Positions 1 through 64,000 of a stretch of 64,000 nucleotides of DNA are shown piece by piece. This DNA comes from Streptomyces sp. CB02261. GTDB lineage: Bacteria > Actinomycetota > Actinomycetes > Streptomycetales > Streptomycetaceae. Numbering within the stretch: position 1 is the first letter of the stretch; every line of letters begins with the position of its first letter. Location: positions 771,019 to 835,018 of the forward strand of contig NZ_LIVX01000004.1 of assembly GCF_001905665.1 (NCBI RefSeq). Direction: 5' to 3'. A program made the translations under genes and the position numbers. Below the pieces are notes generated by a model. The model was not told the DNA's origin and did not search any database. It saw only the letters and a list, made by a program, of their open reading frames with translations.

Positions 1-1476
1 CAGCCCCACCCTCAGCGAGGAGAGGTCGAACGCGTCGAACCAGTCGCCGCCGACGCTGACCCCACCGCCCGCGGGCAGATACACGCCGGCCGTCTCGGCG
101 GCCGTGCTGCTCGTCGCCGCCGGGGGAAGCAGGCTCCGTTGGAGGATCAGGGCGGTCTGGTGCTCGCGGGCGAAGCGGAACGCGTTGTCGATGGCCGTCG
201 AGGTACGGGCGCACAGGTCGTGCATCAGCTTGATGTCGGTGTCGTCGAAGGGGGCGGCGACACGGGCGCGGTAGACCGCGGCGTACCCGAAGAACCGGCC
301 GCCCCGGTAGAGCGGACAGCCGAGAGAACTGTGCATCCCCTCCGGCAGGAACCTGCGGATCAGCTCCGGGTCCTGACCCAGGATCCGGCGGCTGAGTTCC
401 CGGTCGGCGACGAGCACCCCGCCGACGTGCTTGGCCGCGATCTCCGGGCTCTCCTCGACGCGGGGGATGGACTCGCCCACCTGGATCAGCCGGTCCGGCC
501 ACTCTCCGTACGCCGACTTCACCGCCACGCGGCGCGAGGCCGCCGCCTCCTGCCCGTGATAACCGGGCGCCGGGTCGCGGCCCTGGAGGACGTCGTCGGG
601 GAAGTCGACGAACGCGTAGTCACCGAGAGCCGGTACCAGCACCGAGGTGAGGTCCTGGGCCACCTGGACCACGTCGAGCGAATCGCCGATCTCGAAGCCC
701 TGACGGTACGTGTCGGTCAAGCGCGTCGGGCCAGGTGCCGACACCCTGGTCGCCTCGACCATCACGCCCACCGGCCTGCCCAGGGCGTCGTCGATCCGGT
801 GGCACGACAGGGAGAGGGCCGCTTCCCCGCCCTCGGGCCCGAGGTCGTAGACGCGCCCGGCGACGGGCGTACCGGTGGCCGCGACCTGCTCGAAGGCCGT
901 CCGGGCCGGCTCACCCCCGTCCTGGGCGGTGAGCCGGCACAGCCAGTCTTCGTCGCCGCCCTCCGGCCGAAGGGCCTCCAGGGCCGCGTTCGTCCGTACG
1001 AGCCGCAGCGCCATGTCGAGCTGGGCGACACCGACACCGTCCTGGGCCAGCAGCGCACGCGCGACGTCCCGGTCCTGGTCCCAGCCGCCCGTACCGCCGG
1101 GCGGGAGGAGCAGCAGCAGCCGTTCCGCCGCACCGTCCGCCTCCGCGACCAGCAGATCCGCCTCGACCAGCTCGCCCGAGCGGTGCCGCAGCCGCGCCCG
1201 GCGCAGGACCGGAGGGGTGCCCGGAAGCCCCCACTCGGGGGGTTCGAACAGCAGTGTCGAGGCCGGCTCGCCCGCCATCTCCTCGGCGGTCCATCCGAGG
1301 AGCTGCCGCGCGGCCCGCGACCACCACGTGACGCGGCCGCGCTCGTCGAGCATCGCGGTCGCGACGCACTCCAGGGCCGACCCGCCCCGCGGAGGGGCAC
1401 CGGGGCGCCGCGCGCTGTCGCTCCGTCCCACGAGGTCCCCTTGCCGCCAGGAGGATGCACGTCCTCCTGTCAGCAT
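1..1476 (-). CDS. PAS/GAF/SpoIIE-family protein phosphatase, 3' end outside window
   Basis: This is the N-terminal 492 residues of an RsbU-like serine/threonine phosphatase; the gene runs off the left edge. Two PAS-like segments (about residues 35-265; the first has ALECVATAMLDERG) are followed by a GAF domain (about 270-440). The opening of the SpoIIE/PP2C domain (VGGDWFDAF) lies at the window edge. Such proteins normally dephosphorylate anti-sigma-factor antagonists in the cytoplasm in response to ligands bound by PAS/GAF. The start is the ATG at 1476, preceded by GGGAGGAC at good spacing. The PP2C metal-binding aspartates beyond the first motif cannot be checked. No partner anti-sigma or STAS gene lies inside the window. 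Confidence 0.85.
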   Translation of the reverse strand, partial: MLTGGRASSWRQGDLVGRSDSARRPGAPPRGGSALECVATAMLDERGRVTWWSRAARQLLGWTAEEMAGEPASTLLFEPPEWGLPGTPPVLRRARLRHRSGELVEADLLVAEADGAAERLLLLLPPGGTGGWDQDRDVARALLAQDGVGVAQLDMALRLVRTNAALEALRPEGGDEDWLCRLTAQDGGEPARTAFEQVAATGTPVAGRVYDLGPEGGEAALSLSCHRIDDALGRPVGVMVEATRVSAPGPTRLTDTYRQGFEIGDSLDVVQVAQDLTSVLVPALGDYAFVDFPDDVLQGRDPAPGYHGQEAAASRRVAVKSAYGEWPDRLIQVGESIPRVEESPEIAAKHVGGVLVADRELSRRILGQDPELIRRFLPEGMHSSLGCPLYRGGRFFGYAAVYRARVAAPFDDTDIKLMHDLCARTSTAIDNAFRFAREHQTALILQRSLLPPAATSSTAAETAGVYLPAGGGVSVGGDWFDAFDLSSLRVGL

Positions 1477-1585
1477 GCGCCCGTCCTCCCGACGGGGCAC
1501 GTCGGGACCGCACCCTGCGTGACCGCGCGCGACGGCCCCGTGAGCCCCGGGATCGCCGGGGCCCACGAGCTGTCTGAGCACGTCG

Positions 1586-1836
1586 TCAGAGGCTCACCGC
1601 ACTAGGCGGCGGGGACGAGGTCCACTTCTGGTTGTCGCCGTTGGCGGCGCCCCACTGGATGATCTTGCCCCCACCGGTGACGGAGGAGTTGTCGAGATCG
1701 GTCACCTGCCGTCGTAGACGCTCTTGAGCTGCACGAGGTTGGGTCCGGCGTCGACGACGGTCCAACGCGAGTTGCCGTTGCCGATGGTGATGAGAGCCTG
1801 GGTCGGCACACGCGGCCGGTGCACCGGTCGCAGGGC
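1586..1836 (-). pseudogene. ricin B lectin (RICIN) domain remnant, frameshifted
   Basis: Read on the minus strand, one frame gives ITIGNGNSRWTVVDAGP and continues to KSVYDGR, then hits TGA. The next frame continues with VTDLDNSSVTGGG and GAANGDNQKWTSS to a stop at 1586. Joined, the two halves read like one end of a ricin-type beta-trefoil (the QW repeat style NQKW). Restoring one base in GGCAGGTGACC would fuse them as DGKVTDLDN, so a single-nucleotide deletion is the simplest explanation. There is no signal peptide or start. The remnant sits directly after the dehydrogenase stop codon. It is not one of the near-identical RICIN modules found at 21-29 kb. Confidence 0.65.
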
Positions 1837-1839
1837 GTC

Positions 1840-2913
1840 TCAGTCCATGCGGAGGGCGATGCGGGGTGCGGTGCCCTCGCGGGCGGCGGCGACGGCCGCG
1901 TCGATGTCACGCAGCGGCAGCGGGTCGGGGACAAGGCCGGCGAACAGGTCCAGGGCCGGGGTGCGGGCCAGGAACCGGACGGCCTCGGCCAGGTCGTCGA
2001 CGGTGTAGTTGTGACTGCCGACGACGCGGGTGAGGTTGCGGACGAAGGTGTTGGGCTCGAAGCCGACCCGGGGCCCGGGGGAGACGGAGCCGACCAGGGC
2101 GACGCTGCCGTCCATCCCGACGATGTCCAGCGCCGACTGCACCGCACGGTGGTTGCCGGACAACTCGATGACGACATCAGCGCCGTACGTCCCGGCCAGG
2201 ACCGCCAGTTCGTCCGGCCCGCACACGGCGGTCGCGCCGAAGGCCAGGGCCAGCTCCCGCCTGCTCTCGTCGACGTCGCAGGCGATGACATGGTCCGCGC
2301 CGAATTCACGGGCGTAGGCGACGGCGGTCAGGCCGAGCATGCCGCAGCCGATCACGACCACGCTGTCACCGGCGCTCAGGCCGGCCCGCCGGGCGGCGCA
2401 GACCACGGTGGCCGTCGCGCAGTTGGCTGGCGCGACCACCGCCGCGGGCAGGCTCTCGGGCACGGTCACCAGACCGGTCCCGGCGACGAGGTGGCAGTGG
2501 GTGGCGAAGCCGCCGTTGAGCCGCCAGTGCCCGGCGATCGCCTCATGACCGTACTTGCGGACCCCGCTGCACTTCTGCGGCACACCCCGCACACACCGCC
2601 GGCAGGAACCGCAGGAGGTGCCGATCGTCCAGGTCACCCGCATCCCGGCTTCGACGGGCTGCCCGTCGACCGTGTGGACCGGGCCGGCGACGTCCTCGAC
2701 GACACCGACCGCCTCATGACCCAGGACCGTCGGCAGCGGGGTCGGACGGTCACCGGAGATGGTGTGGACGTCACTGCCGCAGATCGTCGCCAGTTCGACC
2801 CGGACCAGCACCTCACCCGGCGCCAGCTCCGGCCACGGCTGGGACTCGAGAGCAAAACCGCCCTCGGGACCGGACCAGACGGCCGCGAGAGGACGTGCGC
2901 TTACATCTGTCAT
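1840..2913 (-). CDS. zinc-binding alcohol dehydrogenase, HpnZ-like (phosphonate-associated clade)
   Basis: This is a 357-residue medium-chain zinc dehydrogenase. The GroES-like half carries the catalytic zinc ligands (ICGSDVH, LGHEAVG) and a structural zinc region with cysteines in TSCGSCRRCVRG. The Rossmann half has VVVIGCGMLGLTAVA. The stretch PQKCSGVRKYGHE followed by GGFATHCHL and APANCATATV resembles the TIGR03366 group of alcohol dehydrogenases that occur beside phosphonate catabolism genes; that match is from memory. The gene starts at ATG 2913 behind CGGAGACC, only 13 bases after the stop of the ruined MFS transporter gene, so they formed one operon. The substrate is unknown, and the gene appears intact although its neighbours are broken. 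Confidence 0.8.
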   Translation of the reverse strand: MTDVSARPLAAVWSGPEGGFALESQPWPELAPGEVLVRVELATICGSDVHTISGDRPTPLPTVLGHEAVGVVEDVAGPVHTVDGQPVEAGMRVTWTIGTSCGSCRRCVRGVPQKCSGVRKYGHEAIAGHWRLNGGFATHCHLVAGTGLVTVPESLPAAVVAPANCATATVVCAARRAGLSAGDSVVVIGCGMLGLTAVAYAREFGADHVIACDVDESRRELALAFGATAVCGPDELAVLAGTYGADVVIELSGNHRAVQSALDIVGMDGSVALVGSVSPGPRVGFEPNTFVRNLTRVVGSHNYTVDDLAEAVRFLARTPALDLFAGLVPDPLPLRDIDAAVAAAREGTAPRIALRMD

Positions 2914-2926
2914 GGTCGGTCTCCGC

Positions 2927-3330
2927 CTAGCGTCGAATGGTGAGGGCGACCAGGGCGCTGCACGCGCAGGCCCCGGCGACGATCGGGAAGATGAGGCCGG
3001 TGTTGCCGGTGCTGTCCATCAGACCGCCGATCATCCGCTCGTACACCAGTTGAGAAGCGTCGACAGGATCGCTCCGGCCGCCATCATCCGCCGCCGCCCC
3101 CCTTGTCGGCCAGATTGCCGTTGATCAACTGCCCGGCGGCGTACGACCGGAGCGGGATCCCGCTGACGGCACCGAGCGTGGCCTTGTTCGGGCCCAGATC
3201 CTCCTCGATCCCCGGAATCGAATACACGCGGCTCAAGTGGCGGATGCTGCTGGCGGCCATGTTCTGTTACTTCTTCTTCACGGGCCGGCAGAGCTTCGGA
3301 TTCGTTCTCGGCCAGAGGCCGGGCGCTGAC
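2927..3330 (-). pseudogene. MFS transporter (OPA/UhpC-like) gene, inverted, frameshifted and deleted
   Basis: Three pieces of one major-facilitator protein are recognisable. On the minus strand 3220-3060 reads IPGIEEDLGPNKATLGAVSG and YAAGQLINGNLADK, then shifts frame into RRMMAAGAILSTLLNW. After a large deletion the C-terminus follows, from LVYERMIGGLMDSTGN to the stop at 2927. The first transmembrane segment, LKWRMLLAAMFCYFFFTGRQ, lies on the plus strand at about 3229-3300, that is, inverted relative to the rest. Putting it back would give the expected order GRQSFGF-(A)IPGIEEDL. Small inverted repeats CGAAT/ATTCG (3219-3223 and 3300-3304) flank the inverted part. The protein cannot be functional. 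Confidence 0.75.
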
Positions 3331-3362
3331 GGTGATGGCTGGGCGGATCCTCCTCTTCACCT

Positions 3363-3404
3363 GCCATGCCTCCTCTGGAAGGCATGGCCGATACGTGCCA
3401 TGCC
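3363..3404. promoter_or_regulatory. three copies of GCCATGCC, possible operator of the decayed operon
   Basis: GCCATGCC at 3363-3370, its reverse complement GGCATGGC at 3381-3388 and GCCATGCC again at 3397-3404. The first two form an inverted repeat with a 10-base gap. The cluster lies just upstream of the 5' end of the ruined MFS gene, where an operator would be expected. No regulator gene is adjacent. Confidence 0.45.
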
Positions 3405-3830
3405 TTGGGGAAGAGGACGCTAGGGAATCAACCGGCCTACTGACAATGAGTGATGAGCATTCGGGCCCCTGCCGTTTTTCGACGTTGCCGGTCGGGTGTG
3501 CCGGGGGTGGAGTTCCGGGAACTCGTCACCCTGACCCGCCCGGGCTTTTCGAGGAATTGCTCAAGTGTGTGGAAGACGGGTGGTGTCCCACCCCTTCTCG
3601 TATCGCGCGGTCGGCCCGCAGGACGACTGATGTGCACAGGGCGGCCGGCCTTCGAACCGGGACGGGCTCGCCCGAGACGTCCTTCCCCGGCGTCGCGCAC
3701 GCCGCGGCGCCGGCCGACGCACCGAGCGGCGCGGCACCGACGTCCGTCCGGCCCTCCCCGGGAGCCCGTCGCACGGACCGGACCGTCGTCTCGGCACCCG
3801 CGTCCGTCCGGCCGTCTCCCGGCCCGGATC
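3405..3830. other. gene-free stretch
   Basis: About 425 bases between the decayed transporter locus and the stop codon of the sigma-factor fusion gene. The reading frames here look like composition artefacts. No promoter, repeat or terminator stands out. Confidence 0.5.
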
Positions 3831-5294
3831 TCAGCGGGGCGTGCCCAGCACCTGGGCCCAGTAGGGCCCGGACGGCGAGTCGACGACACCGACGCCCACG
3901 TGCCGGTAGGCGCAGTTGAGGAAGCCGGAGTCCCTTCCCGTCTCCCGCATCCACTGCTCCACGGCGGCCTGCGGGTCACGCGGCCCGTGCGCCAGGGTCT
4001 CGCCCACCGCCGACCACGCGTACCCGGCCGCGAGGACGCGATCGCCCGTCCCGCGTCCCGAGGAGTCCGTGTGTCCCACGTATCCCCGGGTCCGCATGTC
4101 CTCGACGTGACGCCGGGCGACCCCGGCGAGCCGCGCGTCCGGCAGCAGGTCCGTGCAGCCGTGCTGCGCCCGCAGCGCGTTCACCCGGTCGAGCACACGG
4201 TCCTGCGGCGGGGCGGGCGCCGGCGACGTGCGGCTGGGGCGCGGTGACGGAGCGGGCGAGCGGGTGGGAGGGGCCGAGGTCGTGGTGGGAGGAGCGGTGG
4301 TGGGGGCCGTGTCGTGGGCGGTGGAACGCAGCGGTGCGGGACGTCCGGCGTGGGGTGTCCCGGTCGACGAGGGGGCCGCGCCGCCCCGATCGTCCGGCGG
4401 CGCGGACGGCGGCCACACGAGGACCAGCGTCGCCACCGCGGCGACCGCGACCGCCGCTCCGGAGTACGCCAGCACCGACGCGGCGTTCGACGCCGGGACC
4501 TGGACCGCCGCCTCCCTGATGGTGTGCCACAGCGCGGTGCCGGCGTACAGCGGTACGACCAGCCCGATCCCGGCCAGCAGGCCTTCGACGGGCACCAGGG
4601 TCCGTGTCCCGCCGTGACAGACGGGGCAGTCGCGTACGTGCCGGCTCACGCGTTTGCGCCACAGCGGGGTCGCCGAGCCGTCCCAGGCGGCGGTGACGGA
4701 GGCCAGTTCCGCGCACGGGGGGTCGGCCGACAGGGCGCGTACGACGGTCCGCGCCGTTTCGAGCTGGTTCTTCACCCGCTGTACGCGGACCGCCGCGTGC
4801 TGGGGCGACATCCCCAGGCTGTCGGCCAGTTCGGCGCGTGAGAGCGTCCCCGCCGCCTCCAGCCACCACAGCGACAGCACGTCCCGCTCGGAGTCGTCGA
4901 GCCAGCGGCTCGCCTCGACCACCTCGCGCCGCTCACCCGAGAGCTGGAGCCGCAGGATGGTGAGGTCGGCGAAGTCCACGGGGTCGGCCGGTTCGGTGGC
5001 GTGGGCCAGAGGTGTGGACTTCGTGTCACGGGCCGCGTAGTGGGTGCGGAGCTGGTTCATGGCGATGGCGATCAGCCAGGACCGGAAGCTCGAGACGTCC
5101 CGCAGGCCGGCGAGCTTGCCCAGCGCCCGCACCATGGTCTCCTGCACCACGTCGTCCACATCGGCATGCCCCCGCATGGCCCGGCCCACCACGCTGTACA
5201 CGAGCGGGAGGCAGTCGGCGGCGAGACGGGCCCGCGCGTCCGGGTCGCCGTCCCGGGCGGCCGCGACCACCGCGTCGTCGAACGTGCTCTCCAC
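3831..5294 (-). CDS. ECF sigma factor fused to zinc finger, membrane segment and CAP (SCP/PR1) domain
   Basis: This is a 487-residue fusion. Sigma region 2 is about residues 20-90 (VVQETMVRALGKL, SFRSWLIAIAMNQ) and region 4 about 130-185 (LSRAELADSLGMSPQHAAVR). A zf-HC2-like anti-sigma zinc motif follows with H219, C223 and C226. Hydrophobic segments lie near 240-255 and 272-295. A Pro/Thr/Ser-rich linker then leads to a C-terminal CAP domain (about 370-487; VLDRVNALRAQHGC, WMRETGRDSGFLNCAYRHVG). The layout implies a membrane-tethered sigma factor with a sensor outside the membrane. The start is GTG 5294, chosen because GGAGGGGGAG precedes it by a few bases; longer in-frame starts lack a ribosome site. 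The gene stands alone. Confidence 0.85.
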   Translation of the reverse strand: MESTFDDAVVAAARDGDPDARARLAADCLPLVYSVVGRAMRGHADVDDVVQETMVRALGKLAGLRDVSSFRSWLIAIAMNQLRTHYAARDTKSTPLAHATEPADPVDFADLTILRLQLSGERREVVEASRWLDDSERDVLSLWWLEAAGTLSRAELADSLGMSPQHAAVRVQRVKNQLETARTVVRALSADPPCAELASVTAAWDGSATPLWRKRVSRHVRDCPVCHGGTRTLVPVEGLLAGIGLVVPLYAGTALWHTIREAAVQVPASNAASVLAYSGAAVAVAAVATLVLVWPPSAPPDDRGGAAPSSTGTPHAGRPAPLRSTAHDTAPTTAPPTTTSAPPTRSPAPSPRPSRTSPAPAPPQDRVLDRVNALRAQHGCTDLLPDARLAGVARRHVEDMRTRGYVGHTDSSGRGTGDRVLAAGYAWSAVGETLAHGPRDPQAAVEQWMRETGRDSGFLNCAYRHVGVGVVDSPSGPYWAQVLGTPR

Positions 5295-5562
5295 CGCTCT
5301 CCCCCTCCGAACGCGCTGATCTTCCGGTCGCCCGGGAAGGTGGCTCCTCTCCCCGGCGGATCGGGCAATGCGGGAATTCCGACTCCCTCCGCGGCGCCTG
5401 GCGTTTTCACCGCCCAGCCGCCGCCGGGTAACGCCCGGATTTCCTGTGCACCGAATGCCGGACGCAAGGGAGTGCACCGGCACAGCGGATCTCGGACGAC
5501 CACCGGAGGAACCGGCTCCGTCCGGTCGCCGAAGAATACGGGGAAAGATGGTCGGATGAAAA
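5295..5562. other. intergenic stretch upstream of the sigma-factor fusion
   Basis: About 270 bases. It should hold the promoter of the minus-strand sigma-factor gene, but no convincing -35/-10 pair was recognised and there is no coding sequence. Confidence 0.4.
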
Positions 5563-5826
5563 TCAGTCGGGCCACTTCCATCCGATGCCGTGAACGCCGC
5601 CGCGGTGCCGGGTGGTCAGCAGGTGGACGGAATGCGAGGCGTCGAGCAGAATCCGGCGCGAGCGGTACGCGTCCTCGGGATGCGGGACGCCCCGGTAGGC
5701 GTGGCAGGCGGCGGGCAGAGCCGCCGGATGGAACACGGCAGGGCCCGGTGTTCCGTCCGTGCGCAGGCGCCAGGCGGGACGGTGCGGGGGTGGCTGAGGT
5801 GTCTCGCGGAGGGGGACATGTCTCAC
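5563..5826 (-). CDS. small protein of unknown function ending GWKWPD
   Basis: An 87-residue reading frame starting GTG 5826 directly behind the strong site CAGGAGG. The N-terminal half is proline-rich. The C-terminal part, from DAYRSRRILLDASHSVHLL to GIGWKWPD, looks like ordinary coding sequence. The last 20 residues match the pattern L-x-T-R-x(3,4)-V-x-G-x-x-W-x-W-P-D shared with the small gene at 6167-6388, so the two are probably paralogues. I do not recognise the family. There is no signal peptide or membrane segment. It is the last of three tiny minus-strand genes. Confidence 0.5.
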   Translation of the reverse strand: MRHVPLRETPQPPPHRPAWRLRTDGTPGPAVFHPAALPAACHAYRGVPHPEDAYRSRRILLDASHSVHLLTTRHRGGVHGIGWKWPD

Positions 5827-5907
5827 GACGCCTCCTGCGGGGTGGGGGAGTGGGGGAGTGGGTGGGGAGCCCCCCGGCCGCGTGGGGGCAGGTCGGCCGG
5901 GAGGCGG

Positions 5908-6021
5908 TCATGGGAGCTGCACCTCGGTGACGTCCCCGCCGAAGGGACCCCGCCGGCAGGGGGTGGCCCCTGGTGACGGCGGGCGACACGGCGCACCGGG
6001 TGCACTCGGCGCTGACGGCAT
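5908..6021 (-). CDS. possible 37-residue peptide gene
   Basis: The frame runs ATG 6021 to TGA 5908 and is preceded by AAGGGAGACCAG, a good ribosome site. The peptide has two cysteines, many Pro/Ala/Gly and the C-terminus GGDVTEVQLP. It lies between the two WxWPD small genes on the same strand. Codon composition cannot decide reality at this length. The ribosome site and position are the only support. No function can be given. Confidence 0.35.
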   Translation of the reverse strand: MPSAPSAPGAPCRPPSPGATPCRRGPFGGDVTEVQLP

Positions 6022-6166
6022 CTGGTCTCCCTTCGTGGTGTCTCGGCGAGCGGTGCGGCTGCGGATACAGGGGGAGACCGCCCCCGACCGGCCGGATAAC
6101 AGAAATTCGGAGAACTCGTGGATGCAGGTTTCGCGAGGCACGCGACAGTGCCGCTCGGGCGCCGGT

Positions 6167-6388
6167 TCAGTCGGGCCACTCCCAGCAGAGCCCCTGGTAA
6201 ACCGAGGGCATACGGGTTTTCAGCCGGCCACAGGTGACGGTGATGTCCGGCAGAGCGGCCACGGACTCCTCGTACACCTGGACCACGGTCATCGCGCTGA
6301 CGCCGTCACGCACCGCGCGCACGACATGGCGTCGGGACAGCACCGCCGTGCCACGCCTCTCGTTCAGGCGCAGCGTGGGCTGTGACAC
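6167..6388 (-). CDS. small protein of unknown function ending CWEWPD
   Basis: A 73-residue frame from GTG 6388 (weak site CAAGG). An internal ATG at MTVVQVYEESVAAL would give a shorter 41-residue product. The C-terminus, LKTRMPSVYQGLCWEWPD, parallels that of the gene at 5563-5826, including W-x-W-P-D as the final residues. It has two cysteines and no signal peptide or membrane helix. Function and family are not recognised. The duplication of the C-terminal motif is the main reason to believe it is real. Confidence 0.45.
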   Translation of the reverse strand: MSQPTLRLNERRGTAVLSRRHVVRAVRDGVSAMTVVQVYEESVAALPDITVTCGRLKTRMPSVYQGLCWEWPD

Positions 6389-6538
6389 GGCCTTGGAGTG
6401 GTCGTGGGTGCCTCGGTTCCTCGGCTCTGCACCGCGTCGGCGGGCCTTTCAAGATCCGTGCCCGAAGGCGTTTCCACCGATCCGCGCAAAACTGTGCAGC
6501 GGCACGCCGCGTGGCGGCGCGCCGGACGATCCCGGATG

Positions 6539-7000
6539 CTATGGATACGTCCGCACGTCGTCCGTGTAGTCGCGGGCCCGTTCCCGTACGAGCTCCGGCA
6601 GGGTGCCGGTCGCCAGGTCCGCCAGGGTCGTGCGCTCCAGGACCTGGCGCAGACTCGTCCGCACGGCACGCCACACATCCGGCAGGGGAGCCGCCGCCCC
6701 CTGGTACTCCAGGCCCGTCAGCTTCAGGTCCCGCACGCTGACGAGCGGTCCGTCCATCGCGCGGATGACGTCGGCGAGGCTGATCTCCGCGGGTGGCCGG
6801 GTGAGGACGTACCCACCGTCGGGGCCGCGCACGCTGCGCACCAGACGGGCCTGGCGCAGGTCACCGAGCACGACGAAGAGGAAGCGGACCGGGATGTCCT
6901 GGCGTCCGGCGACGTCCTCGGCCTTCAGGGGCCGGTCCGGGGAACAGGCCAACTCGGCCATGGCCCGGATGGCGTAGTCCGTTCGCGCTGAGATCCTCAC
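6539..7000 (-). CDS. Rrf2-family transcriptional regulator without the iron-sulphur cysteines
   Basis: This is a 153-residue winged-helix regulator of the Rrf2 family: RISARTDYAIRAMAELA at the N-terminus, then the recognition region (IPVRFLFVVLGDLRQARLV) and the wing RGPDGGYVLTRPP. IscR/NsrR/RsrR-type members carry three cysteines after the wing to hold an Fe-S cluster. Here only one cysteine is present (ELACSPD), so cluster-based sensing is unlikely. It is divergently transcribed from the FAD-binding/TPR gene, with a 21-base palindrome in the shared gap, so it probably controls that gene. The start GTG 7000 has no strong ribosome site. Confidence 0.85.
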   Translation of the reverse strand: MRISARTDYAIRAMAELACSPDRPLKAEDVAGRQDIPVRFLFVVLGDLRQARLVRSVRGPDGGYVLTRPPAEISLADVIRAMDGPLVSVRDLKLTGLEYQGAAAPLPDVWRAVRTSLRQVLERTTLADLATGTLPELVRERARDYTDDVRTYP

Positions 7001-7112
7001 CGACCCAATGTCTCACGAGGGGCGGGGAGCCGACCCGCGGAGGCCCGTTCCCGGCCCCCAACGGGACCACGGCGTGGCGTTGTTGTCCGGAAGAGGCATT
7101 GCCGGTGCACTT

Positions 7113-7133
7113 TGTTCATCGACATAGTGAACA
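7113..7133. promoter_or_regulatory. palindrome TGTTCA-N9-TGAACA, candidate Rrf2 operator
   Basis: A perfect 6-base inverted repeat in the gap between the divergent Rrf2 regulator and the FAD-binding/TPR gene. It lies about 45-65 bases before the chosen GTG at 7178. Its position fits an operator for both genes; binding is inferred only. Confidence 0.5.
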
Positions 7134-7177
7134 TTGCGCGGGCGGCGTCCGCCCCCCCCGGTTCGGAGGTCTCCGTG

Positions 7178-9913
7178 GTGTCCCTGGTACCTGTCGCGCC
7201 CCCGTCGTCCGGGCAGTCCGCCCGCCCTCGGCCGACCGTGGCGATCGTCGGCGCGGGCGCGGCGGGCGCCCTCGTCGCCGTCCAGCTGTGCGAGGCGGCG
7301 GCCCGGCGCCGCGTCCCGCTTGATCTGGTCCTCGTCGACCCCGCGCCGGAGGCGGGCCGGGGCACCGCCTACGCCACCACGGTTCCCGAGCACCGGCTCA
7401 ACGTCCCCGTCGGCGGCATGAGCTGCTACCCGGACGACCCCGGCCACTTCCGGCGCTGGCTCTGCCGGCACGGCGAATCCACCGTCACCGCGGCGGACTT
7501 CGCCTCCCGGTACCGCTACGGCTCGTATCTCGCCGACACACTCGGCCGCGCCGTCATCAGGGCGCACGGCACGGTCGCCGTACGGCGGCTGCGCACCCGG
7601 GCGACGGGATGCGCCGACGGGACCGGAGGGCGGCTGGAACTCCGGCTCGCCGACGGCGGCACACTGACGGCGGACAGCGTGGTCCTCGCCACCGGTCCCG
7701 CGACGGGCGCGGCCGGCTGGGCACCGGCCGAGCTGTCCGCCTCCGACCGGTTCATCCCCCACCCCTGGAAGCCGGGCGCGCTCGACGTCGTCGGCGGGTC
7801 GGACGACGTCCTCCTCGTGGGCACCGGTCTCACCGCCGTCGATCTCGCCCTCGTCCTCGACCGACCCGGCCGCACGGTGCACGCCCTGTCCCGCGGCGGG
7901 CTGCTCCCCCAGCCGCACGCGGTCGCCCCGCTGCCCCCCGTACCGCCGCCGCCCGGCCTCGACGCTCTCCCGTTCCACCGCCTCCGCAGGGAGCTGACGC
8001 GGCACTTCGCCGCGACGCGGCGCGCCCACGGCGACTGGCGGCCCGCGCTCGACGGGCTGCGGCCCGAGATCGTACGGCTCTGGCAAGGTCTCACCGACGA
8101 CGAACGGGCGGAGTTCCTCGGTCGGGACGCCACCCTCTGGAACGTCCACCGGCATCGCATGGCGCCCTCCACCGCCGAGACCGTCGCCCGGGCGCGCGCC
8201 GCCCGCAGGCTCCGCGTCCACGCCGGGCGGGTCGCCGCCGTGGCACCGGGGGAGGACGGCGGCCTGATCGTCTCCCTCGCCGACGGCCGTACGGTGCGCG
8301 TGGCCTGGGTGGTGGACTGTACGGGCCCGGGGCTGCGGGCCGACGCCGGCGGCGACCCCTTGTGGAGCGGGCTGCTGTCCGACGGCCTCGCCGCACCCGG
8401 ACCGCTCGGCATCGGCGTGTCCACCGACGGCGGCAGGCTGCTCGACGCCCAGGGGCGCCCGGAGCGGCCGCTGTTCACGCTGGGCGCGCCCCGCCGGGGC
8501 GAGCTGTGGGAGACGACCGCGATCCCCGAGATCCGCGCCCAGGCCAAGGCGGTCGCCGACGCCGTACTCGCCCCGCTCACCGCCGGCCCCCGGTCGGTCC
8601 GCCGTCGGCCCACCGACCAGTTCGGGCTGCCGCTGTCCACCCACGCCGCCGCCGCGGAGGCGTTCCGCTGCGGACTCGCCCGGGTGATCACCGTACGGGC
8701 GAAGGCGGCCGAGCCGTTCGCGCGTGCCACCCGGCTCGACCCCGGGTTCGCGCTCGGGCACGCCGCGCTCGCCCTGCTCGGTCACGAGTGCGGAGCGGAC
8801 GTCGACGTCGCCCGCGAGCTGGCCGACGCCCAGCGCAGTGTGCGGGAACGCGGCGACGAGCGGGAGCGGTCGTTCGTCGACGTCGTCACCCGCCGCATCG
8901 GTGCGCACGAGGCCGGCGCGGGCGCCGCGGGCGACGGCGACAAAGCACTCGTCGACCACCTCGGACGCTTTCCCGCCGACGCGTTCGCGCTCGGCGTCGC
9001 CGTCCCCACCATCGCCTTCTCCGGCGTCACCGACCTCGACGGCACACGGGCCCTCGACCTGGTGGAACGGACCGCGCCCGCCTACGACGGGCACTGGTTC
9101 CACACCTCGCTCCTCGCCTTCGTACGACAGGAGCAGGGCGGGATCGAGGAGGCCGGCGAGCTCGCGCGGGCGGCACTCGCCGCCCAGCCCGCCTCCGGCC
9201 ACGCCGTGCACGCCCTCGCCCACGTCCACTACGAGTCCGGGGAGCACCTCACCGGCCGGGACTGGCTCGACGGCTGGATCGGCGGCAGGGGACGGGGGGC
9301 CGTCCACCGGGCGCACTTCTCCTGGCATGTGGCGCTCCACGAACTGGCCCTCGACGACTCCGCGGCCGTACGGCGCCGCTGGTTCGCCCAGCTCGCCCCG
9401 GGCCAGGTGAGCGGGGTGCGGGCCCTGATCGACTCGGGATCCCTGCTGTGGCGGGCCCGCATGTCACGGAGCTGGACCGGCCACGTGCCCGTCGACGGTG
9501 TGCTCGACGCGGTCGCCCGTGATCTGGTCGAGCGTCCCTCGACCGCGTTCACGGCCCTGCACAGCGCTGTCGCGCTCACCGCGGCCGGCGACCTCCCCGC
9601 GCTGCGCCGGCTGCGCACCCACGCGGCCGGCGCGGACCCGGTGCAGCGGGAGGTCGTCGTCCCGCTGTGCGGCGCGCTGGAAGCCGTCCTGGAGGAGGAG
9701 TGGGCCACCGCGGTGCGGGAACTGGGCGGGCTGCTGCCCTCGCTGCGCCGCGTGGGAGGCAGCGCGGCCCAGCGCGAGGTCATCGAGGAGACGCTGCTGT
9801 ACACCCTGGTGGAGGCGGGGCAGCACGACACTGCCCGTCGGCTCCTCGAACAGCGCCTCGACCGCCGCGCGTCGCCCCTCGACCGGCGCAGGCTGGCGGG
9901 ACTTGGCCTCTGA
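7178..9913 (+). CDS. FAD/NAD(P)-binding protein (HtrI-like) fused to TPR domain
   Basis: About 911 residues. The N-terminal half opens with a dinucleotide-binding fold (VAIVGAGAAGALVAVQL) and has typical features of the FAD-NAD(P)-binding family: GRGTAYAT, LNVPVGGMSCYPDDPGHFRRWL, a second nucleotide site VLLVGTGLTAVDLAL and VVDCTGPG. From about residue 475 (QFGLPLSTHAAAAEAF) the protein changes into a TTC38-like tetratricopeptide region with repeated helix pairs to the C-terminus. The start is placed at GTG 7178 (or 7175) because GGAGG lies at 7165-7169. A longer frame from TTG 7112 would run through the palindrome. The substrate is unknown. The neighbouring Rrf2 gene is its likely regulator. 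Confidence 0.8.
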   Translation: MSLVPVAPPSSGQSARPRPTVAIVGAGAAGALVAVQLCEAAARRRVPLDLVLVDPAPEAGRGTAYATTVPEHRLNVPVGGMSCYPDDPGHFRRWLCRHGESTVTAADFASRYRYGSYLADTLGRAVIRAHGTVAVRRLRTRATGCADGTGGRLELRLADGGTLTADSVVLATGPATGAAGWAPAELSASDRFIPHPWKPGALDVVGGSDDVLLVGTGLTAVDLALVLDRPGRTVHALSRGGLLPQPHAVAPLPPVPPPPGLDALPFHRLRRELTRHFAATRRAHGDWRPALDGLRPEIVRLWQGLTDDERAEFLGRDATLWNVHRHRMAPSTAETVARARAARRLRVHAGRVAAVAPGEDGGLIVSLADGRTVRVAWVVDCTGPGLRADAGGDPLWSGLLSDGLAAPGPLGIGVSTDGGRLLDAQGRPERPLFTLGAPRRGELWETTAIPEIRAQAKAVADAVLAPLTAGPRSVRRRPTDQFGLPLSTHAAAAEAFRCGLARVITVRAKAAEPFARATRLDPGFALGHAALALLGHECGADVDVARELADAQRSVRERGDERERSFVDVVTRRIGAHEAGAGAAGDGDKALVDHLGRFPADAFALGVAVPTIAFSGVTDLDGTRALDLVERTAPAYDGHWFHTSLLAFVRQEQGGIEEAGELARAALAAQPASGHAVHALAHVHYESGEHLTGRDWLDGWIGGRGRGAVHRAHFSWHVALHELALDDSAAVRRRWFAQLAPGQVSGVRALIDSGSLLWRARMSRSWTGHVPVDGVLDAVARDLVERPSTAFTALHSAVALTAAGDLPALRRLRTHAAGADPVQREVVVPLCGALEAVLEEEWATAVRELGGLLPSLRRVGGSAAQREVIEETLLYTLVEAGQHDTARRLLEQRLDRRASPLDRRRLAGLGL

Positions 9914-9934
9914 CGGCGGGGTTCCACCGCCGTC
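9912..9934. terminator. hairpin between convergent genes
   Basis: GACGGCGG (9912-9919) pairs with CCGCCGTC (9927-9934) across a 7-base loop. It sits between the stop of the FAD/TPR gene and the stop of the small minus-strand gene. There is no T-run, which is common for this GC content. Confidence 0.55.
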
Positions 9935-9946
9935 TCGTGTGAGGTG

Positions 9947-10291
9947 TCAGAGGGTGTCGAACCTGCTGAGCCACCGCCGGAGCGCGGTGTGCGTGGTGTC
10001 GTCGAGCGCGCACAGCGCCTCGATGGCGTCGAGGTCGCCGGGCAGGGGCGCGATGCCCGCGGTGGTGAGAGCGGCGTGCAGTTCGAGGCGGCGGCGGTCG
10101 GCCGGCTCCAGCCGGGGGGAGGGGCAGGCCGAGGGCGTGGGGGCCGAGAGGAAGGAGTCCCCGAACATCATGGTGCCGCGGACCGTCGACGTCTCCTCGT
10201 GGCGGTCGTCGAGGAACACGGCGGGGAAGCGGTACGGGTCGAGGTCCAACAGCGGGGCCGGAGTGGCGGTGAGCGTCTGGAGTCCGGTCAT
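9947..10291 (-). CDS. hypothetical protein, 114 residues
   Basis: Starts at ATG 10291 with the strong site GAGGAGGCACCC just before it. The N-terminus has LLDLDPYRFPAVFLDDRHEE; the C-terminal third is helical (ADRRRLELHAALTTAGIAPL, THTALRRWLSRFDTL). No signal peptide, membrane helix or known domain was recognised. It lies 182 bases downstream of the HTTM gene on the same strand and converges on the FAD/TPR gene. The lack of hydrophobic segments argues against it being a secreted SdpC-like toxin for the SdpA/SdpB-like pair upstream. Confidence 0.65.
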   Translation of the reverse strand: MTGLQTLTATPAPLLDLDPYRFPAVFLDDRHEETSTVRGTMMFGDSFLSAPTPSACPSPRLEPADRRRLELHAALTTAGIAPLPGDLDAIEALCALDDTTHTALRRWLSRFDTL

Positions 10292-10392
10292 GGGTGCCTC
10301 CTCGTGTGGTCGGTGCGACTGTGGAGGACGACGGCACGGGCGCCGAGGGCGGTTCCGGCACCGGGGGAGGTCCACCCGGATGTCCCCTACAC

Positions 10393-10413
10393 CATCTCGT
10401 CACACAAGAGATG
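10393..10413. promoter_or_regulatory. inverted repeat CATCTC-N9-GAGATG
   Basis: A perfect 6-base inverted repeat with a 9-base gap, about 100 bases upstream of the 114-residue protein gene and 61 bases past the HTTM stop. The 6-9-6 geometry equals that of the palindrome at 7113-7133, though the half-sites differ. Possible operator. Confidence 0.3.
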
Positions 10414-10473
10414 ACCCTACGGAAGCGGCCGACGACGGACCGGCCGCTTCCCCCGTCGCGGCCTGGGCGTGGT

Positions 10474-11676
10474 CTACCTGCCCCGGGCGGTCCGAGGCTC
10501 CGGTGCGGGTGCGGGTGCGGGTGCGGGTGCGGGTGCCTCGACTCTGACCTGGGCGGGGACGGATCCCGATCCCATGGCTCGGCCGAGCGCCGGCCGTCGC
10601 ATCCCGGTCCGCCGTACCGCACCTCGCCACAGGCGAGGCAGGAAGGTGTAGAAGCGGTCGGGGAGGAACACCGCGTCCGCGACGATCATCGCGCCGGAGA
10701 AGACGGGGAGCCCCATGAGGACGGCGATACCGATGTGCATGCCGAGCAGGACGGTCAGGACGGGGTACTTGAGTCTGCCGAAGAGCACGAACGGGAAGGC
10801 GACCTGCACGAGGACCGTCACGTAGCTGGCGATCGCGATCACCGTCGGGAACGTGTCCACGAGGTGCGAGAGCGCGGGCCACGGCTGGAACAGTTCGAGG
10901 TTCAGCGCGTAGTGCAGAGCGGTGCCGCCGCCCCAGGTGGAACCCTGGACCTTGTACAGACCGGCCGATCCGTAGAGGAAGCAGACCTGCGCGGCGATGA
11001 CGAGCATGCCGCAGTTGTGTACCACCGTGATCAACGTGGAGCGGGCGCTTCCGAGTTGCTCTGCGTAGAAGCTCCGCACCGGTTTCGGCGCATCGCCCGC
11101 ACGAACCGTCCTGAGCCGTTCCCGGCGTGCGTCCAGGGACCAGCGCCGACCGCAGGCGGTGAGCACGAGATACAGCGCCATCAGAAGGACCAGGTTGTCG
11201 CCCCCGTCCGTCATGAAGATCGCTCTCGCGTGGAACGAGACCACCACGACGGCGAACAGGACCGACATGACGCGGGTGCGCCAGCCCAGCGTGAACAGCG
11301 CGGACGTGACGAGGGCCAGCACGTAGCAGAGCTCGAAGTAGACGCGGCTCCCGGACAGGACCAGGACGCTGTTCCAGCCCGTCTGATCGAAGAGCTGTTC
11401 CGCCAGTGCGGGTGTCCAGGGGGAGTCGGGCCCCCAGATCTCGTGCCGGTACGGGAACTCGCGGAGAAGGAAGACCAGGTAGAGCAGCCCGTAGCCGATG
11501 CGCAGGACCGAGGCGGCGTAAAGGGACACCGGACGGCCGGTGAAGACGGTCCAGAGAGCGCCCGCCCGGTCGAGGATCAGGTCGACGGCGCGCCCGGCGA
11601 GCGACGTCTCTCCTTCCTCGGGCCGGTGCGGTGTGGCTGCCGAGGTGGAGGGCGGGGTCATCTGCTCATTTCCCAC
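10474..11676 (-). CDS. HTTM-domain membrane protein, SdpB-like
   Basis: About 400 residues with an HTTM domain (vitamin K gamma-carboxylase-like transmembrane fold): LRIGYGLLYLVFLLREFPYR, WNSVLVLSGSRVYFELCYVL, FHARAIFMTDGGDNLVLLMA and AGLYKVQGSTWGGGTALHYAL, with several membrane helices. HTTM proteins include SdpB, which works with SdpA to mature the SdpC toxin in Bacillus. The upstream gene is the SdpA-like DUF5819 partner and overlaps by 11 bases, so the two are translationally coupled. The start could be GTG 11676 or ATG 11661. The C-terminus ends in an Ala-Pro repeat encoded by a hexanucleotide array. The substrate is unknown. Confidence 0.85.
   Translation of the reverse strand: MGNEQMTPPSTSAATPHRPEEGETSLAGRAVDLILDRAGALWTVFTGRPVSLYAASVLRIGYGLLYLVFLLREFPYRHEIWGPDSPWTPALAEQLFDQTGWNSVLVLSGSRVYFELCYVLALVTSALFTLGWRTRVMSVLFAVVVVSFHARAIFMTDGGDNLVLLMALYLVLTACGRRWSLDARRERLRTVRAGDAPKPVRSFYAEQLGSARSTLITVVHNCGMLVIAAQVCFLYGSAGLYKVQGSTWGGGTALHYALNLELFQPWPALSHLVDTFPTVIAIASYVTVLVQVAFPFVLFGRLKYPVLTVLLGMHIGIAVLMGLPVFSGAMIVADAVFLPDRFYTFLPRLWRGAVRRTGMRRPALGRAMGSGSVPAQVRVEAPAPAPAPAPAPEPRTARGR
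10504..10536. repeat. hexanucleotide tandem repeat (TGCGGG)n inside the HTTM gene
   Basis: Five whole TGCGGG units plus a partial one. On the coding strand they give Ala-Pro repeats near the C-terminus. Because the unit is a multiple of three, copy-number change would not break the frame. Confidence 0.85.
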
Positions 11677-12382
11677 GGGGGGTCACCTTCCACCAGGGCA
11701 GGAGCCGGTTCTCGGAGGGCACCGGCGGGCGGTTCCCGGCCGTGCCGGGGGCAGCGATGGGCAGCGTGATGACCCGAAGCTGAAGAAACTCGAACGTTCC
11801 GCCGTCGTTGTGGGCGGCGACGCGGTCCGTGGCGATGTTGCTCAGGTACTTCTGCAGCATCACGGCCCTTTCCGAATGCGGCGTGTCACTTCCTCCGTGT
11901 ACCTCGACGTAGGAGCTCCAGGCGCGCCGCAGAAGGTTCTGAGCCGTATGGCTCGGAAACGCGTGGTGATCGACTGCGGAATTGTCCACGGCGGTGAGGT
12001 CGAACCAGGGGCTCACCTTCATCGACCCGTCCCGATCCGTATGAGCTGTTCTGGCCAGGACCGTCCGGTTGAAGGAGTCCGGGTCCGGGGCGAAGAGCCG
12101 CCAATTCTGTTCGAAGAAGGGATAGACCCATCCGTTCACCTGGGTGCCGTACCGCTTCGACACCGGATTGGGCGGGGCCACATGAAGAAACACCATGACG
12201 ACATGGACCAGAGTCGTCATCAGACACAGGACGACGGCGGTGTGCAGCCCTGCCTTCAGCGCGCGGGCGCCCACGGGCCGCCGCTCTGTCCTGACCCCGC
12301 CGTCATGAAGCGGCTGGGAGGTCGTCTCGGCATCGGACTGCTGGAGTTCCTTCACGGTCGCTGAGTCGGTTGCGCTCGACAC
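11666..12382 (-). CDS. DUF5819 / SdpA-like membrane protein
   Basis: 238 residues: a cytoplasmic N-terminus, one transmembrane segment (LHTAVVLCLMTTLVHVVMVF) and an external domain with the hallmark QNWRLFAPDP. DUF5819 proteins are relatives of SdpA, the partner of the HTTM protein SdpB. The downstream HTTM gene overlaps this one, supporting a two-protein membrane complex. The start is GTG 12382 behind AAGGTGG. No SdpC-like toxin or SdpI/SdpR immunity gene is visible nearby. The nearest secreted protein is the DUF3494 gene upstream on the same strand, separated by a strong terminator. Confidence 0.8.
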   Translation of the reverse strand: MSSATDSATVKELQQSDAETTSQPLHDGGVRTERRPVGARALKAGLHTAVVLCLMTTLVHVVMVFLHVAPPNPVSKRYGTQVNGWVYPFFEQNWRLFAPDPDSFNRTVLARTAHTDRDGSMKVSPWFDLTAVDNSAVDHHAFPSHTAQNLLRRAWSSYVEVHGGSDTPHSERAVMLQKYLSNIATDRVAAHNDGGTFEFLQLRVITLPIAAPGTAGNRPPVPSENRLLPWWKVTPRGK

Positions 12383-12450
12383 CGCCCACCTTGTCCTTCT
12401 CGTCTGTGCTGCTCATGCCTGGGGTCTTGGGACTCTGACCGATTGCGAGC

Positions 12451-12488
12451 GGTGCGCGGCGGATCCGGTGAGGATTCCGCCGCGCACC
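12451..12488 (-). terminator. strong hairpin after the DUF3494 gene
   Basis: GGTGCGCGGCGGA (12451-12463) pairs perfectly with TCCGCCGCGCACC (12476-12488) over a 12-base loop. It lies between the stop of the DUF3494 gene and the start of the DUF5819 gene on the same strand, so it likely separates their transcripts. Confidence 0.75.
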
Positions 12489-12523
12489 GTCATCGGACGA
12501 ACGGGCCTCGTGCAGGCTGCTGC

Positions 12524-13855
12524 CTAGCCCTCGTGGCCTTCGTGACCCGCGGGCTTGTCGGCGTAGCCGTAGTGCCCGTCGGCGTGCTCGCCGTGCTCGC
12601 CGTTCTCTTCGTGGCCCGGCTTACCGGGGCCCTCGTGGTGCCCGTGGTCCGGGCCCTCGTGGTTCGGACCCCCGTGGTTCGGACGGCCGTGGTCAGGCCG
12701 GCCGTGGCCCGGCCGGTCGCCGTGGCCCGGCCCACCTGGCTTGCCGCCGTTCGCGCCGGCGACGTTCCCTCCGGTGATGGACCCGCCGGTCGTGTTTCCA
12801 GCGGTGTTGCCCTTCGTGTCACCGCCGGTGGTGTTCCCCGCGGTGTTGCCCACGGTGTTCCCGGAGGTGTTGCCGGCGACGTTCCCCGAGGTGCCGCCAC
12901 CCACCAGGTTGACGCTCGGCCCGCCGATGAGGCTGCCGCCGATCAGACCCAGAGTCGTACCCGTCGTCGTTCCCCCGCCCGTCGTACCCGTCGTGGTGCC
13001 GGTGGTGGTGCCGGTGGTGGTACCCGTGGTCGTGCCGGTGGTGGTACCGGTGGTGGTACCGGTGGTCGTACCCGTCGTGGTGCCGGTCGTCGTGCTACCG
13101 GTGGCGCAACCGCCGAGGAAGATCCTGTTGTTGTTGAGCGTCACCTCGCCCTCACGGGCCAGCGCCCGACCCTCGACGCTCGCCCCCTGGTTCACGAAGA
13201 TCGAGGTCAGAGCCAAGATGGTGCCGACGAAGGTCGACGTGGTGCCCAGGGTCGCCGAGCTCCCGATCTGCCAGTACACGTTGCACGGCGAGGCGCCGTT
13301 CGTGAGCAGGATCCGGCTGCTGGTCGCCGTCGTCAGGGCCTCCGGGATCTGGAACACCCAGACCGCGTTGGGGTCTCCCCCGGCGTTCAGGATCAGGTCG
13401 CCGGTGAGGCCGACACCGGAGCTGGCCCTGTGGACGCCGGGAAGCAGTACCTGGCCTCCACCGATCCCCGCGGCGAGCGGGAAGTCCGGCGCCTGGCCCG
13501 TCAACTGGCCCGCCGCGTTGTTGTACGCCACGATCAGATCACTCTTGGCCTGGGCGGCCGCGGCGTCCGCGGGGTGGATCGCGCCGAGCACCAGGCCGGG
13601 CGGGAAGCCGGTGATGGCCGGGTTCGGGTGCGTCCCGAGGTCGTGGTCGAGCACCGAGTTGCCGGTGTTGGTCACTCCCTGGCCTGCCAGTACGGAGTAG
13701 CTGGCGGTCGTGCCCAGAGGCACGGGTGTCGCGATGGCCAGTGCCTGCGTCGACGTCACGGCGACCATGACGGTGGCGACCGCTGCGGCGAGGGCCGAGG
13801 CCAGCCCGCCGGACAGAAGGCGGCGCTGAGTCGTTCGTGGAATGTGCAGCTTCAT
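12524..13855 (-). CDS. secreted DUF3494 (ice-binding-like) protein with repetitive tail
   Basis: 443 residues. A signal peptide (about 1-40) is followed by a DUF3494 beta-solenoid (about 45-240): ASYSVLAGQGVTNTGNSVL, LGTHPNPAITGFPPG, ILNAGGDPNAVWVFQI, VNQGASVEGRALAREGEVTL. DUF3494 occurs in ice-binding proteins and bacterial adhesins; in a Streptomyces an adhesive or matrix role is as likely as ice binding. The tail has about ten Gly-Thr-Thr-Thr units, then a GNT(A/S/V)GN-type repeat region, then a His/Gly/Pro/Glu-rich end that could bind metal. No LPXTG sorting signal is seen. The start is ATG 13855; the upstream ribosome site is weak. Confidence 0.85.
   Translation of the reverse strand: MKLHIPRTTQRRLLSGGLASALAAAVATVMVAVTSTQALAIATPVPLGTTASYSVLAGQGVTNTGNSVLDHDLGTHPNPAITGFPPGLVLGAIHPADAAAAQAKSDLIVAYNNAAGQLTGQAPDFPLAAGIGGGQVLLPGVHRASSGVGLTGDLILNAGGDPNAVWVFQIPEALTTATSSRILLTNGASPCNVYWQIGSSATLGTTSTFVGTILALTSIFVNQGASVEGRALAREGEVTLNNNRIFLGGCATGSTTTGTTTGTTTGTTTGTTTGTTTGTTTGTTTGTTTGTTGGGTTTGTTLGLIGGSLIGGPSVNLVGGGTSGNVAGNTSGNTVGNTAGNTTGGDTKGNTAGNTTGGSITGGNVAGANGGKPGGPGHGDRPGHGRPDHGRPNHGGPNHEGPDHGHHEGPGKPGHEENGEHGEHADGHYGYADKPAGHEGHEG
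12962..13095. repeat. 12-bp tandem repeat encoding GTTT units
   Basis: A run of degenerate 12-base units (GTGGTGCCGGTG and GTGGTACCCGTC variants) encodes consecutive Gly-Thr-Thr-Thr motifs in the DUF3494 protein. Third positions vary between units, which suggests selection for the peptide repeat. Confidence 0.8.
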
Positions 13856-14240
13856 CAAGAGGCCATTTTCTGTGCGGGGCCATGGCTTTCCGGGTCCTAC
13901 CTGTCGCCCGGAGAGCCTTCTAGCTGTCGCCGCATATTACGCGGGAAAATTTACGGAACGGCGCCGAGAATGAACGGAGAGGGGGGATTAATATAAACAA
14001 ACTAAACTCCACGAGACCGGATGAAAATATGCGGCCTGGTGTCATCCACGGTCCGGAAAATCGATGGACGATGGGTGTCTGTTCGGATTGCGCCGACCGG
14101 AGCCGTACAGATGTCCACGAATTCGGTCCCGCCGTGCTCGGTCATGTACGGCCGGCCGGGTTGAATCGGGACCATCGCAGAGCGGGCGTGGCGCCCTCGG
14201 CACGTATGCGGGCGCGCAAGGGGCCGTGTAAGAGCGGTCG
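13856..14240. other. intergenic stretch with an AT-rich island
   Basis: About 385 bases upstream of the DUF3494 gene. Around 13985-14010 lies an unusually AT-rich tract (TTAATATAAACAAACTAAAC) for this GC-rich genome; TATATT on the minus strand could be a -10 element for the DUF3494 gene. A short minus-strand frame here has no ribosome site and is not called. Confidence 0.4.
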
Positions 14241-14271
14241 GTGAACGTCCTGCAGGCAAAGAAACGTTCAC
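14241..14271. promoter_or_regulatory. inverted repeat GTGAACGT...ACGTTCAC
   Basis: A perfect 8-base inverted repeat (14241-14248 and 14264-14271) with a nested palindrome CCTGCAGG at 14249-14256. It lies beyond the end of the minus-strand sugar operon, facing the DUF3494 upstream region. Operator or structured element; function unknown. Confidence 0.35.
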
Positions 14272-14321
14272 GCGCCCCCGGTGCCGACTCCGCTCCATGG
14301 CGGTGTCCCCGGGGTGAAGAA

Positions 14322-14361
14322 GACGGCGGGCGGGGGGTACGGCGCCCCCTCGCCCGCCGTC
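14322..14361 (-). terminator. hairpin ending the sugar ABC operon
   Basis: A near-perfect hairpin of about 16 base pairs, GACGGCGGGCGGGGG against CCCCCTCGCCCGCCGTC. It lies downstream of the last minus-strand gene of the transporter/dehydrogenase operon. Confidence 0.65.
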
Positions 14362-14412
14362 GCTCGTGGGCGGCCTCCGCGTACGAGGACGCGGGCCACC
14401 GGCTTCCGTCGG

Positions 14413-14469
14413 CTACTCGTCGCCCGCCGAGAACACCTCGTCGAAGAGCGGGGTCGAGGGACGCGGCAT
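14413..14469 (-). pseudogene. 18-codon frame MPRPSTPLFDEVFSAGDE, probable gene remnant
   Basis: ATG 14469 follows an excellent site (GAGGAGGAAACCC) that overlaps the stop of the dehydrogenase gene, so translation initiation is plausible. The frame stops after 18 residues and the operon terminator follows. As I recall, TIM-barrel sugar isomerases/epimerases in comparable operons often begin MPRP-T-LF, so this may be the start of such a gene with the body deleted. It could alternatively be a genuine tiny peptide. Confidence 0.4.
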
Positions 14470-14480
14470 GGGTTTCCTCC

Positions 14481-15767
14481 TCAGACCTGTGCCTCGGTAC
14501 GCGCGGCCCCGTTGTCCCGGCCGGGCCCGGACGCGGGTACGTGCTCGGTCTCCCGGCCCGGTCCGGACGCCGGTACGGGTACGGGGGTGTAGACGGCGTT
14601 CCCCGCCGCGCTCTCCTCCACGGCGGCCAGCACCCGCTGCACCTGGAGTCCGTCCGCGAACGACGGCAGGGCAGCCGTTCCCGTGGCGATGGCCACGACC
14701 AGGTCGCGTGCCTGGTGGGTGAAGGTGTGCTCGTAGCCGAGGACGTGGCCGGGCGGCCACCAGGCGTCCAGGTAGGGGTGGTCGGCCTCGGTGACGAGGA
14801 TGCGGCGGAAGCCCGCCGTGACGGCCGGTTCGCGGTGGTCGTGGAAGAGGAGCTCGTTGAGCCGCTCCAGGTCGAAGGCGAGGGAGCCGTGTTCGCCGCT
14901 GATCTCCAGGCGCAGCGCGTTCTTGCGTCCCGGTGCCATCCGGCTCGCCTCGAACGTCGCGAGCGCCCCCGAGGCGAGCCGGCCGGTGAAGACGGCCGCG
15001 TCGTCGACGGTGACGGGGCCCCGCTCCGGCCCGCCGGAGCCGCTCAGGCCGGATGCGGCGCCCGCGAGCAGGGGCCGTTCCCTGACGAAGGTCTGCAACT
15101 GTGCCGAGACCCCGACCAGCGGCTCCCCCGCGAGGAACTGGGCCAGGTCGACGATGTGCGCACCGAGGTCCCCGAGTGCGCCGGATCCCGCGTGCTGCCG
15201 TTCCAGCCGCCAGGTCAGCGGGAACTCGGGGTCGACGAGCCAGTCCTGGAGGTAGGTCAGCCGTACGTGCCGCAGCGCGCCGATCCGGTCCTCCTCGATG
15301 AGCCGGCGGGCGAACGCGAGGGCCGGGACACGACGGTAGTTGAAGCCGACCATGGCCACCTGGCCGCGCCGCGCGGCCCGCTCGGCGGCGTCGGCCATCG
15401 CCTCGGCCTCGGCGACCGAGTTCGCGAGCGGCTTCTCGCACAGCACGTGCTTGCCGGCGTCGAGCGCGGTGATCGCGATCTCGGCGTGGCTGTCCCCCGG
15501 GGTGCAGATGTCGACGACCTGGACGTCGTCGCGGGCCACCAGCGCCCGCCAGTCGGTCTCGGCGGCCGCCCATCCGTGCCGGTCGGCCGCGGCCCGCACG
15601 GCCGCGCGGTCGCGGCCGGCGACGGCGGCGAGGACGGGGCGCGGCCGCAGGTCGAAGACGCGGCCGGCGGTGCGCCACCCCTGGGAGTGGGCGGCGCCCA
15701 TGAAGGCGTATCCGATCAGCCCGATGCCGAGTGTCGGCAGCGGCGTCTCGCTGTCCCTCTGTGTCAT
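14481..15767 (-). CDS. Gfo/Idh/MocA-family oxidoreductase
   Basis: 428 residues. The N-terminal Rossmann domain has GIGLIGYAFMGAAHSQGW, followed by the family signature VVDICTPGDSHAEIAI and CEKPLANSVAEAEAM; the catalytic lysine is the K of EKP. The C-terminal alpha/beta domain has SGALGDLGAHIVDLAQFLAG, with the usual Asp and His. Members oxidise or reduce sugars and inositols with NAD(P). It is the fourth gene downstream of the ROK regulator in a sugar-uptake operon, so it probably acts on the imported sugar in the cytoplasm. The C-terminus contains a short duplicated motif (VPASGPGR twice). ATG 15767 is used. Confidence 0.9.
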   Translation of the reverse strand: MTQRDSETPLPTLGIGLIGYAFMGAAHSQGWRTAGRVFDLRPRPVLAAVAGRDRAAVRAAADRHGWAAAETDWRALVARDDVQVVDICTPGDSHAEIAITALDAGKHVLCEKPLANSVAEAEAMADAAERAARRGQVAMVGFNYRRVPALAFARRLIEEDRIGALRHVRLTYLQDWLVDPEFPLTWRLERQHAGSGALGDLGAHIVDLAQFLAGEPLVGVSAQLQTFVRERPLLAGAASGLSGSGGPERGPVTVDDAAVFTGRLASGALATFEASRMAPGRKNALRLEISGEHGSLAFDLERLNELLFHDHREPAVTAGFRRILVTEADHPYLDAWWPPGHVLGYEHTFTHQARDLVVAIATGTAALPSFADGLQVQRVLAAVEESAAGNAVYTPVPVPASGPGRETEHVPASGPGRDNGAARTEAQV

Positions 15768-15903
15768 TGCTCTCCTGTCGCAGTACCGGCCACGGCCGGT
15801 GGAGATGTCGGTCCCGTGGCTCCCGGGGAGTCGTGGTCCCGCCCGGGCGGAGGGCGGGCGGCCACAGGGCCCGCCGGGGCCGCCCCGGGTGGCACGGGCG
15901 CCG

Positions 15904-16956
15904 TCAGTTGAAGCCGGTGGGCAGGTACTCGTCGACGTTCTCCTTGGTGACGACGGCCGAGTAGAGGGTGAGGGAGGCCGGGATCTCCAGCTCGGACATG
16001 CCTCCGACGCCCTTCTTCTGGCCGAGCGCGCGGGCCAGGTCGATGGCCGAGGCCGCCATGGTCGGCGGGTAGAGGACGGTGGCCTTGAGGACGCCGTCGT
16101 CGGCCTTGATGGCGTCCATCGCGGTCTTCGCGCCGGCGCCGCCGACCATCAGGAAGTCCTTGCGGCCGGCCTGGGCGATGGCCCGCAGCGCGCCCACGCC
16201 CTGGTCGTCGTCGTGGTTCCACAGGGCGTCGAACCTCGGCTGGGCCTGGAGGAGCTGGGCCATCTTGGCCTGCCCGGACTCCACGGTGAAGTCGGCGGCC
16301 TGACGGGCGACCTTGCGGATGTTGGGGTAGTTCTTCAGGGCGTCGTCGAAGCCCTGGGTCCGCTGTTTGGTCAGCTCCAGGCTGTCCATGCCGGCCAGCT
16401 CGATGACGGTGGCGTCCGGCTTGTCCTTCAGCGCCTCGCCGATGTAGCGGCCGGCGTTGAGGCCCATGCCGTAGTTGTCGCCGCCGATCCAGCAGCGGTA
16501 CGCCTGCGGGGAGGCGAAGACCCGGTCGAGGTTGATGACCGGGATGCCGGCCTTCATCGCCTGGAGGCCGACCTGGGTGAGCGCCTTGCCGTCGGCGGGG
16601 AGGATCACCAGGATGTCGACCTTCTTGTTGATCAGCGTCTGGATCTGGCCGATCTGGACGGCGGTGTCGTTGGAGCCCTCGGTGATCTCCAGCGTGACGT
16701 CGGCGTACTTCTTCGCCCGTTCCCTGGCGTTCTGGTTGATGGCGTTGAGCCAGCCGTGGTCGGCCTGGGGCCCGGCGAAGCCGATGGTGACGGGCTTGCC
16801 CGGCTTGTCGTCGGCGACGGGCGCGCTCCCGGCGGCGGGCGCCTGGGCCTGGCTCCGGGGTTCGTTGCTGGTGCAGGCCGTGAGGAGCGCTCCGGCGGAG
16901 ACGGCGGCGCTGCCGAGGAGCAGTCCTCTGCGGCTGGGGACGAGGGATTCGGGCAT
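15904..16956 (-). CDS. sugar ABC transporter substrate-binding lipoprotein
   Basis: 350 residues, periplasmic-binding-protein type 1 (RbsB-like). The N-terminus SRRGLLLGSAAVSAGALLTAC combines a twin-arginine-like stretch with a lipobox cysteine, so it is a membrane-anchored binding protein. Internal family motifs include VTIGFAGPQADHGWLNAIN, DILVILPADGKALT, GIPVINLDRVF and GAGAKTAMDAI. ATG 16956 follows GAGGTGG. The next two upstream genes are its permease and double ATPase. The sugar cannot be read from sequence. Confidence 0.9.
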   Translation of the reverse strand: MPESLVPSRRGLLLGSAAVSAGALLTACTSNEPRSQAQAPAAGSAPVADDKPGKPVTIGFAGPQADHGWLNAINQNARERAKKYADVTLEITEGSNDTAVQIGQIQTLINKKVDILVILPADGKALTQVGLQAMKAGIPVINLDRVFASPQAYRCWIGGDNYGMGLNAGRYIGEALKDKPDATVIELAGMDSLELTKQRTQGFDDALKNYPNIRKVARQAADFTVESGQAKMAQLLQAQPRFDALWNHDDDQGVGALRAIAQAGRKDFLMVGGAGAKTAMDAIKADDGVLKATVLYPPTMAASAIDLARALGQKKGVGGMSELEIPASLTLYSAVVTKENVDEYLPTGFN

Positions 16957-17048
16957 GGTGGATCCACCTCTTCGACTGGGCGGTCCGGCGGGGAGGTGCC
17001 GGGACCGGGCGGGGGTCGTGGCGTACCGGCGGGGGTGGTGCGTGGTCG

Positions 17049-18080
17049 TCAGCCGTCGCGCAGGGCGCGGCGCTGGACGAGGACGGCGGCGACGATGATC
17101 GCGCCCTTGGCGATCTGCTGGACGGCGCTCTCCAGGTTGTTCAGGGCGAAGATGTTGGTGATCGTCGTGAAGATGAGGACGCCGAGGACGGAGCCGGCGA
17201 TCGTGCCGCGGCCTCCGCTGAGGAGGGTGCCGCCGATGATGGCCGCGGCGATGGCGTCGAGCTCGTACAGGTTGCCGTTGGTGTTCTGGCCGGAGCCGGC
17301 CAGCACGATCAGCAGGAAGGCGGCGATGCCGCAGCACAGCCCGGACAGGAGGTAGAGGAGCAGTCGCTGGCGCCGGACGTCGATGCCGGCGAGACGGGCC
17401 GCCTCCGCGTTGCCACCCACGGCGACCGTGCGGCGCCCGAACGTGGTGCGGTTGAACAGGAGCCAGCCGACGAGGGTGACGGCCGCGAAGACGAGGACCA
17501 GGGGCGGGACGCCCAGGACGTAGGCGTCGGGGACACCGAGGTCGAGGACGGCGTCGACGGTGACGATCTGCGTCCTGCCGTCGGTGAGCTGGAGGGCGAG
17601 GCCCCGGGCGGAGGCGAACATGGCCAGGGTGGCGATGAAGGGGACCATGCCGCCGTACGCGACGAGCAGCCCGTTCACGAGTCCGCAGCCGACGCCCACC
17701 GCCACGGCGGTGAAGAGGATGCCGGCGAAGCCGAACTCCTGGGTGGCCACGGTGGTCGCCCAGACGGATGCCAGGGCCACGATCGCCCCGACCGACAGGT
17801 CGATGCCGCCACCGGTGATGACGAAGGTCATCCCGACCGTCACCACACCGATCACCGAGGCCTGGGTCAGGACCAGTTGGAGGTTGCTCGTGGCGAGGAA
17901 CTCGTCGGGGCGGGTGACACCGCCGACGGCCACCAGCACGGCCAGGACTCCGAGCAGGGACAGGTTCCGCACGTCCAGGAGAGCCGAGACCGGCCGGCGT
18001 GCCGCGGCCTTGCCGTCCGGCGCGGAGGGAGCGGGGGCGGCGGGCGCGTTCGGCCCCGCCGGAGTGGCTGAGTGCGTCAT
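17049..18080 (-). CDS. sugar ABC transporter permease, RbsC-like
   Basis: 343 residues with the hydrophobic profile of BPD_transp_2 permeases (about eight to ten helices). Landmarks are VIGVVTVGMTFVITGGGIDLSVGAI, NGLLVAYGGMVPFIATLA, GGNAEAARLAGIDV and AAAIIGGTLLSGGRGTIAG. The N-terminal 30 residues are Ala/Pro-rich and cytoplasmic. Its ATG (18080) overlaps the stop of the ATPase gene by four bases, giving translational coupling. It forms the membrane pore with the adjacent ATPase and binding lipoprotein. Confidence 0.92.
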   Translation of the reverse strand: MTHSATPAGPNAPAAPAPSAPDGKAAARRPVSALLDVRNLSLLGVLAVLVAVGGVTRPDEFLATSNLQLVLTQASVIGVVTVGMTFVITGGGIDLSVGAIVALASVWATTVATQEFGFAGILFTAVAVGVGCGLVNGLLVAYGGMVPFIATLAMFASARGLALQLTDGRTQIVTVDAVLDLGVPDAYVLGVPPLVLVFAAVTLVGWLLFNRTTFGRRTVAVGGNAEAARLAGIDVRRQRLLLYLLSGLCCGIAAFLLIVLAGSGQNTNGNLYELDAIAAAIIGGTLLSGGRGTIAGSVLGVLIFTTITNIFALNNLESAVQQIAKGAIIVAAVLVQRRALRDG

Positions 18081-19600
18081 GCCGTCGGGCTTCCTTCCAT
18101 CACGAGGTCGAGGACGCGGTGCTCGTCGAGCTCCCGCGCGTCGGCGGTGTGCACGACGGTGCCTTCGCGCAGCACCAGCACGCGGTCGGCGAGGCCGAGG
18201 ACCTCGGGCAGCTCACTGGAGACGAGGAGGACGGCGAGGCCGTCGTCGGCCAGCCGCCGGATGACGGCGTACAGCTCGGCGCGGGCACCGACGTCGACCC
18301 CGCGGGTCGGCTCGTCGAGCAGCAGCACCCTGCAGCCGCGCAGGAGCCAGCGGGCGAGCACCGCCTTCTGCTGGTTGCCCCCGGACAGGGTCCGGATCGG
18401 GGCGTCCGGGGAGTCCGGCCGCAGGGACAGTTCGCGGGTCGCCCGCCGGGCGTCGGCCCGTTCCCGCCGCCGGTCGAGCCAGCCGGCGCGGGCGAAGCGG
18501 GGGAGGGTCGAGAGGGTGACGTTGCGGGTGACGGACTCCATCAGGAGGAGGCCCTGCGCCTTGCGCTCCTCGGGGGCGAGCCCGATGCCGGCGCGGACGG
18601 CGGCGCGGACACTGCCCGGGCGCAGGGGCGCCCCGTCGACGAGGACGCGTCCGGCGGTGGGCCTGCGGGCGCCGTAGACGGTCTCCAGGATCTCGCTGCG
18701 TCCCGAGCCGACGAGACCGGCGAGGCCCACGATCTCACCGGGCCGCAGCTCCAGGTCGACGGGTGCGAACTCCCCGGCGCGCGCCAGCCCTTCGACGCGC
18801 AGCACCGGTGCGGTGGTGGGGAGGGTGGTCCGGTGGGGCCGTTCCGGGAAGACGTACTCGACCTCGCGGCCGGTCATCAGCCGGACGACCTCGTCGGTGG
18901 AGGTGGACCTGGCCGGAAGTCCCCCGGCGACGGTCCGTCCGTCCTTGATGACGGTGACGCGGTCGCCGATGCGGCGGATCTCCTCCAGCCGGTGGGAGAT
19001 GTAGATGACGGCGACGCCCTCGGCGGTCAGGTCGGCGACCGTCCGGAACAGGTTGTCGACCTCTTCCGGGTCGAGGGCGGCCGACGGCTCGTCCATGACG
19101 ATCAGCCGCACCTCGTGGGAGAGGGCCCGGGCCATGGAGACGATCTGCCGCTGGGCGGCGGAGAGCGTACCGACGGGGGCGTCCGGGCCGATCTCGCGGT
19201 GGCCGAGGCGGGCCAGCAGCCGGGCGGTCGCCTCGCGGGCCGTCCGTGGGCGGACGAAGAGGCCCGCGGAGGTGTGTTCGTGGCCGAGGAAGACGTTCTC
19301 GGCCACCGACAGGCCCTCCACCAGGTCGAGTTCCTGGTAGATGGTGGCGATCCCGAGACGCATGGCGGCGATCGGGGAGGCCGGCGTCACGACCTCGCCG
19401 CGCCACGCGATCCGTCCGCCGTCCGGCTGGTGGACACCGGCGAGCACCTTGATCAGGGTGGACTTGCCGGCGCCGTTCTGACCGAGGACGCAGTGGACCT
19501 CGCCGGCCCGGACCTCCAGGTCCACGCCGTCCAGCGCGCGGACGCCGGGGAACGACTTGGTGATGCCGAACATGGTGAGCAGAGGGGGTTCTGGTGCCAT
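18077..19600 (-). CDS. sugar ABC transporter ATP-binding protein, double NBD (RbsA/MglA-like)
   Basis: 507 residues with two nucleotide-binding domains. The first has Walker A GQNGAGKST, the signature-like LSAAQRQIVSMA and Walker B LIVMDEPS. The second has a degenerate P-loop region (GLVGSGRSE), the signature LSGGNQQKAVLA and Walker B VLLLDEPT. A degenerate second P-loop is normal for this CUT2 transporter class, which moves ribose, xylose, galactose and related sugars. ATG 19600 follows GAGGAATCGCC. The 355 bases upstream hold a tandem repeat rather than a gene, and the ROK regulator lies beyond on the same strand. Confidence 0.92.
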   Translation of the reverse strand: MAPEPPLLTMFGITKSFPGVRALDGVDLEVRAGEVHCVLGQNGAGKSTLIKVLAGVHQPDGGRIAWRGEVVTPASPIAAMRLGIATIYQELDLVEGLSVAENVFLGHEHTSAGLFVRPRTAREATARLLARLGHREIGPDAPVGTLSAAQRQIVSMARALSHEVRLIVMDEPSAALDPEEVDNLFRTVADLTAEGVAVIYISHRLEEIRRIGDRVTVIKDGRTVAGGLPARSTSTDEVVRLMTGREVEYVFPERPHRTTLPTTAPVLRVEGLARAGEFAPVDLELRPGEIVGLAGLVGSGRSEILETVYGARRPTAGRVLVDGAPLRPGSVRAAVRAGIGLAPEERKAQGLLLMESVTRNVTLSTLPRFARAGWLDRRRERADARRATRELSLRPDSPDAPIRTLSGGNQQKAVLARWLLRGCRVLLLDEPTRGVDVGARAELYAVIRRLADDGLAVLLVSSELPEVLGLADRVLVLREGTVVHTADARELDEHRVLDLVMEGSPTA

Positions 19601-19679
19601 GGCGATTCCTCGGCGGGTGCGGCCGTGAGCGGGCAGGGCGAACGGAACGAGGGCGGCGCGTGAGGGGGAGTGTGCGGCG

Positions 19680-19890
19680 GTGTGGGTACGGGTGGTTCGG
19701 CGGGTACGGGCGGTACGGCGTAGAAGCGGTACGGGCGGCACGGGCGGTGCGACCTACGGGCGGTACGGGCGGTACGGCAGGTACAGGCGGTACGGCGGAG
19801 AAGGCGGTACGGGCAGTACGGGCGGTACGGGTGGTGCGACCTACGGGCGGTACAGGCGGTGCGTCCTAAGGGCGGTACGCGGGTGGCGCG
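19680..19890. repeat. 9-bp tandem repeat (GGCGGTACG-type) upstream of the ABC operon
   Basis: About 200 bases made of imperfect 9-base units such as CGGTACGGG with GGCACGGG and GGTGCG variants. A longer duplication is superimposed (GGTGCGACCTACGGGCGGTAC occurs twice). It occupies the gap between the ROK gene stop and the ATPase start. Frames through it give artificial Gly/Thr or Val/Arg repeats and have no start signals. Confidence 0.85.
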
Positions 19891-19955
19891 GCGATGCGGG
19901 TACTACGGCGCCGTGGGGCGGACGTCGTACGGCCCGTGGCGCCGGCCGGTGCTGG

Positions 19956-21146
19956 TCAGGCCGGGGAGAACAGGTGGTCGCTGATGAGCCGGGCCGCGCC
20001 GATCACGCCGGCGGTGGAGCCGAGCTCGCCCAGGACGATGGGAAGGTTCCTGGTCGCCAGCGGGAGGGAGCGCCGGTACACCTGGGTGCGCACACTGGCC
20101 AGCAGCGTGTGCCCGAGTCCCGTCACCCCGCCGCCGATGACGACAAGACCCGGGTTGAAGGAGCTGACGAGGCCGGCGATGACCTGACCGACCCGGTCGC
20201 CACCCGCACGGATCAGGTCGAGGGACAGGGCGTCCCCCGCGGCGGCCGCGGCGGCGACGTCCTCGGCGGTCAGCGTGCCGAGGGTCTCCAGCCGGGCGGC
20301 GAGTTCGACCGAGCGTCCGCCGCGTGCCGCCTCCTCGGCGTCACGGGCGAGCGCGGAACCGCTGAAGTGGGCTTCCAGGCAGCCCCTGTTGCCGCAGCCG
20401 CAGGCCCGGCCCTCCGGCTCGACCTGGATGTGCCCGATGTCGCCGGCGCTGCCCGTCGTCCCGCGGTGGACCTCTCCTCCGAGGACGATGCCGCAGCCGA
20501 TGCCGGTCCCGATCTTGACGTACAGGAAGTCGCCCACGGACCGGGCCACTCCCGCGTGCTGTTCCCCCATGGCCATCAGGTTCGCGTCGTTGTCGACCAT
20601 CACCGGGCAGCCCAGGTCCTGGCTGAGCGCCTCCCGGACGGGGAAGCCGTCCCACCCCGGCATGATCGGCGGCGCCACCGGCACGCCGTCGGGGAAGCGG
20701 ACGGGACCCGGGACACCGATGCCGGCGCCGGCCAGTTCGTCCGCCAGGCCCAGCGACTTGAGCTTGCCGACGATCGACAGCGCCTGCTCGAAGACCGCGA
20801 CGGGCCCCTCGCGGACGTCCATCGGGTGGTTGAGGTGTCCCAGGACCTCCAGTTCCGCGTTGGTCACCGCCACGTCGATCGACGTGGCGCCGATGTCGAT
20901 GCCGAGGAAGCGCAGGGTGGGCGCGAGCCGGACGTTGTGCGAGCGACGCCCGCCGCGTGAGGCGGCGAGACCGTCGGCGACGACGAGTCCTGTCTCCAGG
21001 AGCCGGTCCACCTCGACCGCGAGCTTGGACCGGGAGAGGTCGACCAGTTCACCGAGCTGAGCACGCGAGGAGGAGCCGCCGTCGCGCAGCAGCCGCAGCA
21101 GCCGTGCCTGGTGTGCGTTGCCCGGCCGAGCCGTCATGCGCCGCAC
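19956..21146 (-). CDS. ROK-family transcriptional regulator
   Basis: About 396 residues. An N-terminal winged helix-turn-helix (NAHQARLLRLLRDGGSSSRAQL, DLSRSKLAVEVDRLLETGLV) precedes a ROK sugar-kinase-like domain with FLGIDIGATSIDVAV, VMVDNDANLMAMGE, GTGIGCGIVLGGEVHRGTTGS and the zinc motif CGCGNRGCLE. ROK regulators sense sugars through the kinase-like domain. It heads the ABC transporter/dehydrogenase operon and probably represses it. The start is ambiguous: GTG 21146 lies four bases after AGGAGG, whereas ATG 21137 is farther away. Confidence 0.9.
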   Translation of the reverse strand: MRRMTARPGNAHQARLLRLLRDGGSSSRAQLGELVDLSRSKLAVEVDRLLETGLVVADGLAASRGGRRSHNVRLAPTLRFLGIDIGATSIDVAVTNAELEVLGHLNHPMDVREGPVAVFEQALSIVGKLKSLGLADELAGAGIGVPGPVRFPDGVPVAPPIMPGWDGFPVREALSQDLGCPVMVDNDANLMAMGEQHAGVARSVGDFLYVKIGTGIGCGIVLGGEVHRGTTGSAGDIGHIQVEPEGRACGCGNRGCLEAHFSGSALARDAEEAARGGRSVELAARLETLGTLTAEDVAAAAAAGDALSLDLIRAGGDRVGQVIAGLVSSFNPGLVVIGGGVTGLGHTLLASVRTQVYRRSLPLATRNLPIVLGELGSTAGVIGAARLISDHLFSPA

Positions 21147-21410
21147 GTGTCCTCCTCTCCCTGCGCCGGGCCACGGTTGCGGTGCTCGTCCGGTCGTTCC
21201 GGGAACGTCCCCGTGGCCGTCTGCTTTCGAGGGGAACGTAGCAGCCGTCCGTGCGGTGGGGAAGAACTTGCGCACGCATCGCACCCGACTTTTTCCATTG
21301 CGAGGACAAAGCGGGGCTGCGGCGGGGCGCACCCATGCGTGAGGGCCGGGAGTCCCGGCCCTCACGGTCACTCACCGCACGTCCCGCGTACGGTCGTTCC
21401 CTCCGTCAGA
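21147..21410. other. promoter region of the ROK gene, carrying an AGAACTTGCGC site
   Basis: About 264 bases between the PA14/propeller gene stop and the ROK start on the minus strand. AGAACTTGCGCAC at 21263-21275 shares the 11-mer AGAACTTGCGC with 24007-24017. No clear terminator hairpin or gene was seen. Confidence 0.4.
21263..21275. promoter_or_regulatory. shared motif AGAACTTGCGC, copy 1
   Basis: This 11-mer recurs exactly at 24007-24017, and related versions lie upstream of the LacI gene, the first GH87 gene and the second ABC operon. It may be an operator of the LacI-type regulator encoded at 28922; that is inference from repetition and position. Confidence 0.4.
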
Positions 21411-21785
21411 TCACGGCAGGGTCCACTTCTGGTTGGCTCCGGTGTGGCAGGTCCACAGGTGGACGGCGGTGCCGTCGTTCCATGTGCCTCCCGAGGCGTC
21501 GAGGCACTTGCCGGACTGCGGGTTGCGGACCGTGCCGTCGGACTGCGGCGACCACGTCTGGGCGGCCGTGCCGTTGCAGGTCCACAGCTGGACCCTCGTA
21601 CCGTCCGCGCTGCCTCCGTCCGAGACGTCCAGGCACTTGCCGAGAACCCGGAGGGTGCCGTCACCCGGGACCGTCCAGCGCTGGGCGACGGTGCCGTTGC
21701 AGGTCCAGAGCTGGATCTTCGTGCCGTCGGCGGTCTGGGCGTTGTCCACGTCCAGGCACTTCCCGCCGACCCCCTTCACCTCGCC
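21411..21785 (-). repeat. 375-bp RICIN module, copy 1 (inverted)
   Basis: The last 125 codons of the PA14/propeller gene, near-identical in DNA and protein to 26654-27028 and 28425-28799 but on the opposite strand. The first residues after each junction are GEVKGVGGKCLDVDNAQTAD in all three. Confidence 0.9.
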
Positions 21786-23810
21786 GGTGCGCGGGCCGCC
21801 GCCGGGCACCTGGTTGAGCGTGTACCACGCCTCGGTGCTCCAGAGGGACTCCCCGGAGGCCGAACTGAAGGGGCGGGGCGAGCGGACGTGGACCACGCGG
21901 TCCGTCTTGAGTCCCGGGATCGTCAGGGTGACCGTCCTACCGTCGCCGGAGAGCGTGGCCGACTGCGCGGTGAGGGTCTCCTCGTCGACCTTCGGGCCGC
22001 CGTAGGCCGCGGTCGGGACGTACCGCCACTGCTTGATCGTGTAGTGCGCGGCGAGGTCCGCGGCCGTCCCGGCCGACAGCGGCTGGGTGTACTCCAGGGC
22101 GAAACCACCGGGTACGGCACGCATGGCCCGGATGTCGAATGCGTCGGCGCCGTTCGGCGTCAGCTTCTGGAGGCCGTGCGCGAGCTTTCCCTCCTGACCC
22201 CAGTTGCCGCCCGCGCCGAGGCCGCCGGCGTACAGCGCGCCGTCGGGGCCGACGCTGATCCGGGTCACTCCGGCCTCCAGGCCCTGGGTGAGCCGGAAGA
22301 CCGCTCCCTGGTACTCGCCGCCGACCTTCTCCAGGAAGCCGCGCTGGATCCCGCCGTAGGTCACGTCGCCGAACAGCATCTGCCCGGCGAACGGTCCGGT
22401 GGTCAACTGGACGGGTGTGCTGGGCGAGTTGGCTATCTCGTTCTGCGGGAGCCACAGCACCGGCCTGGTCACCGGCTGGGCGTCGAAGGGCCCGTCCGGA
22501 TTGGTGTGGTGGTTGAAGAACCGGCCCTGCTTGATGTGCACGAGCTTCGAGGAGGGGAGCCAGCCACCCTGGTTGTCGGTGACGAAGATGCCGCCCTCGG
22601 GGCCCCAGCCGATGCCGTTGGGGGTACGCAGGCCACCGGCGACGTACGAGACCTCGCCGGTCAGCCTGTTCACCTTGATCGTGGTCCCGCGGTTCGGCGC
22701 CGGCTGCGGATCCGTGGTCGCCCCGCCGTAGTTGATGGAGACGGAGAGGTTCAGGTAGAAGAACCCGTCCTGGTGGAGCAGGCCGAAGGCGAACTCGTGG
22801 AAGTTGCCGCCGAAGGGCCAGGTCGCGACTCTCCGGTACTGGTCGGTGACCTCGTCCCCGTTCGTGTCGTTCAGCTCGGTCAGCTCGTGTTTCTGCGACA
22901 CGTAGAGCTTGCCCTCGACATGCTTGATGCCCATGGGCTCCTTCAGGCCCGAGGCGATCTTCTTCACCGTCACCCGGCCCGGCCCGGTGGCTCCCGTGAC
23001 GTTCCCCAGCAGGTAGACCTCCCCCGCGGTGGTGTTGCTGCCGCCCCAGGTGGTCACGGCCAGGCGGCCGTCCGGGAGCCAGTCCATGGCGGAGACCTGC
23101 GGCTCGAAGCCCGCGGGACGCAGGTCGGTGAGGGTGTAGTTCGGATGCACACCGGCGAGCGGCAGACCGTCGCCGGGAGAGTCCGTACCGGCCTCGCACT
23201 CCTTGCGGCCGGGGGCGGTCACGCGGACGACGTCCGCGTCTGTGCTGAGGGCCGAGTTCGGTACGACGGTGAGTCCGGCGGCACCCGGCGGCTTCCAGGC
23301 CAGCGTCAGCTGCTCACCCCCGCCGCGCTCGAAGTGCTCGATCCGCAGCGCGTGATGACCGGCTGTCAGATTGACCGTGGCGTCCTTGGGTTCCGGACCG
23401 TGCAGCCCGTCGTGGTCGATCACCACCTGATCGTCGATCCAGAGGCGGGATCCGTCGTCGCTGGTGAGGCGGAAGGTGTAGCTGCCCGCCTGGGGAGCTT
23501 TCAGATTGCCGACGACATGGGTGACGAAGTTGCTCTCCAGGCCGAAGTCGGTCGGCGAGGACCAGTCGATCACCGGCATGAGCTTGTCGATGTTGGGTGT
23601 CTGCCCTGCCTTCAGCGTGCAGAGGTCGTCGAGGGGCACCTGCACGTCGAAGACGCGGAGGGTGACCCCGGGCTGCTGCGGGGGGAGTTCGGCGGTGGCG
23701 GTGGGCGCGGCCGGGGCCGGTGGCGCGGACAGCCCGACGATCGCGAGCGAGGCGATGAACGTGCCGATCAGTCTTCTGCGCAGTCGGCGCCGAGGGAACC
23801 GCTGATACAC
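21411..23810 (-). CDS. secreted PA14 / beta-propeller dehydrogenase-like protein with RICIN lectin domain
   Basis: 799 residues: signal peptide (LIGTFIASLAIVGLSAPPAPA), PA14 domain (about 45-190; SYTFRLTSDDGSRLWIDDQVVIDHDG), a six-bladed propeller resembling glucose/sorbosone dehydrogenases (about 215-580; GFEPQVSAMDWLPDGRLAVT, RTPNGIGWGPEGGIFVTDNQG, ISVGPDGALYAGGL), a short beta domain, then a C-terminal ricin-type lectin (last 125 residues, GGKCLDVDNAQTADGTKIQL). It probably oxidises or binds sugars at polysaccharide surfaces outside the cell; the cofactor (PQQ) is assumed by analogy. GTG 23810 sits four bases behind AGGAGG. It is divergent from the PQQ-type dehydrogenase gene. Confidence 0.8.
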   Translation of the reverse strand: MYQRFPRRRLRRRLIGTFIASLAIVGLSAPPAPAAPTATAELPPQQPGVTLRVFDVQVPLDDLCTLKAGQTPNIDKLMPVIDWSSPTDFGLESNFVTHVVGNLKAPQAGSYTFRLTSDDGSRLWIDDQVVIDHDGLHGPEPKDATVNLTAGHHALRIEHFERGGGEQLTLAWKPPGAAGLTVVPNSALSTDADVVRVTAPGRKECEAGTDSPGDGLPLAGVHPNYTLTDLRPAGFEPQVSAMDWLPDGRLAVTTWGGSNTTAGEVYLLGNVTGATGPGRVTVKKIASGLKEPMGIKHVEGKLYVSQKHELTELNDTNGDEVTDQYRRVATWPFGGNFHEFAFGLLHQDGFFYLNLSVSINYGGATTDPQPAPNRGTTIKVNRLTGEVSYVAGGLRTPNGIGWGPEGGIFVTDNQGGWLPSSKLVHIKQGRFFNHHTNPDGPFDAQPVTRPVLWLPQNEIANSPSTPVQLTTGPFAGQMLFGDVTYGGIQRGFLEKVGGEYQGAVFRLTQGLEAGVTRISVGPDGALYAGGLGAGGNWGQEGKLAHGLQKLTPNGADAFDIRAMRAVPGGFALEYTQPLSAGTAADLAAHYTIKQWRYVPTAAYGGPKVDEETLTAQSATLSGDGRTVTLTIPGLKTDRVVHVRSPRPFSSASGESLWSTEAWYTLNQVPGGGPRTGEVKGVGGKCLDVDNAQTADGTKIQLWTCNGTVAQRWTVPGDGTLRVLGKCLDVSDGGSADGTRVQLWTCNGTAAQTWSPQSDGTVRNPQSGKCLDASGGTWNDGTAVHLWTCHTGANQKWTLP

Positions 23811-24178
23811 GTGACCTCCTGACGGCCCCTCACACATGAGGGGCTCGGATGGGGTGGGGGGTCAGCCGCTGCCGGGGCGCGCCGTCGCTCCGGTCACGGA
23901 GGCACCGGCGGGCGGGACGCCAAGGGGCCCGCACCGCCGCGTCGGACACAGTAGGGACTTCCTCCGTGACCGTCCATGCTTCGTCCCGTCGAAGGAAGAA
24001 GTGGCGAGAACTTGCGCGCACCGGGTTACGGGCTCCGACAAAGCCCGCTAGCTTCCTTGAAATGAACCGGTCATGAATAGGCGGACCGGTCCTACGGCGT
24101 GACGGCGCGCGCCCGTAGACACGCTCGGCAGTCCGACACGGCTGCCGTTCTTCCTCTCACTTCGGGAGAACTCTGCGC
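23811..24178. other. divergent promoter region with AGAACTTGCGC
   Basis: About 370 bases between the divergent propeller and PQQ-type dehydrogenase genes. It contains AGAACTTGCGC at 24007-24017 and two ACCGGTC copies near 24067 and 24085. No gene was found. Regulation of both flanking genes from here is likely but inferred. Confidence 0.45.
24007..24017. promoter_or_regulatory. shared motif AGAACTTGCGC, copy 2
   Basis: Exact copy of the 11-mer at 21263, centred in the divergent promoter region of the two secreted dehydrogenase-like genes. Confidence 0.4.
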
Positions 24179-27028
24179 ATGAGAACGCTCAGACAGAAGC
24201 GCGTCCGTTTCCTCCTCACCGCGGTGGCGTGCACCGTCGGCTGTCTCCTTCCTGTGTCACCGGCCGCCGCATCGCCCGGTCATCACGACGAGCCGGCCCC
24301 GCGAGCGGCGGCCGCTCCGGAGTTCCAACAGGTCACGCTCGCCAAGGGCGTGGCCGAGACGGGCGAGCCCATGACGCTCGCCGTACTGCCGAACCGCTCC
24401 GTGCTGCACACCTCGCGCGACGGCACGCTCCGGCTGACCGATGCCGCGGGTACGACGTCGGTGGCGGGCAAGGTCGACGTGTACAGCCACGACGAGGAGG
24501 GCCTCCAGGGCATCGCCGTGGACCCGGGCTTCTCCTCCAACCGGTACGTCTACCTCTACTACGCGCCGAAGCTCGGTACGCCGGGCGGGGACGCCCCGGG
24601 AGACGGCACCGCCGCCGACTTCACCCCGTTCGACGGGGTCAACCGGCTGTCCCGGTTCGTCCTCGGGACGAACGGCGTCCTCGACCTCGCCAGCGAGAAG
24701 AAGATCCTCGACGTGCCCGCCTCGCGCGGCCTCTGCTGCCACGTCGGAGGCGACATCGACTTCGACGCCGCCGGCAACCTGTACCTGTCCACGGGCGACG
24801 ACACCAATCCGTTCGCCTCGGACAGCTACACCCCCATCGACGAGCGCCCCACCCGCAACCCCGCCTACGACGCCCAGCGTTCCGCGGGCAACACCAATGA
24901 CCTGCGCGGCAAGGTCCTGCGCATCAAGGTCGCCGCCGACGGGTCGTACACCATCCCGTCCGGCAACCTCTTCGCACCCGGCACCGCGAAGACCCGCCCC
25001 GAGATCTACGCGATGGGCTTCCGCAACCCCTTCCGGATGAGCGTCGACAAGGCCACCGGCATCGTCCACCTCGGCGACTACGGCCCCGACGCCGGCAGCG
25101 CCAGCCCCTCCCGCGGCCCCGCCGGCCAGGTCGAGTTCAACCGGATCACCAGAGCCGGCAACTACGGCTGGCCCTACTGCACCGGCGACAACGACGCCTA
25201 CGTCGACTACAACTTCGCCACCGGCGCCTCGGGCGCCGCGTTCGACTGCGCCGCTCCCCGGAACACCTCACCGCACAACACCGGCCTGGTCGACCTCCCT
25301 CCCGCGCAACCCGCCTGGATCCCGTACGACGGCGGTTCCGTGCCGGAGTTCGGCACCGGATCCGAGTCCCCGATGGGCGGCCCGGTCTACCGCTACGACG
25401 CCGCTTCCACCTCCGAGGTGAAGTTCCCGCAGGAGTACGACGGCGACTACTTCGCCGGCGAGTTCGGGCGCCGCTGGATCCGACGGATCGAGAGCGGCAC
25501 CGACGGCTCCGTGCAGTCCATCAGCCCCGTGCCCTGGAGCGGCACCCAGGTGATGGACATGGCCTTCGGCCCCGACGGAGCCCTGTACGTCCTCGACTAC
25601 GGCACCGGCTACTTCAGCGGCGACGCCAACTCCGCCCTGTACCGCATCGAGCACGTCACGGGCGGGCACGCCCCGGTGGCGCAGGCCAAGGCGGACGTCA
25701 CCTCCGGAAAGGCGCCCCTGGCCGTCTCGTTCTCCTCGGCGGGCAGCTCGGACGCCGACGGCGACGCCCTCACCTACGCCTGGACCTTCGGCGACGGTGG
25801 GACCTCCACCGCCGCCAACCCCTCCCACACGTACGCGGCCAACGGCCAGTACACCGCCACCCTCAAGGTCACGGACACGACGGGGAAGTCGGCGACGGCC
25901 TCCACGCAGATCACGGTGGGCAACACCGCGCCCAGGGTCACGCTCGACCTGCCCGTGGACGGGCGCGTCTACGACTTCGGCGCCGCCATCCCGTTCAAGG
26001 TGACGGTGACCGACCCGGAGGACGGCACCGTCGACTGCTCCAAGGTCAAGATCACCTTCATCGTCGGGCACGACAGCCACGGCCATCCGCAGACCTCGAC
26101 CAACGGATGCACGGGCACGCTGCAGACCCTGGCCGACGGTGAGCACGACCCCAACGCGAACATCTTCGGCGTCATCGACGCCGAGTACACCGACAAGGGT
26201 GCGAACGGTCAGCCCGCGCTGACCACCCACGACCAGCACATCGCACAGCCCACCCACCGTCAGGCCGAGCACTACGGGGCCTCCTCCGGCGTCCAGGTGG
26301 TCACCCACACACCCGCGCACGGCGGCAGGACCGTCGGCCACATCGAGAACGGCGACTGGATCTCCTTCACGCCCTACGCGCTCGACAACGTCACCCGCTT
26401 CACCGCCCGGGTCTCCTCGGCGGGCACGGGCGGCACGATCGAGGTGCGCGCCGGCTCCCCGGCCGGCACCCTGCTCGGCACGGCGACCGTACCGGTCACC
26501 GGCGGCTGGGAGACCTTCCAGGACGTGACCGCACCGATCGCCGGCGGCCCGTCCGGATCGACCACGCTCCACCTCGTCTTCAAGGGGGGAGCCGGCTCCC
26601 TCTTCGACGTCGACGAGTTCACCCTCACCACCGCCGGCGGCGGCCCGCGCACCGGCGAGGTGAAGGGGGTCGGCGGGAAGTGCCTGGACGTGGACAACGC
26701 CCAGACCGCCGACGGTACGAAGATCCAGCTGTGGACCTGCAACGGCAGCGCCGCCCAGAAGTGGACCGCCGCCGCGGACGGGGCGCTGAAGGCGTTGGGC
26801 AAGTGCCTGGACGTCTCGGGTGGTGGGAGCGCCGACGGTACGAGGATCCAGCTGTGGACGTGCAACGGCACCGGGGCCCAGAAGTGGGCGCCGCAGGCTG
26901 ACGGCACGGTCCGCAACCCGCAGTCCGGCAAGTGCCTCGACGCCTCGGGAGGCACGTGGAACGACGGTACCGCCGTCCACCTGTGGACCTGCCACACCGG
27001 AGCCAACCAGAAGTGGACCCTTCCGTAG
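24179..27028 (+). CDS. secreted PQQ-type sugar dehydrogenase with PKD, CBM6 and RICIN domains
   Basis: 949 residues. A signal peptide is followed by a glucose/sorbosone dehydrogenase propeller (about 50-490): EEGLQGIAVDPGFSSNRYVY, GGDIDFDAAGNLYLSTGDD, NDLRGKVLRIK, IYAMGFRNPFRM and VMDMAFGPDGALYVLDYGTG. A PKD domain (about 500-580; YAWTFGDGGTSTAANPSHTY), a linker domain, a CBM6-like domain (about 695-820) and the ricin lectin end follow. It should oxidise free or terminal sugars outside the cell, anchored to polysaccharide by its binding modules. The next gene, 31 bases on, is the ThuA-DUF1080 protein, so they form an operon. Confidence 0.88.
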   Translation: MRTLRQKRVRFLLTAVACTVGCLLPVSPAAASPGHHDEPAPRAAAAPEFQQVTLAKGVAETGEPMTLAVLPNRSVLHTSRDGTLRLTDAAGTTSVAGKVDVYSHDEEGLQGIAVDPGFSSNRYVYLYYAPKLGTPGGDAPGDGTAADFTPFDGVNRLSRFVLGTNGVLDLASEKKILDVPASRGLCCHVGGDIDFDAAGNLYLSTGDDTNPFASDSYTPIDERPTRNPAYDAQRSAGNTNDLRGKVLRIKVAADGSYTIPSGNLFAPGTAKTRPEIYAMGFRNPFRMSVDKATGIVHLGDYGPDAGSASPSRGPAGQVEFNRITRAGNYGWPYCTGDNDAYVDYNFATGASGAAFDCAAPRNTSPHNTGLVDLPPAQPAWIPYDGGSVPEFGTGSESPMGGPVYRYDAASTSEVKFPQEYDGDYFAGEFGRRWIRRIESGTDGSVQSISPVPWSGTQVMDMAFGPDGALYVLDYGTGYFSGDANSALYRIEHVTGGHAPVAQAKADVTSGKAPLAVSFSSAGSSDADGDALTYAWTFGDGGTSTAANPSHTYAANGQYTATLKVTDTTGKSATASTQITVGNTAPRVTLDLPVDGRVYDFGAAIPFKVTVTDPEDGTVDCSKVKITFIVGHDSHGHPQTSTNGCTGTLQTLADGEHDPNANIFGVIDAEYTDKGANGQPALTTHDQHIAQPTHRQAEHYGASSGVQVVTHTPAHGGRTVGHIENGDWISFTPYALDNVTRFTARVSSAGTGGTIEVRAGSPAGTLLGTATVPVTGGWETFQDVTAPIAGGPSGSTTLHLVFKGGAGSLFDVDEFTLTTAGGGPRTGEVKGVGGKCLDVDNAQTADGTKIQLWTCNGSAAQKWTAAADGALKALGKCLDVSGGGSADGTRIQLWTCNGTGAQKWAPQADGTVRNPQSGKCLDASGGTWNDGTAVHLWTCHTGANQKWTLP
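26654..27028 (+). repeat. 375-bp RICIN module, copy 2
   Basis: The C-terminal 125 codons of the PQQ-type dehydrogenase gene, nearly identical to the module ending the next gene (28425-28799) and to the inverted copy at 21411-21785. Confidence 0.9.
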
Positions 27029-27059
27029 CCGCAGAAAGCCGTAGAAAGGAGGCACCTCC

Positions 27060-28799
27060 ATGCGTACCCCTCTGAAAGCGCTCCTGGGTCTGTTCGCCGG
27101 CGCCACTCTCGCCCTGGCCCCCCTGCCCGCCGCGGTGACCACGTCCGTCACCGCCGAAGCGCGGGCGGCGGCCGACCCCGCGTACAAGATCCTCGTCTTC
27201 TCCAAGACCGCCGGCTTCCGGCACTCCTCGATCGACGACGGCATAGCGGCCCTGCGCGAACTCGGCACGGCGAACAACTTCACCGTCGACGCCACCGAGG
27301 ACGCCCAGGCGTTCACGACCGGCAACCTCGCCCAGTACAGGGCGGTCGTCTTCCTGTCGACGACCGGCGACGTCCTCGACAGCGGCAGGCAGACCGCGTT
27401 CGAGCAGTACATCCAGGGTGGCGGCGGATACGTCGGCATCCACGCCGCCGCCGACACCGAGTACGACTGGCCCTTCTACGAGGGTCTGGCCGGGGCGCTC
27501 TTCCACTCGCACCCGGCCATCCAGCCCGCCACCGTCAAGGTCGAGAACCGGGCGCACGACGCCACCGCCCACCTGGGCCGCACTTGGCAGCGCACCGACG
27601 AGTGGTACAACTACCGCACCAACCCGCGCACCACCGCCCGCGTCCTGGCCTCGCTCGACGAGTCCAGCTACTCGGGCGGGAACATGGCCGGAGACCACCC
27701 GATCGCGTGGTGCAAGGACTACCAGGGCGGCCGCGCCTTCTACACGGGAGGCGGCCACACCGACGAGTCGTACGGCGACTCCGTCTTCCGGCGTCACCTC
27801 CTCGGCGGGATCCGCTGGGCGGCCGGTCTGACCGATGCGGACTGCCGGCCGGAGACCGGATACACCTCCCTGTTCGACGGCTCGTCCACCGCGGGCTGGA
27901 AGCAGGCCGGTCCGGGTGGGTTCACCCTGGCGGACGGCACCCTCACCTCGCACGGCGGTCTGGGCATGCTCTGGTACTCCGGCAAGGAGTTCACCGGTGA
28001 CTACTCCCTCAAGCTCGACTGGAGGGCGGCCGGGGACGACAACTCGGGGATCTTCATCGGCTTCCCCGCCTCCGACGACCCGTGGTCGGCGGTGAACAAC
28101 GGCTACGAGATCCAGATCGACGCGACCGACGCCGCCGACCGCACCACCGGCGCCGTCTACGGCTTCCGGTCGGCCGACATCGGCGCACGGGACGCCGCGC
28201 TGAATCCGCCGGGGGAGTGGAACACGTACGAACTCCGCGTCACGGGAGAGCGGTTGGAGATCTTCCTCAACGGGCGCAAGATCAACGACTTCACCAACAC
28301 CGACCCGGCCCGGAGCCTGCGCCAGGGCCACATCGGCCTCCAGAACCACGGCGACGGCGACGACGTGGCGTTCCGCGACGTCCGGATCAAGCAGGACGGC
28401 GGGCAGCAACCGGGCCCCCGGATCGGCGAGGTGAAGGGGGTCGGCGGGAAGTGCCTGGACGTGGACAACGCCCAGACCGCCGACGGTACGAAGATCCAGC
28501 TGTGGACCTGCAACGGGAGCGCGGCCCAGAAGTGGACCGTCTCCGGGGACGGGGCGCTGAAGGCGTTGGGGAAGTGCCTGGACGTCTCGGGTGGCGGGAG
28601 CGCCGACGGTACGAGGATCCAGCTGTGGACGTGCAACGGCACCGGGGCCCAGAAGTGGGCGCCGCAGGCTGACGGCACGGTCCGCAACCCGCAGTCCGGC
28701 AAGTGCCTCGACGCCTCGGGAGGCACGTGGAACGACGGCACCGCCGTCCACCTGTGGACCTGCCACACCGGTCCCAACCAGAAGTGGGTCCTTCCCTGA
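27060..28799 (+). CDS. secreted ThuA-DUF1080 protein with RICIN lectin domain
   Basis: 579 residues: signal peptide; ThuA-like domain (about 40-255; YKILVFSKTAGFRHSSIDDG, GGYVGIHAAADTEYDWPFYE, HPIAWCKDYQGGRAFYTGGG); DUF1080/3-keto-disaccharide hydrolase domain (about 263-445; YTSLFDGSSTAGWKQAG, DYSLKLDWRAAGDDNSGIF, GEWNTYELRVTGERLEIFLN); ricin lectin (455-579). ThuA and DUF1080 families are tied to 3-keto-glycoside metabolism, so this protein may cleave keto-sugars produced by a dehydrogenase. It follows the PQQ-type enzyme with a 31-base gap and an AAAGGAGG site. Confidence 0.88.
   Translation: MRTPLKALLGLFAGATLALAPLPAAVTTSVTAEARAAADPAYKILVFSKTAGFRHSSIDDGIAALRELGTANNFTVDATEDAQAFTTGNLAQYRAVVFLSTTGDVLDSGRQTAFEQYIQGGGGYVGIHAAADTEYDWPFYEGLAGALFHSHPAIQPATVKVENRAHDATAHLGRTWQRTDEWYNYRTNPRTTARVLASLDESSYSGGNMAGDHPIAWCKDYQGGRAFYTGGGHTDESYGDSVFRRHLLGGIRWAAGLTDADCRPETGYTSLFDGSSTAGWKQAGPGGFTLADGTLTSHGGLGMLWYSGKEFTGDYSLKLDWRAAGDDNSGIFIGFPASDDPWSAVNNGYEIQIDATDAADRTTGAVYGFRSADIGARDAALNPPGEWNTYELRVTGERLEIFLNGRKINDFTNTDPARSLRQGHIGLQNHGDGDDVAFRDVRIKQDGGQQPGPRIGEVKGVGGKCLDVDNAQTADGTKIQLWTCNGSAAQKWTVSGDGALKALGKCLDVSGGGSADGTRIQLWTCNGTGAQKWAPQADGTVRNPQSGKCLDASGGTWNDGTAVHLWTCHTGPNQKWVLP
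28425..28799 (+). repeat. 375-bp RICIN module, copy 3
   Basis: The last 125 codons of the ThuA-DUF1080 gene. It has the same length and almost the same bases as the copies at 26654-27028 (direct) and 21411-21785 (inverted). Confidence 0.9.
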
Positions 28800-28813
28800 C
28801 GGACCCGAGGACA

Positions 28814-28855
28814 CGACGTGCTCCGGTGGTCGCGGGAGGCCACCGGAGCACGTCG
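28814..28855 (+). terminator. strong hairpin after the ThuA-DUF1080 gene
   Basis: CGACGTGCTCCGGTGG (28814-28829) pairs perfectly with CCACCGGAGCACGTCG (28840-28855) over a 10-base loop. It separates the dehydrogenase/ThuA operon from the LacI regulator gene. Confidence 0.8.
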
Positions 28856-28872
28856 CGTCGTGCCGCAATTCT

Positions 28873-28914
28873 GGCAAGAACCATGTAACTTCCCGACTCT
28901 CTTTGCGCTAGAGT
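28873..28914 (+). promoter_or_regulatory. probable leaderless promoter of the LacI gene with overlapping operator-like motif
   Basis: TAGAGT (28909-28914) could be a -10 box ending seven bases before the GTG, and no ribosome site precedes the start, so the transcript may be leaderless. GGCAAGAACC at 28873-28882 (reverse complement GGTTCTTGCC) matches the TCTTGC-type motif found upstream of other genes of the locus, which suggests autoregulation. Confidence 0.4.
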
Positions 28915-28921
28915 TGCGTTC

Positions 28922-29932
28922 GTGACGCGACGACTTGCTCTGGTGGCGAAAAAGGTGGGGGTCAGCGAGGCCACGGTCAGCCGAGTTCTCAACGGTAAGC
29001 CGGGGGTCTCCGAGACCACCCGCCAGTCCGTGCTCAGCGCTCTGGACGTCCTCGGCTACGAGCGCCCCACACAGCTGCGCGGGGAGCGGGCCAGACTCGT
29101 GGGTCTCGTCCTGCCGGAGCTGCAGAACCCCATCTTCCCGGCCTTCGCCGAGGTCATCGGTGGTTCCCTGGCGCAGCAGGGCCTCACGCCGGTGCTCTGC
29201 ACGCAGACCAGGGGCGGGGTGTCGGAGGCCGACTACGTGGACCTGCTGCTGCAGCAGCACGTGTCCGGGGTGATCTTCGCCGGAGGACTCTTCGCGCAGG
29301 CCGACGCGCCGCACGAGCACTACCGGCGGCTGGCGGAGCGCAACATCCCGGTCGTCCTCGTCAACGCCCCCATCGAGGGGCTCGACTTCCCGTGCGTGTC
29401 CTGCGACGACATCGCCGCGGTGGAGCAGGCGTGGCGGCACCTCTCCTCGCTGGGACACGAGAACATCGGCCTGGTCCTCGGCCCCGAGGACCACATCCCC
29501 TCGCGCCGGAAGCTGACCGCGGCCCGGACGGCGGCGGCCGCGGCGGGGGCGGCGCTGACCGAGGAGTTCGTCGAGCGCTCGATGTTCTCGCTCGAGGGCG
29601 GGCAGGCGGCCGCCGGCCGGCTGTGGGACCGGGGGGTGACCGGAGTCATCTGCGCGAGTGACCCGCTGGCCCTGGGCGCCATCAGAGCGGCTCGCCGCCG
29701 TGGGCTCGCCGTCCCCACGGACGTGTCCGTGCTCGGATTCGACGACTCGGCCTTCATGAACTGCACCGAGCCGCCGCTGTCGACGGTGCGGCAGCCGATC
29801 GAGGCGATGGGGCGGGCGGCCGTCGACCTCCTGTGCGCCCAGATCCAGGGGACGCAGGCGCACCCCGGTGAGCTGCTGTTCGAGCCGGAGCTCGTGGTGC
29901 GGGGCTCGACCGCGCCTCCGCCCAGCGCCTGA
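28922..29932 (+). CDS. LacI-family transcriptional regulator
   Basis: 336 residues: N-terminal helix-turn-helix (LVAKKVGVSEATVSRVLNGK, VSETTRQSVLSALDVLGY) and a periplasmic-binding-like sensor domain (RLVGLVLPELQNPIFPAF, GVTGVICASDPLALGAI, VLGFDDSAFMNCTEPPLSTV). Such regulators release DNA on binding a sugar. It sits between the keto-sugar enzyme genes and the alpha-1,3-glucanase genes and probably controls one or both sets. GTG 28922 is used; alternatives are absent upstream. A textbook terminator follows. Confidence 0.93.
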   Translation: MTRRLALVAKKVGVSEATVSRVLNGKPGVSETTRQSVLSALDVLGYERPTQLRGERARLVGLVLPELQNPIFPAFAEVIGGSLAQQGLTPVLCTQTRGGVSEADYVDLLLQQHVSGVIFAGGLFAQADAPHEHYRRLAERNIPVVLVNAPIEGLDFPCVSCDDIAAVEQAWRHLSSLGHENIGLVLGPEDHIPSRRKLTAARTAAAAAGAALTEEFVERSMFSLEGGQAAAGRLWDRGVTGVICASDPLALGAIRAARRRGLAVPTDVSVLGFDDSAFMNCTEPPLSTVRQPIEAMGRAAVDLLCAQIQGTQAHPGELLFEPELVVRGSTAPPPSA

Positions 29933-29962
29933 TCCACGACGCCCGGCCCGGACGACAGCTGA

Positions 29963-29991
29963 GGGCCAGACCTGACGGTCTGGCCCTTTTT
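29963..29991 (+). terminator. Rho-independent terminator after the LacI gene
   Basis: GGGCCAGACC, loop TGAC, GGTCTGGCCC, then a run of five T. A perfect 10-bp stem with T-tract. Confidence 0.92.
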
Positions 29992-30077
29992 CCTGTGCTC
30001 TGGCGCGAGTGTGCCGCTTCCTCCTGACCTCCTGAGCGGTGGGCGCACCCCTCCAACAGGCAGTTGTGTCCGTCCCG

Positions 30078-30106
30078 TTGACAAAGCGGTGACCTGGCGG
30101 AAACCT
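30078..30106 (+). promoter_or_regulatory. possible promoter of the first GH87 gene
   Basis: TTGACA at 30078-30083 matches the -35 consensus; 17 bases later AAACCT could serve as a weak -10. It lies about 220 bases upstream of the start codon. Confidence 0.3.
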
Positions 30107-30145
30107 GTCACCCGGTCATCGCAAAAGATTGACTGAACAGCTCAA

Positions 30146-30156
30146 AAAATCTTGCT
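30146..30156. promoter_or_regulatory. TCTTGC-type motif upstream of the first GH87 gene
   Basis: AAAATCTTGCT resembles AGATCTTGCG at 38256 and AGAACTTGCGC at 21263 and 24007. Possible operator for the LacI regulator. Confidence 0.35.
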
Positions 30157-30165
30157 GGCACTCAA

Positions 30166-30183
30166 ATGTTCCGTAGTGAACAT
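30166..30183. promoter_or_regulatory. palindrome ATGTTC-N6-GAACAT
   Basis: Perfect 6-base inverted repeat, ten bases after the TCTTGC motif and about 140 bases before the GH87 start. A second transcription-factor site is possible. Confidence 0.4.
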
Positions 30184-30324
30184 CGGAAGGTGTCGTGCGA
30201 GGACTCTTTGTCGGCGTTCACCCGCGCATCCGCCCCACGCTCGTCCGGCCTCCCGGCGCTGCTCACGCCGTCGGCCCGGGCGAGCCGGGGCGGGACGCGC
30301 GGGTGAGGAATCAAGAGGACTTCC

Positions 30325-33300
30325 ATGCGATTGAGAAACCACGGGCGGCGAGTGATCGTCGGCTCGGTGATGGCGGGGCTGATAGGAGTGGGGACGCTTC
30401 CCGCCCCCGCCCACGCCGCCGAGGGCCCCAACCTCGCCCTGGGCAGGCCCGCGACCGCGGGCGGCACGAACGGCACCTACGTCGCCGGCAACGTGACGGA
30501 CGGCAGCCAGGCGTCCTACTGGGAGGGCCCCAACGGGGCGTTCCCCCAGTGGGTGCAGGTCGACCTGGGGGCCGGCACCGACGTCGACCGGGTCGCGCTG
30601 AAGCTGCCCGCCGCCTGGGGCTCCCGTGTCCAGACGCTGAGCGTGCTGGGCAGCACGGACGGATCGTCGTTCGCCACGCTCTCCGGCTCGGGGGCGCGTA
30701 CCTTCGACCCGGCGAACGCCAACACCGTCAGCATCCCCCTCACGGCGACCACGGCCCGCTTCATCCGCGTCCAGGTGGCGGCCAACACGGGCTGGAACGC
30801 GGCCCAGTTGTCCGAGCTGGAGGTCTTCGGCGAGGACGACGGCGGCCCGGTCGACCCGCCGCCGACCGGCACGAACCTGGCGCGCAACAAGCCGATCGAA
30901 GCCTCGTCGGTCACCCAGTCGTACGTGGCGGCCAACGCCAACGACGGCAACACCGCCACCTACTGGGAGTCGGCGGGTTTCCCCGCGACCCTGACGGCGA
31001 AGCTCGGTGCGAACGCCGACATCGAGGCGGTCCGGATCAAGCTCAACCCGGACCAGGCGTGGGGGCCGCGTACCCAGGCCGTCGAGGTACTCGGCCGTGA
31101 ACAGTCGGCGTCCGGATTCACCTCCCTCAAGGCCCGCGCCGACCACCAGTTCAGCCCGTCGAGCGGCAACACCCTCACCATCCCGGTGACCGGACGGTAC
31201 GCCGACGTGCAGCTGAGGTTCTCCGCCAACAGCGGCGCACCCGGTGCTCAGGTCGCCGAGTTCGAGGTCGTGGGCGCCGCCGCCCCGAACCCCGACCTCA
31301 CCGTCACCGACCTCGTGTGGACCCCCTCCTCCCCCTCGGAGACGGACCCCGTCGAGGTGAGCGCGACCGTCCGCAACGCCGGCACCGCCGCCTCACCGGC
31401 CACATCGGTGAACGTCAGCCTCGAAGGTGCCGCGGCGGGCACCGCACAGGTCGGCGCGCTCGCCGCCGGTGCCTCCACCACCGTCAAGATCCCCGTCGGC
31501 CGGAAGGCGATGGGCTCCTACACCGTGTCGGCGGTCGTCGACCCGGCGAACACGGTCGTGGAACAGGACGACACCAACAACAGCCGGACCGGTTCCGCCA
31601 AGCTGGTCGTCGGCCAGGCGCCCGGCCCCGACCTCACGGTCACCGCCATCACACCGAACCCCTCGGCTCCGGCCGTCGGGGCAGCGGTCTCCTTCACCGC
31701 CACGGTCCAGAACCGGGGCACCACCGGCGTCGCCGCGGGCAGCGTCACGCGTCTGACCGCGGGCACCACCACCCTGAACGGGACCACGCCCGCGGTCGCC
31801 GCGGGCCAGTCGGTCACCGTGCCGCTCTCCGGCACCTGGACCGCCGCGAGCGGAGGGGTCACCCTCACCGCGACGGCCGACGCCACCGGGACCGTGGCCG
31901 AGACCAACGAGAACAACAACGTCCTCAGCCGTTCGCTCGTCGTGGGCCGGGGCGCCGCCGTGCCGTACACGGAGTACGAGGCGGAGGACGGCCGCTACCA
32001 GGGGACCCTCCTCACCGCCGACCAGAAGCGGACCTTCGGTCACACCAACTTCGCCACCGAGTCCTCGGGCCGCAAGTCGGTCCGCCTGAACTCCACCGGT
32101 GAGTTCGTCGAGTTCACCTCCGTCAACGCGTCCAACTCCATCGTCGTACGCAACTCCATCCCGGACGCCCCGTCCGGCGGCGGTGCCCAGGCCACGATCA
32201 GCCTCTACGCGAACGACGTCTTCGTGCGGAAGCTGAACCTGTCGTCGAAGCACAGCTGGCTCTACGGGACGACCGACGACCCGGAGGGCCTGACGAACAC
32301 GCCCGGAGGCGACGCGCGCCGGCTGTTCGACGAGTCCCACGCCCTGCTGTCGCAGAGCTACCCGGCGGGCACCAGGTTCCGGCTCCAGCGGGACGCCGGC
32401 GACACGGCCTCCTTCTACATCATCGACCTGATCGACCTGGAGCAGGTCGCGCCCCCGACGGCCCAGCCGGCCGGCTGCGTCTCGATCACGAACTACGGCG
32501 CGGTGCCCAACGACGGCCTGGACGACACCGACGCGATCCAGCGTGCGGTGACCGCGGACCAGAAGGGCGAGATCTCCTGCGTGTGGATCCCTGCGGGCCA
32601 GTGGCGCCAGGAGCAGAAGATCCTCACCGACGACCCGCTGAACCGCGGCATCTACAACACGGTCGGCATCCGTGACGTGACGATCCGCGGCGCCGGCATG
32701 TGGCACTCGCAGCTCTACACCCTCACCCCGCCGCACCAGGCGGGCGGCATCAACCACCCGCACGAGGGCAACTTCGGCTTCGACATCGACCACAACACCC
32801 AGATCTCCGACCTCGCGATCTTCGGCTCCGGCACCATCCGCGGCAACAACGGCACCGAAGAGGGAGGCGTCGGCCTCAACGGACGCTTCGGCAAGAACAC
32901 CAAGATCAGCAACGTCTGGATCGAGCACGCCAACGTCGGCGTCTGGGCCGGGCGGGACTACACCAACATCCCCGAGCTGTGGGGACCGGGCGACGGCGTC
33001 GAGTTCAGCGGCATGCGCGTCCGGAACACCTACGCCGACGGAATCAACTTCGCCAACGGCACCCGCAACTCCACCGTCTACAACTCGTCCTTCCGCAACA
33101 ACGGTGACGACGCGCTGGCCGTCTGGGCCAGCAAGTACGTCAAGGACACCTCGGTGGACATCGGCTCGAACAACCACTTCCGCAACAACACGATCCAGCT
33201 TCCGTGGCGTGCCAACGGCATCGCGGTCTACGGCGGCTTCGGCAACACGATCGAGAACAACATCATCGCCGACACCATGAACTACCCCGGCATCATGCTG

Positions 33301-33693
33301 GCGACCGACCACGACCCGCTGCCCTTCTCCGGACAGACGCTCATCTCCAACAACGCCCTGTACCGCACGGGCGGAGCGTTCTGGAACGAGGACCAGGAGT
33401 TCGGTGCCATCACCCTGTTCGCCCAGGGCCAGCCGATCCCGGGCGTCACCATCAGGGACACGGACATCGTCGACTCGACGTACGACGGAATCCAGTTCAA
33501 GACCGGTGGCGGCGAGATGCCGAACGTCAGGATCGCCAACGTCCGGATCGACAGGTCGAACAACGGCTCCGGCATCCTCGCGATGAGCGGCGCCCGCGGC
33601 AGCGCCACCCTGTCGAACGTGACGATCACCAACTCTGCCGAGGGAAACATCCTGGTGGAGCCCGGCTCGCAGTTCGTCATCAGCAACCCCTGA
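30325..33693 (+). CDS. secreted GH87-type alpha-1,3-glucanase with two discoidin and two CARDB modules
   Basis: 1122 residues: signal peptide (1-31), two F5/8 type C/discoidin domains (about 33-170 and 180-315), two CARDB domains (about 318-430 and 432-540), a CBM35-like domain (about 546-712; YTEYEAEDGRYQG) and a right-handed beta-helix catalytic domain (718-1122; ITNYGAVPNDGLDDTDAIQ). Asp905 and the pair Asp928-Asp929 have the spacing (23 and 24) that I recall for the three catalytic aspartates of the Paenibacillus GH87 enzyme Agl-FH1. It should hydrolyse alpha-1,3-glucan (fungal wall, mutan) outside the cell. A second GH87 gene follows after a terminator. Confidence 0.82.
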   Translation: MRLRNHGRRVIVGSVMAGLIGVGTLPAPAHAAEGPNLALGRPATAGGTNGTYVAGNVTDGSQASYWEGPNGAFPQWVQVDLGAGTDVDRVALKLPAAWGSRVQTLSVLGSTDGSSFATLSGSGARTFDPANANTVSIPLTATTARFIRVQVAANTGWNAAQLSELEVFGEDDGGPVDPPPTGTNLARNKPIEASSVTQSYVAANANDGNTATYWESAGFPATLTAKLGANADIEAVRIKLNPDQAWGPRTQAVEVLGREQSASGFTSLKARADHQFSPSSGNTLTIPVTGRYADVQLRFSANSGAPGAQVAEFEVVGAAAPNPDLTVTDLVWTPSSPSETDPVEVSATVRNAGTAASPATSVNVSLEGAAAGTAQVGALAAGASTTVKIPVGRKAMGSYTVSAVVDPANTVVEQDDTNNSRTGSAKLVVGQAPGPDLTVTAITPNPSAPAVGAAVSFTATVQNRGTTGVAAGSVTRLTAGTTTLNGTTPAVAAGQSVTVPLSGTWTAASGGVTLTATADATGTVAETNENNNVLSRSLVVGRGAAVPYTEYEAEDGRYQGTLLTADQKRTFGHTNFATESSGRKSVRLNSTGEFVEFTSVNASNSIVVRNSIPDAPSGGGAQATISLYANDVFVRKLNLSSKHSWLYGTTDDPEGLTNTPGGDARRLFDESHALLSQSYPAGTRFRLQRDAGDTASFYIIDLIDLEQVAPPTAQPAGCVSITNYGAVPNDGLDDTDAIQRAVTADQKGEISCVWIPAGQWRQEQKILTDDPLNRGIYNTVGIRDVTIRGAGMWHSQLYTLTPPHQAGGINHPHEGNFGFDIDHNTQISDLAIFGSGTIRGNNGTEEGGVGLNGRFGKNTKISNVWIEHANVGVWAGRDYTNIPELWGPGDGVEFSGMRVRNTYADGINFANGTRNSTVYNSSFRNNGDDALAVWASKYVKDTSVDIGSNNHFRNNTIQLPWRANGIAVYGGFGNTIENNIIADTMNYPGIMLATDHDPLPFSGQTLISNNALYRTGGAFWNEDQEFGAITLFAQGQPIPGVTIRDTDIVDSTYDGIQFKTGGGEMPNVRIANVRIDRSNNGSGILAMSGARGSATLSNVTITNSAEGNILVEPGSQFVISNP

Positions 33694-33726
33694 CACCGTC
33701 ACCCGCGCCCCAGGCGCCCTGACGAC

Positions 33727-33756
33727 GGGGTCCGGCCACGGCGGTGGCCGGACCCC
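33727..33756 (+). terminator. hairpin between the two GH87 genes
   Basis: GGGGTCCGGCCAC (33727-33739) pairs perfectly with GTGGCCGGACCCC (33744-33756) over a 4-base loop. Confidence 0.8.
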
Positions 33757-33816
33757 TCCCGGACCCCGACGAGCCGCGCCGGGCAGCCCCTGGGCGCCTG
33801 GCCAGATCGAGGAGAC

Positions 33817-36800
33817 ATGAGAACGCACAACTGGAGATCGCGGAGCATGAGCGCCGTGATCGCGACGAGTCTGCTGGCGCTGGGCGGTCCCCTCATGACC
33901 GCGCAGGCAGCGGGCGGCCCCAACATCGCCCTGGGCGATCCCGCCGCGGCCGGCAGCGCGCTGCCGGAGTACGGCGCCGGGAACATCACCGACGGCAACC
34001 AGGGCACGTACTGGCAGAGCTCCGGGTCGAACCTGCCGCAGTGGGTGCAGACCGATCTCGGGACGAGCACCCGCATCGACGAGGTCGTCCTGAAGCTCCC
34101 GGCGGGCTGGGAGAGCCGCAACCAGACGCTCTCGGTCCAGGGCAGCGCCGACGGCACCAGCTTCACCACCCTCAAGAACTCGGCCACGTACTCCTTCAGT
34201 CCCGGCGCCGGCAACACCGTCACCGTCGGCTTCCCGGCCGCTCAGGCGCGCTTCGTCCGCGTCCACATCACCGCCAACACCGGCTGGCAGGCCGCCCAGC
34301 TCTCCGAACTCGAAGTGCACGGCGCCGACGGGACCTCCGCCAACCTCGCCGCCGGCAGGACGCTGACCGCGAGCAGCCACACCGAGGTGTACGCGGCGGG
34401 CAACGCCAACGACGGGAACAAGGCGAGCTACTGGGAGAGCCGGAACAACGAACTGCCCCAGTGGCTCCGGGCCGACCTCGGCTCCTCCGTCCGCGCCGAC
34501 CGGGTCGTCCTGCGGCTCCCCGACGGCTGGGGCGCCCGCAGCCAGACCCTGAAGATCCAGAGCAGCGACAACGGCACGGACTTCACCGACCTCACCGCCT
34601 CGAAGGCGTACGACTTCCTCCCGTCCGCCCAGAACACGGTGACGATCCCGTTCGGAGCGACCACCGTCCGGTACCTCCGGGTCCTGGTCACGGTGAACAG
34701 CGTCCAGCCGGCCGCTCAGATAGCGGAACTGGAGGTCTACGGACCGGGCACCGGCGACACCCAGGCGCCGACGGCGCCGGCGAACCTGGCGTTCACCGAG
34801 CCGACCTCCGGGCAGGTGAGGCTGACCTGGACCGCCTCGACGGACGACACCGCCGTCACCGGGTACGACATCTACGCCGACAACGCGCTGCTGACCAGCG
34901 TGGCGGGCGACGTCACCACGTACACGGACCACCGCCCCGCGAACCAGACGGTCACCTACCACGTCCGCGCCAAGGACGCCGCCGGCAACCGGTCCGCCGA
35001 CAGCAACACCGTGACGCGGCGCGGTGACACCGGTGACACGCAGGCGCCGACGGCGCCGGCGAACCTGGCGTTCACCGAACCGACCTCCGGGCAGGTGAGG
35101 CTGACCTGGACCGCCTCCACGGACGACACCGGTGTCACCGGCTACGACATCTACGCCGACAACGCGCTGCGGGGCAGCGTCGCGGGCAACGTCACCACCT
35201 ACACCGACACCCAGCCGGCCTCCGCCACCGTCACGTACCACGTGCGCGCCAAGGACGCGGCCGGCAACCGGTCGGGCAACAGCAACACGGTCACCCGCAA
35301 CGGCAGCGGCTCCACGGGTTCCAACCTGGCCGTCGGCAAGGCGATCAGCGCCTCCTCCACGGTCCACGGCTTCGTCGCCGAGAACGCCAACGACAACAGC
35401 ACGAGCACGTACTGGGAGGGCGCGGGCGGCAGCTACCCCCAGACCCTCACCGTCAGGCTCGGCTCCAACGCCGACCTCCAGCGGCTCGTCCTCAAGCTCG
35501 ACCCGGCCACCGTCTGGGCCGCCCGGAACCAGACCATCGAGGTCCTGGGGCGCGAGCAGAGCGCGTCGGGATTCACGAGCCTCCTCGCCGCCAGGAGCTA
35601 CACCTTCGACCCGTCCGGCGGAAACACCGTGACCGTGCCGGTCACCGCTCGCGTCGCCGACGTACAGCTGAGGTTCACCGCCAACTCCGGTTCCTCGGCC
35701 GGACAGCTGGCGGAGTTCCAGGTCATCGGCGTGCCCGCGCCCAACCCGGACCTGGAAGTGACCGGCCTGACCACGACGCCGGCCGCCCCGGTCGAGTCGG
35801 ACCAGATCACGGTGGGCGCCACCGTCCGCAACAGCGGCCCGGCCGCCGCGCCGGCCAGCGTCGTCGCGCTGCGCCTCGGCGGCTCCAAGGTGGCCACCGC
35901 CCAGGTCGGTGCCCTGGCCGCCGGTGCGCAGACCGTGGTCACCGCCTCCCTCGGCGCGCGGGACGCGGGCTCGTACCAGCTCAGCGCTGGCGCGGACGAC
36001 ACGAACGCCGTCGTCGAACAGAACGAGACCAACAACACCTACACCAGCCCGAGCGCCCTCGTCGTCAAGCCGGTCTCCAGCTCCGACCTGGTGGCGGCGT
36101 CGGTGACGACCTCGCCGTCCAGCCCCGCCGCCGGGGACACCGTCACCTTCAAGGTCGCGGTGAAGAACCAGGGCACCCAGGCGAGCGCGGCGGGCAGCCA
36201 CGACGTCACCCTCACCCTGGTCGACTCCAAGGGGGCAGTCGTCAAGACACTCACCGGTGCGCACAGCGGGAGCATCGCGGCCGGATCGGCGGCCGAGGTG
36301 AACCTGGGCCCGTGGGCCGCGGTCAACGGCTCCTACACCGTCAGGACCGTGATCGCGGACGACGCCGCCGAACTGCCGGTCAAGCGGGCCAACAACACCT
36401 CCAGCCAGCCGCTCTTCGTCGGCCGCGGCGCGAACATGCCGTACACCATGTACGAGGCGGAGGACGGCACGGCCGGTGGCGGCGCCCAGGTTCTCGGCCC
36501 GAACAGGACCGTCGGCGACATCGCGGGCGAGGCCTCCGGCCGCAGGGCCGTGAACCTCGACGCGACCGGCGAGTACGTCGAGTTCACCACCCGCGCCTCG
36601 ACCAACACCCTGGTCACCCGCTTCTCCATCCCGGACGCCCCGGGCGGCGGCGGCACCGACTCCACCCTCAACGTCTACGTCGACGGCGTCCTGAAGAAGG
36701 CGATGCCGCTGACGTCGAAGTACGCCTGGCTGTACGGCGCCGAGACCGGTCCCGGGAACTCCCCGTCGGCCGGCGGGCCGCGCCACATCTACGACGAGGC

Positions 36801-38106
36801 GCATCTGCTCCTCGGCGAGACCGTCCCGGCGGGCAGCAGGATCCGCCTCCAGAAGGACGCCGCCAACACCGCCGCGAACTACGCGATCGACTTCGTCAAC
36901 CTGGAGCAGGTCGCCCCGGTCGCCAACCCCGACCCGGCCGCCTACGCCGTCCCGGCCGGCTTCGGCCAGCAGGACGTCCAGAACGCGCTCGACCGGGTGC
37001 GGATGGACTCCACCGGCAGGCTGACCGGTGTCTACCTGCCGCCCGGCGACTACCAGACGTCGAGCAAGTTCCAGGTCTACGGCAAGCCCGTACAGGTCCT
37101 CGGGGCCGGGCCCTGGTACACCAGGTTCCACGCGCCCGCCTCGCAGGACAACACCGACGTCGGCTTCCGGGCCGAGGCGGCGGCCAAGGGCTCGTCCTTC
37201 CGGAACTTCGCCTTCTTCGGCAACTACACCTCACGCATCGACGGTCCCGGCAAGGTCTTCGACTTCGCCAACGTGACCGACATGCAGATCGACGACATCT
37301 GGACCGAGCACATGGTGTGCCTCTACTGGGGAGCCAACACCGACCGGATCACGATCAAGAACTCGCGCATCCGGAACATGTTCGCCGACGGCATCAACAT
37401 GACCAACGGATCCACGGACAACCACGTCGTCAACAACGACGCCCGGGCGACCGGTGACGACAGCTTCGCGTTGTTCTCCGCGATCGACGCCGGTGGCGCC
37501 GACATGAAGAACAACGTCTACGAGAACCTCACGTCGACGCTGACCTGGCGGGCGGCGGGCGTGGCCGTGTACGGCGGCTACAACAACACCTTCCGCAACA
37601 TCCACATCGCCGACACCCTGGTCTACTCCGGCGTCACCATCTCCTCGCTGGACTTCGGCTACGCGATGAACGGCTTCGGGACCGAGCCGACGACCCTGGA
37701 GAACATCTCGATCGTCAGGGCCGGCGGCCACTTCTGGGGCAACCAGACCTTCCCCGGCATCTGGCTCTTCTCCGCCTCCAAGGTGTTCCAGGGCATCAGG
37801 GTGAACCACGTCGACATCGTCGAACCCACCTACAGCGGCATCATGTTCCAGACGAACTACGTCGGCGGACAACCGCAGTTCCCGATCAAGGACACCATCC
37901 TCACCGACATCTCCATCACCGGAGCCCGCAAGAGCGGCGACGCCTGGGACGCCAAGTCCGGCTTCGGCCTCTGGGCGAACGAGAAGCCCGAGGACAACCA
38001 GGGCCCCGCCGTCGGCGAGGTCACCTTCAACGGTCTGCGCATGAGCGGCAACGCCGTCGACATCCGCAACAACACCTCCACCTTCAAGATCAACATCAAC
38101 CCGTAG
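33817..38106 (+). CDS. secreted GH87-type alpha-1,3-glucanase with three discoidin, two FnIII and two CARDB modules
   Basis: 1429 residues: signal peptide (to AQA, about 31), discoidin 1 (33-170), discoidin 2 (172-309), two fibronectin III repeats (about 313-402 and 406-495), discoidin 3 (500-645), two CARDB (about 648-750 and 753-868), a CBM35-like domain (about 872-1035; YTMYEAEDG) and a beta-helix catalytic domain (1040-1429). Asp1191, Asp1214 and Asp1215 reproduce the 23/24 spacing of the first enzyme, so both should be active. The domains occur in the same order as in the neighbour but with FnIII modules and a third discoidin added. ATG 33817 follows GAGGAGAC. Confidence 0.82.
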   Translation: MRTHNWRSRSMSAVIATSLLALGGPLMTAQAAGGPNIALGDPAAAGSALPEYGAGNITDGNQGTYWQSSGSNLPQWVQTDLGTSTRIDEVVLKLPAGWESRNQTLSVQGSADGTSFTTLKNSATYSFSPGAGNTVTVGFPAAQARFVRVHITANTGWQAAQLSELEVHGADGTSANLAAGRTLTASSHTEVYAAGNANDGNKASYWESRNNELPQWLRADLGSSVRADRVVLRLPDGWGARSQTLKIQSSDNGTDFTDLTASKAYDFLPSAQNTVTIPFGATTVRYLRVLVTVNSVQPAAQIAELEVYGPGTGDTQAPTAPANLAFTEPTSGQVRLTWTASTDDTAVTGYDIYADNALLTSVAGDVTTYTDHRPANQTVTYHVRAKDAAGNRSADSNTVTRRGDTGDTQAPTAPANLAFTEPTSGQVRLTWTASTDDTGVTGYDIYADNALRGSVAGNVTTYTDTQPASATVTYHVRAKDAAGNRSGNSNTVTRNGSGSTGSNLAVGKAISASSTVHGFVAENANDNSTSTYWEGAGGSYPQTLTVRLGSNADLQRLVLKLDPATVWAARNQTIEVLGREQSASGFTSLLAARSYTFDPSGGNTVTVPVTARVADVQLRFTANSGSSAGQLAEFQVIGVPAPNPDLEVTGLTTTPAAPVESDQITVGATVRNSGPAAAPASVVALRLGGSKVATAQVGALAAGAQTVVTASLGARDAGSYQLSAGADDTNAVVEQNETNNTYTSPSALVVKPVSSSDLVAASVTTSPSSPAAGDTVTFKVAVKNQGTQASAAGSHDVTLTLVDSKGAVVKTLTGAHSGSIAAGSAAEVNLGPWAAVNGSYTVRTVIADDAAELPVKRANNTSSQPLFVGRGANMPYTMYEAEDGTAGGGAQVLGPNRTVGDIAGEASGRRAVNLDATGEYVEFTTRASTNTLVTRFSIPDAPGGGGTDSTLNVYVDGVLKKAMPLTSKYAWLYGAETGPGNSPSAGGPRHIYDEAHLLLGETVPAGSRIRLQKDAANTAANYAIDFVNLEQVAPVANPDPAAYAVPAGFGQQDVQNALDRVRMDSTGRLTGVYLPPGDYQTSSKFQVYGKPVQVLGAGPWYTRFHAPASQDNTDVGFRAEAAAKGSSFRNFAFFGNYTSRIDGPGKVFDFANVTDMQIDDIWTEHMVCLYWGANTDRITIKNSRIRNMFADGINMTNGSTDNHVVNNDARATGDDSFALFSAIDAGGADMKNNVYENLTSTLTWRAAGVAVYGGYNNTFRNIHIADTLVYSGVTISSLDFGYAMNGFGTEPTTLENISIVRAGGHFWGNQTFPGIWLFSASKVFQGIRVNHVDIVEPTYSGIMFQTNYVGGQPQFPIKDTILTDISITGARKSGDAWDAKSGFGLWANEKPEDNQGPAVGEVTFNGLRMSGNAVDIRNNTSTFKININP
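34762..35300 (+). repeat. tandem fibronectin III duplication
   Basis: Two 279-base (93-codon) units beginning CAGGCGCCGACGGCGCCGGC at 34762 and 35041. The first 80 or so bases of each are almost identical, pointing to a recent internal duplication or conversion. Confidence 0.85.
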
Positions 38107-38124
38107 CACGGGAAGAGCCGACCA

Positions 38125-38157
38125 GCCGGCGCGGGCCTCACGGAGGCCCGCGCCGGC
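38125..38157 (+). terminator. terminator after the second GH87 gene
   Basis: GCCGGCGCGGGCCTC (38125-38139) pairs perfectly with GAGGCCCGCGCCGGC (38143-38157); three-base loop, followed by CTTG. Confidence 0.85.
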
Positions 38158-38255
38158 CTTGAGGGCTGCCAGGGCGACCGCAGCGTCTGTCGATCCGGTG
38201 CGGCCGATCACGGACGCGTTACGTCCAACTGTCGTGCAATTACGAAATCAGCGCG

Positions 38256-38265
38256 AGATCTTGCG
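38256..38265. promoter_or_regulatory. TCTTGC-type motif upstream of the second ABC operon
   Basis: AGATCTTGCG, about 110 bases before the binding-protein start, related to the sites at 21263, 24007, 28874 and 30147. Confidence 0.4.
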
Positions 38266-38372
38266 TTCACCTGCCTGCGGTGATTGAGTGTGCCGCGCCC
38301 CACCACGCACAACGGCGATGGGGCGACCTCCACTTCACGCCGCTCCACGTTCATGCCCGAAGGGGACCACCC

Positions 38373-39791
38373 ATGAGAAGCGCCCGGTTCCGCCGCAGCC
38401 GCCGTGCCGCCGCAGTCACCCTCGTCTCCGCACTCTCGCTGACCGCGCTCGCCGCGTGCGGCACGAGCAGCAGCAGCGACGACGGCAAGGACGGGGCCCC
38501 GCAGAGCGGCTCCTCCGACCCGTCGGCCCCGCTTGACCCGAAGACCAAGGTGACGCTCACGATCGACTGCATGCCGCCCGCGGCGAAGGCGGCCGAGCTG
38601 AAGGAGTGGAAGGAGGACGTCGCCGCGTTCAACAAGACGTACCCGAACGTCACCATCGAGGGCCGCTCCACCCCGGGCCAGTGCCTGGAGCCGCCGCGCT
38701 TCACCGCGATGCTCAAGGCCAAGTCGCAGCCGGACGTGTTCTACACGTACTTCACCGACCTGCCGCAGGTGCTCGACAACGACGGGGCCGCGGACATCAC
38801 CGCGTACGTCAACGACAGGACCGTGCCCGCGCTCAAGGACATCGACCCGAACGTCCTCGGCTCCCTCAAGCAGGACGGCAAGCTCTACGGGCTGCCCACC
38901 AGCAACTACACGATGGGCCTGCTGATCAACCGCAAGCTCTTCAAGGACGCCGGCCTGAACCCGGACGCCCCGCCGCGCACCTGGGAAGAGGTGCGTGCCG
39001 CCGCCAAGAAGATCGCCGGTCTCGGCAAGGGTGTCTCCGGCTTCGGCGAGTACAGCGCCGGCAACACGGGCGGCTGGCACTTCACCGCGCAGATGTACAG
39101 CGTCGGCGGTGACGTCGTGGACGCGTCCGGTACGAAGGCCGCGTTCAACAACGAGCTCGGCAAGCAGGTCGCGCGGAACCTCCACGCCATGCGCTGGGAG
39201 GACGACTCCATGGGCAAGACCCAGCTGCTCAAGTGGGGCGACCTGCAGAAGCAGATAGCCACCGACAAGCTCGGCATGTTCCTCGCCGCCCCCGACGACA
39301 TCGCGTACATGGTGCAGCAGCTCGGCGCCAGGTACGAGAACTTCGGCATGGGCCCGATCCCCGGCGGCAAGAACACGCTGGCCGGCGGCAACAACTACAT
39401 GATCAAGAAGGGCATCTCCGGCGACAAGATCAAGGCCGCCGTCGCCTGGCTCACGTTCAAGAACCTCACCGTCGGCAAGGGTCAGTTCGACTGGGCCCGC
39501 ACCAAGGCCGACGGGCTCCCGGTGGGCATTCCGCAGCCGAACTTCTGGCTGAACGAGTCCAAGACCAAGGACGACGCCGCCCGCGTCGAGCACGCCACCA
39601 TGCCGGTCGCCAACTTCAAGGCCTTCATGGACAACCCGGTCGCCGGCAAGGCGGAGCCGCCGAAGGCGCAGGAGGTCTACAAGGTCCTCGACAACGTCAT
39701 GTCAGGCCTCCTCACCAACGAGGACGCCGACATCGACAAGCTCCTCTCCACGGCCGAGGCGCAGGTCGACCAGGTCCTCGCCAGTCAGTGA
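38373..39791 (+). CDS. oligosaccharide ABC transporter substrate-binding lipoprotein, MalE-like
   Basis: 472 residues of extracellular solute-binding protein family 1. The lipoprotein signal ends LTALAACGTSSSSDD with the lipobox cysteine. Family features include VAAFNKTYPNVTIEG, LPTSNYTMGLLINRKLFKDAGL, PRTWEEVRAAAKKIAG and GPIPGGKNTLAGGNNYMI. It is the first gene of a binding-protein/two-permease/GH13 operon next to two alpha-1,3-glucanases, so nigero-oligosaccharides are the likely ligand; that is inference from context. ATG 38373 follows AAGGGGACC. No dedicated ATPase is in the operon, consistent with use of a shared MsiK-type ATPase. Confidence 0.9.
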   Translation: MRSARFRRSRRAAAVTLVSALSLTALAACGTSSSSDDGKDGAPQSGSSDPSAPLDPKTKVTLTIDCMPPAAKAAELKEWKEDVAAFNKTYPNVTIEGRSTPGQCLEPPRFTAMLKAKSQPDVFYTYFTDLPQVLDNDGAADITAYVNDRTVPALKDIDPNVLGSLKQDGKLYGLPTSNYTMGLLINRKLFKDAGLNPDAPPRTWEEVRAAAKKIAGLGKGVSGFGEYSAGNTGGWHFTAQMYSVGGDVVDASGTKAAFNNELGKQVARNLHAMRWEDDSMGKTQLLKWGDLQKQIATDKLGMFLAAPDDIAYMVQQLGARYENFGMGPIPGGKNTLAGGNNYMIKKGISGDKIKAAVAWLTFKNLTVGKGQFDWARTKADGLPVGIPQPNFWLNESKTKDDAARVEHATMPVANFKAFMDNPVAGKAEPPKAQEVYKVLDNVMSGLLTNEDADIDKLLSTAEAQVDQVLASQ

Positions 39792-39913
39792 GCGGGTGCG
39801 GGTGGGGCGGGCGTGCCCGCTCCACCCGCGAACCGGTCCACGTCGACCGGCCCCGCCCGTACCGCCCGAGATCCTCGGGCACCAGAACCGGCAGACAGTA
39901 CCGAGGAGAGACG

Positions 39914-40873
39914 ATGTCGGCCCCCAGTCTGACCCCGAGCAAGGCGGACGCCCCCCGCCCCTCCCCGCCACCAGAGGCGGTCCCCGCGCCGGCCGACGGC
40001 CGCTTCGCCAGGAGCCTGCGGCGCAACCTCACCGCCCACGGCTTCCTGATCGGCGCGGTGCTGTGCTTCGGCGTCTTCTCCTGGTACCCCATGCTGCGGG
40101 AGTTCCTCCTCGCCTTCCAGAAGACCGAGGACGGCCGCACGACCTGGGTCGGTCTCGACAACTTCGACACGGTCGTCGACGACCCCGCCTTCTGGCAGGC
40201 CTGGGGCAACACCGCCCTGTTCACGGTGCTCGCCCTCGTCCTCGGCTTCGCGGTGCCCTTCCTCGTCGCGATCGTCATCAACGAGTTCCACCACGGCCAG
40301 GGCTACCTGCGGCTGCTCGTCTACCTGCCCGTCATGCTGCCGCCGGTCGCCTCGGTCCTCCTCTTCAAGTACCTGTACGACCCCGGATACGGCCTCCTCA
40401 ACGAGCTGTTCACCTCGCTCGGACTGCCCGAACAGCAGTGGCTCCAGGACCCGGACCTCTCCATGCCCGCCGTCGTCATCGCGTCGACCTGGATGAACAT
40501 GGGCGGTGCGACCCTGATCTACCTGGCCTCGCTCCAGTCCATCCCCGGCGAACTGTACGAGGCCGCCGAGCTCGACGGCGCCGGACTGCTGCGCAAGATC
40601 TGGCACGTCACCATCCCGCAGACCCGCCTCATCCTCTCGCTGATGGCACTCATGCAGGTCATCGCCACGATGCAGGTCTTCGTCGAGCCGTTCCTGCTCA
40701 CCGGCGGCGCCGGCCCCGAGGGGTCGACCACCACGGTCGTCTACCTCATCTACCAGTACGCCTTCAACTTCAACAACTACGGTGCCGCGGCGGCGCTCGG
40801 CCTGCTCCTGCTCGTACTCCTCGCCGGATTCTCGGCGGTGTACGTCAAGCTCAGCCGTGCCGAGGACGAGTAG
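39914..40873 (+). CDS. ABC transporter permease, MalF-like
   Basis: 319 residues, six transmembrane helices after an Ala/Pro-rich cytoplasmic N-terminus. The EAA loop that docks the ATPase is ELYEAAELDGAGLLRKIWHV. Other landmarks are GLDNFDTVVDDPAFWQAWGN and LRLLVYLPVMLPPVASVLLF. ATG 39914 follows GAGGAGAGACG. Partner of the next permease. Confidence 0.93.
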   Translation: MSAPSLTPSKADAPRPSPPPEAVPAPADGRFARSLRRNLTAHGFLIGAVLCFGVFSWYPMLREFLLAFQKTEDGRTTWVGLDNFDTVVDDPAFWQAWGNTALFTVLALVLGFAVPFLVAIVINEFHHGQGYLRLLVYLPVMLPPVASVLLFKYLYDPGYGLLNELFTSLGLPEQQWLQDPDLSMPAVVIASTWMNMGGATLIYLASLQSIPGELYEAAELDGAGLLRKIWHVTIPQTRLILSLMALMQVIATMQVFVEPFLLTGGAGPEGSTTTVVYLIYQYAFNFNNYGAAAALGLLLLVLLAGFSAVYVKLSRAEDE

Positions 40874-40888
40874 GACCGGAGACCAGCC

Positions 40889-41764
40889 ATGTCCACACGT
40901 ACGCTCATCTCGCCGGCCGTCCTCGCGAGGCCCCGCGGCAAGGTCCTCTACCGGATCGTCTTCGCCGCTGTCGTCGTCCTGTTCACCCTCGTCTTCCTCG
41001 GCCCCCTCTACTGGCTCGTGTCCAGCGGCTTCAAGGACGCCCAGGAGGTCATCCAGACCCCGCCGACCCTGGTGCCCGCATCGTTCGAGCCCGCGAACTA
41101 CACCCGGGCCTGGGAGGTCATGGACCTCGCCGGCCTCCTCTTCAACACCCTCTACTACGCCTTCGGCGCCCTCGCCTTCCAGCTCGTGCTCGACGTGGCG
41201 GCCGCCTACTCGCTCTCGAAGCTGCGGCCCCTGTTCGGCAAGGCGATCCTCGGCATGATGCTCGCCACGCTGATGATCCCGGCGACGGTGCTCGTCGTCC
41301 CCCAGTACCTGACCGTCCTCGACGTGCCCGTCGTGGAGCGCAACCTGCTCAACACGCCGTGGGCGATCTGGCTGCCGGCCGTCACGAACGCCTTCAACAT
41401 CTTCCTCCTGAAGCGCTTCTTCGACTCCATCCCGAAGGAACTGCTCGACGCCGCCTCGATGGACGGCGCCTCGTCCGTGCGGGTCCTGTGGTCGATCGTG
41501 CTGCCCATCTCCCGCCCCGTCCTCGGCGTCGTGTCGATCTTCGCGGTCGTCGGGGTGTGGAAGGACTTCCTCTGGCCCATGCTCACGCTGCCCGACCCGT
41601 CGAAGCAGACCCTCAACGTGGGCATCTACTCGCTCTCCAACGGCGTCCCGGTGAACGTGCTGATCGCCGCCCTCACCATCGCCTCCGTTCCCACGCTGCT
41701 GATCTTCCTGATCTTCCAGCGGAACATCATGAGCGGTCTCACCGCCGGCGGGCTCAAGGGCTGA
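40889..41764 (+). CDS. ABC transporter permease, MalG-like
   Basis: 291 residues with six helices and the EAA loop ELLDAASMDGASSVRVLWSI. Typical CUT1 features are LGPLYWLVSSGFKD near the N-terminus and NTPWAIWLPAVTNAFNIFLL. It starts 15 bases after the MalF-like gene. Together they import oligosaccharides delivered by the lipoprotein encoded upstream. Confidence 0.93.
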   Translation: MSTRTLISPAVLARPRGKVLYRIVFAAVVVLFTLVFLGPLYWLVSSGFKDAQEVIQTPPTLVPASFEPANYTRAWEVMDLAGLLFNTLYYAFGALAFQLVLDVAAAYSLSKLRPLFGKAILGMMLATLMIPATVLVVPQYLTVLDVPVVERNLLNTPWAIWLPAVTNAFNIFLLKRFFDSIPKELLDAASMDGASSVRVLWSIVLPISRPVLGVVSIFAVVGVWKDFLWPMLTLPDPSKQTLNVGIYSLSNGVPVNVLIAALTIASVPTLLIFLIFQRNIMSGLTAGGLKG

Positions 41765-41886
41765 ACACGCCCGAACCCCGCCCGCCCACGAGCCCGCACC
41801 TCCCGAAGCCTTCGCCGCCGGCCCCACCGCCGCCCCGCCATCAGGGGCCGGCGGCGAAGAACCGCCCTGCCCGAAAGGACCGTCCC

Positions 41887-43491
41887 GTGGCAGCCCCTCA
41901 TCCGCCCCGCACCGACGACTGGTGGCGCGACGCCGTCATCTACCAGGTGTATCCGCGCAGTTTCGCCGACGGCGACGGCGACGGCACCGGGGACCTCGCG
42001 GGCGTCCGGGCGAGACTGCTCTACCTCGCCGAACTCGGCGTCGACGCCGTCTGGTTCACCCCCTGGTACCTCTCGCCGCTGGTGGACGGCGGCTACGACG
42101 TCGCCGACTACCGCACCATCGACCCCGCCTTCGGCACCCTCGCCGAGGCCGAGAAGCTGATCGCCGAGGCCCGCGCACTCGGCATCCGGGCCATCGTCGA
42201 CATCGTCCCCAACCACGTCTCCGACCAGCACGCCTGGTTCCGGGCCGCGCTCGCCGCCGGCCCCGGCAGCCCGGAACGCGCCCGCTTCCACTTCCGGCCA
42301 GGCCGCGGTGAGAACGGCGAACTCCCGCCCAACGACTGGCCGTCGCAGTTCTCCGGGAACACCTGGACCCGCGTCCCCGACGGCGAGTGGTACCTCCACC
42401 TCTTCACCCCCGAGCAGCCCGACCTCAACTGGTCCCACCCCGACGTCCGCCGCGAACACGAGGACGTCCTGCGCTTCTGGTTCGAACGAGGAGTCGCCGG
42501 CGTACGGATCGACTCCGCGGCCCTGCTCACCAAGGACTCCGACCTCCGCGACTTCGTCGAGGGCGTCGACCCGCACCCGTACATCGACCTCGACGAGATC
42601 CACGACATCTACCGCTCCTGGCGGGCCATCGCGGACGAGTACGGCGGTGTCTTCGTCGGGGAGGTCTGGCTGCCCGACGCCGAGCGCTTCGCCCGCTACC
42701 TGCGCCCCGACGAGCTGCACACCGCGTTCAACTTCAACTTCCTCGCCTGCCCCTGGGAGCCGGACCGGCTGCGCCGCACCATCGACGACACCCTCGCCGA
42801 ACACGCCCCCGTCGGCGCCCCCGCCACCTGGGTCCTGTGCAACCACGACGTGACGCGCACCGCGACCCGCTACGGCCGCGAGGACACCGGCTTCGACTTC
42901 GCCAAGAAGCGCTTCGGCACCCCCACCGACCTGGAGCTCGGCACACGCCGGGCCCGCGCGGCCGCCCTGCTCACCCTGGCCCTGCCCGGCTCGGTCTACC
43001 TGTACCAGGGCGAGGAACTCGGCCTGCCCGAGGCCGACATCCCCCCGCACCGGATCCAGGACCCCATGCACGCCCGCTCCGGCGGCACGGACCCCGGCCG
43101 CGACGGCTGCCGCGTACCCCTGCCCTGGGAGGCCGACGCCCCCTCGTACGGCTTCGGCACCGGGACGGACCCGTGGCTGCCCCAGCCCGCCGACTGGGCA
43201 CGCTACGCCGTCGACCGGCAGGCCACCGATCCCCGCTCGATGCTCAGCCTCTACCGCACGGCGCTGGACCTGCGCCGCGGCGAGACCGGATTCGGCGACG
43301 GCCCCCTGCGATGGCTGCCGTCGCCGGAGGGCGTCCTGACCTTCGCCCGCACGGAGCATCTCCTCTGCGCCGTCAACCTCTCCGGCGGCTCCGTGCCCCT
43401 CGCGCCGCACCGCGAGGTCCTGTTGGCCAGCGACGAGCTGCCGGCGGACGGCACGCTCCCCCCGGACACCGCCGTCTGGCTGCGTACCTGA
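41887..43491 (+). CDS. GH13 alpha-glucosidase
   Basis: 534 residues without a signal peptide, so cytoplasmic. GH13 regions: WWRDAVIYQVYPRSFADGDG at the N-terminus, DIVPNHVS, the nucleophile Asp209 in GVRIDSA, the acid/base Glu259 in FVGEVW and Asp321 in LCNHDVTR, then YLYQGEELGLPE. The sequence type is that of oligo-glucosidases rather than long-chain amylases. As the last gene of the import operon it should split the imported alpha-linked glucose oligomers to glucose. GTG 41887 is chosen because AAAGGACC lies seven bases before it; longer in-frame extensions have no start signal. Confidence 0.92.
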   Translation: MAAPHPPRTDDWWRDAVIYQVYPRSFADGDGDGTGDLAGVRARLLYLAELGVDAVWFTPWYLSPLVDGGYDVADYRTIDPAFGTLAEAEKLIAEARALGIRAIVDIVPNHVSDQHAWFRAALAAGPGSPERARFHFRPGRGENGELPPNDWPSQFSGNTWTRVPDGEWYLHLFTPEQPDLNWSHPDVRREHEDVLRFWFERGVAGVRIDSAALLTKDSDLRDFVEGVDPHPYIDLDEIHDIYRSWRAIADEYGGVFVGEVWLPDAERFARYLRPDELHTAFNFNFLACPWEPDRLRRTIDDTLAEHAPVGAPATWVLCNHDVTRTATRYGREDTGFDFAKKRFGTPTDLELGTRRARAAALLTLALPGSVYLYQGEELGLPEADIPPHRIQDPMHARSGGTDPGRDGCRVPLPWEADAPSYGFGTGTDPWLPQPADWARYAVDRQATDPRSMLSLYRTALDLRRGETGFGDGPLRWLPSPEGVLTFARTEHLLCAVNLSGGSVPLAPHREVLLASDELPADGTLPPDTAVWLRT

Positions 43492-43516
43492 CGACACCGC
43501 CCCACGGCGGAGGCCC

Positions 43517-43548
43517 GGTGCGGGACCCCTAGTGAGGGGACCCGCACC
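43517..43548 (+). terminator. terminator of the glucan import operon
   Basis: GGTGCGGGACCCCT (43517-43530) against AGGGGACCCGCACC (43535-43548) with one internal mismatch and a 4-base loop. Confidence 0.75.
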
Positions 43549-43881
43549 CCCGGCGCCGTCCACCTGGTGACCCGTCGGCACCTCGACTTGCGAGCCGGAT
43601 CCAGGAGTGCTGGGCTGGAAGAGGTAGGGGGCACATGGTAAGAGTGCAGGCCCGAGTATGCAGTACACGGCGGATCAAGACGTCGTCGAGACCGTGAGGG
43701 ACTCCGATGTCGTCCGGCTGCACGGGACTGCCGGTCGAAGCGACCGCCTGCGCTGCCGTCCGTGCGGATGCTCTTCGACACCCTGACCGCACCGGTAAGG
43801 GAGCCCATCAGCAAGACGAGCTGCACGTGTCGTGTGACCACGGGATCGCCCCGCGCTGTTACCCACCACCGGAGGTTCACG
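43549..43881. other. intergenic stretch
   Basis: About 330 bases upstream of a small secreted protein gene. Presumably its promoter is here; no convincing element, gene or repeat was recognised. Confidence 0.4.
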
Positions 43882-44337
43882 ATGACACACGCCTCTACGG
43901 TCCGCCGTCCGCTCCGCCAACTGCTGGCCATGTTCCTGACGGCCGCCTTGACCCTCTCCCTCTCGGCCCTCGTCACGCTCACCTCGGCCAACCAGGCGTC
44001 CGCCCTCTGCGTAGCAAGCGGGTTCTCAGGGACGTGGCGTTCGTCCGACGACAGACTGAGCCGCATCGACGTCTGGTACGGGGAGGACTGCACCCAGTAC
44101 GCCAAAGCCTGGTCCACCTGCGAACACGACTCGAGTCGCGACTGCCCGTGGGGAACCAAGACGCTGAGATCCGGTGACTCGAAGAACTTCCGGTTCTTCT
44201 ACTACAACTGGAACAATGCGAACGAGGTGCTCCACCTGAGACTGCAGGACAGGACCCACATGTCGGTATGGGACAGCACCGACTACCACGACGGCAAGAA
44301 GGTCAGCTTCACCGTGTCGATGGTCAAGAGCCGCTGA
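43882..44337 (+). CDS. small secreted protein of unknown function
   Basis: 151 residues. ATG 43882 follows GGAGGTTCACG. A clear signal peptide (LLAMFLTAALTLSLSALVTL, cleavage near NQASA-LC) leaves about 115 mature residues with four cysteines, two probable disulphides, and many beta-prone aromatic stretches (RIDVWYGEDC, NFRFFYYNWNN, VLHLRLQDRTHMSVWD). It looks like a compact extracellular beta-domain; I do not recognise the family. It is monocistronic, with its own terminator at 44390. Confidence 0.8.
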   Translation: MTHASTVRRPLRQLLAMFLTAALTLSLSALVTLTSANQASALCVASGFSGTWRSSDDRLSRIDVWYGEDCTQYAKAWSTCEHDSSRDCPWGTKTLRSGDSKNFRFFYYNWNNANEVLHLRLQDRTHMSVWDSTDYHDGKKVSFTVSMVKSR

Positions 44338-44389
44338 CGACGGATGCGGCGTCCCGACACCCGAAGGAACACCCCATCACATGAACCCG

Positions 44390-44418
44390 GGCCGGTGCCC
44401 CCACGCGGGGCACCGGCC
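44390..44418 (+). terminator. strong terminator
   Basis: GGCCGGTGCCCC (44390-44401) pairs perfectly with GGGGCACCGGCC (44407-44418); five-base loop. Confidence 0.85.
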
Positions 44419-44840
44419 TCCGCCGGGGGAGGGGCGTCGCTGAACTCGGGGCGTGCGTAGCACGGGTGAGTGGGAGAACTCCATACGGGAGATGTGGAGG
44501 AGTCTTGATCAGTGCGTGAGTTTTCGGTCGGTTAATTTCCCCCCGGCCCGGAAGGAGCGGCTCTCACGGGGGTTCAACTCACCGGTAACCCTCGCCTGAC
44601 CAGGCCGTTCATGGTCGTCTCGGGTGGGGAGGCGGTGTCCCCCGGGGAGTCACGTAGGCGATGTATGGTCGGGCCCGTTCAGTCGTTCAGGTGAACGCTC
44701 TGCCTCGCGGGTGACGTATGCCACCAGGGTTCGCAGGGCCAGGGGTGAATGGGCGCGAGTTCCGCGGACAGACGGAGGCGGGGCCCGCGCGGATCCCGCG
44801 TGTGCAGACCGATCGAAGACGTTCGAGGCGAGGCAGACCG
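44419..44840. other. intergenic stretch upstream of the flavohaemoprotein gene
   Basis: About 420 bases. TTGATC at 44505-44510 and TATGGT near 44665 could belong to promoters but neither has a convincing partner element. No gene is evident. Confidence 0.4.
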
Positions 44841-46157
44841 ATGGAAGTTCCGACTAACCCGTCGGTCGGTGGTGACAGATCCGGTGTCGGAGCCGGCGGC
44901 GGAGCCTGGTTCGGGCAGAGTCCGGCGGAGGCGACCGAGGTACGGCAGCCGGCGAGCCCGGAGTTCCGCGCCTTCGGCCCCAGGGCCGTACGGCCCACCG
45001 AGGACCCTCAGGTTCCCGCGGCGCCCGAGGACACGTCCGACGCCGCGCTCCTGCGCCGCACCATGGCCGAGATCGAGCCCATCGCCGACAAGGTGACCTC
45101 GTATTTCTACGCCCTTCTCTTCATGCGCCACCCCGACCTGCGGGCGCTCTTCCCCGCGGCGATGGACACCCAGCGCGACCGTCTGTTCAAGGCGCTGCTC
45201 ACCGCGGCGACCCACGCCGACGACACCGCCACCCTGACCACGTACCTCACCCAACTCGGCCGTGGCCACCGGAAGTACGGCACCCTTCCCGAGCACTACC
45301 CGGCCGTCGGCGAGGCGCTGATCGGCGCCCTCACCCGCTACGCCCCGTCCACCTGGGGACCGAGGACCGAGGCGGCGTGGGTCGGCGCGTACACCACGAT
45401 CTCCCAGATCATGATCGACGCGGCGACGGAGGACGAGCTGCGCGCCCCCGCCTGGTGGCAGGCGGAGGTGGTCGGCCACGAGATGCGCACCCGGGACATC
45501 GCCGTCGTCACGGTCCGGCCCGACCAGCCGTACCCCTTCCTCGCCGGGCAGTACACCACCCTGGAGACGCCGTGGTGGCCACGTGTCTGGCGGCACTACT
45601 CGTTCGCCTCGGCCCCCCGCTCCGACGGACTGCTCTCCTTCCACGTCAAGGCCGTGCCGGCGGGCTGGGTCTCCAACGCCCTCGTCCACCGCGCCCGCCC
45701 CGGAGACGTCATCCGTCTCGGTCCACCCGCCGGCTCCATGACGGTGGACCACACCACCCACAGCGGGCTGCTCTGCCTCGGGGGCGGCACCGGCATCGCG
45801 CCCATCAAGGCCCTGGTGGAGGACGTGGCCCAGCACGGCCGGCGCCGTACCGTCGACGTGTTCTACGGCGCCCGCCGGAACGACGACCTGTACGACATCG
45901 ACACCATGCTGCGGCTCCAGCAGTCGCACCCATGGCTCTCGGTCCGCCCGGTCGTGGACGACGGTCCCGTCGGCCTGCTGTCCGGCGGCATCCCGGCGGT
46001 CGTGCGGGAGTTCGGCCCCTGGGACACCTACGACGCCTACCTGTCGGGTCCGCCCGGCATGATCCGCCGCAGCGTCGACTCCCTGGTGGGCATGGGAATC
46101 CCCACCCACCGCATACGTCACGACTCCATCGAGGAACTGGTCGGCGCAAAGACGTGA
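44841..46157 (+). CDS. flavohaemoprotein-type globin/FAD/NAD reductase
   Basis: 438 residues: an unstructured N-terminal extension of about 65 residues, a globin domain (about 68-195, with tyrosines of KVTSYFYALLF in the distal B-helix and proximal His143 in GRGHRKYG), an FAD-binding ferredoxin-reductase domain (about 210-305; WRHYSFASAP) and an NAD domain (about 310-430; LCLGGGTGIAPIKAL). This layout is that of NO-detoxifying flavohaemoglobins, although the long N-terminus is unusual. Start ATG 44841 follows GAGGCGAGGC. The next gene begins within its stop codon (GTGA), so the two products are made together. Confidence 0.85.
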   Translation: MEVPTNPSVGGDRSGVGAGGGAWFGQSPAEATEVRQPASPEFRAFGPRAVRPTEDPQVPAAPEDTSDAALLRRTMAEIEPIADKVTSYFYALLFMRHPDLRALFPAAMDTQRDRLFKALLTAATHADDTATLTTYLTQLGRGHRKYGTLPEHYPAVGEALIGALTRYAPSTWGPRTEAAWVGAYTTISQIMIDAATEDELRAPAWWQAEVVGHEMRTRDIAVVTVRPDQPYPFLAGQYTTLETPWWPRVWRHYSFASAPRSDGLLSFHVKAVPAGWVSNALVHRARPGDVIRLGPPAGSMTVDHTTHSGLLCLGGGTGIAPIKALVEDVAQHGRRRTVDVFYGARRNDDLYDIDTMLRLQQSHPWLSVRPVVDDGPVGLLSGGIPAVVREFGPWDTYDAYLSGPPGMIRRSVDSLVGMGIPTHRIRHDSIEELVGAKT

Positions 46158-46990
46158 GCACTTACGAACAGACGGCCGCACAGCAGCGGGAGGCCTCCCC
46201 GCGCACCCATCGCCCGGGCAGCGACGGCGAGCACCAGGTGCAGCAGCGTATGGGCACCGCGGAGCGCGCCGACCGCTTCTACGCCGACCAGGTCCTCGAC
46301 CGGCTCAACCCGCGCATGGCGGAGTTCGTCGCGCGTCAGGAGATGTTCTTCCTGGCCACCGCCGACCGGCACGGCGAGTGCGACAACACCTTCCGCGCCG
46401 GCCCGCCCGGCTTTCTCCACGTCCTGGACGACGCGACGCTCGCCTACCCCGAGTACCGGGGCAACGGCGTCCACGCCAGCCTCGGCAACATCGAGGAGAA
46501 CCCGCACGTCGGCCTCCTCATGGTCGACTTCCTCCGCGACCGCATCGGCCTGCACGTCAACGGCCGGGCCAGGGTCGTGGACGACGACGAGATGCGCCGC
46601 GCCCACCCCGGGCTCGCGGTCGACCCGGTGCCCGGCCGCCGGGCCCTGGTCTGGGTGGAGGTCGCCGTCGAGGAGGCGTACATCCACTGCGCCAAGCACA
46701 TCCCGCACCTGCAGAAGGTCCCCCGGAACGGCTCCGGACGCCCCTGGGGCACGGACGACTTCCGACGCAAGGGCGGTGACTTCTTCGGTGCCGCCGCCGA
46801 AGCGCCGGAACGGGGGCCGTTCCTGCCGCCGCCCCGCGCGGACGCGACGGCTTGGCGGGCCGAGGCCGAGAAGCTGCTGGCGAGGGCCGAGCGGCCCGCC
46901 GCCGCAGCCGACACGGGTGCGCATGCCGAGGGCGCGGCGGGGGCGCGGAAGTTCCGGGGCTGGTTCAGCGGGAGCACGACCGTCGGATGA
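46154..46990 (+). CDS. pyridoxamine 5'-phosphate oxidase-like flavin protein
   Basis: 278 residues, PNPOx-like split-barrel fold: MAEFVARQEMFFLATADRHG, GPPGFLHVLDDATLAYPEYR, HVGLLMVDFLRDRIGLHVNG and AYIHCAKHIPHL. Such proteins bind FMN or F420/haem rather than necessarily oxidising pyridoxamine phosphate. The GTG start (46154) overlaps the stop of the flavohaemoprotein gene, so a joint redox or nitrosative-stress role is likely. The last 90 residues are an Ala-rich, low-complexity tail. Confidence 0.85.
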   Translation: MSTYEQTAAQQREASPRTHRPGSDGEHQVQQRMGTAERADRFYADQVLDRLNPRMAEFVARQEMFFLATADRHGECDNTFRAGPPGFLHVLDDATLAYPEYRGNGVHASLGNIEENPHVGLLMVDFLRDRIGLHVNGRARVVDDDEMRRAHPGLAVDPVPGRRALVWVEVAVEEAYIHCAKHIPHLQKVPRNGSGRPWGTDDFRRKGGDFFGAAAEAPERGPFLPPPRADATAWRAEAEKLLARAERPAAAADTGAHAEGAAGARKFRGWFSGSTTVG

Positions 46991-47059
46991 CATCCCGGGG
47001 CGGGGCCGGTGCCCTCCACGCCCCGACCCCGCCCCGCCACGCGAGCGGCCGCACGGGCC

Positions 47060-47338
47060 CTAGTCGGTCTGCTCCTGCGGCGCCGGAGTACCGGGGCCGG
47101 CAGCCGGGCGGTCCTCGCCGGGCCCCTCCGTGTCCTTCCGCTGCCCGCCGTCCTCACCCGGCTCCTCCGTGTCCTTCCGCTGCCCGCCGTCCTCGTCGGC
47201 CTCATCCGTCCCGGACCGCTTGCCTCCGGTGATCCGGATGTCCGGTGCCTCCGGTCCCGGCGCGGGCAGGTCCGGCGTGACGGCGTCGTCGCTCGCCGGA
47301 ACGGGGTCGGGAAGTTCCGGCTCGGGCGTGCTCTGCAT
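47060..47338 (-). CDS. acidic low-complexity protein, 92 residues
   Basis: ATG 47338 follows GAGGAGACCCTG. The protein is rich in Pro, Glu, Asp and Gly with a duplicated GEDGGQRKDTE-type segment and no hydrophobic core, so it is probably disordered. Function unknown. It is divergent from the YihY-type membrane gene. Confidence 0.65.
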   Translation of the reverse strand: MQSTPEPELPDPVPASDDAVTPDLPAPGPEAPDIRITGGKRSGTDEADEDGGQRKDTEEPGEDGGQRKDTEGPGEDRPAAGPGTPAPQEQTD

Positions 47339-47501
47339 CAGGGTCTCCTCGTTCGATTCCACACGGGTCTCACACCCCGGCTGCCCCTGTCCGCCGCCGT
47401 CATTCCTCCGAAGCGACCCTGGCCTCGCCGCCTGGTCCCGGCCCGAAGGGGCACCGAGGTCGCCGGAGGATGAGAGCGGTGAGGCCGGGCAGGAGGGCCT
47501 C

Positions 47502-48377
47502 GTGACATCGAACACTCTCCGCACGCACCGGAGCACTCCGGGAAGCCGCGCCGCCGAGCTCCTGAGGCGCACGCGTTCCTCGCTGCGCGACACCGCCGTA
47601 CGCCTCTGGGACGACAACATCGCCGACTTCGCGGCCGCGCTCACCTACTACGCCGTGCTCGCGCTCGTGCCCGCCCTCCTCGTCTCGGTCTCCCTGGTGG
47701 GGCTCGCCGGGTCCGGCACCCGCGAGCGCCTGATCCTCGACATGACCTCCTACGCCCCTCCCCAGTCGGCCCAGGTGCTGCGCGAGGCTCTGGACGGCCT
47801 CACCTCGGAACCGTCCTCCCTGTGGGTCCTGCTCGTCAGCGGCGTCCTCAGCGCGTTGTGGTCGGCCTCCAGCTATCTGGCCGTCTTCCGCCGCGCCCTG
47901 CACACGATGCACCGGCTGCCCGACACACGGCCGCCGCTCCGCGCGGCGCACGTCCTCGTCCTCACCGCCGGCGTGCTCCTGGCCCTGCTCGTCGCGGGCG
48001 CCGCCAGCCTCGTCGCGACCGGCCCCGTGGCCAGGCGGCTCGCGGCGGCCGCCGGCCACTCGGGCACGGACGTCATGGCCGTCCTGCGATGGCCGGTGCT
48101 CTTGCTGATCGTCACGGCGCTGATCCTCATCCTGTACCGGACCGGACCCGCCCAGGTCCGCGGAACGCGCCGGGGGTTCCCGGGCGGCGCCCTGGCGGCG
48201 GTCCTGTGGCTCGGCGCGTCCGCGCTCTTCACCCTCTACACGCAGTTCGGGACCTACAGCCGCCTCTACGGTTCGCTGGCGGGGGTCGTCGTCTTCCTCG
48301 TGTGGCTGTGGTTCAGCAACCTGGCCCTGCTCGCCGGCGCGCAGTTCAACGCGGTCCTCGCCCGGGCCGGGAGATGA
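47502..48377 (+). CDS. YihY/BrkB-family inner-membrane protein
   Basis: 291 residues with about six transmembrane helices. The family signature is near the N-terminus: WDDNIADFAAALTYYAVLALVPALL. GTRRGFPGGALAAVLWLGASALF and YGSLAGVVVFLVWLWFSNLALLAGAQFNAVL lie at the C-terminus. The family was once called ribonuclease BN; a transport role is more likely. GTG 47502 follows AGGAGGGCCTC. It converges on the cardiolipin synthase-type gene. Confidence 0.9.
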   Translation: MTSNTLRTHRSTPGSRAAELLRRTRSSLRDTAVRLWDDNIADFAAALTYYAVLALVPALLVSVSLVGLAGSGTRERLILDMTSYAPPQSAQVLREALDGLTSEPSSLWVLLVSGVLSALWSASSYLAVFRRALHTMHRLPDTRPPLRAAHVLVLTAGVLLALLVAGAASLVATGPVARRLAAAAGHSGTDVMAVLRWPVLLLIVTALILILYRTGPAQVRGTRRGFPGGALAAVLWLGASALFTLYTQFGTYSRLYGSLAGVVVFLVWLWFSNLALLAGAQFNAVLARAGR

Positions 48378-48414
48378 ACCGGGCGGGGCGCCGGAGTTCC
48401 GGGCCCCGCTCCCG

Positions 48415-49671
48415 CTACAGGTAGCGGCGGATGGGGAGCACCGCGGTCTCCCGGGCGCGCTGCAGCAGCGACCGCCGCTTCCAGCGGGCCGGGCTGATCG
48501 GTTCGCTCACCGCGAGGTCCTCGTCGTAGTGCGCGTCGAGGGTGGCGGTGAACTCGGCGTCCATGACGGCGAGCATGACCTCCTCGTCGTGGTCGAGGGA
48601 GCGGCGGTTGAAGTTCGTGGAGCCGATCAGGGAGACGACGCCGTCCATGGTCATGACCTTCGCGTGCATCATGGTCGGCTGGTAGTGGTGGATGCGTACG
48701 CCGCAGGCGGTCAGCTCCTCGTACCGGTGCTGTCCCGCCAGCTGGCACACCCGCTTGTCCGTGTGGGGGCCGGGCAGCAGGATCTCGACGTCCACACCGC
48801 GCCGGGCCGTGGCACAGAGCAGGTCGATGAAGTACGAGTCGGGCGCGAAGTACGCGGTCGCCAGACGGACGCGCTCCTCGGCCGACTCGAGGATCACGCG
48901 CATCAGGGTCTGCATGTCCTGCCAGCCGAAACTGGCCGAGCCGCGCACCACCTGCACGATGGCGTTCCCGCTCGGTTCGTGGCTCACGAACCGGTCGCGC
49001 TCGTCGAAGAGTTCCGCGTGGCATTCCGCCCAGTTCTGGGCGAAGGCGGCGGCGATGCCGTCGACGGCGGGCCCTCGGACCTCCACGTGCGTGTCCCGCC
49101 ACTCGCCGGGGTTGCGCGCGTCACCGCACCACTCCTCGGCGATGCCGACGCCTCCGGTGAAAGCGGTCTGCTCGTCGACCACGAGGACCTTGCGGTGGCA
49201 GCGGTGGTTCTGCTTGAGCGGCGAGAGGTAGAGCGGCTTGCGGAACCAGGCGATCTCGACCCCGGCCCCGCTCATGCGGTCCAGCAGGTCCCGCTCTATC
49301 AGCCGACTGCCGAAACCGTCGAGCAGCAGCCTCACCCGTACACCCGCCCGCGCCCGGTCGGACAGGGCCTCGGCGAAACGCCGCGCGATGTCGCCCCGCC
49401 AGTAGACGAAGGTCATCATGTCGACGGTGTGGCGGGCGCCGTCGATCGCGTCCAGCATGGCGGTGAAGATCTCGTCCCCGTTGCGCAGGGGGCGGAGGGC
49501 GTTGCCCTCGGTCGCCGCGACGCCGATGAGCCGCTCGAGGCGCCGGCGTATGCGGTGGATCCGCTCGTCCGCCGTACCGTCGGCGGTCACAACCGTCTCG
49601 ATCCGCTCGTCCGCCGGACTGTCGGCGGTCACCACCGTCGCGCCGTCGAGCGGCGGCTCTCTGTCAGACAT
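48415..49671 (-). CDS. phospholipase D-type cardiolipin synthase
   Basis: 418 residues with two PLD HKD motifs: HRKVLVVDEQTAFTGGVGIA (about residue 158) and HAKVMTMDGVVSLIGSTNFN (about residue 345). It lacks the two N-terminal membrane helices of classic Cls, resembling the ClsB/YwiE-like soluble type. It condenses phosphatidyl groups to make cardiolipin or a related phospholipid at the membrane. The first 40 residues hold a duplicated motif (VVTADxxADERI). ATG 49671. Confidence 0.88.
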   Translation of the reverse strand: MSDREPPLDGATVVTADSPADERIETVVTADGTADERIHRIRRRLERLIGVAATEGNALRPLRNGDEIFTAMLDAIDGARHTVDMMTFVYWRGDIARRFAEALSDRARAGVRVRLLLDGFGSRLIERDLLDRMSGAGVEIAWFRKPLYLSPLKQNHRCHRKVLVVDEQTAFTGGVGIAEEWCGDARNPGEWRDTHVEVRGPAVDGIAAAFAQNWAECHAELFDERDRFVSHEPSGNAIVQVVRGSASFGWQDMQTLMRVILESAEERVRLATAYFAPDSYFIDLLCATARRGVDVEILLPGPHTDKRVCQLAGQHRYEELTACGVRIHHYQPTMMHAKVMTMDGVVSLIGSTNFNRRSLDHDEEVMLAVMDAEFTATLDAHYDEDLAVSEPISPARWKRRSLLQRARETAVLPIRRYL

Positions 49672-49891
49672 ACCGGTACACTCCTCCGTCGGCCATGGGG
49701 GCTCAGGACCTTATCCGACGGTGCCGAGGACTCCGACGGCAGTTCCGGCACCGCGTGCCAGAACCCGATACCCCGAGTCGCGAGGGCCACGCCCTCTCCT
49801 CGCAGGTCCGCCGGAACCCACGGTGCGCGGTGCCGCCGCCGACGGGCCGCGCCGTACGGTGTGGCCCGCGCGCACCATGTCCCGCAGGCCC

Positions 49892-50338
49892 TCAGACGGT
49901 CGCCCGGCCCGCCGACCGGTCGGCGGCGCGGGAGCGGGTCAGCGCCCGGCGGCCGAGGAGCACGCCGCCCAGCCCCAGCGGGACGGCCACGACGGCGCCG
50001 ACGAGCCCGTTGCCGGTACCGGGACCGCCGCTCGAGGTCGCCAGGTGCAGGACCGCGAGGACCGTGCCGACCGCCCCCACGGCGACGGCAGACATCCCGC
50101 CGGTGCGCGCGCTGCCGGGGCCGATCCGGCCGCGGGCGCGGGACAGGGCCAGCCATCCGACGACGACGGCGAGCAGCCCCACCCCGAGAGCCAGATTGGC
50201 CCCGGTACGCCCGTCGCCGATGATGCCGCCCTCGGCGGCCACCCTCAGCGCTGCCGAAGCACTCACGCCGCTCTCGTCCCTCAGCGCCGGTACCGCACCC
50301 ACAGCGCTCCCCTCCCTCAGCGTCCATACCGCACTCAT
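49892..50338 (-). CDS. DUF6223-family membrane protein
   Basis: 148 residues: a short N-terminal region and three transmembrane helices (ANLALGVGLLAVVVGWLAL, GMSAVAVGAVGTVLAVLHLA, VGAVVAVPLGLGGVLLGRRA) separated by GRIGPGSARTGG and GPGTGNG loops, the pattern I recall for DUF6223 proteins of Streptomyces. Function unknown. ATG 50338 follows AAGGAGAGC. It is divergent from the two-component system, about 240 bases away. Confidence 0.75.
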   Translation of the reverse strand: MSAVWTLREGSAVGAVPALRDESGVSASAALRVAAEGGIIGDGRTGANLALGVGLLAVVVGWLALSRARGRIGPGSARTGGMSAVAVGAVGTVLAVLHLATSSGGPGTGNGLVGAVVAVPLGLGGVLLGRRALTRSRAADRSAGRATV

Positions 50339-50563
50339 GCCGCTCTCCTTCGTCTCCGTGGCGGACTTCTCCGTCGCGCTCTCCGATGTGTTCCGAGCAT
50401 CAGCCCCCTCCCGCCCGGCGGTCGTCCGGCAGGCGCGGACACTTTCCCCTGCCGCCGCCGCGGCATCCGGATACCGCGGACGCGTCAGGCGGCCCGCGCA
50501 TATCGCACGCGCGGTAGCCGGCCGCTCCTCCATGAGCCGGATCCGCCCGCCGCCGCACCCGGC

Positions 50564-50575
50564 TACGGTGCGCCC
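50564..50575 (+). promoter_or_regulatory. -10 box of a leaderless two-component transcript
   Basis: TACGGT at 50564-50569 ends six bases before the ATG at 50576. No ribosome site precedes the start. This spacing is typical of actinobacterial leaderless mRNAs, with transcription beginning at the A of the ATG. Confidence 0.5.
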
Positions 50576-51703
50576 ATGGACAAAGGACGGTTCGCTGTCC
50601 CGGCCGGGGTCACCGACTGGGCGATCGCCGTGGGCGTGGCGGCGCTGCTGCTGGGCACCGGCCTGTCCGGGCCGCACCCGGCCGGGGGCCGGGAGGTGAT
50701 CGGCGCCTCGCTGCTGGCGCTCGGCGGGCTCGCGCTGGCCGCGCGCCGCCGGGCACCGCTCGCCGTCCTGGCCGTCACCGGCCTGTGCGCCGTGGGCCAC
50801 CAGGCGGCGGGGTTCGAGGTGCTCGCCGTCTCCTACCTGGTCGCGGTCTTCGGCGCCGTACGCGCCGGGCGTCGCACCGTCACCCTGGCCGCGTCCGTCG
50901 GTCTGCCGGCCGTGCTCTTCCTCACCGCCCTGGTCCTCCAGGACGGTTCCGTGCGCGAGGTCGCGGCGCAGGCGCGGAGCACCCTGGAGATCGCCTGGCT
51001 GATCGCCGCCTTCGCCGCCGGGGAGGCGGTGCGGCAGGCCGAACGGCGGGCGGAGGAAGCCGAGCACACCCGCGAGGAGACCGCGCGACGCCGGGCCGAC
51101 GAGGAGCGGCTGCGCATCGCGCGCGAGCTCCATGACTCGCTGACCCACCAGATCTCGGTCATCACCGTGCAGTCCGAGGTCGCCGTCCATGTGGCCGGGC
51201 GCCGGGGCGAGCAGGTGCCGGAGGCCCTGCTGGCGATCCGGGAGGCGGGCCGGGAGGCGAGCCGGGAACTGCGTGCGACCCTGGAGGCTCTGCGGGACGA
51301 CGACACCACCCCGCCGCGCGGAGTCGACCACATCCCCCACCTGGTGACACGGTTCCGGACGTCCGGTCTGGAGACGACGCTGACGATCGAGGGGGACCCA
51401 CACACCGTGCCGTCCGCGGTGGGGCGTACCGCGTACCGGATCGTGCAGGAGTCGCTCACCAACGTCTCCCGGCACGCCGCCGCCACCGTCGCCTCGGTGC
51501 TGATCGACTACCGGCCGGACGTCCTCGCCATCCGCGTCGACGACGACGGGACGGCGACGCGGGACACCGCGCCGACGCCCGGCCTCGGGCTCCTGGGCAT
51601 GCGGGAACGCGTCACCGCCCTGGGCGGCCGACTGCGCACCGAACCGCGCGCCGGTGGCGGCTTCACCGTCCAGGCCGAACTCCCCACCGGGGGAGCGTCG
51701 TGA
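50576..51703 (+). CDS. sensor histidine kinase, NarL-system type
   Basis: 375 residues. Four to five membrane helices (residues 10-150) lead through a coiled coil (AERRAEEAEHTREETARRRA) into a HisKA_3 domain with phospho-acceptor His186 in IARELHDSLTHQISVIT. The ATPase domain has GRTAYRIVQESLTNVSRHA (N-box) and DDDGTA...GLGLLGMRERV. It has no large external sensor loop, so the signal is probably sensed in the membrane. The response regulator gene overlaps its stop (GTGA). Confidence 0.92.
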   Translation: MDKGRFAVPAGVTDWAIAVGVAALLLGTGLSGPHPAGGREVIGASLLALGGLALAARRRAPLAVLAVTGLCAVGHQAAGFEVLAVSYLVAVFGAVRAGRRTVTLAASVGLPAVLFLTALVLQDGSVREVAAQARSTLEIAWLIAAFAAGEAVRQAERRAEEAEHTREETARRRADEERLRIARELHDSLTHQISVITVQSEVAVHVAGRRGEQVPEALLAIREAGREASRELRATLEALRDDDTTPPRGVDHIPHLVTRFRTSGLETTLTIEGDPHTVPSAVGRTAYRIVQESLTNVSRHAAATVASVLIDYRPDVLAIRVDDDGTATRDTAPTPGLGLLGMRERVTALGGRLRTEPRAGGGFTVQAELPTGGAS

Positions 51704-52362
51704 TCCGGGTGGTGCTCGCCGACGACCAGCCGCTCATCCGCAGCGGTTTCCGCGCGCTGCTCGACCTCGAGGACGACATCGAGGTCGTGGGCGAGGCCGC
51801 CGACGGCGAGGAGGGCGTGGCTCTCGTCCGGAAGCAGGTGCCCGACGTCGCACTCGTCGACATCCAGATGCCCGTCATGAACGGCATCGAGGCGACTCGG
51901 CGCATCGCAGCGGATCCGGCCCTGGCCGGCGTGCACGTCGTCATGCTGACCAACTACGGCATGGACGAGTACGTCTTCGACGCGCTGCGCGCCGGGGCGG
52001 CCGGGTTCCTCGTCAAGGACATCCTCCCGGAGGACTTCCTGCACGCCGTCCGTGTGGCCGCCCGCGGCGACGCACTGCTCGCGCCCTCGATCACCCGGAA
52101 GCTGATCGACCGCTACGTCACCCAGCCGCCGCCCGCCCGCGTCGGCAGCCGCCTGGCGGAACTGACCGGCCGGGAACGCGAGGCGGTCGTCCTCGTCGCC
52201 CACGGCCTGACCAACGACGAGATCGCCGCCCGCATGGTCATCACCCCGTCGACCGCGAAGACCCATGTCAACCGGGCGATGACCAAGCTCCACGCACGCG
52301 ACCGCGCCCAACTCGTCGTCCTCGCCTACGAGTCCGGCCTGGTGGCCCCGCGCACCTCCTGA
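51700..52362 (+). CDS. response regulator, NarL/LuxR family
   Basis: 220 residues: receiver domain with phospho-acceptor Asp54 (ALVDIQMPVMNG) and Lys in GFLVKDILPEDF, then a LuxR helix-turn-helix (LTGREREAVVLVAHGLTNDE, TAKTHVNRAMTKL). Translationally coupled to the kinase. Targets unknown. It converges with two bases' gap on the AI-2E family transporter gene. Confidence 0.95.
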   Translation: MIRVVLADDQPLIRSGFRALLDLEDDIEVVGEAADGEEGVALVRKQVPDVALVDIQMPVMNGIEATRRIAADPALAGVHVVMLTNYGMDEYVFDALRAGAAGFLVKDILPEDFLHAVRVAARGDALLAPSITRKLIDRYVTQPPPARVGSRLAELTGREREAVVLVAHGLTNDEIAARMVITPSTAKTHVNRAMTKLHARDRAQLVVLAYESGLVAPRTS

Positions 52363-52364
52363 CC

Positions 52365-53477
52365 CTAGGAAACGGCGGGCGCCGTCTGCGGCTCCCCGGC
52401 TTCCGGTTCGGGGGACGGGGCCGAGAGCTGCTCGCGGAGGTAGTTCCAGATCACCGAGATCAGCGCTGCCGCGGGGACCGCGAGGAGGCTGCCGACGATG
52501 CCGGCGAGGCTGCCGCCCAGTGTCACGGCAAGGAGGACGACCGCGGCGTGCAGGCCGAGGCCGCGGCTCTGGATCATGGGCTGGAAGACGTTGCCCTCCA
52601 GCTGCTGCACCACGACGATGATCAGCAGGACGAGCAGAGCGTCGGTCAGGCCGTTCGACACCAGCGCGATGAGGACCGCGACCAGGCCGGCGAAGAGGGC
52701 GCCGATGATGGGCACGAACGCGGAGACGAAGGTCAGCACGGCCAGGGGAAGCACCAGGGGGACGTCGAGGAACCACAGTCCCAGGCCGATGAAGACGGCG
52801 TCGAGCAGGCCGACGAACGCCTGCGACCGCACGAACGCGCCCAGGGTCTCCCAACCGCGCGCGGCCACGACGGGGACGTCGGTGGCCAGGCGGCCCGGCA
52901 GCTGGCGGGTCAGCCACGGCAGGAACCGCGGCCCGTCCTTGAGGAAGAAGAACATCAGGAAGAGCGCGAGGACGGCCGTGACGAGACCGTCGACCACGGT
53001 GCCCACGCCCGCGACGACGGTGCCGACCATGCTGCCGACACTGTCCTGGATCCGGGCGATCGCGGCGTCGAAGGCACCGGAGATCTGGTCGTCCCCGATG
53101 TTGAGCGGCGGCCCGGCGGCCCATTCGCGCACCTTCTGGATGCCCTCGACCACGCCGTCGGCGAGTTCGCCGGACTGGGACGCGACGGGCACCGCGATCA
53201 GCGCCACGATGCCGGCGACCACCAGGAGGAAGAGGACGGTGACCACGGCCGCGGCCAGGGCGGGTGCCCACCCGAGCCGCCGCAGGAAGCGGGTGAGGGG
53301 CCAGGTCATGGTGGTGAGGAAGAGGGCCACTATGAGCGGCCAGACGACCGACCACATGCGGCCCAGGATCCACAGGGCCACTGCCGCCATCAGCAGGACT
53401 AGCAGCGACTCGGCGGAGACGCGTGCTGCTCTGCGCAGTGCGGCAGCCGTCTTCGGTGAACTCAACGTGTCAGACAT
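52365..53477 (-). CDS. AI-2E family (PerM/YdiK-like) transporter
   Basis: 370 residues with about eight transmembrane helices. The family core is GLLDAVFIGLGLWFLDVPLV, LTFVSAFVPIIGALFAGLVAV, QQLEGNVFQPMIQSRGLGL and LAGIVGSLLAVPAAALISVIW. Members export small molecules or act as ion antiporters; autoinducer export is only one example. ATG 53477 is used; a GTG at 53504 is possible. Confidence 0.92.
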   Translation of the reverse strand: MSDTLSSPKTAAALRRAARVSAESLLVLLMAAVALWILGRMWSVVWPLIVALFLTTMTWPLTRFLRRLGWAPALAAAVVTVLFLLVVAGIVALIAVPVASQSGELADGVVEGIQKVREWAAGPPLNIGDDQISGAFDAAIARIQDSVGSMVGTVVAGVGTVVDGLVTAVLALFLMFFFLKDGPRFLPWLTRQLPGRLATDVPVVAARGWETLGAFVRSQAFVGLLDAVFIGLGLWFLDVPLVLPLAVLTFVSAFVPIIGALFAGLVAVLIALVSNGLTDALLVLLIIVVVQQLEGNVFQPMIQSRGLGLHAAVVLLAVTLGGSLAGIVGSLLAVPAAALISVIWNYLREQLSAPSPEPEAGEPQTAPAVS

Positions 53478-53540
53478 GGGGCTCACCCTATGGTCGTCCG
53501 CCACCCGGCCGGTCGTCCGGTTCGGGGCGAGGCCGGGTGT

Positions 53541-54440
53541 TCAGGGGCGCGGCCCCGTCGGCAGGTAGTAGGGGCGGTTGTGGGCGGCCACGGGGGGTGA
53601 CTGGAACGTCCAGGCGCCGGCGGCCGGTGGCTCGTCGGCGAGGAGGGTGCGGAGGTCGCGGCCGAGTCCGCCGTCCTGGGACGGGAGCGTCAGCCGTGTG
53701 CGGTCGGCGTGTTCGGGGGATGCCAGGTCGTACCAGCGGTACGGCTGGTAGACGTTCATCGGGCCGGCGAGCAGGCGCCCCTCGGGGTCGGTGCCGTAGC
53801 CCGTGATCGGGGCCGAGCTGGCGGCGACGCCGGTGAGGCCGTCCAGCTCGGCCGTGAGGTCGAGCAGCGGGCTGGGGTTCCTCTCCAGGGTGCCGTCCGG
53901 CCCGATCGCCGCCGCCCTGCACCGTACGGTCCAGGTCGTGCCCTCCGGCCCGTTGAGGGACGGCAGGCCGACCTCGAACCAGCCCGGGTACTTGGGCTCC
54001 GCGTAGAGCTCACGCCCGGCCCTGATCGCGAAGGGGTTGTCGCACACGACATGGACGCGGGCGATGCCGAGCAGCTTCGTCTGGTCCCAGCCCCGCGCGT
54101 ACTGCGCGTAGGTCAGTCGCGGCAGACGTCCGGCCTCGGTCGTGGGGAAGGCGATGACGTTGACCTCGATCTCCTGGGTGACGCCCCCGCCGAACGCGTA
54201 CTGCGCGAAGTACAGCTGGTAGTTGAGCGAGACCAGCGCCCGTCCGTCCTCGAACGTGGCCGCCGTCAGATCGGGGTGGTGCTTGGCGAGCAGGTCCCGG
54301 ACCGGCTCGGGGTCCACCAGCCAGTCGACGCCGATCTGGTGCAGGGCGCCGTAGTGGAAGGGGAGCCGGAACGGATCGGGTACGGGGGGCAGGGGCAGGT
54401 GTGCGCTCACGTCGGGCCTCCTGGGGGCGGTGGGGGTCAT
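53541..54440 (-). CDS. acetoacetate decarboxylase-like protein
   Basis: 299 residues. The fold looks like the acetoacetate decarboxylase superfamily: FHYGALHQIGVDWLVDPEPV, EIEVNVIAFPTTEAGRLPRL, DNPFAIRAGRELYAEPKYPG and GPMNVYQPYRWYDLA. The lysine of GRELYAEPKY sits where that family has a conserved G-R-E...K segment, but whether it forms the catalytic Schiff base is uncertain. ATG 54440 overlaps the stop of the GMC gene by four bases, so it is the third gene of the sugar/alcohol dehydrogenase operon. Confidence 0.6.
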   Translation of the reverse strand: MTPTAPRRPDVSAHLPLPPVPDPFRLPFHYGALHQIGVDWLVDPEPVRDLLAKHHPDLTAATFEDGRALVSLNYQLYFAQYAFGGGVTQEIEVNVIAFPTTEAGRLPRLTYAQYARGWDQTKLLGIARVHVVCDNPFAIRAGRELYAEPKYPGWFEVGLPSLNGPEGTTWTVRCRAAAIGPDGTLERNPSPLLDLTAELDGLTGVAASSAPITGYGTDPEGRLLAGPMNVYQPYRWYDLASPEHADRTRLTLPSQDGGLGRDLRTLLADEPPAAGAWTFQSPPVAAHNRPYYLPTGPRP

Positions 54441-56341
54441 GCGGTCGCGGGGGACGCCGGGGGCGCGGCCAGGGACCGCGGCCGGTCGCGCGCCGCCAGG
54501 TCCGCCTCGATCCGCTCGGCGCTGCGCAGGGCGAGCGCGGCCATCGTCAGGGTCGGGTTGGAGGTGGCCACCGAGGGCATGCTGCCGCAGCCGACGGCGT
54601 ACAGCCCCGGGTGGTCCCAGCAGCGCTGCCAGGCGTCCACCACGGACGTGGTGGGGGAGTCGCCCATGATGTGGGTGCCCGCGGCGTGACCGGCGCCCCG
54701 GTATCCGTACGTGCGGCCGTGGTGCTCGAAGCGGCCCGGCCAGGCCGCCGCCGGTGTGTAGTCCGTGTGGTCCTCGGCGCCGAGCAGGGCGAAGATCTGG
54801 TCCGAGACCGCGCGGGCCGCCACCATCCCCTTCCGCACGTGCTCGTCGAGGTCGTAGGTGACCAGGGGGAGGGGCAGGCCCGACGCGTCGCGTGCGCTCG
54901 GGTGGAGGGTGACCCGGTTCGCGGCGTCGGCGCCCTGTTCCATCTCGAACTGCAGGGTGAACTGGCGCCGGATCCGGTCCCCGACGGCCTGCCTCAACTC
55001 CGCTCCGAAGAGGCCCCGTTCGTTGAGGAAGTGCTGCACGTCCGTGTCGACGGGACCCCTGGCCCAGACCCAGCCCCACGCTCCGAACTCGACACGGAAG
55101 GGTGCCCGCAGCCGGCGCGCCGCGCCCGTGCGGAAGCCCTCGAAGCCGGAGACCGAGCCCGGGCCGCGGTACGGACCGGCGTCCTCGGGCAACAGGCCCC
55201 AGGTCAGAAGTACCGGATGGTCCATCAGGTTGCGGCCCACCTGGCCGCTGCGGTCGGCGAGTCCGGAGAGGAGCAGCAGCCGGGCGTTCTCCACGGCGTG
55301 CGCGGCGAGGACGACGACATCGGCGTGCGCCACGGACACCTCTCCGTCGTAGGAGCGGTACTCCACGCCGGAGGCGCGCCCCCGACCGTCGACGAGGACG
55401 CGGCTCACCACCGACCGGTCCCGCAGCGTGACGCTCGCGCTCCAGCGGCCCTGGGTCTTGAGCGGGGTGTACTTCGCGTACGACGGGCAGTGCGGGATGC
55501 AGCTCGCGTTGCCCACGCACCGGCTGTCGGGGTCGGGCCGCCCGTGCCGTCCGAGCGGCAGGTAGCCGCGGCCGCCGTCGTACCGGGGGTCGGGCACGCC
55601 GTTGCGGGCGTGCGGTGTGCCGACCACCCGCAGCTCCACCTCGGTCAGGGCGACGGGGTCCTTGACGCGCCGGCCGTCGAGGCGGGCGGCGAGCACGCTG
55701 TCCAGGCGGGCGGCGGGCAGGGGCCGCATGGGGAACACGTAGTCGTCGGGAAAGGGCAGCCCGACGTGCTCGCGCTGTTCGTCGACGTCGGCGGCCACCC
55801 CCAACTCCCCTTCAGCCGCACGGTAATGGGGCTCAAGCTCGTCGTAGGTCAGCGGCCACCGTCGGCCGTACCCGAGGGCTTCGGTGTCGAAGTCCTCCGG
55901 GAGCATGCGCGGCGCGAGGCCGGTCCACACGGTGCCGGTGCCGCCGTTGACGCGGACGTATCCGCTGGCGTACGGGAGGGGGCCGTCCTGCCGGAGATGA
56001 CCGGACGCCCGGAAGCCGGTGGCGCCGTCCGTGCCGACGAGGTCCGCCACCTCGGGCCAGTCGGCCGCCGGATGGGCCCGACGGGGGAAGGCCGGCACCT
56101 CGGCGACGGGCGTCCTGCCGGCGGTGGGCGTCAGACCAGCGGTGGGCGGATCCACGGCCGGCCCCGGTGCTCCAGGCCCCGCCGCGCCTGCCTCCAGGAC
56201 CACGGCGCCCGGCCCCGGGGCTCCGGGCTCCGCCGCGCCCGCCTCCAGGACCAGGACCCGCCGGCCCTGTCGGCCGAGCCGTTCCGCGACGAGCGATCCC
56301 GCGACACCGGCGCCGACGACGACCACGTCGTACCCCGTCAC
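54437..56341 (-). CDS. GMC-family FAD-dependent sugar/alcohol dehydrogenase
   Basis: 634 residues. It starts GTG 56341 with the FAD site YDVVVVGAGVAGSLVAERLG, followed by an Ala/Gly/Pro insertion in which VLEAGAAxPGAPGP is repeated. Further GMC features are GGTGTVWTGLAPRML, CVGNASCIPHCPSYAKYTP with cysteines, VVLAAHAVENARLLLLSG and the C-terminal GTHIMGDSPTTSVVD...NPTLTMAALALRSAE. It is preceded by a gluconate/sorbitol dehydrogenase small-subunit gene with GTGA overlap, so the two form one membrane-associated FAD dehydrogenase. The exact substrate is unknown. Confidence 0.87.
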   Translation of the reverse strand: MTGYDVVVVGAGVAGSLVAERLGRQGRRVLVLEAGAAEPGAPGPGAVVLEAGAAGPGAPGPAVDPPTAGLTPTAGRTPVAEVPAFPRRAHPAADWPEVADLVGTDGATGFRASGHLRQDGPLPYASGYVRVNGGTGTVWTGLAPRMLPEDFDTEALGYGRRWPLTYDELEPHYRAAEGELGVAADVDEQREHVGLPFPDDYVFPMRPLPAARLDSVLAARLDGRRVKDPVALTEVELRVVGTPHARNGVPDPRYDGGRGYLPLGRHGRPDPDSRCVGNASCIPHCPSYAKYTPLKTQGRWSASVTLRDRSVVSRVLVDGRGRASGVEYRSYDGEVSVAHADVVVLAAHAVENARLLLLSGLADRSGQVGRNLMDHPVLLTWGLLPEDAGPYRGPGSVSGFEGFRTGAARRLRAPFRVEFGAWGWVWARGPVDTDVQHFLNERGLFGAELRQAVGDRIRRQFTLQFEMEQGADAANRVTLHPSARDASGLPLPLVTYDLDEHVRKGMVAARAVSDQIFALLGAEDHTDYTPAAAWPGRFEHHGRTYGYRGAGHAAGTHIMGDSPTTSVVDAWQRCWDHPGLYAVGCGSMPSVATSNPTLTMAALALRSAERIEADLAARDRPRSLAAPPASPATA

Positions 56342-56745
56342 CGGCCGCTCCCCTCGACCTGGTCGCCCGGACCGGACCGGGCGGGGGCCCCGGCCCAACT
56401 CCCGTAACCCTGGGGATCCGTGGCGGGAGCCCGCAGCCCGGCCGCCTTCCACACCAGCCCCTCGGCGTAGCCGCGGGGGGACACCGTGACCGGCGGGGTC
56501 CCCGGCCAGCTGCCCGTGTACCAGAGGTACGTCACCGCGCGGGCCGTCTCCCTCAGCTCCCCGCCCATGGTGCCGTCGGGTTCCCGCGCGTGCACCAGCC
56601 GCGCGTACCGGTCGGCGCCGAGCCGTTCCGCGGCGACCGCCCGGTACACCTCGGTCAGGCCCGTGGCCTCCAGGGTCGCCGGGTCGAAGCCGGTCAGGAC
56701 CGCCGACAGGGCGGTGAAACGACGTGTCTCGTCTGTAGGGGGCAC
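56338..56745 (-). CDS. small (gamma-type) subunit of FAD sugar dehydrogenase
   Basis: 135 residues resembling the small subunits of membrane-bound sorbitol/gluconate 2-dehydrogenases: FTALSAVLTGFDPATLEATG, AVTYLWYTGSWPG, PRGYAEGLVWKAAG, GYGSWA. These assist maturation and export of the FAD subunit. GTG 56745 has no clear ribosome site. First gene of a three-gene operon. Confidence 0.75.
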   Translation of the reverse strand: MPPTDETRRFTALSAVLTGFDPATLEATGLTEVYRAVAAERLGADRYARLVHAREPDGTMGGELRETARAVTYLWYTGSWPGTPPVTVSPRGYAEGLVWKAAGLRAPATDPQGYGSWAGAPARSGPGDQVEGSGR

Positions 56746-56926
56746 GCGGGCATCGGTGCCCTGCTGCCCGCCGGTCCAAGCGCCGCGCCCTCGGAAGGGC
56801 TGGAATGCGCCCCCGGGCGCTCCCTCACAAGGAGCGCGGGGTCCGATCTGACGTTCGACAGGCGTCCACCTGGCGACCGACCCGGCGCCGAGCGCCGACC
56901 GGAGCCGAAGTGGCTCGACGCCGTGG

Positions 56927-57271
56927 TCACTTCAGGGGGTCGTGGCCCCAGTTCATGAGGGAGTGGCGCCGGGGGGTGTCGGTCACGTCCCCGCCGGGCC
57001 GCTGGGCGAGGTGCCGGTGGACGTAGCCGACGACCTTGCGCATGTGCGCGATGTCGTCGTCGCTCAGATCGTCCTTCTTCGTCGACAGGAGGTCGACGAT
57101 GCGCCGGCCGGAGGCATGGCCGACGCTCTCGCCGCCGTCGCTCTGGCCGACACTCTTCGACTCGTCGGTGTCCAGCCACTTCTCGAGTTCCCCGGCGGTC
57201 ATGTTGACCGCCTCGCGGAACTCCTTCGGAACGCCGTCCCGGTCGTCGTCCCGCCGATCGGCGGCCGTCAC
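56927..57271 (-). CDS. DUF3140-family protein
   Basis: 114 residues: FREAVNMTAGELEKWLDTDE, GRRIVDLLSTKKDDLSDDDI, HMRKVVGYVHRHLAQRP and SLMNWGHDP, matching DUF3140. Function unknown; DNA association has been suggested for the family. GTG 57271 overlaps the stop of the DUF2945 gene, a common pairing in actinomycetes. Confidence 0.85.
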   Translation of the reverse strand: MTAADRRDDDRDGVPKEFREAVNMTAGELEKWLDTDESKSVGQSDGGESVGHASGRRIVDLLSTKKDDLSDDDIAHMRKVVGYVHRHLAQRPGGDVTDTPRRHSLMNWGHDPLK

Positions 57272-57495
57272 GAGCGCTTGCCCTTCTTCCGCAGGGCGCC
57301 GGGCTTGTGCACGGCGTTGCGACCGGTCTTGTCGCTCTCCACCTCGTACTGCGGTTCGTCCTCGGAGGCGTCCACGGTCCGTCCGGCCGCCCGGCCCCGG
57401 TCCGTGATCTTCTTCTTGACCTTGCCCGTGACGTTCTGGCCGTGGCTCTTCCACGCCACCTCGTCACCCTTCTTCAGGTCGTCCTTCTCCGCCAC
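57268..57495 (-). CDS. DUF2945 (hypervirulence-associated/TUDOR-like) small protein
   Basis: 75 residues: DLKKGDEVAWKSHGQNVTGK, then VKKKITDRG and PQYEVESDKTGRNAVHKPGA. This is the DUF2945 fold, a small beta-barrel. GTG 57495 follows AGGAGCACGTC. It is co-transcribed and coupled with the DUF3140 gene. Stress-related in related genomes; molecular role unknown. Confidence 0.88.
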   Translation of the reverse strand: MAEKDDLKKGDEVAWKSHGQNVTGKVKKKITDRGRAAGRTVDASEDEPQYEVESDKTGRNAVHKPGALRKKGKRS

Positions 57496-57739
57496 GACGT
57501 GCTCCTCTCGCGGGGCGCGATGCCGCCCGTGCTCCTCCGGTCTCGGGGCACGCGCACGCGCGCCCGGTCCCAGACTCGTGCAGCTCTCCGCACGGCGCAC
57601 CCGCTGCCCGAGGCCGCCGTCGACGCGCGTGCTCCGAATGGAGGTACGGCGATAGCCGCCGCGCCACGGCTCGGCTGGGATGGCCCTGAGACATGCCCGA
57701 TCCGCCGGCCCGTGCGGTTCTCTGGAAGGACGGTTCTCC

Positions 57740-58198
57740 ATGTACGAGAGCGGCGACGGCCCCGACAGCGGCCACCGGCGTCCGGACGGCGTCAGCGACG
57801 CCACCGTGGAAGCGCTCGGATCCCTGTCGAAGGCCTGGGAGACGATCGAGCGGGCCCGCGGCCACCTCTACTCCTTCCACCAGCTCACGGGAAGCGCCGA
57901 CCTGGAGCTGGACCGGGCGGTGGAGCTGCTGCGCGAGGCGGGCCACGCCGACTGGGCCGACCGCGTGCAGCGGGAGATCATGGGGCGCAACGTCATCCCC
58001 GGGCACTGGACCTTCCAGATCGTCGAGGAGTACGACCGCACCTACTACGAGCCGTTCCGTTCGGTGGAACGCCAGGCCGTGGCGGAGCTGGCCGAGGGAC
58101 GGGACCACCTCTACGAGGCGGAGATGAAGGAAGCCCGCCGCACCGACGGCCACCCCGACCACACCGCCCGCCCCGACAGCCCCGGCACCGACCGCTGA
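57740..58198 (+). CDS. hypothetical helical protein, 152 residues
   Basis: ATG 57740 follows GGAAGGACGG. It is mostly helical (VEALGSLSKAWETIERARGH, LELDRAVELLREAGHADWAD) with the conserved-looking patch MGRNVIPGHWTFQIVEEYDR. No known domain name is recalled, but the sequence looks conserved and soluble. It sits just upstream of the Dps gene in a cluster of stress-type genes. Confidence 0.8.
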   Translation: MYESGDGPDSGHRRPDGVSDATVEALGSLSKAWETIERARGHLYSFHQLTGSADLELDRAVELLREAGHADWADRVQREIMGRNVIPGHWTFQIVEEYDRTYYEPFRSVERQAVAELAEGRDHLYEAEMKEARRTDGHPDHTARPDSPGTDR

Positions 58199-58297
58199 TC
58201 CCTCATCCGTACGGCCGTCCCGGACGGCGACCATGCGGCGGCGGTGATTTCCTGCCCGCAGAGACGTGTTGTACGCCGGAAGGAAGAAGGTAAGGCC

Positions 58298-58873
58298 GTG
58301 GCCTCCGAGCCCGCACTCAGATACACCGTCCCGGGGATGTCGCCCGAGGACAGCACCGACATCGTCGAGCTGCTCCAGGGGCGGCTGCACGCGCTGAACG
58401 ACCTGCACCTGACCCTCAAGCACGTCCACTGGAACGTCGTCGGCCCGCACTTCATCGCGGTCCACGAGATGATCGACCCGCAGGTCGACCAGGTGCGGTC
58501 CATGACCGACGACCTCGCCGAGCGCATCTCCACCCTCGGCGGCGTGCCCCGGGGGACGCCGGGAGCGCTGGTCGCCGACCGGACGTGGGACGACTACTCC
58601 ATCGGGCGGGCCGAGGCCATCGCGCACCTGGGCGCCCTCGACGTCGTCTACACCCAGCTCATCGAGGACCACCGCGCCGCCATGGAGGCCACGGAGTCCT
58701 CCGACCCCGTCACGCAGGACATGCTCATCGAGCAGCTGCGCGGTCTCGAACTGTTCCAGTGGTTCGTCCGCGCCCACCTGGAGAGCAGCGGCGGGAGCCT
58801 CAGCACCGCCGGCGCCCGGACGGAACGAGCGGCGGCGGACCGCGCGGCCGAGCAGGCGCGCAACCAGCCCTGA
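58298..58873 (+). CDS. dps: Dps-family DNA-protection ferritin
   Basis: 191 residues with the Dps ferroxidase signature HVHWNVVGPHFIAVHEMID and the later helix DDLAERISTLGG. A C-terminal tail of about 25 residues rich in Ala/Arg could contact DNA. Dps dodecamers store iron and shield DNA under oxidative or osmotic stress. GTG 58298 follows GGAAGGAAGAAGG. Streptomycetes carry several Dps paralogues, so which one this is cannot be decided here. Confidence 0.92.
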   Translation: MASEPALRYTVPGMSPEDSTDIVELLQGRLHALNDLHLTLKHVHWNVVGPHFIAVHEMIDPQVDQVRSMTDDLAERISTLGGVPRGTPGALVADRTWDDYSIGRAEAIAHLGALDVVYTQLIEDHRAAMEATESSDPVTQDMLIEQLRGLELFQWFVRAHLESSGGSLSTAGARTERAAADRAAEQARNQP

Positions 58874-58916
58874 GCCGCGCACGGCGCACCAGCCCCGAGC
58901 CGCGCACGGCGCAGAG

Positions 58917-58942
58917 GAGCCCCGCCCGTCCCGGCGGGGCTC
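58917..58942 (+). terminator. terminator after dps
   Basis: GAGCCCCGCC, six-base loop, GGCGGGGCTC: a perfect 10-bp stem. Just before it, GAGCCGCGCACGGCGCA occurs twice in tandem. Confidence 0.82.
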
Positions 58943-59064
58943 TCACCACGCCCGGAGGTGCGTGCGAGGTCCCGCGGTGTTGGAATTGAAGGCGGCAACG
59001 AGCGCGGGCGAGGGCGTGGCTGCCGCACCAGCGGAGGCACGGAGCCGCCGGACGAGGAGTCGGT

Positions 59065-59517
59065 ATGAGCGTCGACGAACTTTCCGAGATGGGACCTGTC
59101 GATTACCTGGTTCTGGAGTTCCCCGGTAATCGCATGACCGGAGAGGGGCTGGCCCTGCTGCTCGACCTCGTCGAGCGGCACGTCATCCGGATCCTCGACC
59201 TGTCCTTCGTCCGCAAGGACGAGGACGGATCGGTCAGAGCGCTCCAGCTCAGCGACATGGACGGCGACGGGGAGCTCGACCTGGCCGTCTTCGACGGCGC
59301 CTCCTCGGGTCTGCTGGGCGAGGACGACCTCCAGGAGGCCGCCGCCGTCCTCGATCCCGGCAACTCCGCGGGCGTCCTCGTGTACGAGAACGTGTGGGCC
59401 GCGCCGCTGGCGGCGGCCCTGCGCCGCAGCGGAGCACGGATGGTGGCCGCCGGGAGGATCCCGGTCGAGGACCTCCTGGCGTCCCTGGATGCCGCCGAGG
59501 CGGGATCCGTCTCCTGA
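59065..59517 (+). CDS. DUF6325 (DUF1269-like) family protein
   Basis: 150 residues: MGPVDYLVLEFPGNRMTGEG, LLDLVERHVIRILDLSFVRK, NSAGVLVYENVWAAPLAAAL. The pattern is that of DUF6325/DUF1269 proteins, ferredoxin-like domains of unknown role. ATG 59065 follows GAGGAGTC. Followed 35 bases later by a SHOCT protein gene, a pairing common in actinomycetes. Confidence 0.85.
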   Translation: MSVDELSEMGPVDYLVLEFPGNRMTGEGLALLLDLVERHVIRILDLSFVRKDEDGSVRALQLSDMDGDGELDLAVFDGASSGLLGEDDLQEAAAVLDPGNSAGVLVYENVWAAPLAAALRRSGARMVAAGRIPVEDLLASLDAAEAGSVS

Positions 59518-59552
59518 CGTACCGCGTCCGCCCGACGACAAGGACATCTGTC

Positions 59553-59849
59553 ATGCCTGGTCTACTTCGCGGGGTCGCCCGCACCGCAGTCATCTCCGGT
59601 ACCGCCACCGCCGTCTCCAACCGGGTGTCACGGCGTCAGGCCGGCCGGTGGGCGCAGCAGGAGCAGGCCGCGGCGCCGGCTCCTCAGGCCTACAGCGCAC
59701 CGCCACCGCCACCGGCACCCGCACCCGAGCCCGTGGTGTCGATGGACACCAAGATCGCGCAGTTGAAGGAGCTCGCCGAGCTCAAGGAGCAAGGGGTGCT
59801 CTCCGAGACGGAGTTCGCGGCGCAGAAGAGCCGCCTCCTGGAGGCCTGA
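59553..59849 (+). CDS. SHOCT-domain protein
   Basis: 98 residues: an N-terminal hydrophobic/basic segment (RGVARTAVISGTATAVSNRV), a Pro/Ala-rich linker and a C-terminal SHOCT motif (IAQLKELAELKEQGVLSETEFAAQKSRLL). SHOCT mediates oligomerisation. ATG 59553 follows AAGGACATC. Probably works with the DUF6325 protein. Confidence 0.9.
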   Translation: MPGLLRGVARTAVISGTATAVSNRVSRRQAGRWAQQEQAAAPAPQAYSAPPPPPAPAPEPVVSMDTKIAQLKELAELKEQGVLSETEFAAQKSRLLEA

Positions 59850-59894
59850 ACGCCTCGCACCGCCCGCGGGCCCGCTCGGGCACCCCCGCCGCCC

Positions 59895-61256
59895 TCACGC
59901 CGTGCGCGAGGGCGGCGCGGCGTGACCGGCGACGGGGCCCCGCGGCAGCAGCTCCGCGACGGCGAAGGCCGTCACGGCCGCCAGGATCACCACGGGGATC
60001 GTCTCGGCGTTCCCGAGCACCAGGACCACCAGGGCCACGCTGCTGACCGGAAGCCGTAGAGCGGCCGCCACCGCCGCCGCCATCCCCGCGGCGGCGCCGG
60101 GGATCACCCCGAGCCCGGGCAGCGGCGAGAGCAGCACACCCGTCGCCGCGCCGAGGAACAGCGCGGGAAACACCAGTCCACCGCGGAGGCTGCCCAGGCA
60201 CAGGGCGTACGCGACGCCCTTGAACAGCAGGACGGCCAGCAGCGCCCCGACGCTCCAGGCGTGGGGGTCGGCGGCGAGCCCGGCCAGCGTGGCCTGGCCG
60301 GACGAGGCGACCTCGACGGGGTCACGGCCCGTGGAGACCGCGTAGAGGGCCGCGCAGCCTCCGGCGCCGACCGCGCAGACCACCGTCCTGACGACCGGCG
60401 AGGACGCCACGAAGGCGGCCGTGAGCCGGCCCCCGATGATCACCAGGTGCACCAGCGCGCCGATCCCCGCCGCCAGCGCGATCGACCACACCACGTCGCC
60501 GGTGTCCAGGCGCGGGGCAGCGGTGGGGAAGCGGATGCTGAGACTGCCCGTCTCGAGGCCGGTCCAGCGCCCGAACCCCGTGAACACCACGGCGCCGACC
60601 CCGCTCGACAGCAGGGCGGGCAGCATGATGACGAACAGCTGCGGACCGCCCACGCCCGCCACCTCGATCAGCAGCACGGCGGCGATGAGCGGATTGCCGA
60701 AGATGGCGGAGATGGCGGCCGCCGCGCCCGCCGCGCCCAGCAGCGCGGTGCTCTGCGGTGTGGCGGGGGCGCGCACGAGACGCCGGAAGAGCAGGGCCAG
60801 GCCGCCGCCGAGCGCGATCAGGGGTGCCTCGGGGCCGAGGACGGCGCCGAGCGGCAGGCTCGCCGCCGCCGCGATGATCACGCCGGGCAGGGCGGCCGCC
60901 GAGGCCCCGCCGGCGTGCAGGCCGGACGCCGGGACGTGGCCGCCCGCGCCCGGCAGACGGGCCACCACGAGGCCCACGATCGTGCCGGCGACGGCCAGCA
61001 GGGGCAGCGGCCACCAGGCGGGCGGGGTGTCCCAGCCGAGTGCCTCCGGCACGTCGGTCCAGAGCACGTGCTCCAGCTCGTGCAGTCCGACCAGGAACCA
61101 GAAGGCGGCGAGGGAGATGGGGACGCCGATGAGAGCACTGAAGACCAGGACCTTGCGGTACGCCGGTGTCCGCAGGAGGTCCCGCAGGCGGTCGGCCTCC
61201 GTGGGCTCCTCGGGCTGCCCCTCGGGGGCCGGGTGGGCTTTCGGTGACGCGGTCAT
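59895..61256 (-). CDS. CLC-family chloride channel/antiporter
   Basis: 453 residues with the helical pattern of CLC proteins. Ion-path motifs: GAGGHVPASG (in place of GSGIP), GPEAPLIALGGG (GREGP-like) and GGLVFPALFLG (GxFxP). The Arg of GREGP is replaced, and the gating-glutamate position reads E in GPEAP. ATG 61256 overlaps the stop of the potassium-channel gene by four bases, so the two channels are made together. Confidence 0.88.
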   Translation of the reverse strand: MTASPKAHPAPEGQPEEPTEADRLRDLLRTPAYRKVLVFSALIGVPISLAAFWFLVGLHELEHVLWTDVPEALGWDTPPAWWPLPLLAVAGTIVGLVVARLPGAGGHVPASGLHAGGASAAALPGVIIAAAASLPLGAVLGPEAPLIALGGGLALLFRRLVRAPATPQSTALLGAAGAAAAISAIFGNPLIAAVLLIEVAGVGGPQLFVIMLPALLSSGVGAVVFTGFGRWTGLETGSLSIRFPTAAPRLDTGDVVWSIALAAGIGALVHLVIIGGRLTAAFVASSPVVRTVVCAVGAGGCAALYAVSTGRDPVEVASSGQATLAGLAADPHAWSVGALLAVLLFKGVAYALCLGSLRGGLVFPALFLGAATGVLLSPLPGLGVIPGAAAGMAAAVAAALRLPVSSVALVVLVLGNAETIPVVILAAVTAFAVAELLPRGPVAGHAAPPSRTA

Positions 61257-61891
61257 CGATTCCGTCCTTCCGGACCGGGGCCTCGTTCGGGGAGATCGGG
61301 GGGCTGGGGGGCCGAGGGCGGCTGACGTCGCTGCAGCCCGATCCGGACCGCGCCGACCATGACCTTCGCGATCAGGCCCACGAGCACGAGGTCGGCCACC
61401 ATCTGGCAGGTGGTCAGCACGCGGGCCGTCTGCGACACGGGCACGATGTCGCCGAAGCCGACGGTGGCGAACACGGTCACCGTGAAGTACAGGGAGTCGT
61501 TCCTGCTGAGCGGTTCGGAGAAGGAGTGCCCTCCCTGCTCCTGCGCGTACAGGAAGTAGGTGGCCGAGAACAGCAGGAGGAACAGGGGCACCGCGGTGGT
61601 CAGGGCCTCGACGGCGCGGAGCCGGGGATGCGGCGAACGGGCGATGCTGATCGCCTGGAGGGCCAGCAGCACGCCGATCCCCAGGAGGCCCAGGACGAGC
61701 ACCGTGACGGTGCGCTGCTGATCGAGGTTCCCGTCGAGGGGGAGCAGGAAGTAGCCCACGGTGGCCGCCGTCACCACGGCGGCCGAGCGAAGGAGCGGCA
61801 GGAGCAGGCGCACGTGGCGCGGCTCGACCCGCCGGCCCCGGTCACCCTCCGGCGACCGGCCCCGGTCACCCTCCGGCTGCTGGGCTTCCAT
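61253..61891 (-). CDS. two-pore-type potassium channel protein
   Basis: 212 residues: four hydrophobic segments, with the pore loop FTVTVFATVGFGDIVPVSQT containing the K+ filter TVGFGD. The N-terminus carries a short repeated motif (PEGDRGR twice). ATG 61891 follows AGGAGAGC. No RCK regulatory domain is present. Coupled to the CLC gene, it may balance charge during chloride flux. Confidence 0.88.
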   Translation of the reverse strand: MEAQQPEGDRGRSPEGDRGRRVEPRHVRLLLPLLRSAAVVTAATVGYFLLPLDGNLDQQRTVTVLVLGLLGIGVLLALQAISIARSPHPRLRAVEALTTAVPLFLLLFSATYFLYAQEQGGHSFSEPLSRNDSLYFTVTVFATVGFGDIVPVSQTARVLTTCQMVADLVLVGLIAKVMVGAVRIGLQRRQPPSAPQPPDLPERGPGPEGRNR

Positions 61892-62048
61892 TCGGCTCTC
61901 CTGCGGGGCACTCCGCGGCTGTCCGCGAGCGGCGGAGCACCCGCCGTCAGTCCAGCAAAGACGCTCCCTCCGGGTCCCGCGACCGGAGCCGCGCCGTATG
62001 TCGCCGAGCGGCCGCACCGTCGTGGCGGCACCGCGGGGGCTACGAGCC

Positions 62049-62081
62049 GGGCCCGGTCGACGCGTACCGCCGACCGGGCCC
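62049..62081 (-). terminator. terminator of the acyl-CoA ligase gene
   Basis: GGGCCCGGTCG (62049-62059) pairs perfectly with CGACCGGGCCC (62071-62081). It lies just past the ligase stop codon. Confidence 0.75.
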
Positions 62082-62086
62082 CCGCG

Positions 62087-63697
62087 TCAGTGCGCCTCCA
62101 GCAGCTCCGCCCGGCTCTCCGTGGCGACGGCGGGGGTGTCCGCCCTATCCGCCTCCCTGAGTTCGCGCTTGAGGATCTTGCCCGTGGCGTTGGTGGGCAG
62201 GACGTCGAGGAACTCCGCCAGACGGGGGTACTTGTAGCTCGCCATCCGCTCCTTGCACCAACCGATCAGCTCGTCCTCGGAGAGCGTCGCACCCGGGACA
62301 CGGACCACGCAGGCCTTGATCTCCTCGCCGTGGCGCGCGTCCGGCACGCCGATCACGGCCGCCATGCTCACGGCCGGATGCGTGAGCAGGACCTCCTCGA
62401 CCTCGCGCGGGTACACGTTGAACCCGCCGCGGATGATCATGTCCTTGGCGCGGTCGACGATGTAGTACCAGCCGTCGGCGTCACGGCGGGCCAGGTCGCC
62501 GGTGCGGAACCAGCCGTCACGGATCACCTCGGCCGTCGCCTCGGGGCGGCCGAGGTAGCCCTTCATCACGTTGTGCCCGCGGACGACGATCTCGCCGATC
62601 GCGTCGGCGCCCCGGACCGGTGTCCAGTCCTCGTCGACGAGGTCCACCTCCACGCCCCAGACCGGACGTCCGATGGAGCCGGGGCGCACCGGCTCGCCCC
62701 GCGGCGCGAAGGTGGCGGCCGGGCTGGTCTCCGAGAGGCCGTACCCCTCCAGGATCGTCACGCCGAACCGCTCGGCGAAGCGGCGGTGGATCTCCACCGG
62801 GAGGGCGGAGCCTCCCGACCCGGCCATCCGCAGGTTCCCCGCGATGCGGGGCAGGTCCACGTCGGTGGCGTCCGCTTCGAGCAGGGCCCAGAACATGGTG
62901 GGGACGCCCGCGAAGAAGGTGACGGCATGGCGTTGCATGAGGGCGAGCACCGCCTGGGCGTCGAAGCGGGGCAGCAGCACCAGGGTCGCGCCCGACGCGA
63001 TGCCGGCGTTCATCTGCACGACCTGGCCGAAGGAGTGGAACAACGGTAGTGCGATCAGGTGCACGTCGTGCTCGACCTCGCCGAACAGCTTGTGGCAGGT
63101 GAGGACGTTCATCATCAGGTTGGAGTGGGTGAGCTCGGCGCCCTTCGGCCGGCCGGTGGTGCCGGAGGTGTACAGGATCACCGCGGTGTCGCCGGGCTCC
63201 GTGACGACCGTCGTGAAGTCCGCGCTCCGGCCGGCGAGGGCCGCCGTCAGGGTCTCGGCGCCCTCGATCGGGGAGTTCGCGGTGGTGCCGGCCGGCAGCA
63301 GGAAGAAGTGCTCGCATCCCGGAGTCGCGCCGAAGCCAGACCACCCTTCCTGTCCGAGCGGGAGTTCGGTGCCGCCCTCGAAGCAGAAGTACGCCTTGGC
63401 CTGGGAGTCGGCCAGGTGGTAGGCGATCTCGCGGTCCTTCAGCAGGACGTTGAGCGGGACGGCCACCGCGCCCGCCTTGAGGATGCCGTAGTAGACGATC
63501 GGGAACCAGGGGACGTTCGGGCACGACAGGGCGACCTTGTCGCCCGGTCCGATGCCCCGCGCGTGCAGCAGGCCGGCCACACGTCGGGCGGCCGTGTCCA
63601 GCTCCGCGTAGGTCATGCGCTGGACACCGAGGACGACGGCGGTGCGGTCGGGCACGGCGCGGGCGCTGTTCTCCAGCAGGGCGGCGAGGTTGAGCAT
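62087..63697 (-). CDS. long-chain fatty-acid--CoA ligase (FadD-like)
   Basis: 536 residues of the ANL adenylating superfamily. P-loop ILYTSGTTGRPKGAELTHSN, A5-type motif EGYGLSETSP, A7/A8 region WFRTGDLARRDADGWYYIVDRAKDMII and the C-terminal catalytic lysine in NATGKILKREL. It activates fatty or other carboxylic acids as CoA thioesters in the cytoplasm. ATG 63697 follows GGAGACC. The adjacent aldehyde dehydrogenase gene on the same strand may supply the acid. Confidence 0.92.
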   Translation of the reverse strand: MLNLAALLENSARAVPDRTAVVLGVQRMTYAELDTAARRVAGLLHARGIGPGDKVALSCPNVPWFPIVYYGILKAGAVAVPLNVLLKDREIAYHLADSQAKAYFCFEGGTELPLGQEGWSGFGATPGCEHFFLLPAGTTANSPIEGAETLTAALAGRSADFTTVVTEPGDTAVILYTSGTTGRPKGAELTHSNLMMNVLTCHKLFGEVEHDVHLIALPLFHSFGQVVQMNAGIASGATLVLLPRFDAQAVLALMQRHAVTFFAGVPTMFWALLEADATDVDLPRIAGNLRMAGSGGSALPVEIHRRFAERFGVTILEGYGLSETSPAATFAPRGEPVRPGSIGRPVWGVEVDLVDEDWTPVRGADAIGEIVVRGHNVMKGYLGRPEATAEVIRDGWFRTGDLARRDADGWYYIVDRAKDMIIRGGFNVYPREVEEVLLTHPAVSMAAVIGVPDARHGEEIKACVVRVPGATLSEDELIGWCKERMASYKYPRLAEFLDVLPTNATGKILKRELREADRADTPAVATESRAELLEAH

Positions 63698-63753
63698 GGG
63701 GTCTCCGTGGGGGAAGGGGTGGATGCGAGGGGAGCCGTTGGCCGGCGGCGGCG

Positions 63754-64000
63754 TCAGCCCCGCAGCGCGGCGGCGAACAGGGCGGGCAGCTTCACCGGGC
63801 TCGGGGCTGCCGTGAAGCGGGTGAGGCGCTCGACCGTGGTCCGGGCGGTGCGGTGGGTGACGAAGTACGGGGGGCGCGGGGACAGGGACGGGGCGCCCGT
63901 GACCAGACCGCGCGGGGCCGGCGCGAACGGGGCGCGCAGCACGGTCTTCTCGATGTCTTCGAGCATGAACGCGTTGTGCACGAAACCGGTGCCGCTGCCG
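63754..64000 (-). CDS. aldehyde dehydrogenase, C-terminal end (start outside window)
   Basis: The last 81 or so residues of an ALDH-superfamily protein: GSGTGFVHNAFMLEDIEKTV, then PRPPYFVTHRTARTTVERLTRF and a short Ala-rich tail. The pattern matches the C-terminal part of aldehyde dehydrogenases of the NAD type. It lies upstream of the acyl-CoA ligase on the same strand, suggesting aldehyde to acid to acyl-CoA conversion. Catalytic residues lie beyond the window edge. Confidence 0.75.
   Translation of the reverse strand, partial: GSGTGFVHNAFMLEDIEKTVLRAPFAPAPRGLVTGAPSLSPRPPYFVTHRTARTTVERLTRFTAAPSPVKLPALFAAALRG

Follow-up and report, generated by a model that had tools for sequence, protein, structure and literature searches.

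A single gene in the window, the whole 64,000-nucleotide stretch of Streptomyces sp. CB02261 DNA that was analyzed, probably encodes a transmembrane sigma factor of the ECF52/ECF53 kind that works as a one-component system and regulates its own gene, with predicted promoter use, release and ligand. This reading is built on computed results: the domain architecture, the conservation of its motifs, the charge bias that sets the topology, the placement of a promoter-like motif and the match between the outside module of the sigma factor and the modules of neighboring proteins. For a broader reading the chances are about even: the protein would belong to a family of one-chain receptors with a private promoter that has almost no further sites in the genome. 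The sensor, open to exchange, would copy the module found in the target genes, and the CAP domain would recognize a ligand in the envelope or outside the cell. To our knowledge, the CAP domain has no settled function in bacteria, and fused sigma/anti-sigma receptors are known to us mainly from domain listings. The family provides a testable promoter and a very small predicted regulon, and one may guess that the signal is the ligand or substrate of the partner CAP or GH43/AbfB proteins. Direct tests thereby become possible, in Streptomyces, of what CAP domains do in bacteria and how fused ECF sigma factors are released; the family also offers a sigma switch that is compact, self-contained and possibly orthogonal.

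Architecture of the fused sigma factor

The gene lies on the minus strand, which the first-pass annotation left unstated; it starts with GTG at 5294, its stop codon ends at 3831, and it encodes 487 amino acids (table 1). An alternative in-frame GTG at 5483 would give 550 amino acids; the alignment of relatives starts only at about residue 8. The first-pass annotation had described an ECF sigma factor, a zinc finger, a membrane segment and a CAP domain in one protein, and this description was borne out by Pfam, TIGR02937, the structural model and the family. Sigma regions 2 and 4 are both present as proposed: PF04542 (Sigma70_r2) recognizes region 2 (E = 1.8e-12) and TIGR02937 (sigma70-ECF) spans residues 19-180 including region 4 (E = 1.8e-20), Pfam's own region 4 model giving no match in the window protein. 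With regions 2 and 4 only, recognized by ECF models, the protein classifies as an ECF sigma factor. In the AlphaFold model pLDDT is mostly over 90 across the sigma regions, the finger and the CAP domain, and in a fold comparison the sigma part matched sigma-E (1or7) and SigW, the structures of which were solved together with their anti-sigma factors. A frameshift artifact, named at the outset as a finding that would undo the fusion, was ruled out by the recurrence of the identical architecture across dozens of genomes. The fusion of a sigma factor to a ZAS-type (zinc anti-sigma) finger and an extracytoplasmic domain agrees with the published groups ECF48, ECF52 and ECF53 (PMC8999054). The first-pass interpretation was of the right type, though it did not go far enough.

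Table 1. Features of the sigma-CAP gene and its upstream region, in window positions
Feature	Position	Strand	Basis
Fused ECF sigma, CHCC ZAS motif, one membrane helix, Pro/Thr linker and CAP	3831..5294	-	487 aa, stop included
CAP/SCP domain, residues 361-487	3834..4214	-	PF00188; fold match to 4ifa; pocket census
Disordered Pro/Thr/Ser-rich linker, predicted extracytoplasmic, residues 294-360	4215..4415	-	Sequence; pLDDT mostly under 55
One predicted membrane helix, residues about 272-293	4416..4481	-	Hydropathy; family positive-inside bias; model helix at 271-293
CHCC ZAS motif C194-x24-H219-x3-C223-x2-C226	4617..4715	-	Invariant in 68 members; hhalign to host ZAS domains
Sigma region 4, residues about 121-189, helix-turn-helix	4728..4934	-	TIGR02937 to residue 180; confident model helices
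Sigma-70 region 2, residues 26-89	5028..5219	-	PF04542 E 1.8e-12; invariant DxDDVVQET
Ribosome-binding site GGAGGGGG, about 6 nt before GTG 5294	5301..5308	-	Sequence
87-aa ORF, RBS GCAGGAGG	5563..5826	-	Like C-terminal end of XRE regulator adjoining sigma-CAP in related species
37-aa ORF, RBS GAAGGGAG, ATG 80 nt from motif start	5908..6021	-	Sequence
Family promoter-like motif TGTTATCCGGCCGGTCGGGGGCGGTCTC, towards sigma-CAP gene	6074..6101	-	Only strict copy in genome

The finger residues H219-x3-C223-x2-C226 had been read correctly, and with C194 they make up a zinc motif of the CHCC type. None of the four residues varies in the alignment of 68 members, and HxxxCxxC is kept in 83 out of 83 sequences. 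In ZAS domains a Cys or His lies 23-26 residues before HxxxCxxC (PMC4960319), a spacing that the window protein shares (C194-x24-H219). A profile of the finger region aligned with the known ZAS domains of the host genome, the RsrA orthologue included (hhalign E = 4.7e-5, probability 68). The ZAS helices are confident in the full-length model; the ZAS part modeled alone was poor (pLDDT 63) and gave no usable structural match in a fold search, a profile search of the PDB with the region gave no match, and the zf-HC2 model scored below threshold on it. Because the isolated region was modeled poorly and matched no structure, the ZAS fold is putative.

Of the hydrophobic helices annotated behind the finger, one membrane helix stood, and the earlier segment (residues 232-250) turned out to be a conserved LVPAEGLLxGL motif. 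Across the family the mean net charge is +5.0 in the 25 residues before the helix and -1.1 in the 25 residues after it, and the variable stretch between the LVPAEGLLxGL segment and the helix is strongly positive in most members. An arrangement of two membrane helices with a cytoplasmic CAP domain was rejected on the grounds that positive charge precedes the second hydrophobic segment across the family. From the family charge bias and a conserved, disulfide-suited cysteine pair (C380/C461, kept in nearly all CAP members) the protein is predicted to pass the membrane once with the CAP domain outside; the topology is taken from the family since the helix flanks of the window protein itself are neutral in charge.

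A full CAP domain, as first annotated, was confirmed by a domain search (PF00188 at residues 368-481, E = 2.6e-17, 64.2 bits, cut-off 21.1), and its model superimposes on 4ifa (Z 19.8, 122 residues, 1.8 A), so that sequence profile and fold both assign it to the CAP/SCP superfamily. The pocket is altered (H408, E432, R454 and H465): relative to the His/Glu/His/Glu type, the third His and the fourth acidic residue are lost. Pocket residues are not required for the CAP fold, and the membership stands. In the window-type group (14 sequences) the third pocket His is replaced by Arg and the fourth position is His in 14 out of 14; this position is acidic in about two thirds of the CAP domains outside the group, and free CAP proteins encoded by these genomes have an intact His-Glu-His trio (13 out of 13). 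The residue pattern makes it more likely that the fused CAP domain has a binding or scaffolding function than that it keeps a conserved catalytic role. Two further variants of the fused domain were observed. In L019, L024, L047, L057 and L074 it (C-terminal 120 aa) lacks several pocket residues and stretches of the fold and keeps the Cys pair, and in L050, L066 and L072 it is of an unusual subtype (LSHQCPGE) in which the first Cys of the usual pair is missing.

The family was defined by a scan of species genomes and comprises 80 loci, the best 80 matches of one query; the query carried a CAP domain, so family frequencies are biased towards Streptomyces and CAP. Nearly all loci are from Streptomyces and Kitasatospora, the others including Nonomuraea, Asanoa, Streptantibioticus and a record named Streptosporangium. 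A sigma-finger-helix core is common to 68 aligned relatives, with sigma region 2 in 68 out of 68 and DxDDVVQET and WRKR..RH.R invariant. The outside module is CAP in 60, AbfB in seven and a glycosyl-hydrolase core (Glyco_hydro_cc) in one, and the module labels follow the tree of the sigma core. The earlier remark that a CAP sensor is less usual was not upheld: in this CAP-biased sample it is the commonest module (60/68). The conserved neighborhood was rejected as a functional clue, amounting to clade-level synteny apart from the CAP and GH43 neighbors.

The host carries paralogues of the window gene. One (L003, G000:C13:554219-555340) is 50% identical over the sigma-finger core, carries an AbfB arabinose-binding module at its end in place of CAP and has no promoter motif. 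The third CAP-bearing gene of the host (L004/L006/L134, G000:C17:273060-274771) has an eroded sigma region 2 and keeps the ZAS motif, the membrane helix, an intact CAP pocket and the promoter motif; it might regulate that promoter negatively or act as a decoy for it.

A promoter-like motif and the genes it precedes

A comparison of upstream regions, made without prior assumption, identified a bipartite promoter-like motif (TTTcTGTTATCC-N16-GTCTCC) about 60-90 nt ahead of most family genes. Word pairs of the 5+4 form were present in 31 out of 51 upstream regions and in at most seven in shuffles. The motif occurs within 150 nt upstream in 40 of the 80 loci (0.06 expected), with a spacer of exactly 16 in 36 of these 40, and a looser form is found in 50 out of 55 members outside the S. 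griseus-type and AbfB groups. The 7.7-Mb host genome contains a single strict copy, at 6074-6101 of the window and oriented towards the sigma-CAP gene. The relaxed motif and its bare core (GTTATN{18,19}TCTCC) each occur three times, at the window gene and the CAP-bearing paralogues on contigs C16 and C17, and a reversed control motif does not occur in the host genome. About 2.4 core sites are expected there by composition, so it is the placement of the three sites that is telling and not their number.

Two groups depart from this pattern. One is the S. griseus-type group, to which the window is closest. Its motif lies on the opposite strand and reads into the gene of an XRE regulator, and this regulator may for this reason be controlled by the sigma factor or act together with it; in these species (L040:4736-5839, minus strand, and equivalents) it overlaps a TTGACC/TAACAA-like pair on the other strand, before the XRE gene. 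The motif is absent in front of the AbfB-type sigma genes and host L003; the copy present in the AbfB group points into a divergent gene.

Overall, 62 bare core sites were found on both strands of the 80 related loci (1.9 Mb), and each of them is followed by one of three kinds of gene: fused sigma in 49 cases, separate CAP in 9 and GH43-like/AbfB in 4. The gene behind each of the 13 non-sigma sites encodes a separate protein that has its module in common with the sigma factor of its locus, and no module-matching rule entered into the search. The motif-bearing separate CAP proteins belong to L010, L011, L018, L021, L022, L036, L039, L072 and L087, and secreted GH43-like proteins with an AbfB domain (AbfB E = 3e-48, the GH43 match being below its cut-off) carry the motif beside AbfB-type sigma factors in L061, L062, L076 and L084, the target gene of L061 lying about 4 kb from the sigma gene on the same contig. 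Sensor and neighboring free CAP are both of the unusual subtype and 70% identical in L072; except in L018 and L072, sensor CAP domains were no closer to their own neighbor than to other CAP proteins. Within the host, the three sigma-CAP genes are the only ones with the motif, the module-matched targets being seen in relatives. As far as sequence goes, the matching suggests that the switch senses what its targets act on. A free membrane-anchored CAP gene (G000:C16:563458-564096, minus strand) is convergent with the second sigma-CAP gene of the host and lacks the motif.

The window motif lies 780 nt upstream of the sigma-CAP gene with two small ORFs between, for which Pfam and NCBIfam gave no significant match. 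The 37-aa ORF, for which no homologue was found, is a possible leader gene. The ORFs at 5563-5826 and 6167-6388 (minus strand) both end in W[EK]WPD and are similar to parts of the XRE-type regulator whose gene diverges from sigma-CAP in S. griseus-type species; they have the look of leftovers of this partner, or of derivatives of it about one domain in size. Upstream of the small ORFs, a gene for an Rrf2-family regulator (6539-7000, minus strand; PF02082 E = 4e-34), a possible redox or iron-sulfur regulator, was identified. A scan of the region for sigma-70 promoters and terminators gave nothing useful on the strand of the gene.

Proposed mechanism and alternative explanations

Use of the motif by the sigma factor, ZAS inhibition, proteolysis and the ligand are the deduced parts of the following scheme. 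At rest, the covalently attached CHCC-type ZAS region would hold sigma regions 2 and 4 in cis, while the membrane helix and the disordered Pro/Thr linker would display the CAP domain outside. A signal sensed by this domain would lead to cleavage near or in the membrane helix, degradation of the ZAS region and liberation of the sigma factor, a release step modeled on ECF52 SCO4117, P. putida IutY and SigI/RsgI. The free sigma factor would bind TTTcTGTTATCC-N16-GTCTCC and activate its own gene and, in many relatives, that of a neighboring secreted or membrane-anchored protein with the module of the sensor. By pairing CAP with sigma-CAP and GH43-like/AbfB with sigma-AbfB, the receptor would report on the substrate material of its targets.

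Several observations count against this scheme: the 780 nt and two small ORFs between motif and gene in the window, the reading of the motif into the XRE gene in the nearest relatives (S. griseus type), its absence in front of the AbfB-type sigma genes and host L003 and at the CAP neighbor of the C16 paralogue, the poor model of the isolated ZAS region with no structural match and a zf-HC2 score below threshold, the neutral helix flanks of the window protein, and sensor CAP domains that are not closer to their own neighbors (except L018 and L072).

Two other explanations are each unlikely. The first makes the CHCC finger the main sensor, as in RsrA, with oxidation of C194, C223 and C226 causing zinc loss and freeing the sigma factor and with the membrane and CAP part serving location only. 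It draws on the invariant C194, which marks the CHCC type tied to disulfide sensing in RsrA (PMC4960319), and on five members that keep a degenerate CAP domain minus several pocket residues. A purely cytoplasmic redox input would not, however, predict modules that differ cleanly by clade and match the predicted targets, and RsiW is a membrane ZAS protein with a static zinc site (PMC7406223). The second is a conformational switch without proteolysis, in which a CAP ligand would move the helix and loosen the ZAS-sigma contact in a protein that stays whole at the membrane. The high local concentration within a single chain would suit such a switch, and ECF41 extensions act by conformational change (PMC8999054), but the long disordered linker between CAP and helix would be a poor transmitter of conformation, RNA polymerase would have to be reached by a membrane-tethered sigma factor, and IutY, the one characterized fused case, is proteolysed (PMC8999054).

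There is only a slim chance that the motif belongs to another regulator, for example an unrelated sigma factor controlling a CAP/AbfB regulon that includes these sigma genes. The link between motif and sigma factor is positional only and non-sigma genes are also preceded by the motif; against this, the host core sites are confined to three family genes, every site in the loci adjoins or shares a contig with a family member, and autoregulation is usual among ECF sigma factors. It is very improbable that the CAP domain, as an enzyme or a structural protein of the wall, became attached to the sigma factor by chance and that the fusion does no signaling: CAP proteins are varied in role and free ones adjoin, but the sigma and ZAS residues are invariant in all members, the own promoter motif is conserved, and the loss of the third pocket His with a His at the fourth position in 14/14 window-type CAP domains speaks against a conserved catalytic function.

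Comparison with known systems

The proposed receptor resembles SigI/RsgI of Clostridium thermocellum (PMC4711584, PMC12203970), in which the sigma factor autoregulates, the outside binding modules of the membrane anti-sigma factor are related to the substrates of the target enzymes, and proteolysis proceeds by RseP and then ClpXP. RsgI5 has a CBM42, and GH43-CBM42 genes have predicted SigI promoters (PMC4711584, PMC12203970). Comparable sharing of modules between sensor and target is found in relatives of the window protein (nine CAP and four GH43-like/AbfB neighbors) as an analogy of working only. In SigI/RsgI, which belongs to the Firmicutes, sigma and anti-sigma factor are separate, SigI is not an ECF sigma factor and the RsgI modules bind polysaccharides, whereas the window protein is a single-chain ECF sigma factor with a CAP sensor.

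IutY of Pseudomonas putida (ECF243; PMC8999054) likewise fuses a sigma factor to a membrane anti-sigma factor and is freed by regulated proteolysis; it differs in belonging to an iron-siderophore system with an outer-membrane receptor and in having no ZAS-CAP arrangement. RsrA (PMC4960319) shares the CHCC zinc anti-sigma motif with the Cys 23-26 residues before HxxxCxxC but is soluble, separate and redox-sensing, whereas the window ZAS motif is fused and membrane-tethered.

Among actinobacterial proteins, ECF52 SCO4117 of S. coelicolor (PMC5826349) is likewise a single polypeptide with sigma factor, zinc finger, membrane helix, proline-rich region and extracellular module, has a proposed proteolytic release and has a motif in one of its own promoters. 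Its outside module is NPCBM and not CAP, and its reported motif is CSGYN-17-SRHA as opposed to TTTcTGTTATCC-N16-GTCTCC. An ECF52 identity was rejected, as the NPCBM-type module is replaced by CAP and the host ECF52 is a separate gene (L090), which has no BLASTP similarity to the window protein and a weak family-profile match (E = 3.8e-8).

No ECF-CAP fusion or GTTAT motif was found in the literature searched, which covered reviews of the ECF groups; the group-defining classification of ECF53 may already list CAP modules or the motif. New here are the promoter motif and the match between sensor and target modules, both computed. ECF53 comprises actinobacterial C-terminal ZAS fusions with one or two membrane helices, some members having glycosyl hydrolase and carbohydrate-binding domains (PMC8999054, PMC10766802). 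Its descriptions make no mention of CAP modules, a promoter motif or module-matched neighbors (PMC8999054, PMC10766802). The AbfB and Glyco_hydro_cc members of the present family fit them well, and the window protein, with one helix, agrees with the outline of the group as a C-terminal fusion of zinc finger, one or two membrane helices and an extension of up to about 400 residues (PMC8999054). Placed by these review descriptions, ECF53 is the likely home of the window protein.
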